Positions 1 to 46,891 of a DNA stretch of 46,891 bases are shown piece by piece (positions within the stretch are counted from its first letter, which is position 1; each line of letters opens with the position of its first letter). The notes below the pieces were generated by a model. That model was given only the letters and a program-made list of their open reading frames with translations. It searched no databases and was not told the origin of the DNA. The stretch is taken from NCBI GenBank assembly GCA_002686365.1, contig NZBZ01000015.1, positions 1 through 46,891 of the forward strand, written 5' to 3'. The position numbers were made by a program, and so were the translations under genes. The DNA comes from a bacterium. GTDB taxonomy: Bacteria > Patescibacteriota > Minisyncoccia > UBA6257 > GWB1-50-10.

Positions 1-318
1 CATCGGGTTTTGTATAGGGTTGTCGAGTTTTTTCGGCACTGGTATGTGAAAGGGTTTCGGATTTATTGGAACTTTATTGTTCATGCGCTTCATGCGTTTG
101 ATCAGGTTTTTGCGTGGAAGATTACTTTGAAGCATGTTTTTGAGCCTTTGTATAAGGATTACTCGGCAGTAGGGTATGCGCTTGGGATTCCTTTTCGTAT
201 TGGAAGGATTATTTTGGGCAGCATTGTGTATGTTCTCTTTCTTTTTGCTGCCGGAATAGTTTATCTTCTTTGGCTTTTAATTCCTCCGTACATACTTATA
301 AGGATTATTATGGGGTGA
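1..318 (+). CDS. Small membrane protein, 5' end outside window
   Basis: The reading frame is open from base 1, so the gene is truncated by the window edge; a TTG at 10 is the first possible start inside it. About 105 residues are visible: an aromatic, basic N-terminal half (HWYVKGFRIYW) and a strongly hydrophobic C-terminal segment near residues 65-100 that should span the membrane once or twice. The stop at 316-318 lies 11 bases before the start of the Clp-type ATPase, so the two are probably co-transcribed and may act together at the membrane. I do not recognise a characterised family. Confidence 0.7.
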   Translation, partial: HRVLYRVVEFFRHWYVKGFRIYWNFIVHALHAFDQVFAWKITLKHVFEPLYKDYSAVGYALGIPFRIGRIILGSIVYVLFLFAAGIVYLLWLLIPPYILIRIIMG

Positions 319-329
319 TTATATTTTCT

Positions 330-2852
330 ATGCGCAAAGATAATTTACAAGATAGATTGTATTTTCAAAACTTGCGGCTGCAGCTTGCCGGGTCTGGGGA
401 GTTTTTGGTCCGGCTTCTTTCTTATTCTTCATATATTCTTTTAGTTGTTGGAACGGCTGCTCTCTTTTTTTCCGGAGTTCCCCGGTTTCGATGGCTTGGC
501 ATTTTTCTTATTCTTTTTTTGATAGATAGACTAATGCATCTTGGAGAGGGTGAGCGGTCAGTTTCGAATGCTCTTAGGTCCAAAGGAAATGAGAAGATTA
601 ATACTGCTCTTTTCTTTTCTCCTGCCTCTTTTCGCATTCTTTCTTGGGCGTTTCGGCATGCTGGGACAACAGGAAGGGATTTTTCTTTAATTCTTCTTAA
701 GGAGTTTTCAGAAAGGAATGAGGCGACTCGGGTTTTTCGCAGGCTTGGTGTCTCGCAGCAGAAGTTTTCGAAAAAACTTCAGGAGCTTTTGGATAAGCCC
801 TTAGAAAATGCTCAGGGTGATTTGTTTCCTCTTGCGGAGCGTGTGGCGTGTGAGGCGTTTCTTGTTGCCTGCCGTACTCATGAGACCTACATCCGGCCGC
901 GTACGCTTTTTGCTGCAGTTGCGCTTTCTAAGGCCCCTTCAGTCCAGGCTTTATTTCGGGCGCTTAATGTTTCGATTCCTGATGTTCAGGAGGCAGTTCT
1001 TATGGGAAGGTATACGCGTGAATTTTCTACTCTTCGTAAAATGCCTCTTGCTTTAGGAGGTTTTACCCGTCCTTCGCGGCTCCGGCGGAATCGATCTATG
1101 AATCGGGCGTGGACTGCAAAGCCAACTCCTACGCTTGATCAGTTCAGCAGGGATTTGACTCAGCTTGCTCGGTCTGAAAAAATCGGATTTCTTATAGGTC
1201 ATAGTGAGGAGTATGAGCAGATGCTTGACGCCCTTTCTCGTCCTGGAAAGCCGAATGCGATTCTTGTTGGAGATCCTGGGGTAGGGAAGACTACTCTTTT
1301 GCATCACCTTGCCTATAGGATTGTGCATGATGATGTGCCTAAATCTTTATTTGATATGCGTGTGGTTTTGCTTAATGTTTCTCAGATTTTGTCAGATGCT
1401 TCTCCGGATGAAGTTTCCGGACGTCTTACTCGTATTGCGGATGAAATTATTGTATCTGGGAATGTAGTTGTGTTTGTACCGCGTATTCATGATTTGTTTA
1501 AGGCGTCAGAGGGAGGAGGTCCTAGTCCTATAGATGTTTTTTTGCCTGTAGTGCAGAGCGGGGCGATTCCTCTTGTTGGAGAAACTTATTCTAGGGAGTT
1601 TACGCAATTGGTGGAGCCGAGGTCTGATTTTGTAGAGCAATTTGAGGTTGTTCGAGTCGAGGAGATGGATAAGGAGGAGGCGCTTAGGTTTTTGGCTTAT
1701 ACTGCGCTTGTTTTAGAGCGGGAGTTTCGTGTGTTTGTGACGGTGAAGGCTTTGCGGCGCGTGGTTGAGGTTGCAGAGCGGTATATTACGAATAAGCCTT
1801 TGCCTGCGTCCGCGGTTGATCTTTTAAAAGAATCTCTTGGCCGCGCAGCTCGGTCAAAGAAGGAATCTCTTTTAGAGAGTATGGTAGAGAGTATTGCGGA
1901 GGAGGAGTTAAAGATGCCAATCCATGTTGCTAAGGAGGGTGAGGCAGAGGGTCTTCTCCATTTGGAGGACACGATTCATAAGCGTTTGATTAATCAGGAT
2001 GAGGCAGTTGCAGCAGTGTCAGAAGCGCTTCGGCAGTATCGCAGCGGTCTCTCCAGGCAGGAAGGGCCTATTGCCGCGTTTCTCTTTGTGGGTCCGACTG
2101 GGGTGGGGAAGACGGAACTTTCTAAGATTTTAGCTGAAGTGCAGTTTGGATCTAGGAATACTATTCGGCGGTATGATATGTCTGAGTATCAGGATCGGTC
2201 TAGTACGTTTCGATTAATTGGTACGCCAGACGGAAAGACGACCGGAGATTTGACTGATACAATACGGGAGCATCCTTACAGCCTGATTCTTTTGGATGAG
2301 TTTGAGAAGGCGCATCCGGACATTTTGAACCTTTTTCTTCAGGTTTTTGATGATGGGCGGCTTACTGATAGTTTGGGCCGTACTGTGGATTTTCAGAATA
2401 CGATTATTGTTGCAACTTCAAATGCCCACTCTGATTTTATTAAGACTGAGATTGAGAGGGGGATGGGAGCAATGGATATTGCGGATGAGTTAAAGCAGAA
2501 ACTTACCGAATATTTTAAGCCCGAGCTTATCAATCGGTTTTCAGATATTATTGTGTTTAGGGATTTGAACAAGGAGGAGATTTACTCTGTTGCAAAAATT
2601 CTTTTGGGAAATCTTCAGCGCCGGCTTCAGGAAGCGCAGGGAATTGATTTGCTTTTTGATGATAGTGCGGTTCGAGAGATTGCTCGGCTTGGGTATAGCA
2701 AGGTGTTTGGCGCTCGTCCGCTTCGGAAGACTATTTCTAAAGAGATTCGCGGACAGTTGGCTCGGATGGTTTTGAAAAATGAGGTTAGTAGGGGTGGGAA
2801 CATACGGGTTTCTTTTATTCAGGGCGGATTTAGATTTGATACAATAGAATAG
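330..2852 (+). CDS. Membrane-anchored Clp-type (ClpA/B/C-like) double AAA+ ATPase
   Basis: This 840-residue ATP-driven unfoldase of the Clp/Hsp100 family starts at the ATG at 330; the longer frame from 270 would overlap the upstream gene. Two hydrophobic segments at residues ~25-75 precede a Clp-N-like helical region (~100-220). D1 has Walker A GDPGVGKT (~314). D2 has Walker A GPTGVGKT (~587), Walker B LILLDEFEKAH (~651) and the C-terminal GARPLRKTI signature of the D2 small domain. In D1 the expected hhhhDE Walker B reads VVVFVPRIHDLF, so the acidic pair is missing and D1 may bind but not hydrolyse ATP. I see no clear ClpP-docking IGL/IGF loop. The membrane segments suggest action on membrane or envelope substrates, possibly with the small membrane protein just upstream. 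Confidence 0.88.
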   Translation: MRKDNLQDRLYFQNLRLQLAGSGEFLVRLLSYSSYILLVVGTAALFFSGVPRFRWLGIFLILFLIDRLMHLGEGERSVSNALRSKGNEKINTALFFSPASFRILSWAFRHAGTTGRDFSLILLKEFSERNEATRVFRRLGVSQQKFSKKLQELLDKPLENAQGDLFPLAERVACEAFLVACRTHETYIRPRTLFAAVALSKAPSVQALFRALNVSIPDVQEAVLMGRYTREFSTLRKMPLALGGFTRPSRLRRNRSMNRAWTAKPTPTLDQFSRDLTQLARSEKIGFLIGHSEEYEQMLDALSRPGKPNAILVGDPGVGKTTLLHHLAYRIVHDDVPKSLFDMRVVLLNVSQILSDASPDEVSGRLTRIADEIIVSGNVVVFVPRIHDLFKASEGGGPSPIDVFLPVVQSGAIPLVGETYSREFTQLVEPRSDFVEQFEVVRVEEMDKEEALRFLAYTALVLEREFRVFVTVKALRRVVEVAERYITNKPLPASAVDLLKESLGRAARSKKESLLESMVESIAEEELKMPIHVAKEGEAEGLLHLEDTIHKRLINQDEAVAAVSEALRQYRSGLSRQEGPIAAFLFVGPTGVGKTELSKILAEVQFGSRNTIRRYDMSEYQDRSSTFRLIGTPDGKTTGDLTDTIREHPYSLILLDEFEKAHPDILNLFLQVFDDGRLTDSLGRTVDFQNTIIVATSNAHSDFIKTEIERGMGAMDIADELKQKLTEYFKPELINRFSDIIVFRDLNKEEIYSVAKILLGNLQRRLQEAQGIDLLFDDSAVREIARLGYSKVFGARPLRKTISKEIRGQLARMVLKNEVSRGGNIRVSFIQGGFRFDTIE

Positions 2853-2861
2853 TCTATATGA

Positions 2862-2964
2862 ATCCCTCACATAATATACAATTGATACAATGTGTTTATG
2901 GTCGGGAGCGCTATATAGTAACTGGCACACAAGAATTTCTTGAGGTGTTAATTATGTGAGGGAT
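2862..2964. repeat. 14-bp inverted repeat flanking a 75-bp AT-rich spacer
   Basis: The arm at 2862-2875 (atccctcacataat) is the exact reverse complement of 2951-2964. The right arm runs into the ATG of the MFS gene at 2963. Near-identical arms recur at 16826-16886 and 24413-24442, so this is probably a family of operator-like or hairpin elements. The spacer also holds a smaller near-palindrome (caagaatttcttg). Confidence 0.75.
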
Positions 2965-3631
2965 GAAAAAGTTATTGCCAATTGATGTGAAGAAGATATT
3001 TGACGTGAATCGCGTTGTTAAGCTTTTCATCATGTCTGACTTTATGTTTTTGGGCGGGTGGGGACTTATCGCTCCTATCTTCGCTATTTTTGTTGTTCAG
3101 GAGATAGACGGCGCAACGATTGTTACTGTTGGAGCGGTTGCTGCAGTGTATTGGTTTGTGAAGGCAATTGTGCAGCTGCCCGTTGCGCTCTATTTGGACA
3201 AGAAGGAGGGGGAGCGTGATGATTTTCACTCTCTTATTTTTAGCCTTTTGCTTTCCGGGCTCGCTTCGTTTTCATTTTTAGTTGTGCAGAGTATTCCCGC
3301 GCTCTTTTTGGTTATATTTTTGAAGGGAGTTGCATTTGGATTTTATACTCCGGCATGGGCTGCGATTTTTTCCCGACATTTAGATAAGAAGAGATATGCG
3401 TTTGATTGGTCTTTGGATCATGCGTCTATTGCATTTGCATCAGGTCTTGCTGGGCTTACTGGAGGAGTGCTTGCAAGTGTTTTTGGTTTTCAGGCAGTAT
3501 TTATTTTTGCAGGAGTTCTTTCATTTGGAAGCGTGATGCTTCTTTTGTCTGTGCCTCAGTTTGTCTTGCCTGGGCCGTCTCAAAAGAAGAGGATTATTCG
3601 CGATCATACTCCTCATAATATTCAGCACTAA
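2963..3631 (+). CDS. Half-size MFS-type membrane transporter
   Basis: The 222-residue protein has about six hydrophobic helices, roughly residues 22-45, 52-75, 88-108, 112-135, 150-170 and 172-195. This matches the N-terminal half of a 12-helix Major Facilitator Superfamily carrier. A short charged loop with LDKKEGE follows helix 2 at the place of the MFS loop motif. Substrate cannot be inferred. Full MFS proteins have ~400 residues, so this half-protein would need to dimerise or do something other than classical transport. The ATG overlaps the right arm of the inverted repeat and no Shine-Dalgarno is obvious. The frame is intact and ends cleanly, so I do not call it a pseudogene. Confidence 0.65.
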   Translation: MKKLLPIDVKKIFDVNRVVKLFIMSDFMFLGGWGLIAPIFAIFVVQEIDGATIVTVGAVAAVYWFVKAIVQLPVALYLDKKEGERDDFHSLIFSLLLSGLASFSFLVVQSIPALFLVIFLKGVAFGFYTPAWAAIFSRHLDKKRYAFDWSLDHASIAFASGLAGLTGGVLASVFGFQAVFIFAGVLSFGSVMLLLSVPQFVLPGPSQKKRIIRDHTPHNIQH

Positions 3632-3635
3632 ATTA

Positions 3636-3770
3636 GGATATAGGACTTAGGATATAGGATTTAGGATGTGAATTTGGCGAGAGCTGGTTTTGTCCCGGTA
3701 GTAGAAACTCGATTCGCTCTTTCGGAGCGTGGAAAGTATCGAGTTTCACTGCCGGGCTTTGTTTTGGTTT
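3636..3770 (+). terminator. Intergenic direct repeats and long hairpin, probable terminator
   Basis: The gap after the MFS gene opens with tandem copies of taggatatagga (3636-3668). It continues with an imperfect inverted repeat from 3694 (cccggtagt-agaaactcgat) to 3756 (atcgagtttc-actgccggg), with a small inner hairpin around cgctctttcggagcg. T-rich sequence follows (ctttgttttggtttt), so termination after the MFS gene is likely. Confidence 0.55.
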
Positions 3771-3792
3771 TGTGTCGTATTACAATGAAAGA

Positions 3793-4359
3793 ATGAGTAA
3801 GGAAGTTTCAGCTGGAATTATTATTTATAGACGAACTCGGGAGGGGCCGAAGTATTTGATTTTGTATCAGAAGAATCGGTATTGGAATTTTCCAAAAGGG
3901 AAGCTCGAGGAGAAGGAGCGGAGTTTTCGTGCGGCAATTCGGGAGGTGAAGGAGGAGACTGGGATAAATTATAAAGACCTGCGGTTTCGAGATTATTTTA
4001 AGGCGTATGATAGGTTCGTGTTTATGCGGGAGGGCAAGAAGGTTTCTAAGCTTGTGATGTTTTATTTGGCAGAATCAAATACGTCTCGCGTGAGAATTGA
4101 GGATGAGCACGATGGGTATGTGTGGCTTTTGTATCCAGATGCAATTGGGCTTATGAAGTATAAGAATCTGAAGGATATTTTGAAGAAAGCAAATGATGTT
4201 GTCATTCGGCGAGCTCATGATAAATTTTCAAAAAAAAGTACTGGAGGTGGTCAAAAAGGTGCCTCGCGGCCGCGTCACCACGTACGCCGCAGTCGCCCGC
4301 GCCGCAGGCCGGCCCAAGGCAGTGCAAGTCGTAAACAGCATCCTCCACAAAAATCCTAA
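3793..4359 (+). CDS. Nudix hydrolase
   Basis: This 188-residue hydrolase is predicted to cleave nucleoside diphosphates linked to another moiety. The Nudix box is complete at about residues 37-59: G, five residues, E, seven residues, REVKEETGI. I chose the ATG at 3793 (MSKEVSAG), which matches the usual start of the fold; the GTG at 3772 adds seven residues. The fold should end near VVIRRAHDKF. The remaining ~42 residues (Gly, Arg, Pro and His rich) are a translation of the overlapping MGMT-like reading frame in another register. The C-terminal tail is therefore probably not a functional domain. A shared terminator follows at 4370. Confidence 0.82.
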   Translation: MSKEVSAGIIIYRRTREGPKYLILYQKNRYWNFPKGKLEEKERSFRAAIREVKEETGINYKDLRFRDYFKAYDRFVFMREGKKVSKLVMFYLAESNTSRVRIEDEHDGYVWLLYPDAIGLMKYKNLKDILKKANDVVIRRAHDKFSKKSTGGGQKGASRPRHHVRRSRPRRRPAQGSASRKQHPPQKS

Positions 4360-4366
4360 TAAATAA
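4217..4366 (+). pseudogene. Truncated MGMT/ATL-like DNA-binding fragment overlapping the Nudix gene
   Basis: In a different frame from the Nudix gene, ATG 4217 opens 49 codons that read like the start of the O6-alkylguanine-DNA methyltransferase (Ogt/MGMT) C-terminal domain. VLEVVKKVPRGRVTTYAAVA matches the helix-turn-helix of that family and VNSILHKNP its next conserved step. The frame stops at TAA 4364, just before the family's PCHR(V/I) active-site motif, so the acceptor cysteine and everything after it are missing. The segment is richer in G and C than its surroundings. It is either a decayed gene that ran into the Nudix 3' end or a short DNA-binding remnant that is still translated. Confidence 0.6.
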
Positions 4367-4369
4367 AAA

Positions 4370-4397
4370 AGCCCTGCCTTAGCGGGACTTTTTCTTA
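4370..4397. terminator. Bidirectional intrinsic terminator between convergent genes
   Basis: The stem agccctgc / gcgggact with loop ctta has one mismatch. It is flanked by an A run on the left and a T run on the right, so it can end both the + transcript (Nudix/MGMT) and the - transcript (rplT). Confidence 0.7.
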
Positions 4398-4742
4398 TTT
4401 CTTTACCTCCTCTACGATTTTCTCAAGTGTCTTTGGTTCTTCGCGGGCGATTTGAGAGAGGACTTTTCTGTTCAGAGTAATATTCTTTTTCTTTAAGGCA
4501 TTTATAAATTCGCTGTACTTCATGCCATGCTCGCGAACTGCTGCGTTTATCTGGACATTCCATAGTCTGCGATATTCTCGCTTTTTTTCTTTTCGTCCTC
4601 GGAATGCATTGCTCCATGCATGAAGAAGCGCTTCTTTTGCGAGTCGTTCTTTTGATTTCCTTCCCCACCTGAATCCTTTTGCCTGCTTTAGGATTTTTTC
4701 CCTCTTCTTATGAGCTTGTGTCCCTCGTTTTACTCTTGGCAT
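4395..4742 (-). CDS. rplT: 50S ribosomal protein bL20
   Basis: This is full-length bL20 (115 residues), an assembly protein that binds 23S rRNA. The N-terminus MPRVKRGTQAHKKREKIL and the central GRKEKKREYRRLWN are diagnostic. It starts four bases after the rpmI stop, the last gene of the classic infC-rpmI-rplT order. No Shine-Dalgarno precedes the ATG, so translational coupling to rpmI is likely. It terminates into the shared hairpin at 4370-4397. Confidence 0.97.
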   Translation of the reverse strand: MPRVKRGTQAHKKREKILKQAKGFRWGRKSKERLAKEALLHAWSNAFRGRKEKKREYRRLWNVQINAAVREHGMKYSEFINALKKKNITLNRKVLSQIAREEPKTLEKIVEEVKK

Positions 4743-4746
4743 ATGG

Positions 4747-4920
4747 TTATTTTAGATTTTTATTAATGACTTTTGCTGAAAGGCCTAGGCGTCTATTTCC
4801 CCGTTTTCGAAGGAGCTGTTTTGAGCTTTTATTGGTTTTTGAGTGGCCTAAACCCATAGGTCGTCTTTTCACCTTTCCGCGTTTTGTAATTTTTATTCTT
4901 TTGGTAATGCTTTTTTTCAT
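4747..4920 (-). CDS. rpmI: 50S ribosomal protein bL35
   Basis: This 57-codon gene lies in the infC-rplT gap. The protein is very basic and shows the bL35 pattern: KRIKITKRGKVKRR, then GHSKTNKS, then QLLRKRG. It lies 25 bases downstream of infC and four bases upstream of rplT, exactly where rpmI sits in most bacteria. The start is the ATG at 4920-4918, preceded by AT-rich sequence without a clear ribosome-binding site. The product is part of the large ribosomal subunit. Confidence 0.93.
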   Translation of the reverse strand: MKKSITKRIKITKRGKVKRRPMGLGHSKTNKSSKQLLRKRGNRRLGLSAKVINKNLK

Positions 4921-4945
4921 ATTTACGAATGATTTTTTGATAGAC

Positions 4946-5500
4946 CTACTTAGAGAAAATTTGAATTGCGAATCCTCTTCCCATGAATTTTGGAGGTCCT
5001 GATTTTTGTATTGGTGTTTCCACCTTTTTTATAAATTCATCCAGTTTTTTCAGTCCCCATGCCTGGTGCGCCTTCTCTCTTCCTTTTAGAAATAGGTTTA
5101 TTTCTACTCTATGTCCTTTTTCTAGGAATGAGTGCGCTTGCTTTAATTTCACCTCAAGGTCGTGTTCTCCCATTCTTGGGGTGATGCGTACATGCTTTAG
5201 TTCTTTTGTTTTTTGCTCGTTCTGTTCTTTTTTTAGTTCTTTCGTTTTTTGGTATCGAAATTTGTCGAAGCTGATTATTTTTGTGACTGGCGGTTTTGCT
5301 TTGGGGGATACTTCTATAAGATCTATCCCTTTTTCCATTGCCATCTTTAACGCTTCCTCAATGGGGAAGGTTCCGAGGTTTTTTCCATCTTCTCCCAGCA
5401 CGCGCACTTCTTTTGCAATGATATTCTGATTTATTTTATTGTTGATTTTCAGGACGGGTCTTCTTTTTTTCCATCTGCCGCCCCTTCTTCTTCTTATCAA
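4946..5500 (-). CDS. infC: Translation initiation factor IF-3
   Basis: IF3 (184 residues) binds the 30S subunit, prevents premature 50S joining and checks initiator tRNA and start codon. The N-domain motif KEVRVLGEDGKNLG, the Lys-rich linker and the C-domain (TPRMGEHDLEVKLKQA, then HRVEINLFLKGRE) are all present. An in-frame TAG at 5515-5513 limits the start, and there is no ATG in frame before the conserved region. The start must therefore be TTG 5500 (or the following ATA). IF3 genes with poor start codons are classically autoregulated, so this may be functional. The gene begins 45 bases after the tmRNA 3' end and leads infC-rpmI-rplT. Confidence 0.95.
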   Translation of the reverse strand: MIRRRRGGRWKKRRPVLKINNKINQNIIAKEVRVLGEDGKNLGTFPIEEALKMAMEKGIDLIEVSPKAKPPVTKIISFDKFRYQKTKELKKEQNEQKTKELKHVRITPRMGEHDLEVKLKQAHSFLEKGHRVEINLFLKGREKAHQAWGLKKLDEFIKKVETPIQKSGPPKFMGRGFAIQIFSK

Positions 5501-5545
5501 GGTATTTAGATACTACTATATATATTGCTTTGTTGTCTATTTTAG

Positions 5546-5877
5546 TGGAGGTGGCGAGAATTGAACTCGCGTCCGAAAGGTGTTTGGGAAACTTTCTACG
5601 AGCGTAGTCTTTAGAAGACAATGGTTGGTCTCATTGATTTAACCGCAGATATTGAGACCGAATTACTGCGGCGAACTCCAGGTATAACACCGGAGAATCC
5701 TCTATGGAGCCTTGAGGTCCGATGCCCCAATTATATATTGGGGGTCACTAGCTTACGCGTAAGCGTATGCTGGTGCTGCAGTTTTGTTTGCAGTTATTAG
5801 TTTTGAGGAGTTTTACGAGTTCATCAGCTCGGCTCGCAGTTTCTCAAGCATGATTTTCGTCAAAGCCTAGCACCCCC
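5546..5877 (-). ncRNA. ssrA: tmRNA (transfer-messenger RNA)
   Basis: On the minus strand the RNA begins near 5877 (GGGGTGCTAGGC) and ends with the tRNA-like half: TTCGGACGCGAGTTCAATTC, then TCGCCACCTCCA at 5546. The acceptor arms pair as expected, although the first base pair looks weak. The CCA tail does not appear to be encoded beyond the first A. The tag frame runs 5791-5753: resume codon GCA, then A-N-K-T-A-A-P-A-Y-A-Y-A and TAA. The tag thus ends YAYA rather than the common LAA or VAA. The RNA abuts the smpB stop codon, so tmRNA is probably processed out of a smpB-ssrA (or smpB-ssrA-infC) transcript. Confidence 0.95.
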
Positions 5878-6329
5878 TATTTTATATTCCGCCGGCTAGC
5901 GGAGCGGATTTCTCTTTTTGCTTCTCGCTTTTTAATGAGCTCGCGCTTATCGTGCTTTTTTCTTCCGCGTGCAAGAGCAATATCGATTTTTATTTTTCCG
6001 CGCACATTATCATACAGTTTTATCGGCACTATTGTCAATCCTGATTGAGTTTTGCCGAAAAGATAAGATATTTCGCTTTTTTTAAGTAAGAGTCGTAGTG
6101 TTCTTCCGGATTTGAAGTTTTCCGGCTCATTTCCGGGCTGGAATGAGGATATTTCCATTCCTATAAGGAATGCCTCGCCTTTTCGTATTATTACGTGTGC
6201 TCCACTCAAAGAAACACCTCTTTTTTTAAGGGATTTTACTTCATGTCCGATTAGTTCGAGGCCTGCTGTGCATGTGTCTAAAATTTCATAGTCGAATTTT
6301 GCGCGTTTGTTTATTGCTATTTCTGCCAT
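5877..6329 (-). CDS. smpB: SsrA-binding protein SmpB
   Basis: SmpB (150 residues) binds the tRNA-like domain of tmRNA and delivers it to stalled ribosomes. Diagnostic stretches are NKRAKFDYEILDTCTAGLEL, GHEVKSLKKRGVSL and the C-terminal ALARGRKKHDKRE that becomes helical in the ribosome. Its stop codon touches the first bases of ssrA, an unusually tight partner arrangement. A promoter whose -10 ends six bases before the ATG implies a leaderless message. The last codons (RSASRRN) are encoded by a short palindromic repeat (5887-5911) of a type also seen in ileS. Confidence 0.97.
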   Translation of the reverse strand: MAEIAINKRAKFDYEILDTCTAGLELIGHEVKSLKKRGVSLSGAHVIIRKGEAFLIGMEISSFQPGNEPENFKSGRTLRLLLKKSEISYLFGKTQSGLTIVPIKLYDNVRGKIKIDIALARGRKKHDKRELIKKREAKREIRSASRRNIK

Positions 6330-6335
6330 GCTTGC

Positions 6336-6364
6336 ATTCTAGCGTGGATTTAGGGGGATGTCAG
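6336..6364 (-). promoter_or_regulatory. smpB promoter, -35 overlapping the argS start codon
   Basis: Reading the minus strand: -35 CTGACA (6364-6359), 17 bases, -10 TAGAAT (6341-6336). Transcription would start at about the A of the smpB ATG (6329). The -35 box covers argS codons 1-3, so smpB and argS compete for this DNA. Confidence 0.6.
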
Positions 6365-8103
6365 CTTTTCATCTTCCTCAAGCTAGGGTAGTATTTTCGT
6401 ATATGAGAGATGTTGTTTTGAGTAAGGTTCAGGAGGTTGTTCCCGGCAGCTTCCGAGATCAAGTTGAGGTTTCTGTTTCAGAGAGTGTGGAGCACGGGCA
6501 TTACTCTACGAATGTCGCGTTTTTGATTGCTAAGGAAGAGAAGAAATCACCCTCGGATGTTGCTCGTGTTTTGGCAAAGAAGATAGAGGAAGCAGATTCG
6601 AAGAATGTGTTTGAGAAGGTTGATACTGCTGGGGCTGGGTTTATTAATTTTTTTCTTTCTAAGGAATTGCTTGGTGAGACAGTGAAGGAGATTTTGAAGA
6701 AGGGTGAGAAGTTTGGGCAAGGCAGGAAAAAGAAAGAGACAATTGTGATTGAGTATTCCTCTCCTAATATCGCAAAGCCATTAGGGGTTCATCATTTGCG
6801 CTCTACGATTATTGGTCAGGCATTGGTTGATATTTTGAGATTTGAGGGATATAAGGTTGTATCTTTGAGCTTCCCCGGGGATTGGGGTACGCAGTTTGGG
6901 CTTTTGATTGCGGGGTATAAGCAGTGGGGAGATGAGAAAAAGATTAAAGCGCATCCGATTGATGAGATGCTTCGGCTCTATGTAAAATTTTCTGCTGCTG
7001 CAAAGAAGAACCCGAAGCTTTTGGATGAGGGCAGGGCAGAGTTTAAGAAGCTGGAAGATGGAGATAAAGAGAACTTGAAACTCTGGAAATGGTTTTTAGA
7101 TGAGTCTCTTCAAGATTTTGAAAAGGTGTATGAGTTTTTGGGCATGAAGATAGAGAACACGATTGGAGAGAGTTATTACGAGAAAGAGCTAGATGGGATT
7201 GTAGAGGATGCTTTGAAAAAGGGAATTGCTAAAAAGGGTGATGATGAGTCAGTTGTGGTGTCTATTCCGGACAGTAAGACTCCGGAGATTATTCGAAAGT
7301 CGGATGGGGCTACTATTTATACAACTCGGGAGGTTGCCGCTATTAGACATCGTTTGAAGAAGTGGAAGGCAGATAAGATTTTGTATGTTGCTGCGAATCA
7401 GCAGACGTTTCATCTTGCCCAGGTCTTCAGGGTTGCCGAACTCATGGGCATAGCAAGGGCAAAGCAGTTGGGGCATGTGAAGTTTGGGATGATGTTTGGT
7501 CCTGGAGGGAAGAAGTTTGCTACGCGAGAGGGTCGGCTTATTCCGCTTATTGATGTGCTTGAAGATGCAGTGGGGCGGAGTCGGAAGGTTGTGGATGAGC
7601 TGAATCCTAAATTGTCGGATTCTAAGAAAGATGAAGTTGCTCACGCGGTTGGAGTTGGAGCTGTTAAGTTTTTTGATCTTTCGCAGAATCGGAAGAGCGA
7701 TATTATATTTGAGTGGGATAAGGCGTTGAGTTTGAAGGGTTCTACAGCGCCTTATATTCAGTATACGTATGCGCGCTTGAAGAGTATTTTGCGTAAGGCT
7801 GGAGGCGGTGCGAAAAAGTTTGATATTTCGCTTTTGAAGGAGCCGTCAGAAGAATTTTTGATAGCTCAGCTTTTGCATTTTTCGGAAGTTGTGGAGACTG
7901 CTGGTAATCGGTATGAGCCGCATATTATAGCAGAATATCTTTTGCGTTTGTCAGAAAAGATAAATACATTTTATCAGGCAGTGCCTGTGTTAAAGGCAGG
8001 GGGTGTTTTGCAGGAGTCCCGCCTCTCTCTTATTTTGGCTTCTACTATTATCTTGAAGAAGGGATTGAATCTTTTGGGTATTGAGGCTCCAGAAGAAATG
8101 TAG
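6358..8103 (+). CDS. argS: Arginyl-tRNA synthetase
   Basis: This class Ia synthetase charges tRNA-Arg. The 581 residues are a full-length protein: an N-terminal Add1 domain, the HIGH-equivalent in IEYSSPNIAKPLGVHHLRST (~residues 130-150), WGTQFG, the KMSK-equivalent KFATREGRLIPL (~383), and the helical anticodon-binding domain from ~460 to the end. GVHHLRST replaces the usual HVGHLRS. It is divergent from smpB with only 28 bases between the two start codons. A GGGGG run touches the ATG, too close to act as a normal Shine-Dalgarno. It ends in a terminator at 8111. Confidence 0.96.
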   Translation: MSAFHLPQARVVFSYMRDVVLSKVQEVVPGSFRDQVEVSVSESVEHGHYSTNVAFLIAKEEKKSPSDVARVLAKKIEEADSKNVFEKVDTAGAGFINFFLSKELLGETVKEILKKGEKFGQGRKKKETIVIEYSSPNIAKPLGVHHLRSTIIGQALVDILRFEGYKVVSLSFPGDWGTQFGLLIAGYKQWGDEKKIKAHPIDEMLRLYVKFSAAAKKNPKLLDEGRAEFKKLEDGDKENLKLWKWFLDESLQDFEKVYEFLGMKIENTIGESYYEKELDGIVEDALKKGIAKKGDDESVVVSIPDSKTPEIIRKSDGATIYTTREVAAIRHRLKKWKADKILYVAANQQTFHLAQVFRVAELMGIARAKQLGHVKFGMMFGPGGKKFATREGRLIPLIDVLEDAVGRSRKVVDELNPKLSDSKKDEVAHAVGVGAVKFFDLSQNRKSDIIFEWDKALSLKGSTAPYIQYTYARLKSILRKAGGGAKKFDISLLKEPSEEFLIAQLLHFSEVVETAGNRYEPHIIAEYLLRLSEKINTFYQAVPVLKAGGVLQESRLSLILASTIILKKGLNLLGIEAPEEM

Positions 8104-8110
8104 AAAAAAA

Positions 8111-8149
8111 AGGACCGCTGTTTGCATGATGCTACTAGGCGGTTTTTTT
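8111..8149 (+). terminator. Intrinsic terminator after argS
   Basis: The stem accgc (8114-8118) pairs with gcggt (8139-8143) and is followed by seven T. The inner sequence tgcatgatgca can form a second small stem. The terminator overlaps the last codons of the convergent PQ-loop gene. Confidence 0.7.
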
Positions 8150-8818
8150 GTATCGGCACCAGAGGACGTGCGCGATTACGAAGATTGCGGTGAAGAGCAG
8201 GGAGGTGGTGCCTAGTGCTGTGCGTTTCAGCACGACAAAGCCATACATCGTCCAGGCCGCAGAGAGGAGTATGTGCACCTGCACCATCTTAATTTGGACA
8301 ACTCCTCTGCTTTTCTCCCTCCACATTAGGAATGGTTGTGTTGCGGCTGAGACAAGATTCCCTACGTTTAGGAAGAAGAAGGTAGTTTCTATGGCTTTTT
8401 CGTTTTGTGACACTGCTATCAGCGATGCGCAGCTGATTGTGTAGATGCCTAAGAGCAAGCCTTCTATTCTTACTCCTCTGTGCTTGATTAGCACCCACGT
8501 GTTTATGATTGCAGCTGGAAATGTGCATCCATTCAGGACAGTAAGGAAGCCGTTGGCGTGTATTCCGTAAAACATTGTCCCGAGTCTCACGAAGATTAGG
8601 TTGAGAAACCATGTTGTTGAAACGGCTTCTCCGCTTCTTTCTGTCCAAATCTTGTGAGCCTGGCTTCCGTGGCTTACGATGCGCAACATGATGAGTGTAG
8701 CTAAACTGAGGACGATGAACGTCTTCCGGTTTATCCCAAAGTCTTTGAATTCCTCGCAGCCTGTGAAGAATTCTAGACAGCCTGTGAAGAATTCTAGGAT
8801 CTCTGCCAGAATTGTCAC
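8135..8818 (-). CDS. PQ-loop (SWEET-like) integral membrane protein
   Basis: This 227-residue protein has about seven hydrophobic helices, with two PQ-loop-like segments: GSQAHKIWTERSGEAVS near residues 52-68 and TQPFLMWREKSRGVV near 163-177. Two such repeats separated by a linker helix is the SWEET/PQ-loop transporter plan; bacterial SemiSWEETs carry only one repeat. Function could be small-molecule or sugar transport, unproven. The GTG start (8818-8816) is supported by TAGGAG seven bases upstream. Residues ~8-22 contain a tandem peptide repeat (EFFTGCL-EFFTGCE) from a 21-bp direct repeat at 8757-8797. Base composition is more C-rich than in neighbouring genes, hinting at acquisition. Confidence 0.68.
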   Translation of the reverse strand: MTILAEILEFFTGCLEFFTGCEEFKDFGINRKTFIVLSLATLIMLRIVSHGSQAHKIWTERSGEAVSTTWFLNLIFVRLGTMFYGIHANGFLTVLNGCTFPAAIINTWVLIKHRGVRIEGLLLGIYTISCASLIAVSQNEKAIETTFFFLNVGNLVSAATQPFLMWREKSRGVVQIKMVQVHILLSAAWTMYGFVVLKRTALGTTSLLFTAIFVIAHVLWCRYKKTA

Positions 8819-8893
8819 TTTGTGTCTCCTAGGTGTTGAGGGGGGCTGTGCTTTGTTTACTCCAGTTTTAGAGAGATTGCAAGGGTCTCAAAA

Positions 8894-8922
8894 TTGAAGT
8901 AAGTGTTTTTGCCTGTTAGAAT
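8894..8922 (+). promoter_or_regulatory. ileS promoter
   Basis: TTGAAG (8894-8899), 17 bases, TAGAAT (8917-8922). The predicted transcript starts about three bases before the GTG start codon at 8932, so the ileS message should be nearly leaderless. Confidence 0.6.
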
Positions 8923-8931
8923 GGATTTATC

Positions 8932-11900
8932 GTGTTGAATAACTTGAAACAATTTAATCTGCCGGAAGTGGAGGAGAAGGTTTTAAAGCTTTGGAAGGAA
9001 AAGCAGATATTTCAGAAGAGTTTGGATAAGAATCGCAAGAAATTTGTTTTTTATGAGGGTCCTCCTACAGCAAATGGCAGGCCGGGGATACATCATATTC
9101 TTGTTCGGTCTTTTAAAGATATTATTTGCCGTTATAAGACTATGCAGGGATATTCAGTGCCGCGGCGCGCTGGATGGGATACACATGGTCTTCCTGTTGA
9201 GCTTGAGGTTGAAAAGGAATTGGGTCTGAAATCTAAAAAGGAGATAGATGAGTATGGAATTGCAGAGTTTAATGCAAAATGCAGGGAGTCGGTATGGAAG
9301 TATCGGGATGAGTGGGAGAGGATGACAGAGCGGACTGGATTTTGGCTGGATATGAATAATCCCTATGTGACATACGAGAACTCGTATATTGAGTCAGTGT
9401 GGGGGATTTTGAAACAGATTTCACAGAGAGAGCTTTTGTATAAGGGGCATAGGGTTGTGCCGTGGTGTACAAGGTGTGGGACAGCATTGTCTTCTCATGA
9501 GCTTGCGCAGGGGTATAAGGAAGTTACGGATACTTCGGTGTACGTTAAGTTCAAAGTTTCCGCCAAAGGCGGATCCGCCTCGGGCGGAAAAGGCGAAAAG
9601 TTAAAAGTTGGCGATGTTTCGTTGGATGGAGACGTATATATTCTTTCTTGGACCACGACTCCGTGGACTTTGCCTGGTAATGTAGCGCTCGCAGTTGGGG
9701 AGGATATGGTTTATTCAATAACTGAGAAGGATGGTGAGACTCTTATTGCTGCTGAAGATTCTCCATTGGGTGAGGAGTTGGGCCATGCTGGTAAAAAAAT
9801 AAAGGGCAGAGACTTGATTGGGTTGGAGTATGAGCCGCTTTTTCCAGTAAAGGCTCTGCAGAAAAACAAAAAGTCATACAAGGTTTATTCAGCAGATTTT
9901 GTAAATACGGAGGAGGGGACTGGAGTGGTGCATACTGCTGTTATGTATGGAGAGGATGATTATGAGCTGGGCGCGAAGGAGGGACTGCCTAAGCATCATA
10001 CGGTTGATGAGGCGGGGAAGTTTACAAAAGATGTGCATGAGCTTTTGGGAATGTATGCAAAGAGCAAGAAGACAGAGGAGGAGATTATTAATCATTTAGA
10101 TGTTGAGGGGTATCTTTTGAAGACAGAGGAGTATTTACATGACTATCCACACTGTTGGAGGTGCGGGACTGCGCTTTTGTACTACGCACATGACTCATGG
10201 TTTATAAAAATGAGTAAGCTTCGGGAGGAGCTTATCTCCGCAAATAAGGGGATTAATTGGGTTCCAGAGCATTTGAAGGAGGGGCGGTTTGGTGAGTGGC
10301 TTCGCGAAGTAAAGGATTGGGCAATTTCTCGGAATCGGTATTGGGGTACTCCTTTGCCTATGTGGAAATGTAAGAAGTGTGGGAAAGAGAAAATTTTGGA
10401 GTCTAGGGAGGATATTTCAGGCGTTTTAGGCAGCACAAAGAATGAGTATTATCTTATGCGTCATGGGGAGTCAGAGAGTAATGTTTTGGGCGTTGTAAAT
10501 CATAGGTTGGAAACCAGTGATAAGTATCCTCTTACCTTGAAGGGTAGGGTTGTGGCAGAGAAGTCTGCAAAGAGTTTGAAGCGTAAGAAAATTGATGTAG
10601 TTGTTGCTTCGCCATTTCTTCGTACAAAGGAGACAGCGGAAATTCTTGGAGAGATTCTTAATGTGAAACCAGAGGAGGATTCACGTTTACACGAAAGCGG
10701 TCTTGGAGAGCTTGATGGAAAGTCGACTGGTTCGTGTCATGCTGCAGGTCCTGCGGAGCTTCAGAAGCTTTATGCGAGCAAGCCCGACTTTGAGAGTTTT
10801 CAGAGTATTGCAGAGAGGATGTTTTCTGTTGTTCGGGATTTAGAGGAGAAGTATAAGGGTAAGAAGATAGTTATTGTAAGTCATGGAGATCCGCTTTGGA
10901 TGCTTGAGGGAGTAATGCGCGGGATGAGTCTGGATGAGACTATTCGTTGGGGATATTGGGGCTTTGATATGAGTGATGCTTATATTTCTCCGGGAGAGGT
11001 GCGGAAAGTTCCTCTTCTTTCTCTTCCTCGCGGAAAGGATGGTTTTTGTGATTTGCATAGGCCGTATATTGATGATGTTCTCTTTCCTTGTGAGAAGAGC
11101 GGGTGTAAGGGGGAGATGGGGCGAGTGGAGGAGGTAATTGATGTGTGGTTTGATTCTGGAGCAATGCCGTGGGCTCAAGCACATTTTCCTTTTGCAACAC
11201 AAAAGAAAAATGTGAAATATCGAAATATCGATATATCGAGAAGTTTGTTGTATCCGGCAGATTATATTTGTGAGGCCATTGATCAGACAAGGGGATGGTT
11301 TTATACGCTTTTAGCAATTGGAGTTCTTTTGGGAGATGGGGCACCGTACAAGAATGCACTTTCTTTGGGGCATGTGCTTGATAAAAAGGGACAGAAGATG
11401 TCTAAGTCAAAAGGCAATGTTGTTGATTTGTGGGAAATGACAGATAAGTATGGCGCTGATGTTATTCGCTGGTATTTTTATACTGTAAATCCTGCTGGAG
11501 AGCCCAAGCGGTTTGATGAGGAGGATTTGAAAAAGACTTCTAGGCAGTTTTTCAATCTGTTATATAACTCTTTTGTGTTTTATGAGACGTATGCTGATAA
11601 AAGTTTAGAAGTTAAAAGTGAAAAGTTTCCGCCGAAGGCGGATTCGCCTCGGGCGAAAAAAGTTACAAATGTTTTAGATAAGTGGATTTTAGCAAGACTG
11701 GAAGGGGTGAGGGATTCTGTGACTAAAAATATGGATTCGTATGATATTGGGCGGGGGGCTCGCGCGATTGGGGATTTTGTTGAAGATCTTTCTCGGTGGT
11801 ATATTCGCCGGTCGCGGCGGCGATTTCAGAAACCAGAATCGCAGGAAGATTATGAGGCAGCTTCGCAGACTTTGGGGTATGTACTTTTGGAAATTTCAAA

Positions 11901-12510
11901 GTTACTTGCGCCTTTTACGCCGTTTTTTTCAGATGCTCTATATGCTTCGCTTGGTGGTCATGCAGAGTCTGTCCATTTGGAGGATTGGGCGAAGAAGCAG
12001 AAAAAGTTTGCTAATGATAAGCTGGTCAAGGATATGCAGGAGACAAGAGATCGTGTAGTTTCTGCTCTTGCTAAGCGGGCTGATGCTGGAGTTTCAGTAA
12101 GACAGCCTCTTGCTGCATATAGCACAGCTGTTGCCATTCCTTTTGAGGACATATTTAAAGAGGAGGTAAATGTGGAGGAAATTAAAATAGACTCCTCGCT
12201 TCCCAAGGATTCTTTAAATGATGTTCTTGATACTGAAATTACACATGAGCTTCGGGAGCGAGGTTTGCTTCGAGAGCTTGTTCGTGCTGTGCAGGGTTTG
12301 CGGCGGGATGCGGATCTTCATCCTAATGATGAGATTATTTTGGGCATTGATGGAGACGAGGAGATTTTGAGTATTGCAAAGACTTATGATAATGAGTTGA
12401 AAAAGGATGTGGGGGCTAAGCAGATAGAGTATGTGAGGTTTAAGTATGATGCAGAGCTTGAGACTAAGTTTGATGCTTATTCTGTGAGGATTGGATTGAG
12501 AAAAGTGTGA
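8932..12510 (+). CDS. ileS: Isoleucyl-tRNA synthetase with an inserted histidine-phosphatase domain
   Basis: This class Ia synthetase attaches Ile to tRNA-Ile. At 1192 residues it is ~150-250 longer than usual. Synthetase landmarks are PPTANGRPGIHHIL (HIGH region, ~44-57), SWTTTPWTLPGN (editing-domain Thr-rich motif, ~240), RNRYWGTPLPMWKCKKC (~460) and KMSKSKGN (~821), followed by a full anticodon-binding region. Between the CKKC zinc element and DLHRPYIDDV, residues ~500-690 form a complete histidine-phosphatase (phosphoglycerate-mutase-like) domain. It has the RHG motif LMRHGESESN (~508), second Arg SPFLRTKETA (~560), acid ESGLGELDG (~587) and second His VSHGDPLW (~649). All four catalytic elements are intact. 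Two palindromic repeats in frame (9559-9588 and 11627-11659) encode low-complexity loops. Start is GTG. Confidence 0.95.
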   Translation: MLNNLKQFNLPEVEEKVLKLWKEKQIFQKSLDKNRKKFVFYEGPPTANGRPGIHHILVRSFKDIICRYKTMQGYSVPRRAGWDTHGLPVELEVEKELGLKSKKEIDEYGIAEFNAKCRESVWKYRDEWERMTERTGFWLDMNNPYVTYENSYIESVWGILKQISQRELLYKGHRVVPWCTRCGTALSSHELAQGYKEVTDTSVYVKFKVSAKGGSASGGKGEKLKVGDVSLDGDVYILSWTTTPWTLPGNVALAVGEDMVYSITEKDGETLIAAEDSPLGEELGHAGKKIKGRDLIGLEYEPLFPVKALQKNKKSYKVYSADFVNTEEGTGVVHTAVMYGEDDYELGAKEGLPKHHTVDEAGKFTKDVHELLGMYAKSKKTEEEIINHLDVEGYLLKTEEYLHDYPHCWRCGTALLYYAHDSWFIKMSKLREELISANKGINWVPEHLKEGRFGEWLREVKDWAISRNRYWGTPLPMWKCKKCGKEKILESREDISGVLGSTKNEYYLMRHGESESNVLGVVNHRLETSDKYPLTLKGRVVAEKSAKSLKRKKIDVVVASPFLRTKETAEILGEILNVKPEEDSRLHESGLGELDGKSTGSCHAAGPAELQKLYASKPDFESFQSIAERMFSVVRDLEEKYKGKKIVIVSHGDPLWMLEGVMRGMSLDETIRWGYWGFDMSDAYISPGEVRKVPLLSLPRGKDGFCDLHRPYIDDVLFPCEKSGCKGEMGRVEEVIDVWFDSGAMPWAQAHFPFATQKKNVKYRNIDISRSLLYPADYICEAIDQTRGWFYTLLAIGVLLGDGAPYKNALSLGHVLDKKGQKMSKSKGNVVDLWEMTDKYGADVIRWYFYTVNPAGEPKRFDEEDLKKTSRQFFNLLYNSFVFYETYADKSLEVKSEKFPPKADSPRAKKVTNVLDKWILARLEGVRDSVTKNMDSYDIGRGARAIGDFVEDLSRWYIRRSRRRFQKPESQEDYEAASQTLGYVLLEISKLLAPFTPFFSDALYASLGGHAESVHLEDWAKKQKKFANDKLVKDMQETRDRVVSALAKRADAGVSVRQPLAAYSTAVAIPFEDIFKEEVNVEEIKIDSSLPKDSLNDVLDTEITHELRERGLLRELVRAVQGLRRDADLHPNDEIILGIDGDEEILSIAKTYDNELKKDVGAKQIEYVRFKYDAELETKFDAYSVRIGLRKV

Positions 12511-12526
12511 GAGCTCGAAGAGGCAG

Positions 12527-12775
12527 AGAAGAATTTTTCTCCTCGCTCGCAAGTCTCCGCGCATCAAAATTCTTTGCTCGTTCGTACACGTCAATGTGCC
12601 ACCCAGCTCGCTTTGCTCACGGGTGCCCGGCACATTGTCTACTCACTCGCAGAATTTTCCGATACGCTCTAACACGCTCGCTCGAAAAAGAATTCTTCTC
12701 TGGGGACAGTTAGCACTTACCGTTGGGAGGTGTAGGAGGTCTGTAGGTAGCTTGCTTTGCAAGCTTTTATTTTTA
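12527..12775 (+). repeat. Structured intergenic element, copy C: long hairpin, GAGGTCTG motif and terminator
   Basis: The outer arms agaagaatt (12527) and aattcttct (12691) enclose a ~170-base imperfect hairpin with an inner stem caatgtgcc (12592-12600) / ggcacattg (12629-12637). Downstream comes GAGGTCTGTAGGTA (12736-12749), directly followed by a terminator hairpin gcttgc-ttt-gcaagc (12750-12764) and T-rich sequence. The architecture matches copies at 23284 and 32858. No credible gene lies in 12511-12925. Confidence 0.7.
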
Positions 12776-12897
12776 TACTGGCGCGCTCCAGCACGCTCGC
12801 TCACAAAGATTATTTCTCTTTAGAGGAAAAGTAAGTCAGTCTTGGGTGGGGTGTATGAGGTCTGAAGGTATCCCCGCCAAGGCGGGGCTTTTATTTT
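12776..12897 (+). repeat. Structured intergenic element, copy D: motif and terminator without the long hairpin
   Basis: A second, shorter copy follows C directly. It has a gggtggggtgtat lead-in, GAGGTCTGAAGGTA (12857-12870) and a strong hairpin ccccgcc-aa-ggcgggg (12872-12887) followed by T-rich sequence. The long upstream hairpin is absent or degenerate (cgctccagcacgctcgctc). Confidence 0.6.
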
Positions 12898-12925
12898 TTG
12901 GGGTTGGCAAGGGAGAGCTTGGAGA

Positions 12926-13309
12926 CTATTTACTTTCGTGGCTTATGTTTCCCTCGAGTATGCCTTTGAGGTTTTTTCGAGTTTCTGCTCTTTCTTCTGC
13001 CTGTTGCTTTAGTTTTTCCATGTCTGGTTTTTCGGATGGAGGTTCTTTTAACTCTTCTGCCTCCATTAAGGCTCTTAAGAGATTTTCTAGTTGATCTGTT
13101 GTTTGCGTGTTTCCAATAATTTCTCGGATTGCTTCGAGCGCTTTCGGGTCTGGGTTTTTGTCTTTGGCTGTGTCGCGGAGAAGACGAGTTGTAACTTCAA
13201 GACATCGAGTTAAGGCTTCTGCCTGGCTTCGTTCTTTTTCAGTGAGGCCTTCAGGTGTCGGAGGTTTTTCCCCGTCTGTTGGTACGGCTTTAAAGGGTTG
13301 CTCTAACAT
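12926..13309 (-). CDS. Hypothetical soluble helical protein
   Basis: This 127-residue hydrophilic, charged protein is probably mostly helical (long Glu/Lys/Leu-rich stretches such as DQLENLLRALMEAEELKE and KLKQQAEERAETRKNL), with a Pro-rich N-terminal 25 residues. It has no signal peptide, membrane segment or recognisable motif. It is the last gene of the minus-strand run and starts seven bases after the P-loop NTPase stop, so it is probably co-transcribed. A coiled-coil adaptor role is possible but not shown. Confidence 0.55.
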   Translation of the reverse strand: MLEQPFKAVPTDGEKPPTPEGLTEKERSQAEALTRCLEVTTRLLRDTAKDKNPDPKALEAIREIIGNTQTTDQLENLLRALMEAEELKEPPSEKPDMEKLKQQAEERAETRKNLKGILEGNISHESK

Positions 13310-13316
13310 AAGTTTA

Positions 13317-13823
13317 TTATAGCTGATTTTTTGTTTTTATATCTTTAAGAAATTTCCACATTTCTTTTTCAGAGTTGATAATGTGGATTTTTTTCTTGTT
13401 CTTCCATTTTTTTAGACTTTTGAGAATGCCTGGGCGTTTTCTTTTTGGGAAGTTCCAGATATACATGATGAATTCTAAGTCGAGTTTTTCAATACAGCCT
13501 GGAGCAACTTGTGTTTTTTTAATGCGTCGTTTCAACACCCTCCATAAACAGATGAGGCGTGGTACATCCATGAAGATTATTGTGTCAGCTCGTGGGATGC
13601 GGAGGTCGAGGGTTGACTGGTACATGCCATCCAAAATCCACTCATTTTTTTGGATGAGTTTTTGTACTTTGTTTTTCCACTCATCGTCTTTTGGGCGTAC
13701 CCAGTTAGGGTGCCAGTAAAGCTGGTCCAGATTGATGAGTGGTATTCGGAGATGTTTCTTTAATTCTCGGGCAAGAGTGGATTTTCCTGCTCCTGCAGGG
13801 CCAATTATGAGGATGCGTTTCAT
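13317..13823 (-). CDS. P-loop NTPase, adenylate-kinase/FlaR-like
   Basis: The 168-residue protein begins MKRILIIGPAGAGKSTLA with a textbook Walker A at the N-terminus. INLDQLYWHPNW and WILDGMY follow, the signature of the small-kinase-like family often annotated as 'DNA topology modulation protein FlaR'. An Arg-rich lid-like segment (LWRVLKRRIKK) lies near residue 110. It probably phosphorylates a nucleotide or other small substrate; the substrate is unknown. It sits 27 bases after a small membrane protein gene in the trpS-led cluster. Confidence 0.75.
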   Translation of the reverse strand: MKRILIIGPAGAGKSTLARELKKHLRIPLINLDQLYWHPNWVRPKDDEWKNKVQKLIQKNEWILDGMYQSTLDLRIPRADTIIFMDVPRLICLWRVLKRRIKKTQVAPGCIEKLDLEFIMYIWNFPKRKRPGILKSLKKWKNKKKIHIINSEKEMWKFLKDIKTKNQL

Positions 13824-13850
13824 CCCGTTTAGTATACGGATTTCGCGGAG

Positions 13851-14063
13851 TTACTCCAATTCTTTTGTGATGTGGTGGGTGATGTAAAGGATGATAATCC
13901 CAATGATTGCTGAGGTAATATAGCTTATGAGTTCGTTCGAAGGGAAGAGGTAAAGATCCATAAGTCCCCATATTCCTCTCCAGAATAATATAACTGCTAA
14001 TCCGATTAGTACTGCGTGGAGTACTTGGTGTTTTTTGTCTTTTGGTTGTCGGAATAGGCTCAT
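13851..14063 (-). CDS. Small two-helix membrane protein
   Basis: This 70-residue protein has a short basic N-terminus (FRQPKDKKHQ) and two hydrophobic helices at about residues 15-35 and 45-65. Its ATG overlaps the trpS stop (ATGA at 14063-14060), so translation is coupled to trpS. The function is unknown; no conserved motif was recognised. Confidence 0.65.
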   Translation of the reverse strand: MSLFRQPKDKKHQVLHAVLIGLAVILFWRGIWGLMDLYLFPSNELISYITSAIIGIIILYITHHITKELE

Positions 14064-15028
14064 AGGAGTCCTACTTTTTGTTTTGCTTCTTCTGTAGTTT
14101 CTTTAGCGATTTTTTGTACTTTTTTATTGCCGGATGTAAATATTTTTACAATTTGTGTTTTGCTTGCTTGTTTTTTTCGAAAGCTGCTTAATTTTTCTAC
14201 AGTGAGTTTTGTAAGGTCAGCTTTGAAGTCAGCATATCCTTTGTTTTTATATTTCTTCACAATAGTTTCAGGAGTTGTTTCATCAAGCTCAGCGAATATT
14301 TGTACTAAGTTGGAGATGCCGGGGCGTTTTTGCGGGTCATAATTAATTGTGGCTTCAGAGTCTGTTACTGCTGATTTTATTTTTTCTGTGATTGTCGTTG
14401 GTGAGTCAGTAAGGAAGAGGCATCCGTTTGGAGATGATTTTGACATTTTCTGCTCTGGGTTTTTTAGAGACATAATGCGGGGAGTGCGTGTGTGGAGTGC
14501 CTTTGGCTCAAAAAAGGTTTTTCCGAACTTCTTGTTGAAGCTTCTTGCTAGTGTTCTTGTAAGTTCCAGGTGCTGGTCTTGGTCATCTCCTACTGGGACT
14601 ACTTTGGCTTTGTACATTAGGATATCTGCGGCCATGAGCGTTGGATAGGTGAAGAGCCCCGCATTCTGTGAAATGCCGCGAGCAGTTTTGTCTTTGTACT
14701 GGGTCATTCGTTCAAGCTCTCCCATTGGGGTTATTGTGTTAAAGATCCAGCCGAGGATTGTGTGTTCTGGAATTTGTGATTGGACAAAGAGGGTTGATTT
14801 TGTGCTTAGGCCTGCGGCAAGGAAGTTTACCATTAGTTCTTCGGTGTTTTTCTTTTGCTCTGCGGGGCTTGGGCGTTCGGTTAAGGAGTGGAGGTCAGCA
14901 ATAAAGAAGAAACAGTTGTACTTCCCCGAGTTTTGCAGTTCAACGAAGTTTTTTAGCGCTCCTAAGTAGTTCCCAATGTGGAGGGTGCCTGATGGCTGTA
15001 TGCCTGATACGAGTACTGGTTTTGGCAT
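14060..15028 (-). CDS. trpS: Tryptophanyl-tRNA synthetase
   Basis: This class Ic synthetase charges tRNA-Trp. The 322 residues are the usual size. The HIGH region is PSGTLHIGNYLGAL (~10-23) and the KMSKS loop is EQKMSKSSPN (~193). Other family landmarks are FFIADLHSLT, GDDQDQHLELTR and the C-terminal helical domain. I use the ATG at 15028, directly after the RNase J stop (TAATATG); the longer TTG start at 15040 would overlap it. Tight spacing on both sides indicates one operon: rnj-trpS-small membrane protein. Confidence 0.96.
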   Translation of the reverse strand: MPKPVLVSGIQPSGTLHIGNYLGALKNFVELQNSGKYNCFFFIADLHSLTERPSPAEQKKNTEELMVNFLAAGLSTKSTLFVQSQIPEHTILGWIFNTITPMGELERMTQYKDKTARGISQNAGLFTYPTLMAADILMYKAKVVPVGDDQDQHLELTRTLARSFNKKFGKTFFEPKALHTRTPRIMSLKNPEQKMSKSSPNGCLFLTDSPTTITEKIKSAVTDSEATINYDPQKRPGISNLVQIFAELDETTPETIVKKYKNKGYADFKADLTKLTVEKLSSFRKKQASKTQIVKIFTSGNKKVQKIAKETTEEAKQKVGLL

Positions 15029-15029
15029 A

Positions 15030-16835
15030 TTAAACTTCAATAATCACTGGTAAGACCATTGGTCGCCTGTTGGTCTTATTATACAGGAAGCTGCTTATTT
15101 GGTCTTTCATGATGTTTTTTACGTAATCCGCGTCCACATCTTGATAGTGGGGGATTCGGCCAATGATGCCTCGGATTCTTTTCCTGATTTCGTTTAGGAG
15201 TTCTTTGTTCTCCTTGAGATAGATGAATCCTCTCGAGATAATGTCTGGGTTCTTAATTACCTTTCCGGTCTTTCTGTTTATTGAGGCGATTATTACTACC
15301 ATTCCTTCTTGCGCAAGTGTTCGTCTGTCACGCAGTACTACCTCTCCAATATCACCAACGCCGAGCCCGTCTACGAAAACGTAGGACGCAGGGACTCGTT
15401 CTCCTGTTAGTTCGGCTTTGGTTTTTGTGAATTCTACTATATCGCCATTATCTGCCATAACAGTATTTTCTTTTTTTATTCCGGTCTGTATTCCCAGGTC
15501 TCTGTTTGTGGAACGCATGAAGTAGTATCCATGAATAGGAACGAAGAATTTTGGCTTTATTGTTTTTAGTACCTCCTTAATTTCTTCTTGCGGGGCATGG
15601 CCTGAGGAGTGAATGTCCATTGTCTCTGATGTGTGAATAATGGCTTCTTGTCTTGCAAGATTGTCTTTCAGGGTTTGTACGCTTCGTTCATTTCCGGGAA
15701 TAACAGAAGAGGAGAAGATGAAGGTATCTCCGGGCTTTACTCTGATTTGTCTGTGTTCTCCATTTGCGATTTTCATGAGGCTTGCGTCTGGTTCTCCTTG
15801 GGCTCCTGTGCAGAGTATGACGAGCTTGTTGTCGTTATATTTATTTATCTCCTCCAGATTTATCATGGTTCCTCTTTCTATTTTCATGTGTCCGAGGTTT
15901 TGGGCTATCTGGATGTTTGTTTTCATTGAGAGGCCGGAGGTTGCAACTACCTTACCCATTTTTTCCGCTACTTTGACGATTTCGTAGAGGCGGTCTAGGA
16001 GGGAGGAGAAAGTTCCGACAATAATTCTTCCTTCTGCTTTCTTTAGCAGCTCTTCAATGTTTTCTATCACTGTTTCTTCTGGTACTGATATTCCCGGTTT
16101 TATTGCTCCCGTTGAGTCTTGGAGGAAGGCATAGGTGTCTTTTTTCGCAAGAGTCTTGAAGGATTCTAGTGTTTTTGACTTTCCTTTTGAGTCTCGGTCC
16201 AGCTTGTATTCTCCGGGATGGAGTATTCTTCCTGCCGGAGTTTCAAGGACTGTTCCTATTGTGTCAGGTATGTTGTGTTGTACATCAAAGAATTCTGCCT
16301 TGAAGTTTTTCGAGAGTTCTTCTTTGTCCCCGGCTTTTACGATTTTAAAGTTTAGGCGCGGGGCATTTGGAAGCTCTTCTTGACGCCTTTTTATTAGTTC
16401 TTTTGAGAGGCCTGTTGTGTAGATTAGAGGGTTTCCAAGCCGTCCTGTCAGATAAGGAATTCCTCCTATGTGGTCTAAATGGGCGTGTGTGATGATAACG
16501 GCTTTGATATTTTCTTTTTTCTTTTCGAGATAAGAGATATCAGGGATTATGAAATCTATTCCCGGAGTTTCTTCTTCAGGAAATTGGAGTCCCATATCAA
16601 TAATTACGATTTCGTCTTTGTATTCGAAAAACATCATGTTGCGTCCGACTTCTTCAAATCCTCCTAGTGCAGCAAAACGAAGCGCGTTTTTGTTTGCGGG
16701 TTTTCGGGGAGATGATTTTCTTATTGGTTTTCTACGACTTGTTTCTCTTCTTGGTCTTGGTGGTCTTCTTCTTGGTGTATTTTTTCTTTTTTCCATATTT
16801 TTGTTAATTATTTCGACTTTTTTATTCCCACACAT
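15030..16835 (-). CDS. rnj: Ribonuclease J
   Basis: This metallo-beta-lactamase/beta-CASP ribonuclease (601 residues) has 5'-to-3' exo- and endonuclease activity in mRNA decay. The metal site THAHLDHIGG lies near residue 118, GTFSSLLDRL and SGLSMKTN mark the beta-CASP domain, SGHAPQEEI is motif C, and a C-terminal domain ends in PVIIEV. The N-terminal ~50 residues are a very basic Arg/Pro/Lys tail, perhaps for RNA binding. The ATG at 16835 lies inside the arm of an inverted repeat. A weak promoter (TTGAAC 16868-16863, TATTGA 16845-16840) would make the message leaderless there. ATG 16796 is the alternative start. Confidence 0.95.
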   Translation of the reverse strand: MCGNKKVEIINKNMEKRKNTPRRRPPRPRRETSRRKPIRKSSPRKPANKNALRFAALGGFEEVGRNMMFFEYKDEIVIIDMGLQFPEEETPGIDFIIPDISYLEKKKENIKAVIITHAHLDHIGGIPYLTGRLGNPLIYTTGLSKELIKRRQEELPNAPRLNFKIVKAGDKEELSKNFKAEFFDVQHNIPDTIGTVLETPAGRILHPGEYKLDRDSKGKSKTLESFKTLAKKDTYAFLQDSTGAIKPGISVPEETVIENIEELLKKAEGRIIVGTFSSLLDRLYEIVKVAEKMGKVVATSGLSMKTNIQIAQNLGHMKIERGTMINLEEINKYNDNKLVILCTGAQGEPDASLMKIANGEHRQIRVKPGDTFIFSSSVIPGNERSVQTLKDNLARQEAIIHTSETMDIHSSGHAPQEEIKEVLKTIKPKFFVPIHGYYFMRSTNRDLGIQTGIKKENTVMADNGDIVEFTKTKAELTGERVPASYVFVDGLGVGDIGEVVLRDRRTLAQEGMVVIIASINRKTGKVIKNPDIISRGFIYLKENKELLNEIRKRIRGIIGRIPHYQDVDADYVKNIMKDQISSFLYNKTNRRPMVLPVIIEV

Positions 16836-16886
16836 AATCTCAATAATTTTATATTAAAGCTTGTTCAATTGAGATTATGTGTGGGA
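16826..16886. promoter_or_regulatory. 19-bp inverted repeat spanning the RNase J promoter and start
   Basis: tcccacacataatctcaat (16826-16844) pairs perfectly with 16868-16886 across a 23-base AT-rich loop. The putative -35 box (TTGAAC) overlaps the distal arm and the -10 overlaps the end of the proximal arm. The arms resemble those at 2862/2951 and 24413/24431, suggesting a shared operator or RNA hairpin. Confidence 0.6.
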
Positions 16887-16945
16887 TGAATTCCCGCTAG
16901 GGGCGGGCATTTTATTTTAGTTATTTCGACTTTTAATTTTTTGGG

Positions 16946-17029
16946 TGCCCTCGAGAGGACTCGAACCTCTATGAGATTACTCTCACAGCGTCCTGAACGC
17001 TGCGCGTCTACCAGTTTCGCCACGAGGGC
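16946..17029 (-). tRNA. tRNA-Leu (anticodon CAG)
   Basis: The 84-nt class II tRNA has acceptor arms GCCCTCG / CGAGGGC, a D-arm with GGTAGAC, and the anticodon loop TTCAGGA (CAG read at 16995-16993). It has a long variable arm (TGAGAGTAATCTCAT) and a T-arm with GGTTCGAGTCC. The base after the acceptor is A, followed by CCC rather than CCA, so the CCA end is probably added enzymatically. The 5' end is six bases after the stop of the solute-binding protein gene, so it is likely cut from that transcript. A GC-rich hairpin at 16893-16908 lies downstream. Confidence 0.93.
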
Positions 17030-17035
17030 AGTGGC

Positions 17036-18664
17036 TTATTCTTGTGTTTCTAGTTCGTCTTTTACTATTCGGGCTGTTTTTGTGTGCCAGTTTGCAATAT
17101 TTTTGAATCGTTCTGATGGGGAGGCGATAATGTTTTTGGTTTCAAATCCTTTTAGTTTTTCTGTGTGAATGTGTATGTATGGAAGTGAGTAGAGGAATAT
17201 CGCAGGAACGTCTTCCTGTAGAGCTTCTTCGAGTTCTTTTACGTGCTGGGCCTTTTCTTTTGTATTGTCTCCTTGCCGGATACGCTCCATTAGTGTGTCA
17301 GCCTCAGAATTTTTATAGAGTGATAGGTTTAGTCCCGGATAGAATCGTTCAGATGAGTGCCAGAACGGGAATACGTCTTCGGATATTTCTACTATGTTTC
17401 CAAAAAGTATCATTTCATAGTTGTTTGGCTTGATGACGTTTTCGAGAAGGTCTTCAGATGGAAGCTCTATGAGATTTACATCATCAATTCCTATGCTTTC
17501 CCAGTTTTCTTTGATGATTTTCGCAGTTTCTTCCAAGAAGTCTACGTCTGGTATAACGAGATTTAATGAGAAGCGTTCTTCGACTGCTTTTCGTTTTTCA
17601 ATGTGTTTTATTATCTCATCTTTAGAGAGTTTTTCCGGAGCAGATTCATTCTCTGCTTTTATGATTGGTCCTTCTGTTACGCGCGCAGTGTTTTCAGGAA
17701 AGACTTTTTCTATAATTTGATTTTTGTCTATTGCATCTCGAAGCGCGGTTCGCGTGGTTTCATTTTTTAGAATTGGATTGATGTTTGAGTTGAAGAAGAT
17801 GGCATAGTAGCGGGACATTGGGATAATGTTTGTTACAGTGCCCCTTCGTTTTTGCGCAACAATTTCTTCTTTTGGATTTGTGCTTCCAAAGCCGTCTATC
17901 TGTCGAAGACTGAAGGCCTGGAGAAGATCTTTTTCTGTTTCAAAGAATACGAAGAAGACATTTTCCAGAAATGGCTGATTTTTGTGGTAATGTTCGTTTT
18001 GTTTTAAGCGGTACTCTTTAATGAATCCATCTTTTCGTTTTGAGAAGCTTTCAAACTTGTATGGTCCGCTCCCTATTGGCTCGAGATTGTAGGTTGAAAG
18101 TTTAAGATTTGCCGGAGGAAGCTTGCCAAAGATGTGTTCCGGAATTATGGGCAGCTTCTCCACGTTTTCCATGAAAAATGCATATGACGTCTGCAGGGTG
18201 AAGCGGATTTGGAGCTCGCTTATTCTTTCTACGACTACTCCTTCCCAGTTTTTGAATAGCGGGGATTTTGTATCAGGGTTTTGGATTGTTCGCACTGTGA
18301 AGATGACGTCGTCTGATGTAAGAGGTGTTCCATTTGACCACTTAAGCCCTTCTTTGATTTTTACGCTATGAATTTGACCGTCTTTGTCAGTATCGTGGTT
18401 TGTAAGTAGGTCTCCTAGTGTGCTGTATATTGCGGCGCTTATATCAAGGTCTACTGGATTTGAGGATGTTACTGGGTTTATAGCTATTGGTTGGCCTACT
18501 TCTCCTTCACGATACGTTCCGCCACGCACTGGAATAAAGTCGCTTGACTGGTCTACTGCAACAGTAGCTCTTGTGATAGAGCCTATAATGAAAATTGCGA
18601 TTGCTGCGAGAAAGATAACCTTTTCTCTCTTTGAGAACGAGTTGAAAATGAGTTTTGGGTACAT
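17036..18664 (-). CDS. Family 5 extracellular solute-binding protein (oligopeptide-type)
   Basis: This 542-residue protein has the fold of OppA/DppA-like binding proteins. A basic N-terminus and one hydrophobic segment (VIFLAAIAIFIIGSI, ~15-30) act as signal anchor. Family landmarks are GGTYREGEVGQP, LKWSNGTPLTSDDVIFTV (~110-125), PIGSGPYKFESF and ALRDAIDKNQIIEKVF. The C-terminal lobe ends with SERFKNIANW. It probably binds peptides outside the membrane. No permease or ATPase gene lies nearby, so partners are encoded elsewhere or the protein works alone. It lies five bases after secG and six before tRNA-Leu. Confidence 0.85.
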   Translation of the reverse strand: MYPKLIFNSFSKREKVIFLAAIAIFIIGSITRATVAVDQSSDFIPVRGGTYREGEVGQPIAINPVTSSNPVDLDISAAIYSTLGDLLTNHDTDKDGQIHSVKIKEGLKWSNGTPLTSDDVIFTVRTIQNPDTKSPLFKNWEGVVVERISELQIRFTLQTSYAFFMENVEKLPIIPEHIFGKLPPANLKLSTYNLEPIGSGPYKFESFSKRKDGFIKEYRLKQNEHYHKNQPFLENVFFVFFETEKDLLQAFSLRQIDGFGSTNPKEEIVAQKRRGTVTNIIPMSRYYAIFFNSNINPILKNETTRTALRDAIDKNQIIEKVFPENTARVTEGPIIKAENESAPEKLSKDEIIKHIEKRKAVEERFSLNLVIPDVDFLEETAKIIKENWESIGIDDVNLIELPSEDLLENVIKPNNYEMILFGNIVEISEDVFPFWHSSERFYPGLNLSLYKNSEADTLMERIRQGDNTKEKAQHVKELEEALQEDVPAIFLYSLPYIHIHTEKLKGFETKNIIASPSERFKNIANWHTKTARIVKDELETQE

Positions 18665-18669
18665 TCTCT

Positions 18670-18879
18670 CTACAAGATGAGATTTATGATTGCGAGCGTG
18701 AAGAAAGCAACGGCGCTTATGATTGTGGCTTGATACATCTTTTTCTCTACTCCTCTTCTTGTGTGGTGAGGAGTAGCGCCCCCGCCCCCAAAGACGCCTG
18801 AAAGTCCGCTAGACCGTTCTTGGACTAGTATAAGGACGATGAGTATGATTGAGATGATTACTTGGAGGAGGATTAGCAT
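18670..18879 (-). CDS. secG: Protein translocase subunit SecG
   Basis: This 69-residue two-helix protein assists the SecYEG channel. The first helix LQVIISIILIVLILVQ runs into the conserved loop GLSGVFGGGG, and the second helix is TIISAVAFFTLAIINLIL. Length and pattern are typical. The stop lies five bases before the solute-binding protein start, so the secreted protein and the translocon subunit share a transcript. Confidence 0.93.
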   Translation of the reverse strand: MLILLQVIISIILIVLILVQERSSGLSGVFGGGGATPHHTRRGVEKKMYQATIISAVAFFTLAIINLIL

Positions 18880-18934
18880 GGGACTATACGAATATCGAAT
18901 AAGGCACGAATATACGAATTATATTTTGTTTATT

Positions 18935-19297
18935 TTATTCCTTTTTATGGGAGGTTTTCTTACTCAGCGTGATAATGACGTTTATGAAGCTGATGAGCAG
19001 AGTTGCTAAAAGGAGTGAAATGTATCCCTCAATTGTAAGAGAATCTCTCAAAATGTCAAGAGTGTATAAGAATGCGGCGTTTATTACTATGCTTAGGAGG
19101 CCTAGCGTAATGATAATAAAGGGCGTGAGAAGAAATTTGATTATTGGTTTTATAAAGGTGTTTATCGCAGTAAAGATAATGGAGGTTATAAGTAGTTCTT
19201 CAAAATTTCCTACAAAGGTAAAGTTTGTAATTAGGTAGTCTGCGGCAAGTATTCCGAATGCGTTGCCAATTATGTGCAGAATTATGCGCGTGAGCAT
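18935..19297 (-). CDS. YvlD/phage-holin-4-2-like membrane protein
   Basis: This 120-residue protein has four hydrophobic helices. The segment FTAINTFIKPIIKFLLTPFIIITLGLL, described here by its NxFIKPIIKFLLTP core near residue 46, is typical of the YvlD (phage_holin_4_2) family. The basic tail SKKTSHKKE should be cytoplasmic. The biochemical role is unknown, and family members are widespread in bacteria outside phages. It lies eight bases after the gpmI-like gene. Confidence 0.78.
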   Translation of the reverse strand: MLTRIILHIIGNAFGILAADYLITNFTFVGNFEELLITSIIFTAINTFIKPIIKFLLTPFIIITLGLLSIVINAAFLYTLDILRDSLTIEGYISLLLATLLISFINVIITLSKKTSHKKE

Positions 19298-19304
19298 ATG
19301 TATA

Positions 19305-20189
19305 TTAGGTTAGTTGAGGGAGGAGAGATTCTCCAGTCATTTCCTGCGGGATGGGGAGATTCATTAGTTCGAGGATTGTTGGAGCAACGTCTGTGAGCAT
19401 TCCGATTGTTGGGATTTGGGCATATGGGTCGATTTGTGTTCCTGCTTTTTCATATTCTTTTCCTGCGAGATAGAAGGGGACTGGGTCTGGGTTGTTTGTT
19501 GTTTCCGGCTTTCCGGTTTTTGGATCTAATACGACTTCCGCGTTTCCGTGGCTTCCTGCTATTACGAGAGCGTGGTTTTGATTTAGCGTGTTTTCAAGGA
19601 GGCGGCCGATTTCTCGATCTACTACTTGTATAGAGTCTTTTGTTGCCGCGAAGTTTCCAGTATGTGCAATGATATCCGGATTTGCATAGTTTACTAGGAT
19701 GAAGTCGAACCCGCCTTCGTTTATTGAGGCGATTGCTCTGTCAGTGATTGCTGTTGCTCTCATTTCTGTATTGGTTTCCGGGTTTGGTGAGTTTTCAGAT
19801 GGCAGGATTGCGCGGAATTCACCTTCCAGCGGTTCTTTTTGGAGGCCGTTGAAATAATAAGTGACACATTCTTCTTTTAGAGACTCTGCAACTTTCAGAT
19901 CGGTCTTTTTGTTTGCTGCGAGGACTTCTCCCAGGGAGTTGGGTATTTTTGTTCCTTTAGAGATTTCATCTTTTTCTATTATTCTTCCTGTTCCAATAGC
20001 TAGATGTCCTTCTTTGCTTCCGCCAGCCTCTTTCCACGAGAGTCCGGTTAGGAGGCCGGAGGATTTTAGCGCGCCGTATGGAAAGCGCTCTTGTAATCCA
20101 AGAATATTTTTTGGTTTTGCAACGTAGATGGGGTTTGAGTCGTCAAACTTTCCGATTCCCCAGCCGTCGAGGATTGCGAGTATTATCAT
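19305..20189 (-). CDS. Reduced phosphoglycerate-mutase (iPGM)-like protein, probable pseudoenzyme
   Basis: The 294 residues match the phosphatase-like domain of cofactor-independent phosphoglycerate mutase (usually ~510 residues). DGWG (8-11), GGSKEGHLAIGTGRI (nucleophile Ser region), NPDIIAHTG and the C-terminal DVAPTILELMNLPIPQEMTG are present. The ~220-residue substrate-binding domain normally inserted after the GAGR region is missing. Two metal ligands are also changed: TADHGN is AGSHGN (Asp to Ser) and HTTNPVP reads TNNPDPVP (His lost). Mutase activity by the known mechanism therefore looks unlikely. It may be a phosphatase remnant, a regulator or a decaying gene. Confidence 0.8.
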   Translation of the reverse strand: MIILAILDGWGIGKFDDSNPIYVAKPKNILGLQERFPYGALKSSGLLTGLSWKEAGGSKEGHLAIGTGRIIEKDEISKGTKIPNSLGEVLAANKKTDLKVAESLKEECVTYYFNGLQKEPLEGEFRAILPSENSPNPETNTEMRATAITDRAIASINEGGFDFILVNYANPDIIAHTGNFAATKDSIQVVDREIGRLLENTLNQNHALVIAGSHGNAEVVLDPKTGKPETTNNPDPVPFYLAGKEYEKAGTQIDPYAQIPTIGMLTDVAPTILELMNLPIPQEMTGESLLPQLT

Positions 20190-20285
20190 GTAGTGATTAG
20201 TGATTAATGACTATGATTATGACAGTTTTATTGTACAGGAACTGATAACCGGGGACTAGTAACTGCTCATTTTGTTGGTTTTTTC

Positions 20286-20314
20286 TTGACTTTTTCAGGT
20301 TTCTGCGATATTCT
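20286..20314 (+). promoter_or_regulatory. rpsO promoter
   Basis: TTGACT (20286-20291), 17 bases, TATTCT (20309-20314). The -10 box ends six bases before the ATG, placing the start of transcription at or next to the A of the start codon. A leaderless message is predicted; no Shine-Dalgarno is present. Confidence 0.68.
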
Positions 20315-20320
20315 TTTTTC

Positions 20321-20587
20321 ATGCTTACAAAGCGGCAGAAAGGAGGCGTTGTAAAAGACTTACGGCGCCATGAAAAGGATACAGGATCGGCAGAAGTGCA
20401 GATCGGACTCCTTACCAAGCGCATAAAAGAGCTTACTAGTCACTTGAAGAAACACCCTAAGGATCATCATTCCCGCAGGGGGCTTTTGCTTATGGTTGGG
20501 AAGAGGCGAAGATTTTTGCAGTACATTAAGCGCGCGAATGAGAAGGTGCATTCGAAGCTCATGAAGCAGTTAGGGCTTGATGGGTAG
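20321..20587 (+). CDS. rpsO: 30S ribosomal protein uS15
   Basis: This 88-residue primary binding protein of the 16S rRNA central domain is full length. The conserved core TGSAEVQIGLLTKRI, HLKKHPKDHHSRRGLL and the C-terminal FLQYIKR are all present. It is followed by an NYN nuclease gene and pnp. rpsO-pnp is a classic bacterial pair; here one gene lies between them. Confidence 0.97.
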   Translation: MLTKRQKGGVVKDLRRHEKDTGSAEVQIGLLTKRIKELTSHLKKHPKDHHSRRGLLLMVGKRRRFLQYIKRANEKVHSKLMKQLGLDG

Positions 20588-20603
20588 AGTTTTATAAGAA
20601 TAT

Positions 20604-21161
20604 ATGAAAATTGTTGAACATAGCGAAATTATTCATCCAGCCCAAAGAGTGGGTGTTTTTATTGATGTACAGAATGTGTATCACTCAGTTAAGAATTTGT
20701 ATAACGCGCGAGTAAATTTTAGCCAGCTCTTGAAGGAGGCTCTTGCTGGCCGTCCGCTTGTTCGGGCAGTAGCCTATGTTGCAAAGAGTGAGACTGCGGC
20801 TGGAGAGGATTCATTTTTTGAGGCGCTTCGGAAAACAGGCCTTGAACTTCGGTGTAAAGATCTTCAGGTATATGCTGATGGAGCAAAGAAGGCGGACTGG
20901 GATGTTGGAATGGCGGTTGATGCGATTCGTATGGCAAATTTTTTGGATGTAGTTGTACTTGTCACAGGCGATGGAGATTTTGTTCCGCTTGTTGAGTATT
21001 TGAAGTGGGGGATGGGGCGACAGGTTGAGGTTGCTGCATTTGGTAAGACCACTTCTACAAAACTTCGGGAGTCTGCTGATAGGTTTGTCGAACTTGATAC
21101 GGTTCCTAGAATACTTTTGAAGTCGAAGGTGAGTCGAGGTAAGACGACACGGCGGAACTAG
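20604..21161 (+). CDS. NYN-domain (LabA/DUF88-like) ribonuclease
   Basis: This 185-residue PIN-like fold protein of the NYN family is predicted to be a metal-dependent RNase. The acidic residues sit where expected: VFIDVQNVY (~19-27), KADWDVGMAVDAI (~95-107) and LVTGDGDFVPLV (~116-127). The C-terminus is basic (SKVSRGKTTRRN), which suits RNA binding. It starts 16 bases after rpsO and ends 42 bases before pnp, placing it in an RNA-processing operon. The substrate is unknown. Confidence 0.88.
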   Translation: MKIVEHSEIIHPAQRVGVFIDVQNVYHSVKNLYNARVNFSQLLKEALAGRPLVRAVAYVAKSETAAGEDSFFEALRKTGLELRCKDLQVYADGAKKADWDVGMAVDAIRMANFLDVVVLVTGDGDFVPLVEYLKWGMGRQVEVAAFGKTTSTKLRESADRFVELDTVPRILLKSKVSRGKTTRRN

Positions 21162-21203
21162 CAGCCAGTAATCAGTACCCGTAACAGGTATTGAATTTTT
21201 ATT

Positions 21204-23279
21204 ATGGATTTAGAACGAAAAATATATAAAACAGAAGTTGATGATGCTCCATTTGAATTGGAGATTTCGAATTTGGCTGTACAGGCAAATGGCGCAGTGC
21301 TTGGCAGATGGGGAAATACATCAGTACTTGTGACAGCAGTTATGGGTGGGGAGTCGTCTTTGCCGTACTTTCCTTTAACAGTGGATTATGAGGAGCGGTT
21401 TTATGCTGCTGGACAGATTTTGGGTTCTAGGTTTGTTCGTCGGGAAGGCAGGCCTTCGGATGAGGCTACGCTTTCTGCGCGGCTTCTTGATAGAACTATT
21501 AGGCCTTTGTTTGATCATAGGCTTAGGCGGGAGATTCAGGTTGTTGTGACTGTTTTGGAATATGACAAAGAACATGATCCAGAGTTGATTGCTCTTGTTG
21601 CAGCATCTTGCGCTTTGGGCATATCAGATATTCCGTGGAATGGTCCTGTTGGCGCAGCGCGATTTGAAAAGAAGAGTAAAGAGGAAGAGTTGGAGTATCT
21701 TGCGTTTTTTGCTGGTACTGAAAATAGGGTGAACATGATTGAGTTTGAGGGCAATGAGTCATCTGAGGCAGAGGCAGTTGAGCTTTTTGAGAAGGGCGAG
21801 AAGCAGATCCAGGAGTTAGTTAAGTTTCAGAAGAAGATTATTAAAGAGATTGGCAAGAAGAAGACAGAGGTTCAGCTTCCAGAGACGGATAAGCGAATTG
21901 CAGGAGAGGTAGAGAAGTTTTTGAAGTCAAAGCTTACAGGAACGTTTAAAAAAGGAGAGCTTTACGCTTTGAAAGATGAGCTTATGGACGTTCTTGTTGG
22001 TGCGGGAGAGGAGCCTGATGCGCTTCATGAGGCAGAAGATATTTTTGAACATGAAGTAGATGCATATGTTCATACAGAGGCCTTGGAGAATGACAGGCGG
22101 ATTGATGGGAGAAAGCTTCAAGAGATACGCGATTTGCATGCTGAAGTAGGACTCTTTGAGCGTGTTCACGGCACAGGACTTTTTGTGCGGGGAGATACGC
22201 AGGTTTTGGCTGCTGCCACTTTAGGGCCGCCTTCTGCGGATCAGATTGTTGAGACTATGAAGACTCAGGAGAAAAAGCGGTTTATGCTTCACTACAACTT
22301 TCCGAGTTTTTCTGTTGGTGAGGCTGGGCGCGCGCATGGGCCTGGACGGCGTGATATTGGACATGGGTATTTGGCATTTAAGGCATTGAGGGCAATGCTT
22401 CCTTCAAAAGAAGAGTTCCCATATGTGATTCGTATTGTTGCTGAGACTTTGTCTTCAAATGGGTCGTCTTCTATGGCATCAACATGCGCTGGATGTCTTT
22501 CTATGCTTGACGCTGGTGTTCCTTTGAAGAAACTTGTTGCGGGAATTGCAATGGGGCTTATGGTTTCAAAAGATGGAGATTATAAGGTTTTGACTGATAT
22601 ACAGGGGCCGGAAGATTATCATGGAGATATGGATTTTAAGGTTGCTGGAACAGAGGATGGAATTACTGCTATCCAGATGGATGTAAAAATTGATGGAGTA
22701 ACAAAGGATATGTATGTAGATGCTTTAGATGAGGCAAAGAAGGCGCGCCTCCAGATTTTGGAGGTTATGAAAAAGACTATTGCAAAGCCGAATGAGCTTT
22801 CGCAGTATGCGCCTCGAATTATTACAACAAAGATTGCTCCTGATAAGATTGGAGAGCTTATTGGCCCTGGGGGTAAGGTGATTAATGGAATCTTAGAGCA
22901 GTTTGATAATGAAGCTACTATTGATATAGAAGATGATGGTACGGTCTATATTGGAGCAGAGAGTGGGGAGATTGGTGATAAGGTTTTGGCAATGGTAGAG
23001 GCAGTTGTGAAGGAGTATGAGGTTGGAGAAATTGTTGAGGGGCCAATTGTTCGTGTCATGGAGTTTGGAGCTATTGTTGATTTGGGAAGCGGCAGGGATG
23101 GGATGATTCATGTTTCAGAATTAAAAGAGGGGTTTGTTAAAAATGTAGAAGATGTTGTGAAAATGGGGGATAAGGTGAAGGCTAAGATTGTGAAGGTTGA
23201 TAATGGGAAGATAGGGCTTAGTTTGAAGGCTATGAAGGTTGAGGAGAAGAGGAAGGATGAGAAGAAGGGGGAGAAATAG
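21204..23279 (+). CDS. pnp: Polyribonucleotide nucleotidyltransferase (PNPase)
   Basis: This 691-residue phosphorolytic 3'-to-5' exoribonuclease has two RNase PH domains: residues ~10-140 (GGESSLPYFPLTVDYEERFY, RPSDEATLSARLLDRTIRPL) and ~300-520 (VRGDTQVLAAATLGPP, GEAGRAHGPGRRDIGHG, ISG-like DIQGPEDYHGDMDFKVAGT). A KH domain (DKIGELIGPGGKVINGI, ~550) and an S1 domain (VEGPIVRVMEFGAIVDLGSG, ~610-675) follow. The C-terminus is a short Lys/Glu tail. It ends directly before a copy of the long-hairpin repeat. Confidence 0.98.
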   Translation: MDLERKIYKTEVDDAPFELEISNLAVQANGAVLGRWGNTSVLVTAVMGGESSLPYFPLTVDYEERFYAAGQILGSRFVRREGRPSDEATLSARLLDRTIRPLFDHRLRREIQVVVTVLEYDKEHDPELIALVAASCALGISDIPWNGPVGAARFEKKSKEEELEYLAFFAGTENRVNMIEFEGNESSEAEAVELFEKGEKQIQELVKFQKKIIKEIGKKKTEVQLPETDKRIAGEVEKFLKSKLTGTFKKGELYALKDELMDVLVGAGEEPDALHEAEDIFEHEVDAYVHTEALENDRRIDGRKLQEIRDLHAEVGLFERVHGTGLFVRGDTQVLAAATLGPPSADQIVETMKTQEKKRFMLHYNFPSFSVGEAGRAHGPGRRDIGHGYLAFKALRAMLPSKEEFPYVIRIVAETLSSNGSSSMASTCAGCLSMLDAGVPLKKLVAGIAMGLMVSKDGDYKVLTDIQGPEDYHGDMDFKVAGTEDGITAIQMDVKIDGVTKDMYVDALDEAKKARLQILEVMKKTIAKPNELSQYAPRIITTKIAPDKIGELIGPGGKVINGILEQFDNEATIDIEDDGTVYIGAESGEIGDKVLAMVEAVVKEYEVGEIVEGPIVRVMEFGAIVDLGSGRDGMIHVSELKEGFVKNVEDVVKMGDKVKAKIVKVDNGKIGLSLKAMKVEEKRKDEKKGEK

Positions 23280-23283
23280 GACG

Positions 23284-23565
23284 AACATTCTTTTTTCTTT
23301 TCATGTGCTTCGTTCGGATGAAATAATTTTACTCCTCAGAAGAAAATACGGCACAGTGCGAACTCGTCCCGCCTTAGCGGGACTCAGACAACGCACCGTG
23401 CCTTTTTCTTTGTCTTCGTCGTTTAATATTTCATTTCCTCACTCCGCCATACTCAAAGACAAAAGAATGTTTGCCCTTTGAGAGGAGTATGGTCCTTCTC
23501 GTGGGAGGTAGAGGAGGTCTGTTGGTAGCTCACTGCGCCCGCGAGGCTCGTGAGCTTTTTTATTT
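23284..23565 (+). repeat. Structured intergenic element, copy A: long hairpin, GAGGTCTG motif and terminator
   Basis: Outer arms aacattc (23284) and gaatgtt (23465-23471) enclose an imperfect ~185-base hairpin. The inner stem is ggcacagtgcg (23350-23360) / cgcaccgtgcc (23392-23402), tipped by a gtcccgc-ctta-gcgggac hairpin. Then comes GAGGTCTGTTGGTA (23514-23527) and a terminator stem gctcac / gtgagc (23528-23555) with a T run. It is highly similar to the copy at 32858-33130. The gap 23280-23642 contains no other gene that I can support. Confidence 0.75.
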
Positions 23566-23573
23566 TGTTTTTA

Positions 23574-23603
23574 CGTAAAAAAAGAAGCTCCATGTTGGAG
23601 CTT
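23574..23603 (-). terminator. Intrinsic terminator of the minus-strand pair
   Basis: The minus strand reads aagctcc-aacat-ggagctt followed by T-rich sequence, 40 bases after the stop of the small membrane protein gene. Confidence 0.7.
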
Positions 23604-23642
23604 TTGAGTTTGGTTCGGGTCTTGTCCGTCTTGTTCGCGGAT

Positions 23643-23870
23643 CTACGTGGGGGAGCGGGTTCTTCGCGGGCGGAACATGATCTGGAAGACGAGTCGGGCT
23701 GCGCTGAAAGCCAGTCCCATGGTGCCGGTGCCTGGGTCTATGTTCACGGCTGGATTCACTACCCAGGTTAGCATGGCTGCGGTGAACGTGGTTATGAGTA
23801 CTGACGAGATGCTGATGTCGATCATGCCTTGCTCGGCTAGGTCGAGTGCTGCGCGGAGGATTCCTCTCAT
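23643..23870 (-). CDS. Small membrane protein of unknown function
   Basis: 75 residues from ATG 23870, supported by a GAAGGGAG Shine-Dalgarno six bases upstream; ATG 23885, which overlaps the upstream stop as ATGA, is an alternative. One or two hydrophobic segments (ISSVLITTFTAAMLTWVV, MGLAFSAARLVFQIMF) flank a Pro/Gly turn (NIDPGTGT), and the C-terminus is basic (RPRRTRSPT). The codon choice is more C-rich than in the surrounding housekeeping genes. It is translationally coupled to the gene above. I do not recognise the family. Confidence 0.6.
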   Translation of the reverse strand: MRGILRAALDLAEQGMIDISISSVLITTFTAAMLTWVVNPAVNIDPGTGTMGLAFSAARLVFQIMFRPRRTRSPT

Positions 23871-23881
23871 CGGAGCTCCCT

Positions 23882-24292
23882 TCATCGTATGGGGTCTGCG
23901 TATTCGGCCTTGAACGTGGGCACGTTCCCTGGGTTGTACACTCCTGAGGCGAGCCTTTTTCGGATGTAGTCGTTTGCCTGTTGTGTCAGATCCGAATCCG
24001 CCTCTTCGATGAGCTGTAAGTTCATGGGGTGGACCGTGACCCAGTTGTTTCCTTCCCTTCTTGCTCGGATGAGGTGAGTCATTCTGCTGTCCGCGTAGAG
24101 ATCGATCCGTTTTCCTGTGGACCATGCCATAGCAAGGAAGATGAAGTCTTCCATTGGCGGCCACTCGTTCACTCCGAGTATCTCCTTGAGGAATTCCATG
24201 AGCCCAATGGCTGCTCTGTGGATTTCCTTGGTTCTCGTGCCATCCAAGACTTCGGACGGGGTGACGCAGTGTACGTTTCCAATTTCCGACAT
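23882..24292 (-). CDS. Hypothetical soluble protein
   Basis: 136 residues from the ATG at 24292 (MSEIGNVHCV). The longer open frame upstream reads as low-quality sequence and lies over the promoter. An AGAAGGGA Shine-Dalgarno precedes the start. The protein is mixed helical with Trp-rich patches (GVNEWPPMEDFIFLAMAWS, NNWVTVHPMNL) and no membrane segment. It forms a two-gene unit with the downstream membrane protein, under its own promoter (24376-24348) and terminator (23574-23603). The function is unknown. Confidence 0.6.
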   Translation of the reverse strand: MSEIGNVHCVTPSEVLDGTRTKEIHRAAIGLMEFLKEILGVNEWPPMEDFIFLAMAWSTGKRIDLYADSRMTHLIRARREGNNWVTVHPMNLQLIEEADSDLTQQANDYIRKRLASGVYNPGNVPTFKAEYADPIR

Positions 24293-24347
24293 TCTCGTGT
24301 CCCTTCTCGTGTCCTCTGTTGCGGTTTTCGTGTTCCTCGCTGTGTTT

Positions 24348-24376
24348 GTTAAACACTTTTGATGAGGGAAAGTCAA
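24348..24376 (-). promoter_or_regulatory. Promoter of the minus-strand two-gene unit
   Basis: The minus strand reads TTGACT (24376-24371), 17 bases, TTTAAC (24353-24348). The predicted leader of about 50 bases contains repeated acacgaga units and a Shine-Dalgarno. Confidence 0.5.
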
Positions 24377-24412
24377 GTTTTTATGCTTTGGTGGGGCTTT
24401 TTTATTTTCTTT

Positions 24413-24442
24413 ATCCCTCACATAGGGTTTTATGTGAGGGAT
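24413..24442. promoter_or_regulatory. 12-bp inverted repeat next to a -35 box
   Basis: atccctcacata (24413-24424) and tatgtgagggat (24431-24442) are perfect inverted arms with a six-base loop. The right arm runs into the TTGACA box of the downstream promoter. The arms match those at 2862-2964, so a common regulator may bind here. Confidence 0.65.
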
Positions 24443-24471
24443 TGACACTTTTTTGGGGGTTGGGGTAGGGT
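24442..24471 (+). promoter_or_regulatory. Promoter of the small hypothetical gene
   Basis: TTGACA (24442-24447), 18 bases, TAGGGT (24466-24471). The leader then holds a small hairpin agcccc-tgcact-ggggct (24484-24501). Confidence 0.5.
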
Positions 24472-24525
24472 TGAGGTAGTAGGAGCCCCTGCACTGGGGC
24501 TCAGAACAGAGTGGGAGTTCATGTT

Positions 24526-24810
24526 ATGGGCGATGGAATTTCAGGCAATCAGCATGCTGACCTTGCGAGTTCTTCGGATGCACCGGTGGCACAGTGGCGG
24601 GTTGAAGGCCCTAGTTTCTCTTCCGGTGGTACTAGTGAAGAGTCTGTGCTTGTTGCGTGGGCAAATATGGCGCCGGCTCTCGACCATGGTCCGGACGAGT
24701 TCACTGTAACTGGCCCGGACGGGGAATCGCGTCAATTGACCGGCAAGGATTTGTTCAAGGGATCGGATGGCGAGCTTCTTGGTGAGCTGCGTCGACGGCT
24801 GGGGAGTTGA
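24526..24810 (+). CDS. Hypothetical small acidic protein
   Basis: 94 residues from ATG 24526, eight bases after a GGGAG ribosome-binding site. It is rich in Gly, Ser and Asp, with a central PDEFTVTGPDGESRQLTG that could form a small beta element and an Arg-rich end (GELRRRLGS). It has no membrane segment or known motif. It has its own promoter, leader hairpin and terminator, so it is a self-contained transcription unit. Codon usage is more C-rich than the genome background here. Confidence 0.55.
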   Translation: MGDGISGNQHADLASSSDAPVAQWRVEGPSFSSGGTSEESVLVAWANMAPALDHGPDEFTVTGPDGESRQLTGKDLFKGSDGELLGELRRRLGS

Positions 24811-24852
24811 CCTACGGCTTCCTACGGTCAGTTGGTCATACAATGATACAAA

Positions 24853-24886
24853 CCCGCTTGCAGCGACGCAAGCGGGGATTTTTTAT
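24853..24886 (+). terminator. Intrinsic terminator
   Basis: cccgcttgc / gcaagcggg with loop agcgac, followed by gattttttatttt. Confidence 0.8.
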
Positions 24887-25069
24887 TTTCGCCTACGATA
24901 TTTTGTCATAAAGACGAGGCGAAAATACCCTGAGTGGCTCGTCCTGAGCTTTGTCGAAGGAAGTCGAAGGGTTACCTTGAATGTTTTTTGCCCTAGGTTA
25001 AAACCTAGATCAAGGCCTAGGGCAGATTTTAACTTAGGTTAGTATCCGGCCGGATACTAACCTAAGTTA
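24884..25069. repeat. Palindrome-rich intergenic stretch with a 40-bp perfect palindrome
   Basis: Four elements lie in a row. First, arms tattttcgcct / aggcgaaaata (24884-24927). Second, gtcctgagctttgtcgaagg (24942-24961), the same repeat family as in leuS. Third, arms gccctagg / cctagggc (24990-25023). Fourth, a loop-free perfect palindrome 25030-25069, each half taacttaggttagtatccgg or its complement. No gene was found between 24811 and 25091. Confidence 0.85.
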
Positions 25070-25091
25070 GATTTTCTTATAGGAAGTCGTC

Positions 25092-25808
25092 CTAGGCGCT
25101 TTTTGTGGAACGAATGGAGTATTTGGGTTTTTTCTTGAGAATCTCAAAGTCGCCTAATACAAAGAAGGCAGCAACAATAAGAATAATACTTGAGTAGATG
25201 ATATTACGTTCACCGAATAGGGCTATCAAATAGTTGAAGCCAGCGTGGATTATGGTTGCGATTATAATACCGTATGCGAGAAGCCCGCGGTGCTTTTGTC
25301 CTTTTGCATGAGACTTTGCCCAGTAGTAGCCTACAATGCCGGATGCGAGCACGTGAAGCAGGGTTGCTCCAATGAAGCGGAGAAGAAGAATGTTTGTTGT
25401 TGCAAAGAGAGAGGTGAGAGTAAGAGAGTCAGCAGATCCTATTGCTATCAGAATGTTTTCAATGGTTGCAAATCCTGATGCTGCTGCAATCATGTAAATC
25501 ATTGCATCAATTGGTTCGTCAAAGTGTTTGCTTCTGCCCACCGCATAGAAGGCGGCGAGGAATTTGAATATTTCTTCTATGAATGCAAGTCCGAGGAAGA
25601 CGATAATTATGCTTCCTCCTCCTATTAGGTCTTTGAAGAAGACTTGCGCGATGAGGGTTGGGACTGCGGAGAGAATACCAATTCCAAATGTATAGGCAAT
25701 GAGTTGGCGCGGCTCTGGGTGGACGTCTTCTTTCATAAAAAAGAAGAGCCAGACGAGTGCTGGAAAAATAGTTGCGGCAGAGAGTATGAGTAGAATTATT
25801 ATGGGCAT
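25092..25808 (-). CDS. PrsW-family intramembrane metalloprotease
   Basis: This 238-residue polytopic membrane protein has the PrsW motifs. FIEEIFKF (~81-88) carries the paired Glu, GFATIENI (~112-119) follows, and conserved His lie in GATLLHVLASG (~150) and IIHAGFNYL (~188). There are about seven to eight hydrophobic helices. Relatives cleave membrane anti-sigma factors; a substrate here is not evident. A small hairpin (aaagct-acagg-agcttt) between valS and this gene includes the AGGAG ribosome-binding site and could dampen translation. It is the last gene of the tsaD-valS-prsW run. Confidence 0.85.
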   Translation of the reverse strand: MPIIILLILSAATIFPALVWLFFFMKEDVHPEPRQLIAYTFGIGILSAVPTLIAQVFFKDLIGGGSIIIVFLGLAFIEEIFKFLAAFYAVGRSKHFDEPIDAMIYMIAAASGFATIENILIAIGSADSLTLTSLFATTNILLLRFIGATLLHVLASGIVGYYWAKSHAKGQKHRGLLAYGIIIATIIHAGFNYLIALFGERNIIYSSIILIVAAFFVLGDFEILKKKPKYSIRSTKSA

Positions 25809-25838
25809 TTTGAAAAGCTCCTGTAGCTTTCTCTTATT

Positions 25839-28364
25839 TTACCACGGTTCTACTATCAAAAGGGTTTTCTTTTTCTTGCCTTGTAAGTCTTGGAGGTGTT
25901 GGAAGATTTCTTCAGTTGCGTACGGCATGAAGGGATGAAGCATCTTTATGCTCTCTGTGAGGATTGTTATAAGAGTTTCGAGTGCTGCAGCTTTGTCTTT
26001 TTTATCTCCATTTTGGAGGCGCGGTTTTGTTTCCTCTATTATTTTATCAGCAAATGTGTGCCAAATGTAGTGGTAGGTGATCTCGGCAGCGCGGTGAAAC
26101 TCGAATTTTTCCAAATGTTTTGTTACTTTCTTTTTTGTTGCTTCTAATTGCTTTAGATTTTTTTTATCTTTTGGTGTGATGACTGGCTTTGTTTTTATTT
26201 CTTCATAGTTCATTGAGATGAATCTTGTGATGTTCCAGATTTTGGTTGCAAAGTTGCGATAGCCGCGTATTTTGTCTTCGGAGATTGTGCTATTTCTGCC
26301 TGGCGTGTTTCCTGCGATTAGTGCCATGCGCACTGCGTCTGTTCCATACTCTTCTGCAACTCCTAGTGGATTAATTACATTTCCTTTTGATTTGGACATT
26401 TTCTGCTTGTCTTTATCTAAAATTAAGCCGTGTAAATATACGTTTTTGAATGGTAGTTTCTTTGTCCTATAAATTCCCATCATTATCATTCGTGCGACCC
26501 AAAAGAAGAGAATATCAGAAGCGGTTTCCATTACGGACGTTGGGTAGAAGTCTTTAAAGTCTTTATCGTGTTTTCCTGAATTTTTGAAGCCTAGTGTGAG
26601 ATATGGCCACTGACCAGAGGAGAACCAGGTATCGAATACGTCGGGATCTTGAGAGAGCTTTTCGCTTTTGCAGCTGGGACATTGTTTTGGTTTCTCAATA
26701 CTAACAATAGGAGGACACGATGAGCTTATAGCTTTTAGCTTCATTAGCTTATTAGCTTTTTTGAAGGTGTAGTGGTAGGCGAAGACGGGGGTTTGCAGTG
26801 TAATGTTTTTATCTGGATTGTGCTTTTTGAAGGCCCTTAAGAGTTCGTCTCTTGTTTTGTACGTTGCGTAATGTGTTTTGTCTTTTAAGTTCATTGTGCC
26901 TACGGTAAGTTTTTCCACCTTCGTGATTGTTCCGTGGCCGAATATCTTTTCTTCCTGACTGTTTTCAAAAGCTACTGCATCTCCTTTTTTGAAGCCGTGG
27001 TCGCGAATTCTCCATGTTGCGATTTTTCCTTTGAATATTTGCGGTACGACGCTTTCGTGGAAACCCATTGTTAGCTTATAGCTTTTAGCTTCATTAGTTT
27101 TTTCGCATATCCATGCTGGAATGCGGATGCCCCAGATAATTTGGCGGGAGATGTTCCAGTCTTCTATGTTTTTCAGCCAGTGGAGTATAACTTTTTTGCG
27201 GTGCGTTGGAATGATTTTTATTTTTCCTTTTTCTATTGTTTCAATCGCTGGTTTTGCTAGCGGCTTCGTCTTTACATACCACTGGGGGAGAGGAATTGGT
27301 TCTAGGGTGCGTTCGCATTTGAAGCAGACAGCGAGGTTGTGTGTGTAGTTTTCGTCAACTTTTACAAGTAGGCCTTTTTTCTTTAAGTCTTCTACAACTT
27401 TTTCACGCGCCTCCATTACTTTCATCCCCGCGTAGCGGCCTGCGTGTTCGTTTAGTTTTCCGTAGCGATCTATTACTTGTTTTACTTCGAGATTGTGTCG
27501 TGTTCCGATTTCGGCATCTAGCGGATCGTGTGCTGGGGTTACTTTAATTACTCCGGTTCCGAATTCTGGATCCACTGCTTTGTCAGCAATTACTTTTATT
27601 TTGAACTTGCCAAGTAGTCCTTGTACCTCAACTTCTTTTCCTATGTATTTTTTGTAACGTTTATCGTTTGGGTGAACAGCTATTGCTGTATCTCCGAATT
27701 TTGTTTCTGGTCGCGCAGTTGCAAGAGTGAATGGTCCGTATTTCATATAGTAGAGTTTTCCTTTTTCCTCTTTTCGTTTTACTTCAAGGCCGGAGAGCGC
27801 TGTTTGATGCTTTACGCACCAGTTTACTGTGCGAAGTCCTCTATATATGAGACCCTCTTTATGCATTTTGATAAATGTGTGTTGTACTTCTTTTATAATG
27901 TCTGGGTCAAGGGTGAACTTCTCTCTGGACCAGTCGCAGGAGGCGCCTAGTTTGCGGAGTTGGTTCTCCATTGTTTTTTTGTTCTCTTGGGTAAATTCAT
28001 ACATTTCCTGCCAGAGTTTTTTGCGATCCATTTTGAATCTGCTTCGCCCTTCTTTCTCAAGTTTTTTATCAAACACAACTTGCGTTTCAAATCCTGCATG
28101 ATCTGCGCCGGGGAGCCAGAGCGTTTTTTGGCCTTTCATTCGAGCAAAGCGAATCATGATATCTTCAAGTGTTACAAAGAGTGCGTGGCCAATATGAAGA
28201 GAGCCATTCGCGTTTGGGGGAGGCATTATGATACAAAAGCTTTTAGCTTTTAGCTTCGTTAGCTTTTTAGTTTTCGGAAGGTTGTCGGGGTTGAAAAAGC
28301 CGGACTTTTCCCACAGGGAGTATATTTTTTCTTCTACTTTGTCTGGAATGTATCTTTTGTCCAT
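25839..28364 (-). CDS. valS: Valyl-tRNA synthetase with an inserted ASCH/PUA-like domain and short C-terminus
   Basis: This class Ia synthetase charges tRNA-Val (841 residues). Landmarks are PPPNANGSLHIGHAL (HIGH, ~48-62), ATARPETKFGDTAIAVHP (editing domain, ~215), NISRQIIWGIRIPAW (~405) and KMSKSKGNVINP (~640). Between ICEKTNE and CPSCKSEKL, about residues 425-555 form an insert. It looks like an ASCH (PUA-fold) RNA-binding domain: a conserved G-K-x-x-T-W-R followed by a GDAVAFEN-type strand and further beta strands. The insert sits at the same place as the phosphatase domain in IleRS. The protein ends at LLIVEPW, so the usual C-terminal coiled-coil tRNA-binding tail is missing. Three copies of an AKSYKL-type repeat are embedded in frame. 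Confidence 0.93.
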   Translation of the reverse strand: MDKRYIPDKVEEKIYSLWEKSGFFNPDNLPKTKKLTKLKAKSFCIIMPPPNANGSLHIGHALFVTLEDIMIRFARMKGQKTLWLPGADHAGFETQVVFDKKLEKEGRSRFKMDRKKLWQEMYEFTQENKKTMENQLRKLGASCDWSREKFTLDPDIIKEVQHTFIKMHKEGLIYRGLRTVNWCVKHQTALSGLEVKRKEEKGKLYYMKYGPFTLATARPETKFGDTAIAVHPNDKRYKKYIGKEVEVQGLLGKFKIKVIADKAVDPEFGTGVIKVTPAHDPLDAEIGTRHNLEVKQVIDRYGKLNEHAGRYAGMKVMEAREKVVEDLKKKGLLVKVDENYTHNLAVCFKCERTLEPIPLPQWYVKTKPLAKPAIETIEKGKIKIIPTHRKKVILHWLKNIEDWNISRQIIWGIRIPAWICEKTNEAKSYKLTMGFHESVVPQIFKGKIATWRIRDHGFKKGDAVAFENSQEEKIFGHGTITKVEKLTVGTMNLKDKTHYATYKTRDELLRAFKKHNPDKNITLQTPVFAYHYTFKKANKLMKLKAISSSCPPIVSIEKPKQCPSCKSEKLSQDPDVFDTWFSSGQWPYLTLGFKNSGKHDKDFKDFYPTSVMETASDILFFWVARMIMMGIYRTKKLPFKNVYLHGLILDKDKQKMSKSKGNVINPLGVAEEYGTDAVRMALIAGNTPGRNSTISEDKIRGYRNFATKIWNITRFISMNYEEIKTKPVITPKDKKNLKQLEATKKKVTKHLEKFEFHRAAEITYHYIWHTFADKIIEETKPRLQNGDKKDKAAALETLITILTESIKMLHPFMPYATEEIFQHLQDLQGKKKKTLLIVEPW

Positions 28365-29297
28365 TGGTGTGTGGTGAGTAATGGGTATTCTGTTTGGATA
28401 TTAAAATAATACGAGGAAATAAGGATTTTCGCAAAAGATATTATGTTTATATGCTTAGGCTTCCTTTTGCTTTTAGTGCGTATTTCTTTTTTCGGAGATG
28501 GGTTATGTATCCTGCGACAGCAATCATTGCAGCATTGTCGCCTTGGAATTTTTTATTTGCAGATAGAAAATTTAGCTTATAGCTTTTAGCTTGTAGCTTC
28601 ATTAGCTTTTGGAGATTGGAGTTTGCAGCTACGCCGCCTGATAGGATTATTGATTTTGCGTTGTGTTCTTGTGCAGCACGCATGGTTTTTGTAATGAGTA
28701 CGTCTATTGCTGCCTGCTGAAAGCTTGCTGCGACGTTAGCTTTTAGCTTATAGCTTTTAGCTTCGTTAGCTTTTAAGTAGTAGAGTACAGAGGTTTTTAA
28801 TCCGGAGAAGGAGAAGTCATAGTTTTTGTCGCGTATCATTGGGCGAGGGAAGTCAATTGCATCTGGATTTCCTTTTTTTGCCAGCGTTTCTATTTCTGGT
28901 CCACCAGGATAGGGGAGCTTTAGCATTCTAGCTACTTTATCAAATGCCTCGCCTGCTGCGTCGTCTCTTGTTTCTCCGAGCTTTTTATAGTCAGTGAGAG
29001 ATTTCATGAGTATAAGGATTGTGTGGCCACCTGATACCAGCAGTTGCACTGCTGGATAGCTTATAGCTTTTAGCTTATAGCTTTTGGGCAAAAGGAAGCT
29101 GTACATGTGTCCGTGCAAGTGATTTGTTCCAATTATTTTTGTGGTTCGACTTCGCTCACTATAAATTTTTGGAAAGTGTTTCTTTTTTATTTCTTTTGCA
29201 AAGTTTACGCCTGTCCAGAGTGCAGGCTCTAGTCCGGGGCCGACGGTGACGGCTATTGCGTTAGCTTTTAGCTTATAGCTTTTAGCTTCTAGCTTTT
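26723..29297 (-). repeat. Seven in-frame copies of an AGCTTATAGCTTTTAGCTT repeat inside valS and tsaD
   Basis: On the + strand the unit reads agcttatagcttttagctt, often extended by cgttagctttt or cattagctttt. Copies lie at 26723-26761, 27071-27101 and 28237-28272 (valS) and 28573-28610, 28736-28774, 29057-29085 and 29261-29297 (tsaD). The encoded peptides are variants of EAKSYKLKA. Every copy keeps the frame open. None occurs in the other genes of the window, so the repeat has spread locally. Confidence 0.9.
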
Positions 29298-29496
29298 TAA
29301 ATAGAAGCGGTAGGTTTTTTTCATGTTCGCGTTTGGCGAGGTTGGGGACTACTCCGCCCCAAGCACGGTGAATTTCAATTTGAGAGGCAATAAAATGTTT
29401 TTTAATGTTGAATTTTGGTGCTTTTAAGCCTCCTTTTGCCTCAATGAGTGCAAGGGAGGTTTCGTCACAGGATGTTTCAATGGCTAATATGTTCAT
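28447..29496 (-). CDS. tsaD: tRNA N6-threonylcarbamoyladenosine transferase TsaD
   Basis: TsaD makes the t6A37 modification of ANN-decoding tRNAs with TsaB, TsaC and TsaE. The 349 residues show the N-terminal ETSCDETSLAL, the metal-binding His of GTNHLHGHMYS, LLVSGGHTILI, DDAAGEAFDKVARML and the nucleotide-site LSGGVAANSNLQK. It is somewhat longer than usual because of four inserted repeat peptides of the AKSYKLKA type and one YSERSRTTK segment, all probably in surface loops. It precedes valS by 82 bases on the same strand. Confidence 0.95.
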   Translation of the reverse strand: MNILAIETSCDETSLALIEAKGGLKAPKFNIKKHFIASQIEIHRAWGGVVPNLAKREHEKNLPLLFKKLEAKSYKLKANAIAVTVGPGLEPALWTGVNFAKEIKKKHFPKIYSERSRTTKIIGTNHLHGHMYSFLLPKSYKLKAISYPAVQLLVSGGHTILILMKSLTDYKKLGETRDDAAGEAFDKVARMLKLPYPGGPEIETLAKKGNPDAIDFPRPMIRDKNYDFSFSGLKTSVLYYLKANEAKSYKLKANVAASFQQAAIDVLITKTMRAAQEHNAKSIILSGGVAANSNLQKLMKLQAKSYKLNFLSANKKFQGDNAAMIAVAGYITHLRKKKYALKAKGSLSI

Positions 29497-29554
29497 AGCG
29501 CATTTACTATGACAAATGATAATGACAATGACAAATGTTTTAGGTTATGACGAC

Positions 29555-29583
29555 TTGAGTTTTTTGTGTGAGGCGGTGATAAT
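29555..29583 (+). promoter_or_regulatory. Promoter of the DoxX-family gene
   Basis: TTGAGT (29555-29560), 17 bases, GATAAT (29578-29583), eight bases before the ATG at 29592. A leader of zero to three bases is predicted. The upstream gap (29505-29545) also holds tandem atgacaaatg units. Confidence 0.55.
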
Positions 29584-29591
29584 ATGAATAT

Positions 29592-29957
29592 ATGATTCAG
29601 CCGTTTTTTGCGCTTTTAGATTGGGGATTTTTGCTTTTGCGGATTGCGCTTGGAGTAGTTTTAATAATTCACGCATTCCCAAGGCTTAGGCGTTTTGGCA
29701 GTCCAGGAGGATTCTGGGCTGGAGCTTTAGGCGTTTTTGAGCTTTTAGGCGGACTTGCGATTGCATTAGGTTTTCTTACTCAAATTATTGCTGGTCTTTT
29801 TGTTATTGAATTTCTAGTCATTCTTTTCGCAGCACAGCGAAAAGCTTCTTTTAAAGAGAAACAGGTTAGCATTCTTGTTTTGGGAGCAATGCTTCTTCTT
29901 GTGACTGGAGGCGGAGCATTTTCTTTGGATGAGACAATTGGGTGGATATTTTACTAG
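29592..29957 (+). CDS. DoxX-family membrane protein
   Basis: This 121-residue four-helix membrane protein has the DoxX pattern: LLRIALGVVLIIHAFPRLRRFG near residues 15-36, then FWAGALGVFELLGGLAIALGF, two further helices and a GGGAFSLDE turn. Relatives are linked to redox or membrane homeostasis, but their reaction is unclear. It is followed 18 bases later by recO on the same transcript. Confidence 0.85.
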   Translation: MIQPFFALLDWGFLLLRIALGVVLIIHAFPRLRRFGSPGGFWAGALGVFELLGGLAIALGFLTQIIAGLFVIEFLVILFAAQRKASFKEKQVSILVLGAMLLLVTGGGAFSLDETIGWIFY

Positions 29958-29975
29958 GCCCTGGAATTTATTTGT

Positions 29976-30509
29976 ATGAGTGAATATTCTACGGAGGCGA
30001 TTATTTTGGGGAGGAGGGAAAATGGACCGTATAATAGGATTGTGGATTTGTATACAAAGGAGCTTGGTCGGGTTGAGGCGCGGGTTGTGAGCGGTAGAAA
30101 GATTATTTCTCGGCTTTCTCCTCATCTGGACTTTGGAAATCTTGCGCATGTTCGGCTGGTTTATAAGAATCAGTTTACTGTTGCGGATGCTCTTACAGAG
30201 GAGCGTTTTTTTTCCGGACCAGAGGATATAGGAGTGTATGAGCGTTTTTCCCGGCTTGCATTTTTGTTCTGCTCCCTTGCTCCTCAAATGATTCCGGACG
30301 TTGAGGTGTGGGACATGTTTCTTCGGGGTTTGAGAAAACGAGGATTGGACTATAGAATGTTTTTATCTCTTTTTGGGTATGGGGCGTTGCACGCAGAATG
30401 TTCTGCATGCGCCCGATCCGGGTCCCATGCGTTTTTTGTTCCAGATCAGAGTTTTTTGTGCGCATCCTGCGCAGAGATGTTTCCAAAAGATTTATTAGTA
30501 TTTTTGTAA
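29976..30509 (+). CDS. recO: DNA repair protein RecO
   Basis: RecO helps load RecA with RecF and RecR and anneals single strands. The 177 residues give an N-terminal OB-fold (STEAIILGRRENGPYNRIVDLYTKELGRV, cited by its opening STEAIILGRR), a helical middle and a C-terminal zinc finger with CSAC (~141) and CASC (~165). It is somewhat shorter than the ~240 of well-studied RecO proteins. It lies six bases before the surface-protein gene. Confidence 0.88.
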   Translation: MSEYSTEAIILGRRENGPYNRIVDLYTKELGRVEARVVSGRKIISRLSPHLDFGNLAHVRLVYKNQFTVADALTEERFFSGPEDIGVYERFSRLAFLFCSLAPQMIPDVEVWDMFLRGLRKRGLDYRMFLSLFGYGALHAECSACARSGSHAFFVPDQSFLCASCAEMFPKDLLVFL

Positions 30510-30515
30510 TTTTTT

Positions 30516-32858
30516 ATGGCTGTTCGAAAAAAAACAACACGTTCAAAAAAAAGAAAGCCTGTTGCAGGGCGAAGAAAGGCTACTCGAGCCTTACCAAAGA
30601 AGCGTTCCGTGACTACTCGGAAGAAGTCTTCTGCGGTGCGTTTGTCTGTTTCTCATGAGCCAATAGAGGAGGTTCCATTGGATTCGTCAGTTGATCTGCG
30701 GGATAGTCATGAGGTGTCTTTGGCGCGTTCAGATTATGACTTTGAGGAAGAGGAGAGGCGCTTTCATGTTCGTAGATCGCGTGTATCTCATGATGTGTCT
30801 TCTCGTGAATTAGAAGACTCTGTTGAAAAGAAACGTAGTAAGTTTGCTTTTTGGTCAAAAAGAAAGAAGAATAACTCACAAGAACCCGAGGAGCTTTTAG
30901 TGCGGGGTATGGTAGGGAATTTTCAGGAAGAAGATGAAGATGATAAAGACGACTCTGATGAGGCATCTTTACGCGCATCTCATCCTGAAGAGAAAGATTT
31001 GGAAGATAATTCACCTTCTCGATCAATGAGATTTTTTAAGTTTTTAATTACTTTTTTCGTATTTCTTTCGATCGTTGCGTTACTTATTAGCGGTTATTTT
31101 TTGTTTATTCATGGGCGCTCGTCTGGAGATGTTAGTCTTGAGCTTGAGCTTCCGAAGGATGTGTATCAGGGAGTTCCCTTTGATTTAGAGCTTTCTTTAG
31201 AGAATAATTCGGATGGTCTTTTGGGAGATGCCCAGCTTAGTCTTCTTGCTCCTCCTGATATTCTTATTCTTGATAGTAATGCAGATGGACAGCTTTTGAA
31301 GGAATCACTCGGGGATGTTGGGTCTGGAAATGCGCAGAAAAAGATTTTTCGATTTGTTGCTGTATCCGCGTCTTCTTTGGATTCGTCAGAAGATAACTCT
31401 GAGAGCGGAGATGATTTAGAGGATTCTACAGATATTATTTTGAGTGATGGTGATATGGGGAATGAGGTTCGAAAGATTACTGCTCGGCTTTCATATTCTT
31501 TAGGAAAGAGTTCGGGATTTGAGGTAGAGGCTTCAGAGGGTGTGCGTGTACGCGGATCTGCTCTTTCAGTAGATCTTCAGAATGAAGAAGGGCAGGTCTT
31601 AAGCGGGTCTACATTTCGTTTTAATATTTTATACTCGAATGTTTCTAATGCGGATCTTGATGATCTTCGTTTGAGCGTTGCTTATCCGGATTCTTTCAAA
31701 TATATTTCTTCGGATTTGCCGCCGGATTCCTTAGATAATTACTGGAAACTTGGTTCCCTGCGGTCGGGCTCGGAAGGCAAGCTTTCTATTCAGGGAAGCT
31801 TGGAGGGGGCTGATAACGAGGAGTTTCCATTTCCCATTCGTGTGTATGGCGCGTTTTTAGGCAGTGAGTATCTTATTGGAGAGTATGCAGTAGGGCTTGG
31901 GGTTGCTCCGTCTCCTATTGGCCTTGAGGTGTTTGTAAATGGCGGGGAAGATTATACTGCGCGAGCAGGAGAGGATTTGCGATATGTGATTCGTTATACA
32001 AACAATAGCGGGGTTGCGCTTTCTGACTTTGTTCTGCGCGCGAGTCTTCTTGGGGACATGTTTGATGTTTCAACTCTTCAGTCTAGCTCTACGGTTGATT
32101 CGAGGGGTCGGCATGTGTGGGATAAGAATAATACTTCGGAGTTCCGTTCTATCGAGGCAGGAGGCCGCGGTGAGATAGATTTTGAGGTGAGTGTGAAAGA
32201 TCAGTTTCCTATTGTTCGGCTTGGAGATAAAAATTTTCGTCTTCGGGCTAGCGTAGAGGCTAGTTCTCCTACGGTTCCGTATTATTTGATAGGGGATAAG
32301 ACGCGGGCGCTTTATGATAGCTCTGTAAAGGTTTCAGGCCGTGTTGATGTTGATGCAAAGGCGTTTTATCGGGATTCGGATTCTGGAATGATAAATGGCG
32401 GCACGCTTCCTCTTGCAGTTGGAAGTCCTACTGACTTTACGATTCACTGGGTTCTTCGGAACTATTCTACAAATGTTCGGGATGTGAGCGTTAAGGCGTC
32501 TTTGCCGCATGGCGTAGAGTGGACAGGGTTTGTAAAGAGCGACACTGATACTGTTCCTTTATATGATGAGCTTACTCGGGAGATTTTGTGGGAGATACCG
32601 GAGATTCTTGCTACAAAGGGAGTGCTTGACTCTCCGCTTCAGGGCATATTCCAGATTCGTGTTACGCCTGAGGCATCATACATTGGCAAGCTTCATCCGC
32701 TTTTGGAGGGAACAGAGCTTACAGCTGCGGATGATTTTACTGGGATTACGCTTAGGGCAAGTGATTTTGCGCTTACATCTATACTTCTTGATGATCCAAC
32801 TGTGGGTTCTGGTTCTGGGATTGTTATTTCTCCTGCTGGCAGTGGAGAGGAGGAATAG
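30516..32858 (+). CDS. Single-pass surface protein with DUF11/Ig-like repeats
   Basis: The 780-residue protein has three parts. An Arg/Lys-rich N-terminal ~35 residues is followed by a disordered, highly charged cytoplasmic stretch to ~165. One membrane helix (FFKFLITFFVFLSIVALLIS) lies near 172-195. A ~580-residue extracellular part contains at least four Ig-like/DUF11-type repeats, each with an N-N-S or N-x-S core (LSLENNSDG, LYSNVSNADL, IRYTNNSGVAL, LRNYSTNVRD). There is no signal peptidase site, so orientation is N-in. It is probably a cell-surface stalk or adhesion protein. It ends exactly where the repeat element copy B begins. Confidence 0.75.
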   Translation: MAVRKKTTRSKKRKPVAGRRKATRALPKKRSVTTRKKSSAVRLSVSHEPIEEVPLDSSVDLRDSHEVSLARSDYDFEEEERRFHVRRSRVSHDVSSRELEDSVEKKRSKFAFWSKRKKNNSQEPEELLVRGMVGNFQEEDEDDKDDSDEASLRASHPEEKDLEDNSPSRSMRFFKFLITFFVFLSIVALLISGYFLFIHGRSSGDVSLELELPKDVYQGVPFDLELSLENNSDGLLGDAQLSLLAPPDILILDSNADGQLLKESLGDVGSGNAQKKIFRFVAVSASSLDSSEDNSESGDDLEDSTDIILSDGDMGNEVRKITARLSYSLGKSSGFEVEASEGVRVRGSALSVDLQNEEGQVLSGSTFRFNILYSNVSNADLDDLRLSVAYPDSFKYISSDLPPDSLDNYWKLGSLRSGSEGKLSIQGSLEGADNEEFPFPIRVYGAFLGSEYLIGEYAVGLGVAPSPIGLEVFVNGGEDYTARAGEDLRYVIRYTNNSGVALSDFVLRASLLGDMFDVSTLQSSSTVDSRGRHVWDKNNTSEFRSIEAGGRGEIDFEVSVKDQFPIVRLGDKNFRLRASVEASSPTVPYYLIGDKTRALYDSSVKVSGRVDVDAKAFYRDSDSGMINGGTLPLAVGSPTDFTIHWVLRNYSTNVRDVSVKASLPHGVEWTGFVKSDTDTVPLYDELTREILWEIPEILATKGVLDSPLQGIFQIRVTPEASYIGKLHPLLEGTELTAADDFTGITLRASDFALTSILLDDPTVGSGSGIVISPAGSGEEE

Positions 32859-33130
32859 AATTCTTTTCTCTTTTCATGCACTTCGTTCAGATGAAATAGT
32901 TTCACTCCTTAGAAGAAAACACGGCACAGTGCGAACTCGCTACGCTCAGACAACGCACTGTGCCTTTTTCTTTGTTTTCGTCGTTCAATATTTCATCTCC
33001 TCACTCCGCGATACTCAAAGACAAAAGAATTCTATTCCTTTATAGGGCAGAGCATCCCAATCTTTTATGGGTGATTAGAGGTCTGATGGTAGCTCACTTT
33101 GTCTTGGCTCAAGACTCGTGAGCTTTTTGT
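32858..33130 (+). repeat. Structured intergenic element, copy B: long hairpin, GAGGTCTG motif and terminator
   Basis: Outer arms gaattc (32858 and 33027-33032) enclose a ~175-base imperfect hairpin with inner stem ggcacagtgcg (32923-32933) / cgcactgtgcc (32954-32964). GAGGTCTGATGGTA (33078-33091) follows, then a terminator stem gctcac / gtgagc (33092-33123) containing an inner gtcttg / caagac stem and a T run. It is near-identical to copy A over most of its length. It separates the surface-protein gene from glyS. Confidence 0.78.
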
Positions 33131-33176
33131 CTTTTGTCCGTTGAAGAAGTTTTGTCTTTGTGAGATAGTAATATAC

Positions 33177-34481
33177 ATGAGTTTATTGGAGAAGGTTTCT
33201 AATTTGGCAAAGCGGAGGGGGTTTGTATATCCATCATCCGAGATTTATGGAGGGATTCAGGGAATGTGGGATTATGGTCCCTTGGGCGTGCTTTTGAAAC
33301 GGAATATTAAGGAAGAGTTTTGGAAGAGTATGGTGCAGGAGCGGGAGGATGTAGTTGGAATTGACGCCTCTATTATTATGAATCCTAAAGTATGGGAGGC
33401 TTCAGGGCATACAGAAGCATTTACTGACCCTTTGGTTGACTGTAAGAAGTGTAAGAAACGGTTTCGGGCAGATCATGTTGAGGGCAAGAAGTGTCCGGAC
33501 TGCAAAGGAGAGCTTACAAAAGCGCGGAAGTTCAATCTGCTTGTTGAGACTTCATTGGGTTCTATTGAGGGGGAGAAGCAGACAGCGTATCTTCGCGGGG
33601 AGATTACACAGGGTGTGCACGCGAATTTTCGGCAAGTTCTTGATTCAACTAGGGTAAAGATTCCATTTGGCATTGCGCAAATTGGGAAGGCCTTTCGTAA
33701 TGAGATTACTCCGGGGCAGTTTACATTCCGGTCACGCGAGTTTGAGCAGATGGAGCTTCAGTATTATATAAAGTCTGTTGAGGCAGAGGGAAAGAAGTGG
33801 TTTGCATACTGGAAGAAGGAGAGAATGGATTGGTATGAGGAGCTTGGAATGAATAAGAAAAATCTTCGATTTCGGGAGCATGAGAAAGATGAGCGGGCGC
33901 ATTATGCGCGTGATGCATGGGATATTGAGTATAAGCTGGATGGAGAGTGGAAGGAGTTTGAGGGCATTCATCATAGAGGAGATTGGGATTTAAGCCGTCA
34001 TCAGAAGTTTTCCGGTGAGGATATGTCGTATTTGGATGATAAGACGAATAAGAAGTTTGTTCCGTGGATTATTGAGACGTCGGGCGGGGTAGACCGGGCA
34101 GCGCTTTTCTTTCTCGCAGATTCATATGTGGAAGAAAAAGTAAAAGATGAGACGCGGACGGTTTTGAAGCTGCATCCAAAACTTGCTCCGTATAAGGCGG
34201 CAGTGTTTTCTTTGCTTGCAAATAAGCCAAAATTGGTGAAGTTTGCGCGAAGTATTTATGACGATTTGAGGGGAGAGTTTATGGTGGCTTGGGATGAGAG
34301 AGGGAATATCGGAAAGCGATATAGAGCGCAAGATGAGGCAGGTACGCCCTATTGTATTACCATAGACTTTGATAGTTTGGAGAAAGGTGATGTGACAGTT
34401 CGGGATAGGGATTCGATGAAACAGGGGCGTGTGAAGGTTAAGAAGTTGAAAGAGTATTTGACTGGGAAATTAAATCAATAA
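33177..34481 (+). CDS. glyS: Glycyl-tRNA synthetase (alpha2 type)
   Basis: This class II synthetase charges tRNA-Gly. 434 residues start at ATG 33177 (MSLLEKVSNLAKRRGFVYPS); the longer frame from 33099 would run into the upstream terminator. Landmarks are GGIQGMWDYGPLG, the zinc pair CKKCKKRF / CPDCKGEL (~88-112), motif 2 GIAQIGKAFRNEITPGQ (~165), motif 3 IETSGGVDRA (~300) and a C-terminal anticodon-binding domain. AT-rich sequence gatagtaatata sits just before the ATG, so a very short leader is possible. Confidence 0.96.
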   Translation: MSLLEKVSNLAKRRGFVYPSSEIYGGIQGMWDYGPLGVLLKRNIKEEFWKSMVQEREDVVGIDASIIMNPKVWEASGHTEAFTDPLVDCKKCKKRFRADHVEGKKCPDCKGELTKARKFNLLVETSLGSIEGEKQTAYLRGEITQGVHANFRQVLDSTRVKIPFGIAQIGKAFRNEITPGQFTFRSREFEQMELQYYIKSVEAEGKKWFAYWKKERMDWYEELGMNKKNLRFREHEKDERAHYARDAWDIEYKLDGEWKEFEGIHHRGDWDLSRHQKFSGEDMSYLDDKTNKKFVPWIIETSGGVDRAALFFLADSYVEEKVKDETRTVLKLHPKLAPYKAAVFSLLANKPKLVKFARSIYDDLRGEFMVAWDERGNIGKRYRAQDEAGTPYCITIDFDSLEKGDVTVRDRDSMKQGRVKVKKLKEYLTGKLNQ

Positions 34482-34510
34482 ATCCTTTTCTTTGGTATAA
34501 TAAAGGAGAT

Positions 34511-34915
34511 ATGAACTGGTCAGGGCTTAGTAGAGTATTTTCAGTTTTTCTTATTATTTTTGTTGTTGCAATCGCCGCGTATTTTGTGTTTCAGGTGAGC
34601 GGTCCTTTGGATTCTCCGCGGGTTTCTTTTTTGTTTCGAGACGGAGTTCCGTATGCGCAGATTTTTATTCCTTATTCATGCAAAGAGTCTTTTCGTATAT
34701 TTCGTTCAGCAGACAGAGGTGTTTCCTGGAATCGCGTGATACCTCCTTTATATGACGCGAAAGAGAGTGGATGTACACTTTTTGATTCTTTGGAGGATCT
34801 TTCTATAGATGTAGATTCTTTGCAGTATCAATATGGGGTTTTAGATAAAGAGAGAGATACATCACGCTTGAGTAATGCGTCTCTTTTGAGGCTTTTTCGA
34901 ACTAGCTTGTTTTAG
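34511..34915 (+). CDS. Hypothetical membrane-anchored extracytoplasmic protein
   Basis: This 134-residue protein has one N-terminal helix (VFLIIFVVAIAAYFVFQV, ~11-28) and a ~100-residue outside domain with two Cys (CKES, CTLF) that could form a disulphide. An AAAGGAG ribosome-binding site lies directly before the ATG and TATAAT is at 34496-34501. No family was recognised. Its neighbour 34950-36011 is also exported, suggesting a shared envelope role. Confidence 0.6.
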   Translation: MNWSGLSRVFSVFLIIFVVAIAAYFVFQVSGPLDSPRVSFLFRDGVPYAQIFIPYSCKESFRIFRSADRGVSWNRVIPPLYDAKESGCTLFDSLEDLSIDVDSLQYQYGVLDKERDTSRLSNASLLRLFRTSLF

Positions 34916-34949
34916 AGGTCTTTTTTGTGTATAGTCCCACGCGTATATT

Positions 34950-36011
34950 ATGAAGAAATCGATTACAGCTATTTTCCTTATTCTGACTCTTTCTTTTGGA
35001 TTATTTCTTCCTCAGGAGAGCTCTGCTGCTTCAGGGCTTTTTAGCGGCAGTATTACTTCTTTTTTCCGGAATATGCAGACAAGAGTTCAGGGTTTTCATG
35101 TAAAAATCACTCGTTTTTTTGGTTCGCGCCGTGGAGATGAGAATATAATGCCTCCTTCTATTCGTCTTACTTCTCCTTCTTTTGGTGATGAGTGGATTAT
35201 TGGCTCGGATGGTGAGCTTCAATGGGAGTATTCGAATCTTCGTAAGGGCGTAACAAAAGTGAATCTTGTGCCAAAGGGCAGGGAGGGCGCTCTTCTTGTG
35301 GTTCTTCCTGCTCGTCGGAATACTGCGTCTTCTGATAATTATGAAGTTCCTGTTCGGTATGAGCCGGGAGTGTATCAGTTTCAGGTTTGCAATGATGATT
35401 TTTGTCAGATGAGCGAGGAGGTTTCGTTTGTATTTGTTCCTTCCAGTGAACAGGAGGCTCATGCCTTAGGACCTTCGGATGCTTCTATTACGCTTCAGCA
35501 GTGGGTCCTATACTCTTCTTCAGAATCGGCTTTGGCTGCTTCTTCTGCTTTTGGGATTTTAGAAGAGTATGGAGATGAGGTTCGGATGATTGTGAAGTTT
35601 CTTCCTTCTTCTCTTTTTTCTCCTTCAGATCTTCTTGCTGAGGCTGTGCTGTGTGCGTCGGATCAGGGAGAGGAGTATTTTTTGGAAACGCATAGACGGT
35701 CATCTCTAGGAGAGTGGTCTCTTAGTGATTTGCGTTCGTTCCTTTCTTCTTTTGATGAGTTTGAGCTTGAGCTTTTTGATACATGTATGGAGCGTGATGA
35801 GAAGCGAAATGTGCTGAAGGATTCTTATTCTGAGGCTGATCGAGAGGGCATTGAGGGAGTTTCTCTTGTTTTCTTGGGGGTAGAAGGGGAGAGGATGGTA
35901 TTTTCCAAAGATGAGCTTTCCCTCGGTGTCCATGAGATGGTTTCGTCGCTCCTTCTTTCTCTTGAATCTTCCGAGCCCGAGCCTGAAGAGGAAGAATCTC
36001 CATTAGAGTAG
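34950..36011 (+). CDS. Secreted Ig-like plus DsbA-like protein lacking the CxxC motif
   Basis: The 353 residues begin with a signal peptide (SITAIFLILTLSFGLFLP, cleavage near SSAAS). An Ig-like beta domain follows at ~65-155 (SIRLTSPSFGDEWIIGSDGE, LQWEY). The C-terminal domain at ~170-340 follows the DsbA/thioredoxin_4 pattern: GPSDASITLQQWVLY, RMIVKFLPSS, AEAVLCASDQGEEYF and FDTCMERDE. The active-site stretch reads YSSSESA instead of (Y/F)CPYC, and the cis-Pro loop reads GIEGVSLVF instead of GTPTF. Thiol-disulphide chemistry at the usual site is therefore impossible. The C-terminus is very acidic. It is a probable binding or chaperone-like pseudoenzyme. Confidence 0.7.
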   Translation: MKKSITAIFLILTLSFGLFLPQESSAASGLFSGSITSFFRNMQTRVQGFHVKITRFFGSRRGDENIMPPSIRLTSPSFGDEWIIGSDGELQWEYSNLRKGVTKVNLVPKGREGALLVVLPARRNTASSDNYEVPVRYEPGVYQFQVCNDDFCQMSEEVSFVFVPSSEQEAHALGPSDASITLQQWVLYSSSESALAASSAFGILEEYGDEVRMIVKFLPSSLFSPSDLLAEAVLCASDQGEEYFLETHRRSSLGEWSLSDLRSFLSSFDEFELELFDTCMERDEKRNVLKDSYSEADREGIEGVSLVFLGVEGERMVFSKDELSLGVHEMVSSLLLSLESSEPEPEEEESPLE

Positions 36012-36020
36012 AAAGCTTAT

Positions 36021-37292
36021 ATGAAAAAAGAGTTTCGAAGAGTACAACTTGAGAATGGGTTGAGGGTTATTCTTGTGCCGCAGAAGGGTAGTGTTGCTAC
36101 TACTGTTATGGTTTTTGTTGCTGCTGGCTCTAAGTATGAGACGAAGAAGATTAACGGCATTTCTCATTTTTTGGAGCATATGATGTTTAAGGGAACGGAT
36201 GAGCGTTTGACTGCGATGGATATTGCCAGTGAGCTTGATGGGTTGGGGGCGCAGTATAATGCGTTTACCGGGCAGGAAATGACAGCATATTATGCGAAGG
36301 TGAGAAATGAGTATTTTGAGCAAGCGCTTGATGTGGTTTCAGATATTTATCTTCATCCGCGATTTGAATCTTCTGAGATTGAGAAGGAGCGAGGTGTGAT
36401 TGTTCAGGAAATTAATATGTATGAGGACACGCCTCAGCGTAGAGTTCAGGAGCTTTTTATGGAGTGTGTATACGGAGATCAGCCGGCAGGATGGGATATC
36501 GCGGGCTCAAAGGAGGTTGTTCGTAGTCTTAAGAGAGAGGACTTTTTAAAGTATCGGGGAGAGCATTACGTACCGCAGTCAACTGTGGTGGTTGTTGCCG
36601 GAGGATTTCGTGAGAGTCAGGCGCTTTCTTTTATACGTCGGCAGTTTGGAGGATTTAAGCGGACCCGAAAGAGTTTGAAGCAGAAGGTGAAGGAGAAGCA
36701 GTCAAGGCCGCAAGAGCTTGTTCGATATAAGAAGTCTGATCAGACGCATCTTATTATGGGGTTTCGCGCGTTTCCTGTCTCTGACAAGCGTAGGTTTACT
36801 CTTTCCATTCTTACAGATATTTTAGGGGGTGGGATGAGTTCTCGGCTTTTTCATAGAATTCGGGAGGAGATGGGGGCTGCGTATTATGTGAATGCTTCAA
36901 ATGATTTATATTCTGACCATGGGCTTTTTACTATGTCTGCGGGAGTGGATCATAAAAAGATTAAGTCTGTGATTCGAGCTGCTTTAGAAGAGTTTGGCCG
37001 GATGAAGACGGATTCTGTTTCTTCTGCAGAGCTTCGTAAGGCAAAGGATCATGTGATTGGTACGTTTTCGCTGTCTCTCGAGACTTCTGATGAGTTGGGA
37101 TATTTTTATGCTATGCAGGAAGTTTTGGGCAGGTCTCTTCAGGCGCCGGAGCAGATTGTGCGTAAGATAGAGAAGGTTCGTGCGGAGGATGTTCGAAATC
37201 TTTCGCGTTCGCTATTTCGAGATGATCGGCTGAACCTTTCTCTTATTGGACCGTTTCGGGGCAGGAGTTTTCGAAAAGAGCTTCACGTATAG
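36021..37292 (+). CDS. M16-family zinc peptidase
   Basis: The 423 residues contain the inverted zinc motif HFLEHMMFKGT (HxxEH, ~50-60) and the distal Glu of ERGVIVQEINMYED (~127-140). A second lobe carries the R/Y-type GGMSSRLFHRIREEMGAAYYV signature (core SSRLFHRIRE, ~270). It corresponds to a mitochondrial-processing-peptidase-like single subunit, expected to degrade or process peptides. It starts nine bases after the DsbA-like gene stop. Confidence 0.93.
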   Translation: MKKEFRRVQLENGLRVILVPQKGSVATTVMVFVAAGSKYETKKINGISHFLEHMMFKGTDERLTAMDIASELDGLGAQYNAFTGQEMTAYYAKVRNEYFEQALDVVSDIYLHPRFESSEIEKERGVIVQEINMYEDTPQRRVQELFMECVYGDQPAGWDIAGSKEVVRSLKREDFLKYRGEHYVPQSTVVVVAGGFRESQALSFIRRQFGGFKRTRKSLKQKVKEKQSRPQELVRYKKSDQTHLIMGFRAFPVSDKRRFTLSILTDILGGGMSSRLFHRIREEMGAAYYVNASNDLYSDHGLFTMSAGVDHKKIKSVIRAALEEFGRMKTDSVSSAELRKAKDHVIGTFSLSLETSDELGYFYAMQEVLGRSLQAPEQIVRKIEKVRAEDVRNLSRSLFRDDRLNLSLIGPFRGRSFRKELHV

Positions 37293-37306
37293 TGTGATGT
37301 AAAAAA

Positions 37307-38317
37307 ATGAATGAACAAATATTTACAATAAGCTGGCGGACTCTCTGGCGAATATTCTTATTCGGGCTTGTTATTTTTGCTCTTTTTGTTGCGCATGATG
37401 CGCTGGGCGTGCTTTTTATTTCTGTTGTTCTTTCTCTGGGCATTGACCCTCTGGTTAGTTTTTTGGAAAAGCGGCGCGTGCATCGTCTCTTGGGCACATT
37501 GCTTGTGTTTCTTGTCGGCGCCATTGCGGTTGGTGGAGTTTTGTATCTTGCAATTCCCGTTATTGTTACTGAAACTGTTGGGTTTTTAGGAGAGTTTAAT
37601 GAAACCCTTGAGAAGATTTTCGGAATTAGCCTTCCTTCTACAGTTATTAGGGATTTAAGTACGAATCTTAGCAGGGTTCTTGCGTTTCTTGGTGCGAGTA
37701 ATATCTCTGTAGGATTTGCGGTTTCTCGGGTTGTTTCTCAGATTGTACTTGTGCTTGCAACACTTGTCGTGTCTTTTTATCTTTCAGTTGAAAAGCATGG
37801 AACAGAGCGGCTTCTTCGGCTCATTCTTCCGAAATCGTATGAGGAGCCGGTGCTTCGTGTATTTACTAGATTTAAGACAAAGGTGGGTCGTTGGCTTGGC
37901 GCTCAGCTTGCTCTTAGTCTTTTGGTTGGAGTTGTGGTTGCTTTAGGGCTTACTTTTTTGGGAGTTCGGTATCCACTTGTACTTGGGCTTCTTGCAGCTC
38001 TTTTTGAGCTTGTTCCTATTATTGGTCCTATTCTTGCCGGGTTTGCAGCTGTTATTGTAGCGCTTTCCGACTCTTTTACGCTCGCAATGTATGTGCTTAT
38101 TTTCTTTTTGCTTGTGCAGCAGCTTGAGAATCATATTCTTATTCCTATGATTATGGGAAAGACTATGAAAGTTCATCCAATTATTGTCATTGTTTCGCTT
38201 TTGGCTGGTGGTCAGATTGCCGGATTTATTGGAATTCTTCTTGCTGTTCCTATTGCGGTTTTAGCGCAGGAAGTCTTTACCTATTTGGCTGAGCGGAAGC
38301 GGGGAGTGAGCGGCTGA
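37307..38317 (+). CDS. AI-2E/PerM-family membrane exporter
   Basis: This 336-residue polytopic protein of the AI-2E transporter (PerM/YdiK) family has about seven to eight helices. LFISVVLSLGIDPLVSFLEKR sits near the start and the family core is GVRYPLVLGLLAALFELVPIIGPILAG, represented by its FELVPIIGP motif (~235). QQLENHILIPMIMGK and HPIIVIVSLLAGGQIAGFIG complete the signature. Relatives export small molecules or ions, including a Na+(Li+)/H+ antiport in some. The substrate is unknown here. Confidence 0.9.
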   Translation: MNEQIFTISWRTLWRIFLFGLVIFALFVAHDALGVLFISVVLSLGIDPLVSFLEKRRVHRLLGTLLVFLVGAIAVGGVLYLAIPVIVTETVGFLGEFNETLEKIFGISLPSTVIRDLSTNLSRVLAFLGASNISVGFAVSRVVSQIVLVLATLVVSFYLSVEKHGTERLLRLILPKSYEEPVLRVFTRFKTKVGRWLGAQLALSLLVGVVVALGLTFLGVRYPLVLGLLAALFELVPIIGPILAGFAAVIVALSDSFTLAMYVLIFFLLVQQLENHILIPMIMGKTMKVHPIIVIVSLLAGGQIAGFIGILLAVPIAVLAQEVFTYLAERKRGVSG

Positions 38318-38328
38318 TTTTAGTATGT

Positions 38329-39159
38329 ATGCCTTATATTGACGCACACACGCATGTAAATTTTGCTGCGTTTTCAAAGGATTACAAAGAAGTTATTGAT
38401 CGTGCCTTGAAGCACGATGTTTTTTTAGTGAATGTTGGTACACAGCAGGATACGTCGAAGAGAGCAGTAGAGATTGCGGACGAGTATAAAGAGGGAGTGT
38501 ATGCTGTGGTGGGAATGCATCCAATTCATTCAGACTCGTCACATCATGATGCAGAGGAGCTGGGGGGAGACATTGGTTTTACCTCGCGAGGCGAAGAGTT
38601 TGATAAGGATTTTTATTTAGAATTTGCAAAGCATGATAAGGTAGTGGCAATTGGGGAGTGCGGGCTTGATTATTTTAGAATCAAGGGCGATGAACAGAAG
38701 GAGAGGCAGAAAAAAGTTTTTGTAGAGCATATTAAGTTGGCAAAAGAGGCGGGCAAGCCCTTAATGATTCACTGTAGAGAAGCATTTTCTGATCTGCTTG
38801 ATATTTTGGAGAGTCATAGGGGTATATTGAATAATCCTTCGGGTATTGCTCATTTTTTCTCTGGCACAAAGGAAGACGCAAAGAAGTTATTGGACTTGGG
38901 ATTTTATTTCACGTTTGGCGGAGTTATTACGTTTGTGCGCGATTATGATGAGGTTGTTCAGATGATTCCTGCAGATAGAATTTTGTCAGAGACTGATGCT
39001 CCGTATGTGTCTCCAGAGCCGTATCGAAAGGATAGGAACGAGCCAGTGTATGTTATAGAGGTTGTAAAAAAACTTGCAGAGATTCGAGGTGTTTCCGAGG
39101 AGGAGATGAAGGAGCAGATTTGGAATAATGCGAAGACTGTTTTTGGGATTGATAATTAG
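38329..39159 (+). CDS. TatD-family metal-dependent hydrolase/DNase
   Basis: This 276-residue TIM-barrel hydrolase has the metal ligands in place: IDAHTHVN (~4-11), AIGECGLDYF (~105-114), MIHCREAF (~145), AHFFSGT (~175) and SETDAPYVSPEPYR (~222). TatD proteins are 3'-to-5' DNases in DNA repair or turnover. It starts 11 bases after the PerM-like gene. There is a ~12-residue extra loop around HHDAEELGGDIGF. Confidence 0.94.
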   Translation: MPYIDAHTHVNFAAFSKDYKEVIDRALKHDVFLVNVGTQQDTSKRAVEIADEYKEGVYAVVGMHPIHSDSSHHDAEELGGDIGFTSRGEEFDKDFYLEFAKHDKVVAIGECGLDYFRIKGDEQKERQKKVFVEHIKLAKEAGKPLMIHCREAFSDLLDILESHRGILNNPSGIAHFFSGTKEDAKKLLDLGFYFTFGGVITFVRDYDEVVQMIPADRILSETDAPYVSPEPYRKDRNEPVYVIEVVKKLAEIRGVSEEEMKEQIWNNAKTVFGIDN

Positions 39160-39177
39160 TGTGATATGCTTATTTAT

Positions 39178-39897
39178 ATGAATCAGAAGGGTTCTGTGAA
39201 TATTTTGGTAATTGTTATTGCCCTTGCGGTGGTTGGGGTTCTTGGGTATTTGGTTTTGACGAGAGAGGGTGAGGTTGTGGAGCAGGATTTGCAAGTTGTA
39301 GCTGATGAGACGGCGAATTGGAATGTGTATCATGGTGAGGAGCATGGTTTTGAGTTCCGTCACCCCGCTGTTTTTGAGGGGAACGTTGTAAGTGTGAAAT
39401 CAAGTTCCCAAGAGGATTCGACGGGGACAAGATGGTTTACTTTAATGGAGTCGCGTGTTTGGTCGGAGAAGGGCAGTGGTAGTTATATTACTGTTCCTGA
39501 AATACAACTTACTGTGCAACGATTATCGGATGCTTATTTATTTTATGGCGTTGACCTAGGGGGTCAGGGCGGTTATGAATATGACCCAGAAGAGAGTGTA
39601 TGGCGCGCTCGTGACAGTTGGGTCAAGCCCTCAGTGCGTACGTGGGAAGAGATGTTTCAGCTTTTTCTAGATCACGGAAGACGTGAAGTGAAGACAGCCT
39701 CGGGGCAGTCGGCTTTTTCTTACAGGTCTTGCGCTTATGAGAGTTGTTCGTCTGGATATACAATTTATGATTTTCAAAAAAGCCTTGTTTTCGGTTTTAT
39801 GTTTTCTTATGTTCCCCAAGATGGATTATCTGAGATGGGAGAGTATGACAAGAAGCTGCTGACTTTTTTGGAGAAGATCGTTCAGACTGTGCGTTAG
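39178..39897 (+). CDS. Membrane-anchored extracytoplasmic protein (PsbP-like, tentative)
   Basis: 239 residues from ATG 39178 (MNQKGSVNILVIVIALAVVG), a pilin-like N-terminal anchor with a short KGS cap common in these bacteria. The outside domain opens with WNVYHGEEHGFEFRHPAVF, resembling the 'Y.....Gf.f.yP..W' start of PsbP-like domains, and ends with a KKLLTFLEKIV helix. Two Cys in RSCAYESCSS could pair. No catalytic motif is evident. Confidence 0.65.
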   Translation: MNQKGSVNILVIVIALAVVGVLGYLVLTREGEVVEQDLQVVADETANWNVYHGEEHGFEFRHPAVFEGNVVSVKSSSQEDSTGTRWFTLMESRVWSEKGSGSYITVPEIQLTVQRLSDAYLFYGVDLGGQGGYEYDPEESVWRARDSWVKPSVRTWEEMFQLFLDHGRREVKTASGQSAFSYRSCAYESCSSGYTIYDFQKSLVFGFMFSYVPQDGLSEMGEYDKKLLTFLEKIVQTVR

Positions 39898-39988
39898 GTT
39901 CTGTTGGAGGATTGGATTTTGGATTGGAGCCATAAGCAATTTCGGGATTTTAAAATACGGATAGACCACGTCTTGACTGTATTTTTTG

Positions 39989-40017
39989 TTGAGAAAATGG
40001 AGGTTTGGAGGTAGAAT
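39989..40017 (+). promoter_or_regulatory. leuS promoter
   Basis: TTGAGA (39989-39994), 17 bases, TAGAAT (40012-40017). The predicted leader before the ATG at 40029 is only about five bases. A second TTGACT at 39973 has no good -10 partner. Confidence 0.5.
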
Positions 40018-40028
40018 CAGAAATATTG

Positions 40029-42905
40029 ATGAAGTACGACTTTTCTAAAATTGAGAAGAAGTGGCAGAAGGCATGGAAAGAGGAGGGTGTTTATGAGCCC
40101 TTCGACTTCGCTCAGGGTAAACCTTCTCGGAAGAGGCGAGGAAAGCCTTTTTATAATCTGATGATGTTTCCATATCCGTCTGCAGAGGGGCTGCATGTAG
40201 GGAATATGTATGCTTTTACAGGTTCGGATATTTATGGGCGGTTTCAGCGTATGCAGGGATTGGATGTATTCCAGCCAATTGGTTTGGATGGGTTTGGTAT
40301 TCATTCGGAAAATTACGCGATTAAGAAAAAGACTCATCCAGCGAAACAGGCAAAGGTTTCAGAGAAGAATTTCTACAAACAGCTTGAGGCAGTTGGAAAT
40401 GGATTTGCATGGAAAGAGAAACTTGAGACTTATGATCCGGAATATTACAAGTGGACGCAAAGAATTGTAGCGCAGTTGTTTGACGCTGGTTTAGTTGAGC
40501 GGAAGAAGGCGCCAGTTAATTGGTGTTCTTCTTGTAAGACTGTGCTTGCGGATGAGCAGGTAATTGATAATCATTGCGAGCGATGCAGTACACAGATCGA
40601 GCGCAAGGAGCTTGAACAGTGGTTTTTTAAGATTACAAAGTATGCAGACAAGCTTTTGAATAACTTGGAAAAGATTGATTGGTCAGAGAGGGTGAAGATT
40701 GCGCAGAAGAATTGGATAGGCAGGTCAGAGGGAGCTTTGATAAAATTTTCAATTTCTAATTCTCAATTTTCAATTAAGGTGTTTACAACGAGGCCGGATA
40801 CGCTATATGGTGCGACGTATATGGTTTTGGCGCCGGAGCATGAGCTGGTTGGTAAGCTAAAGGATTCTATTAAGAATTGGAAAGAGGTTCAGAAGTATGT
40901 AAAGAAGGCAGGTACTAAGACAGAGCAGGATAGGATTGCAGAGGGTAAGTTAAAGACAGGCATTGAACTTAAGGGCGTGAAAGCGGTAAATCCTGCTAAT
41001 AGTGAGGAGGTTTCTGTTTGGATTGCAGATTATGCTTTGTCTTCGTACGGGACTGGGGCAATTATGGCAGTGCCTGCGCATGATGCGCGTGATTTTGAGT
41101 TTGCGAAGAAGTTTGATTTGCCGATTCGCTATGTTATTGCGCCTTTCTTTGGAAAGCCGCGTGCTAAAGCGGAGTTTCGTAAGACAATTTCTGCAATAGT
41201 GCGAAGGAAGCAGGATGGGAAGGTTCTTCTTTTGAAATGGAAGAAGCTTGACTGGATTGCACCGCCAGTTGGAGGCATTGATAAGGGGGAGTCAGCAGAA
41301 GAAGCTGCAGAACGAGAGGTGTTAGAAGAGACGGGATATCGCGCAAAGGCAGTTCGTTTGCTTGGAGGGCCGGTTGAGTCTCACTTTTTTGCAGAAAATA
41401 AGAATGTGTGGCGTCATCGTTTGGATCAGGCTGTACTTTTAGAGGCTGGCAGTGATAAGCGTACAGAAGTTTCAAAGGAGGAGCTTGAACGGCATGAGTC
41501 TGTGTGGCTTTCGCCTAAAGAGGCGCTTCAGAAAATAACTCATGAGGAGAATAAGGTTGCGTTTCAGTATCTTTTGAGCGGAAGTGAGGTGTTTATTGGC
41601 TCTGGAAAGATGGTGAATTCTGGAAAGTTTGACGGCATGGAGTCGGGCAAGGCGAAAAAGGAGATAACTAGTTTTGTGAAAGGAAAAATGCAGATACAGT
41701 ATAAGCTTCGGGATTGGCTTATTTCTCGGCAGAGGTACTGGGGTCCGCCAATTCCTTTAGTTTTTTGTGAAAAGTGCGCCCATAAAGGAAAAACAAAAGG
41801 TGAGAAAATGAATCCGGGATGGATGTCTGTGTCTCTAGAAGATTTACCAGTGAAGCTTCCTGCGCTTGAGGATTTTCAACCAAAAGGCCCTTCGACAAGC
41901 TCAGGACAAGTGAGGGGGCCGCTTGATAAGGTGGAGAAGTTTTGGAAAACAAAGTGTCCGAAATGCAATGGAGAGGCAAGGAGAGAGACAGATGTGTCAG
42001 ATACGTTTCTGGATTCTGCGTGGTATTACATTGGGTATTTGAATCTGAAGGAGCCATTTGACAAAGCTGGAGTTAAGAAGTGGCTGCCAGTGGATATGTA
42101 TATTGGCGGAGCAGAGCATTCTGTACTTCATCTTTTGTATTCGCGATTTTTAGCAATGGCTTTGAAAGATTTAGGCCTTCTTCATTATGATGAGCCGTTT
42201 GCTAAGTTTCGGGCGCACGGACTTTTGATTAAGGAGGGCGCGAAGATGTCAAAGTCCAAGGGCAATGTAGTAAATCCTGATGAGTATATTGATAAGTTCG
42301 GGGCAGATGCTTTGCGTATGTATTTGATGTTTCTTGCTCCATTTGAGCAAGGCGGAGATTTTCGAGATCAGGGAATTTTGGGCATTACGAGGTTTCTTGA
42401 AAGGGTGTGGAGGTTTTATAATTCGGATTGCGTAGATGGTAAGGATGCTGGTCAGGTTTTGCATCAGACTGTGAAGAAGGTTACGGATGATGTTCAGGGG
42501 TTGCAGTATAATACGGCAATATCACAGCTTATGATTTGTCTCAATGCGTTTGAGGAGAAGGGCTCAGTGTCAAAAAATAATTTAGAAGTATTTTTGAAAC
42601 TACTTGCGTTGTTTGCTCCGCATGTAACAGAGGAGTTGTGGCGAGAAGTGCTTGGAAATAAAAAATCTATTCATTTGTCAGAATGGCCTAAATTTGATTC
42701 GAAGAAGATTGAGGAAGATGTATTTCAGTTGGTGGTGCAAATAAATGGAAAGACGCGGGCTGCTATGGAAACAAAGAAGGGGATTACGCAGGCTAGTGCA
42801 AAGAAGGTTGCTTTGGGAGACGAGCGCGTTTTAAAGTATCTTGACGGCAAAAAAATAAAAAAGACGATCTTTGTGAAGGATCGACTGATTAACTTTGTGG
42901 TGTAG
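40029..42905 (+). CDS. leuS: Leucyl-tRNA synthetase with an inserted Nudix domain
   Basis: This class Ia synthetase charges tRNA-Leu. 958 residues start at ATG 40029 (MKYDFSKIEKKW). Landmarks are FPYPSAEGLHVGN (HIGH, ~51-63), FTTRPDTLYGATYMVL (editing, ~251), VPAHDARDFEFA (~346), RQRYWGPPIPLVFCEKC (~566), KMSKSKGNVVNP (~739) and the C-terminal FVVQING-type end. Residues ~373-524 form an insert within the editing (CP1) domain. It carries a complete Nudix box: G, five residues, E, seven residues, REVLEETGY. Normal sequence resumes at VNSGKFDGM. Two repeat-derived segments (PFDFAQGKPSR and PSTSSGQ) and an ISNSQFSIK segment are also embedded in frame. Confidence 0.95.
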   Translation: MKYDFSKIEKKWQKAWKEEGVYEPFDFAQGKPSRKRRGKPFYNLMMFPYPSAEGLHVGNMYAFTGSDIYGRFQRMQGLDVFQPIGLDGFGIHSENYAIKKKTHPAKQAKVSEKNFYKQLEAVGNGFAWKEKLETYDPEYYKWTQRIVAQLFDAGLVERKKAPVNWCSSCKTVLADEQVIDNHCERCSTQIERKELEQWFFKITKYADKLLNNLEKIDWSERVKIAQKNWIGRSEGALIKFSISNSQFSIKVFTTRPDTLYGATYMVLAPEHELVGKLKDSIKNWKEVQKYVKKAGTKTEQDRIAEGKLKTGIELKGVKAVNPANSEEVSVWIADYALSSYGTGAIMAVPAHDARDFEFAKKFDLPIRYVIAPFFGKPRAKAEFRKTISAIVRRKQDGKVLLLKWKKLDWIAPPVGGIDKGESAEEAAEREVLEETGYRAKAVRLLGGPVESHFFAENKNVWRHRLDQAVLLEAGSDKRTEVSKEELERHESVWLSPKEALQKITHEENKVAFQYLLSGSEVFIGSGKMVNSGKFDGMESGKAKKEITSFVKGKMQIQYKLRDWLISRQRYWGPPIPLVFCEKCAHKGKTKGEKMNPGWMSVSLEDLPVKLPALEDFQPKGPSTSSGQVRGPLDKVEKFWKTKCPKCNGEARRETDVSDTFLDSAWYYIGYLNLKEPFDKAGVKKWLPVDMYIGGAEHSVLHLLYSRFLAMALKDLGLLHYDEPFAKFRAHGLLIKEGAKMSKSKGNVVNPDEYIDKFGADALRMYLMFLAPFEQGGDFRDQGILGITRFLERVWRFYNSDCVDGKDAGQVLHQTVKKVTDDVQGLQYNTAISQLMICLNAFEEKGSVSKNNLEVFLKLLALFAPHVTEELWREVLGNKKSIHLSEWPKFDSKKIEEDVFQLVVQINGKTRAAMETKKGITQASAKKVALGDERVLKYLDGKKIKKTIFVKDRLINFVV

Positions 42906-43655
42906 TTACTTTAACGTCTTCCAGAGATGGGCGAAGAGGGTCTTTTGGGTTTCAAAGAGGTTTTTGTCTTCAACGATGACTCCACGCGGGGAGTCGTTTT
43001 TATCTAAAGAGATCATGGCGATCTTGCCTTCATAGATAAAGGTGTAAGAGGGGAGTCCGCCTGTTTTTGTGAGCCAGCGGCGCTCGTCATTGCCTGCTTC
43101 TTTTCCTCCTGCGCCGATTGCAATAGCTTTGACAAAGATATTTCTTTTTATTCTTTCTTTTGTAAAGTCTGGAAATTTTTTATACAAATGCGGTCTAATG
43201 TCTGCAGAGGAGTATATTTCGTACTCCTTCTCTTTTGTTTCTTCTACAGTATCTAGGACGTCTTGAAGGATTGTTTTTATCCCATCGTGTCCTTCGTAGT
43301 ACTTCACCACAGGCCGCTCCTCGATTGCACTCCACAGAGACTTTAGTTCAGGGATAACTGCTTCTGCGTCTTTTGCTATTTCTTCAAGATTTTGTTTTCT
43401 TTTTTCTACTACGTTTTTCAGTACTTTTGGGTCTTCAGCGCTAAAGTATTGATGTTTCTCTTTGTGGTAGTAGGAAACAAGTCCATTTTTCTGCAGGGCT
43501 TTTAGGGCATCGTGTGTAGTGCCTCTGTTTATATCTGCTGCTTCTGCAATTTTTCGTACAGAAGATGGCCCTAAAGAGAGGAGGGTTAGATAGATACTTA
43601 TTTCTTTATCTGAAAGCTCAAGATCAGATAGTGTTTGTTTTATTGTGTTTGGCAT
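42906..43655 (-). CDS. TrmB-family transcriptional regulator
   Basis: This 249-residue protein has an N-terminal winged helix (LELSDKEISIYLTLLSLG, VRKIAEAADINRGTTHDAL, LVSYYHKEKHQYF), a helical linker and a C-terminal effector-like domain (YEIYSSADIRPHLYKKFPDF, then GVIVEDKNLFETQKTLF). TrmB proteins control sugar metabolism in archaea and occur widely in these bacteria. Its stop codon directly abuts the leuS stop (42905/42906), with no room for a terminator. It is divergent from the PP2C-like gene. Confidence 0.88.
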   Translation of the reverse strand: MPNTIKQTLSDLELSDKEISIYLTLLSLGPSSVRKIAEAADINRGTTHDALKALQKNGLVSYYHKEKHQYFSAEDPKVLKNVVEKRKQNLEEIAKDAEAVIPELKSLWSAIEERPVVKYYEGHDGIKTILQDVLDTVEETKEKEYEIYSSADIRPHLYKKFPDFTKERIKRNIFVKAIAIGAGGKEAGNDERRWLTKTGGLPSYTFIYEGKIAMISLDKNDSPRGVIVEDKNLFETQKTLFAHLWKTLK

Positions 43656-43709
43656 TTATTTTATTGTAGGTGGTTTTTTCTGGCCACGCTAGGGTTTTGT
43701 GTGACTTAG

Positions 43710-43738
43710 TTGACATAGGTAATGCTTTATTGTAGTGT
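43710..43738 (+). promoter_or_regulatory. Promoter of the PP2C-like gene
   Basis: TTGACA (43710-43715), 17 bases, TAGTGT (43733-43738). The leader is ~50 bases and ends in an AGGAGG ribosome-binding site (43783-43788), eight bases before ATG 43797. Confidence 0.65.
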
Positions 43739-43796
43739 AGGGTTGGCTGTTCGTCAAGTATTGTTCGACACTAGTTCATATTAGGAGGGTTGAAAG

Positions 43797-44696
43797 ATGA
43801 CCTTTCAGGGTCAGTGGTTTGCGCGGTCATAGCAGAACATATCTTCTTATGGTAAACCTAACGAGGATTTTCGTCTCTGTACTGATTCCGCGTGGGCGTT
43901 TATGGATGGAATTACTCGTCCTTCATATCCTGATTGGGGCGCCTGGATGGCAGCAAGGCTTGCTGCTCAGTCCGTTACTCACGGTTTCTCTATTCGGTGT
44001 GAGTCGTGGGAGGATGCAGAAGCTCGTGTGCGCTGTGCATTTGAGCATGCTAACAATTCTGTTAAGGTGCTCAATGAGCGTCGTGGCGCTTCCTCGCCGG
44101 ACTACTCTAGTGGGGAAGATTTTTGCGGCACAGTAGGATGTGTTTTATGGGTTCCTGCTGGCTGCGCTTTTGCTGTCTGCGGGTGGATTGGTGATTGTCT
44201 TGTATTCCATCTTCCGCATGACGGTGAGCCACAGCTTCTTACACGGAATCAGTTGGCGGAGTGGAATGCGGCGTATCATGACGTGTTCTTCGGCGGTGAG
44301 TCTATTGGGGAGGACTCGCTTGGCAGTGAAAATATGCGTCGGCTTGCGTGGCAGCGCGAGTATGTGCGCAACCGATGCGATGCTCATTTGCCGGATGGCA
44401 CTAGCATCGAGGGGTTTGGCGCGCTTACTGGTGAGCCAAATGCGTTGGACTTTGTAGAGGTTCAGTGCGTGCCGATTGCTCTTGGTGATCGGTTTGTGCT
44501 CGCGAGCGACGCCATCCGCGTCTTGGAAAACGATGGGGGGGAAGAGAGTCTTCTTTCGGTTCTAGCTGCGCTACGCGCGCTTTCGCGCAAAGAGATGGTG
44601 GATCAGTTGATTCATGCCATTCGTGAGGCTGATAAGGCTAAGGGTGTTCGGTTAGATGATGTCACTGTCGCTGTGGCAGACATGGAGGATGCGTAA
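43797..44696 (+). pseudogene. PP2C-like protein phosphatase interrupted by an in-frame TAG
   Basis: ATG 43797 has a perfect AGGAGG site. It opens MTFQGQWFARS, then TAG (43830-43832), then continues in the same frame as QNISSYGKPNEDFRLCTDSA and WAFMDG into a long open frame ending at 44696. The PP2C signature spans the region before the next ATG (43902): NED, then FMDG, later WIGDCLVFHL, DRFVLASDAI and LDDVTVAVAD. Starting at 43902 would lose the NED strand. There is no ATG, GTG or TTG between the TAG and 43902. It is therefore a nonsense-mutated gene, a leaky UAG, or a non-canonical restart. The remaining frame is intact for 288 codons, so decay must be recent if it is a pseudogene. The composition is C-rich compared with its neighbours. 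Confidence 0.65.
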
Positions 44697-44718
44697 GTCT
44701 TCTAGAATGGTGTTTTCG

Positions 44719-44750
44719 TAAGGTGTTTTCTTTGAGAGCACCTTTTTTTG
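44719..44750 (+). terminator. Intrinsic terminator after the PP2C-like gene
   Basis: The 11-pair stem aaggtgttttc / gagagcacctt (with G-U pairs) and loop ttt is followed by a T run. Confidence 0.75.
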
Positions 44751-44762
44751 TCAATAATTTTC

Positions 44763-44790
44763 TTGACACTTTTCTGCTTCTTTGTATAAT
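44763..44790 (+). promoter_or_regulatory. Promoter of the HAD hydrolase gene
   Basis: TTGACA (44763-44768), 16 bases, TATAAT (44785-44790), the strongest consensus promoter seen in the window. The leader is ~28 bases. Confidence 0.75.
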
Positions 44791-44824
44791 GGTTTTCGTT
44801 ACTAAAGTTTTACTTGGGATTTTT

Positions 44825-45457
44825 ATGAAAATATTTTTAGATTTTGACAATGTTTTTGTTAATGCTCGGAAGATTTGTAGAGACTATTTTCGTCTCTTTG
44901 TTCCGCTTGGTGTTCCGCATGAAGACGCCAGGGTGTTATATGAGGAAACGAAGTGTCAGGTAGGAAGAGATGATCCAAGACACTTTGCTAAGCTTTTATA
45001 CGAGCGATTTCCTGAAGTTAGTCAGTCCCGATTTGAGCGCGATCTTCTGCATTTCAAGTCTAAGAGTGCTCCGTATGTTTTTTCTGATTCTCGGCCTTTT
45101 TTGGAACGTTTGCAGTCAAAGGGCCTTGAGATTTTTGTTGTTTCTTATGGGGATCGTCATGGTCAGCTTACTAAGGTTTCCGGCAGCGGTCTTCGGGAGT
45201 TTTTTAAAGATGTTGTTATTGTTCCTAATGATAATGAGAAGGCAGATGCGATTTGTTCACTTTTAAATTCAAAGTCGGAAAGAGGAGTGTTTGTTGATGA
45301 TAGTAAGAGTGTCGTGGATCATGTAAAAGAGCGGATTCCTCATATTTCTGTGCTACATCTTACTCGTTTTTCAGATCAAAAAGCTTCTTCTAAGGCAGAT
45401 GTTTGTGTTCGCACTCTTGATGATGTGTTTCGATATATAGAAGAGCAGAAGGAGTAG
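44825..45457 (+). CDS. HAD-superfamily hydrolase
   Basis: 210 residues from ATG 44825; the longer frame would run over the promoter. Motif I is FLDFDNV (Asp nucleophile and second Asp, residues 5-7), motif II is IFVVSYGD (~105), the motif III Lys is in NDNEKAD (~140) and motif IV is VFVDDSKSVVDH (~158). A helical cap lies between motifs I and II. It is probably a phosphatase of a small phosphorylated metabolite or nucleotide. It is transcribed alone from its own strong promoter. Confidence 0.85.
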   Translation: MKIFLDFDNVFVNARKICRDYFRLFVPLGVPHEDARVLYEETKCQVGRDDPRHFAKLLYERFPEVSQSRFERDLLHFKSKSAPYVFSDSRPFLERLQSKGLEIFVVSYGDRHGQLTKVSGSGLREFFKDVVIVPNDNEKADAICSLLNSKSERGVFVDDSKSVVDHVKERIPHISVLHLTRFSDQKASSKADVCVRTLDDVFRYIEEQKE

Positions 45458-45498
45458 TTGGCGTTTTTGCGCGCTTTTGTCAAATATTTTTCTGCAAG

Positions 45499-45507
45499 TT
45501 ATCCACA
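45499..45507 (+). other. Perfect DnaA-box sequence
   Basis: TTATCCACA matches the consensus DnaA box exactly. Only one copy was noticed nearby, so this is not evidence for an origin; it may be chance or a DnaA-regulated promoter region. Confidence 0.35.
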
Positions 45508-45555
45508 GGCGGGCTTTTTTCTTTATTTTGCAAGGTTTTTTTGTCATGTTTTTTC

Positions 45556-45583
45556 TTGACAGTGTATGTTGTAAAGGTATACT
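45556..45583 (+). promoter_or_regulatory. Promoter of the glycosyltransferase gene
   Basis: TTGACA (45556-45561), 16 bases, TATACT (45578-45583). It leaves a ~105-base leader before ATG 45697; the leader has an open frame from 45604, but the strong ribosome-binding site favours 45697. Confidence 0.6.
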
Positions 45584-45696
45584 TGTTTGTACTAAGCAAA
45601 AGAATGAGAAGAGTATATGTTTTGTATATTCTTCTCGCTCTTTGGCAATTGGGTTTGGAAATCTTAGGTGTTTCTCTGATTGAGAAGGAAGGTGAC

Positions 45697-46758
45697 ATGA
45701 GCTTCGCTGCTTTCACGGATATTCAGGGCAGGTTCGCCCGGAATCATACCTACCTATCTGTAGGAGGAGCGGGAGACGTTTCGTTGTCTTTTGACAATAG
45801 CTTTGTTGTCGTTCCTGCTCGGAATGAAGCAGATACGGTCGGCTGGGTGCTTAAAGGACTCCTTGCTGACGGTGTGCCTCCCGAGCAGATTCTGGTAGTA
45901 GATAGCAGCTCCTTTGATGACACGGCGAAAATCGCTGCCGATCATGGAGTTGTTGTTATTGATCAGATGAAGACGATCGATAGGCATTGTCGACGCGACG
46001 CGTTTCTCGACCTTGGCATCTCGTTCAACTGGTCTAATAAGTTGCCTGACATGGACTGCGGCAAGGGGTGTGCGATCTTTGCTGCGCTGTTGTACCTTGG
46101 TGCAATCGGCGCTGCGGATGACACACGGATTTTTCTCCTGGATGCGGACATTCGTAATCTTCAGGAGCTAAATCCTTTGCGATACCTTGTCTTCGCAGAC
46201 GAAGACACTGATGGTAGACTGTCTTGTATTAAGTGCGGACATCCCAAGCGGGAGAATGAAATTCCTCTTGCGATGTGGGTTGCTGCTGCGCAGACCTTTC
46301 CTGCGCAGGCCGAGCGATACCTCCCAGTGTCGGCTTTCACCTGGCCGCTCTGCGGTCAGATGATGGTGCGGCTGGGCGCGCTCCGCAAGACTCCTATCGC
46401 AAGTGGATACTCGCTTGAGACTGTCATGCTCATGGGTCTTCTTGATCTTGTGGGTATTGATGGACTCGGTCAGGTGTGGGTCCACGGCGCCTTAGAGGAC
46501 AAGGTGGGCGATCCTCCTAAGTACATCATGATGTATGGTAAGATTGGCGTCATGATCATGAGGGTGCTTCAGCGGGAAGGAGGTCTTCCTGGCATCCTTG
46601 AGAGTGGTTTGTATACTGCTTTCAACGACTCACTGCGGGAGGCTAATGCGTTCGTGACCTCTCCAGATGGTCCGAACATCATCGCGAGAGCTAAGCCGGA
46701 GAAGCTTATCCCTCCGTTCGAGTTTCTTCGGGAAGCTTGTGCAATTACCTTTGCATGA
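45697..46758 (+). CDS. GT-A type glycosyltransferase (glucosyl-3-phosphoglycerate synthase-like)
   Basis: 353 residues from ATG 45697, preceded by GGAAGGTGAC. The GT-2-type fold opens with FVVVPARNEADTVGWVL (~34-50), then VVDSSSFDDTAKIAADHG (~67-84), GKGCAIFAAL (~120) and the metal site FLLDADIRN (DxD, ~142). The layout of KG, DAD and the later Trp/Gly-rich region resembles glucosyl- or mannosyl-3-phosphoglycerate synthases, which make compatible solutes. The exact donor and acceptor cannot be read. It is C-rich in third positions, like the PP2C-like gene, and ends in a terminator. Confidence 0.75.
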   Translation: MSFAAFTDIQGRFARNHTYLSVGGAGDVSLSFDNSFVVVPARNEADTVGWVLKGLLADGVPPEQILVVDSSSFDDTAKIAADHGVVVIDQMKTIDRHCRRDAFLDLGISFNWSNKLPDMDCGKGCAIFAALLYLGAIGAADDTRIFLLDADIRNLQELNPLRYLVFADEDTDGRLSCIKCGHPKRENEIPLAMWVAAAQTFPAQAERYLPVSAFTWPLCGQMMVRLGALRKTPIASGYSLETVMLMGLLDLVGIDGLGQVWVHGALEDKVGDPPKYIMMYGKIGVMIMRVLQREGGLPGILESGLYTAFNDSLREANAFVTSPDGPNIIARAKPEKLIPPFEFLREACAITFA

Positions 46759-46770
46759 GCATATGGTTAA

Positions 46771-46811
46771 GGGGCGTTCTTGGGTTCGTAGCTCGGAATG
46801 CCCCATTTTTT
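46771..46811 (+). terminator. Intrinsic terminator after the glycosyltransferase gene
   Basis: ggggcgttc (46771-46779) pairs with gaatgcccc (46796-46804), followed by atttttta. Confidence 0.8.
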
Positions 46812-46835
46812 ACTTTGGTTTATAATGTTTTTATT

Positions 46836-46891
46836 ATGGAAAGAGTTAGTGTAGGAATTGTTGGTGCGGGTTATATAGGCAGAGAGCATGC
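46836..46891 (+). CDS. Start of a Gfo/Idh/MocA-type NAD(P)-dependent oxidoreductase, 3' end outside window
   Basis: Only 18 codons are visible: MERVSVGIVGAGYIGREH. GxGxxG at the N-terminus after a short beta strand marks a Rossmann fold, and GAGYIGREH is typical of the Gfo/Idh/MocA family. TATAAT at 46821-46826 lies nine bases before the ATG, so a nearly leaderless message is likely. The assignment rests on very little sequence. Confidence 0.6.
   Translation, partial: MERVSVGIVGAGYIGREH

Follow-up and report, generated by a model that had tools for sequence, protein, structure and literature searches.

Does the isoleucyl-tRNA synthetase (IleRS) of this member of the Patescibacteria truly contain a second enzyme, and, if it does, what could a phosphatase do inside a synthetase? 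The question was raised by a first-pass annotation of the 46,891-nt stretch of DNA analysed here (hereafter the window), in which the elements of a histidine phosphatase had been noticed within the ileS reading frame.

An IleRS interrupted at its second zinc knuckle

The ileS gene occupies positions 8932–12510 of the window (+ strand, as do all of its features given below; GTG start) and encodes 1192 amino acids with no internal stop in the window translation. The product, identified by TIGR00392, PF00300, and AlphaFold as an IleRS with a nested histidine phosphatase, scores 871 bits against the isoleucyl-tRNA synthetase equivalog TIGR00392 (cut-off, 621), and the top fold matches of the full-length AlphaFold model (pLDDT 88.9) are the type-2 IleRS 8c8v and the T. 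thermophilus IleRS 1ile. An alignment of 52 IleRSs and the alignment to 1ile revealed that the HIGH and KMSKS motifs, the CP1 editing residues, and the zinc cysteines are all present. The HIGH region (GPPTANGRPGIHH, 9058–9096) falls in conserved columns of the 52-IleRS alignment. The invariant residues include T241-T243 of the CP1 editing-site motif TTTPWTLP (9652–9675), where CP1 structures also match, D343 of the GEDD motif in the same site (9958–9960), and K822, S824, and K825 of the KMSKS loop (residues 822–826, 11395–11409). Judged from these motifs, the window synthetase is an otherwise complete, editing-type, type-2-like IleRS.

The additional segment lies between two cysteine pairs, C480/C483 (10369–10380) and C720/C725 (11089–11106, after DLHRPYIDDV), which are the established ligands of the second zinc in IleRS. 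Both pairs are nearly invariant among the 52 IleRSs, and the second pair was also located in the T. thermophilus alignment, which runs up to residue 476 before the insert and resumes at residue 489 after it. As the reading frame is uninterrupted and the synthetase sequence resumes normally, the original interpretation of the segment as an inserted domain, as opposed to the product of a frame error, holds. The occurrence of the same one-ORF architecture in >100 genomes rules out both a frame error and a chimeric assembly.

The loop at this site measures 26–72 amino acids in IleRSs without the phosphatase versus 201–276 amino acids in those with it, and none of the 187 IleRSs examined contains another large domain family there. 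One IleRS (L133, genome G079) carries a repeat-derived or repeat-like insert of ~40 amino acids in the same loop, which indicates that the zinc loop tolerates insertions; it may be simply a permissive site.

Identity and conservation of the nested domain

A domain search matched the segment to the histidine-phosphatase family: PF00300 covers residues 507–672 of the window protein with 113 bits (curated cut-off, 21.7; E-value, 1.7e-32), and a wider insert profile extends the domain to residues ~503–702 (~10438–11037). The span of 10420–11000 given in the first-pass annotation is thus correct as to the presence of the domain, the proper limits reaching slightly further at the 3′ end. The catalytic set that had been recognized is complete, comprising R510-H511 of the RHG motif with the predicted phosphohistidine nucleophile (10459–10464), the predicted second phosphate-binding arginine R564 (10621–10623), the predicted catalytic acid E588 (10693–10695), and the predicted second catalytic histidine H651 (10882–10884). 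The segment was also modelled alone with AlphaFold (pLDDT 92.9, pTM 0.90), and histidine phosphatases were the best folds: the closest PDB structures identified by Foldseek are the phosphoserine phosphatase PspA (4ij6/4ij5), 9mmh, and PhoE (1h2e), with a Foldseek probability of 1.00 for 4ij6, 9mmh, and 1h2e. The profile match, the catalytic core, and the modelled alpha/beta fold all identify the insert as a member of branch 1 of the histidine phosphatase superfamily. The insert alone remains below the equivalog cut-offs of PspA (53 versus 350 bits), CobC (66 versus 163), and GpmB (53 versus 261), and its best NCBIfam match, dPGM_arch (NF038349; 97–101 bits), is far under the cut-off of 225. 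As no equivalog cut-off of a characterized phosphatase is reached, homology names no substrate.

Among the 52 inserts from the same family and order, R510, H511, R564, and H651 are represented in 52 of 52 sequences, with 51 having Glu as the acid and one having Asp, in domains that are only ~35% identical to that of the window. The set R-H-R-E/D-H is intact in 169 of the 173 domain records found in long ORFs, some genomes being counted twice (164 RHREH and 5 RHRDH). The exceptions are one ValRS, represented by two records of one gene, in which the second His is replaced by Ser (RHRDS), and one shortened IleRS insert, represented by two fragments. In the latter (L200, Ca. Azambacteria GW2011_GWA2_42_9), the stretch from the catalytic Glu to the second His is ~40 amino acids shorter, which may be due to decay or an assembly fault. 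In all close relatives, the sequence comparison found both active centres, that of the synthetase and that of the phosphatase, to be kept. The dN/dS ratio of the insert, estimated from pairs with unsaturated synonymous change only, is 0.04–0.15, like that of the synthetase body. These substitution patterns indicate that the catalytic machinery is under purifying selection as strong as that on the synthetase.

Distribution among the Patescibacteria

Similar fusions in related genomes had been anticipated, and they proved to be common. Approximately 51 of the 59 sampled relatives from the family and order contain the insert, counted as a frame of >900 amino acids with a PF00300 match. In the class, the insert profile matched 101 of the 133 sampled genomes, 87 of these matches lying within long ORFs and 10 being standalone members of the same subfamily. 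The phylum-wide search gave a count of ~30 insert bearers among 202 genomes with an IleRS match, and most of the others have an insertless IleRS whose match breaks at window residues ~495/706. Since most insert-bearing sequences were collected for that feature, unbiased counts come from the searches of the class and the phylum. The hosts of the fusion, a large group of minute bacteria without cultured members and mostly within the Paceibacteria, include Jorgensen-, Wolfe-, Giovannoni-, Kaiser-, Taylor-, Nomura-, Azam-, Uhr-, Doudna-, Lipton-, and Sungbacteria, and the CPR origin assigned to the protein from its sequence is supported. The insert is the rule for the IleRS of most sampled Paceibacteria and is sporadic in other classes of Patescibacteria. 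It may therefore be called a normal IleRS element, an option considered in the first-pass annotation as a reason to abandon its reading, within most sampled Paceibacteria, but it is absent from ordinary IleRSs and from most other Patescibacteria.

A phage origin was rejected, since no IleRS was obtained from viral contigs, whose matches were all phage proteins bearing a generic phosphatase domain. These IMG/VR contigs (L215–L235; e.g. L217, 2992–3951) encode ~320-amino acid proteins in which a histidine phosphatase forms the N-terminal part and the C-terminal part appears cytidylyltransferase-like, and phage genes adjoin them. Four assemblies (G003, G007, G014, and G053) have no recognizable IleRS, and the matches obtained there belong to ValRS-like and other class I synthetases. 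Three of these assemblies are 96–98% complete, and the absence of IleRS may reflect assembly gaps.

A free-standing phosphatase gene between argS and ileS

In the window, argS (6358–8103, + strand) immediately precedes ileS in the same orientation, apart from a single ORF of 227 amino acids on the opposite strand that separates them (8135–8818, − strand); this ORF appears membrane-like by eye and has no Pfam or NCBIfam match. A search with the window ArgRS found argS next to both a phosphatase gene and ileS in L276–L281 and L284. Altogether, the standalone phosphatases most closely related to the insert are encoded in at least eight genomes (L180, from a Staskawiczbacterium; L276–L281; and L284), where their gene is placed between argS and an ileS that lacks the insert. 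The genes at these loci mostly overlap in the ATGA manner or are spaced by a few bases. Genes smpB and rplT are present near argS-ileS in the window and likewise near the split-form loci. The split genes thus occupy the syntenic locus of the window (smpB, argS, ileS), and the argS-ileS locus has the phosphatase as a separate gene in some genomes and as a nested domain in others.

In the phosphatase tree, the split-form proteins branch among the IleRS inserts in a 50-row clade (support, 99/97), and the standalone phosphatases of L283 and L284 join the f91 inserts in a wider clade. The synthetase bodies of family f141 are scattered over the IleRS tree, whereas four operon phosphatases of this family are grouped (81/90) and the Staskawicz copy has no resolved position. 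The parsimonious explanation of these trees is an exchange of ileS with retention of the phosphatase, although gene-tree error or mixed bins are possible. Three genomes (G045, G380, and G055) have a standalone member of the subfamily away from ileS, and in some class members (G251) argS adjoins ileS without a phosphatase. The latter arrangement, together with the insertless Patescibacteria, shows that the phosphatase is not essential to isoleucylation.

Other genes were observed at this position as well. In two f49 genomes, a DUF4202/HD-domain protein, non-homologous to the phosphatase, is encoded between argS and ileS (L271, 3508–4074, − strand; L273, 3840–4409, − strand), the slot that the phosphatase occupies elsewhere. 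A third f49 genome has, by sequence impression, a glyoxalase-like protein in this slot. A gene that gives the impression of RNase HI (DGGxRGNPG) is found directly upstream of insertless ileS in L295 (3596–4021, − strand), L305 (3378–3809, − strand), L308 (3268–3729, − strand), and L309 (2972–3394, + strand).

Repeated capture by IleRS and ValRS

Nesting is not confined to IleRS. Five ValRSs (genomes G052, G061, G101, G103, and G307) carry one or more phosphatases at the homologous knuckle (L091, 2386–5193; L266, 1523–4492; L267, 1417–4734; L286, 1975–4746; L287, 2372–6160; all − strand). The ValRS of G103 has two phosphatases in series, and the copy in L266 is the one that has lost its second His. 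Five IleRSs of family f91 (L100–L104; 1441–1530 amino acids) also contain two complete phosphatase domains in series in the zinc-knuckle region, and the second domains form a clade of their own (100/98), apart from the first domains.

Forcing all nested and split domains into a single clade costs 69 log units (AU test, p=0.005, an indicative value since the group was defined after the tree had been seen), and one origin of all these domains is rejected by this test. In the tree of the IleRS body, from which the insert had been cut out, the state of the insert must have changed at least 18 times, which implies that the insert often moves, is lost, or is regained. These changes, together with the AU test, also argue against a single insertion followed by vertical inheritance. 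According to these trees, ValRS captured other phosphatases independently, and some IleRSs acquired a second one.

Possible functions of the phosphatase

We give about an even chance to the explanation that the fused protein is a bifunctional enzyme, comprising an IleRS and an active phosphomonoesterase whose substrate is formed at the synthetase or accompanies it. The synthetase part would charge tRNA-Ile as usual, and the phosphatase part would remove the phosphate from a phosphomonoester via a phosphohistidine on H511, with E588 acting as the acid. More tentatively, the substrate may be a nucleotide released as a by-product, a tRNA phosphorylated at its 3′ end, or the phosphorylated synthetase. 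Nested in the synthetase or encoded next to ileS, the phosphatase would be kept at hand and in step with the synthetase level. The histidine phosphatase superfamily hydrolyses phosphomonoesters and an aminoacyl adenylate is a mixed anhydride/diester, so that isoleucyl-AMP would be an unnatural fit. On this established chemistry, the aminoacyl-AMP suggested in the first-pass annotation is a poor candidate. The alarmone suggested with it gained no support. The tRNA ends, also suggested there, are possible, and AMP, a phosphorylated tRNA 3′ end, and a phosphorylated synthetase are all compatible with phosphomonoester chemistry. For any such function, the split form, the ValRS captures, and the double insertions are stronger evidence than the insert alone, and the phosphatase and the synthetase probably work together.

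The main rival, which we regard as unlikely but a serious contender, is an independent metabolic phosphatase of the PhoE/PspA/CobC kind that acts on a small metabolite outside tRNA charging and merely rides on IleRS. A gene beside ileS and a tolerant zinc loop would have led to nesting, which would then have been fixed by drift and co-expression. The operon-neighbour state postulated here exists, as do the unlinked standalone copies of G045, G380, and G055; the best folds are those of small-molecule phosphatases; and in f141 the phosphatase is kept though ileS differs. There is also a precedent in MSMEG_4305, the mycobacterial RNase HI–CobC protein, in which the two domains are reported to act independently and the fusion was probably fixed by drift (PMC7466739). 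However, the same knuckle of IleRS and ValRS has received phosphatases repeatedly and independently, which exceeds a single accident, and no other domain family occurs in the loop of the 187 IleRSs. Because of these two observations, we prefer a chemistry linked to the synthetase over a riding phosphatase.

A specific form of the preferred, synthetase-linked explanation is repair, in which the phosphatase reverses a phosphorylation of the tRNA end or the synthetase that blocks charging. HipA-type kinases phosphorylate a synthetase. Toxins of the toxSAS type, whose chemistry is documented, pyrophosphorylate tRNA CCA ends (PMC11559606). The insert sits on a synthetase module, the chemistry of its family is compatible with a monophosphate, and a non-homologous HD/DUF4202 protein takes the argS-ileS slot in two f49 genomes. 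However, the glyoxalase-like protein in the slot of the third f49 genome does not fit this pattern, and no histidine phosphatase is known to act on RNA ends or cleave a pyrophosphate linkage. We therefore consider repair in this specific form improbable.

It is still less probable that the domain is structural or idle, aiding folding or tRNA binding with its catalysis irrelevant. Elements are indeed lost from the ValRS domain of L266 (RHRDS) and from the shortened IleRS insert of L200, but the catalytic residues are kept in nearly all other copies at ~35% identity to the window domain, and the free gene keeps them too. A substitute phosphoglycerate mutase, suggested by the best NCBIfam match (dPGM_arch, 97 bits) and by an iPGM-like protein without its transferase part in the window, is very improbable, since that score is far under the cut-off of 225, and as a general role it is ruled out by the full-length iPGM in nearly all other insert-bearing genomes searched. 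The iPGM-like protein of the window (19305–20189, − strand; 294 amino acids) matches TIGR01307 only at positions 3–76 and 305–504, the inserted transferase part being missing, and no other iPGM was found in the genome of the window. G019 has the same transferase-less form, and nearly all other relatives searched have the full-length protein.

Relation to known systems and significance

Both parts of the protein belong to known families. The insert shares its fold and the R-H, R, E, H set with branch-1 histidine phosphatases such as PhoE (1h2e/1ebb), PspA (4ij5/4ij6), the riboflavin-synthesis HFP (9mmh), and CobC, but differs from them in being nested in a synthetase and in scoring under the equivalog cut-off of every characterized member. 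The window IleRS shares the HIGH motif, the CP1 editing site, the zinc knuckles, the KMSKS loop, and the anticodon domain with the type-2 IleRSs of Priestia megaterium (8c8u/8c8v) and T. thermophilus (1ile), but has a phosphatase of ~200 amino acids in place of a second-knuckle loop of ~30.

Two other known architectures are comparable. The IleRS with a GNAT domain (NF040702) is likewise an IleRS with an extra enzymatic domain, but the domain differs: the window protein scores 306 bits against a cut-off of 1999 and has no Pfam acetyltransferase domain. The RNase HI/CobC-type fusion of actinobacteria (Rv2228c and MSMEG_4305; NF005567) likewise joins a histidine phosphatase to an RNA enzyme (PMC7466739), and the insert matches this model in the phosphatase part only (66–71 bits; cut-off, 326). 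In that fusion the domains are joined end to end, whereas the phosphatase of the window is nested in the synthetase and has apparently been captured repeatedly. In the open-access literature searched, we found no description of a phosphatase–synthetase fusion, and the combination is thus undescribed in those papers; domain databases may already show the architecture.

Few synthetases have gained further catalytic domains, and for a phosphatase within the catalytic half of such an enzyme we could find no earlier description. The genomes concerned are <1 Mb in size and have discarded most of their metabolism, yet they keep an intact phosphatase inside or beside ileS. In a broader and distinctly speculative reading, which we consider unlikely as a whole, these proteins would form a new class of bifunctional Patescibacteria synthetases, in which the phosphatase clears a phosphorylated inhibitor or by-product of charging (tRNA 3′ end, nucleotide, or synthetase) as a repair or quality-control arm. 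The tie of the phosphatase to ileS and its repeated fusions to IleRS and ValRS suggest a missing piece of the translation biology of the Patescibacteria.
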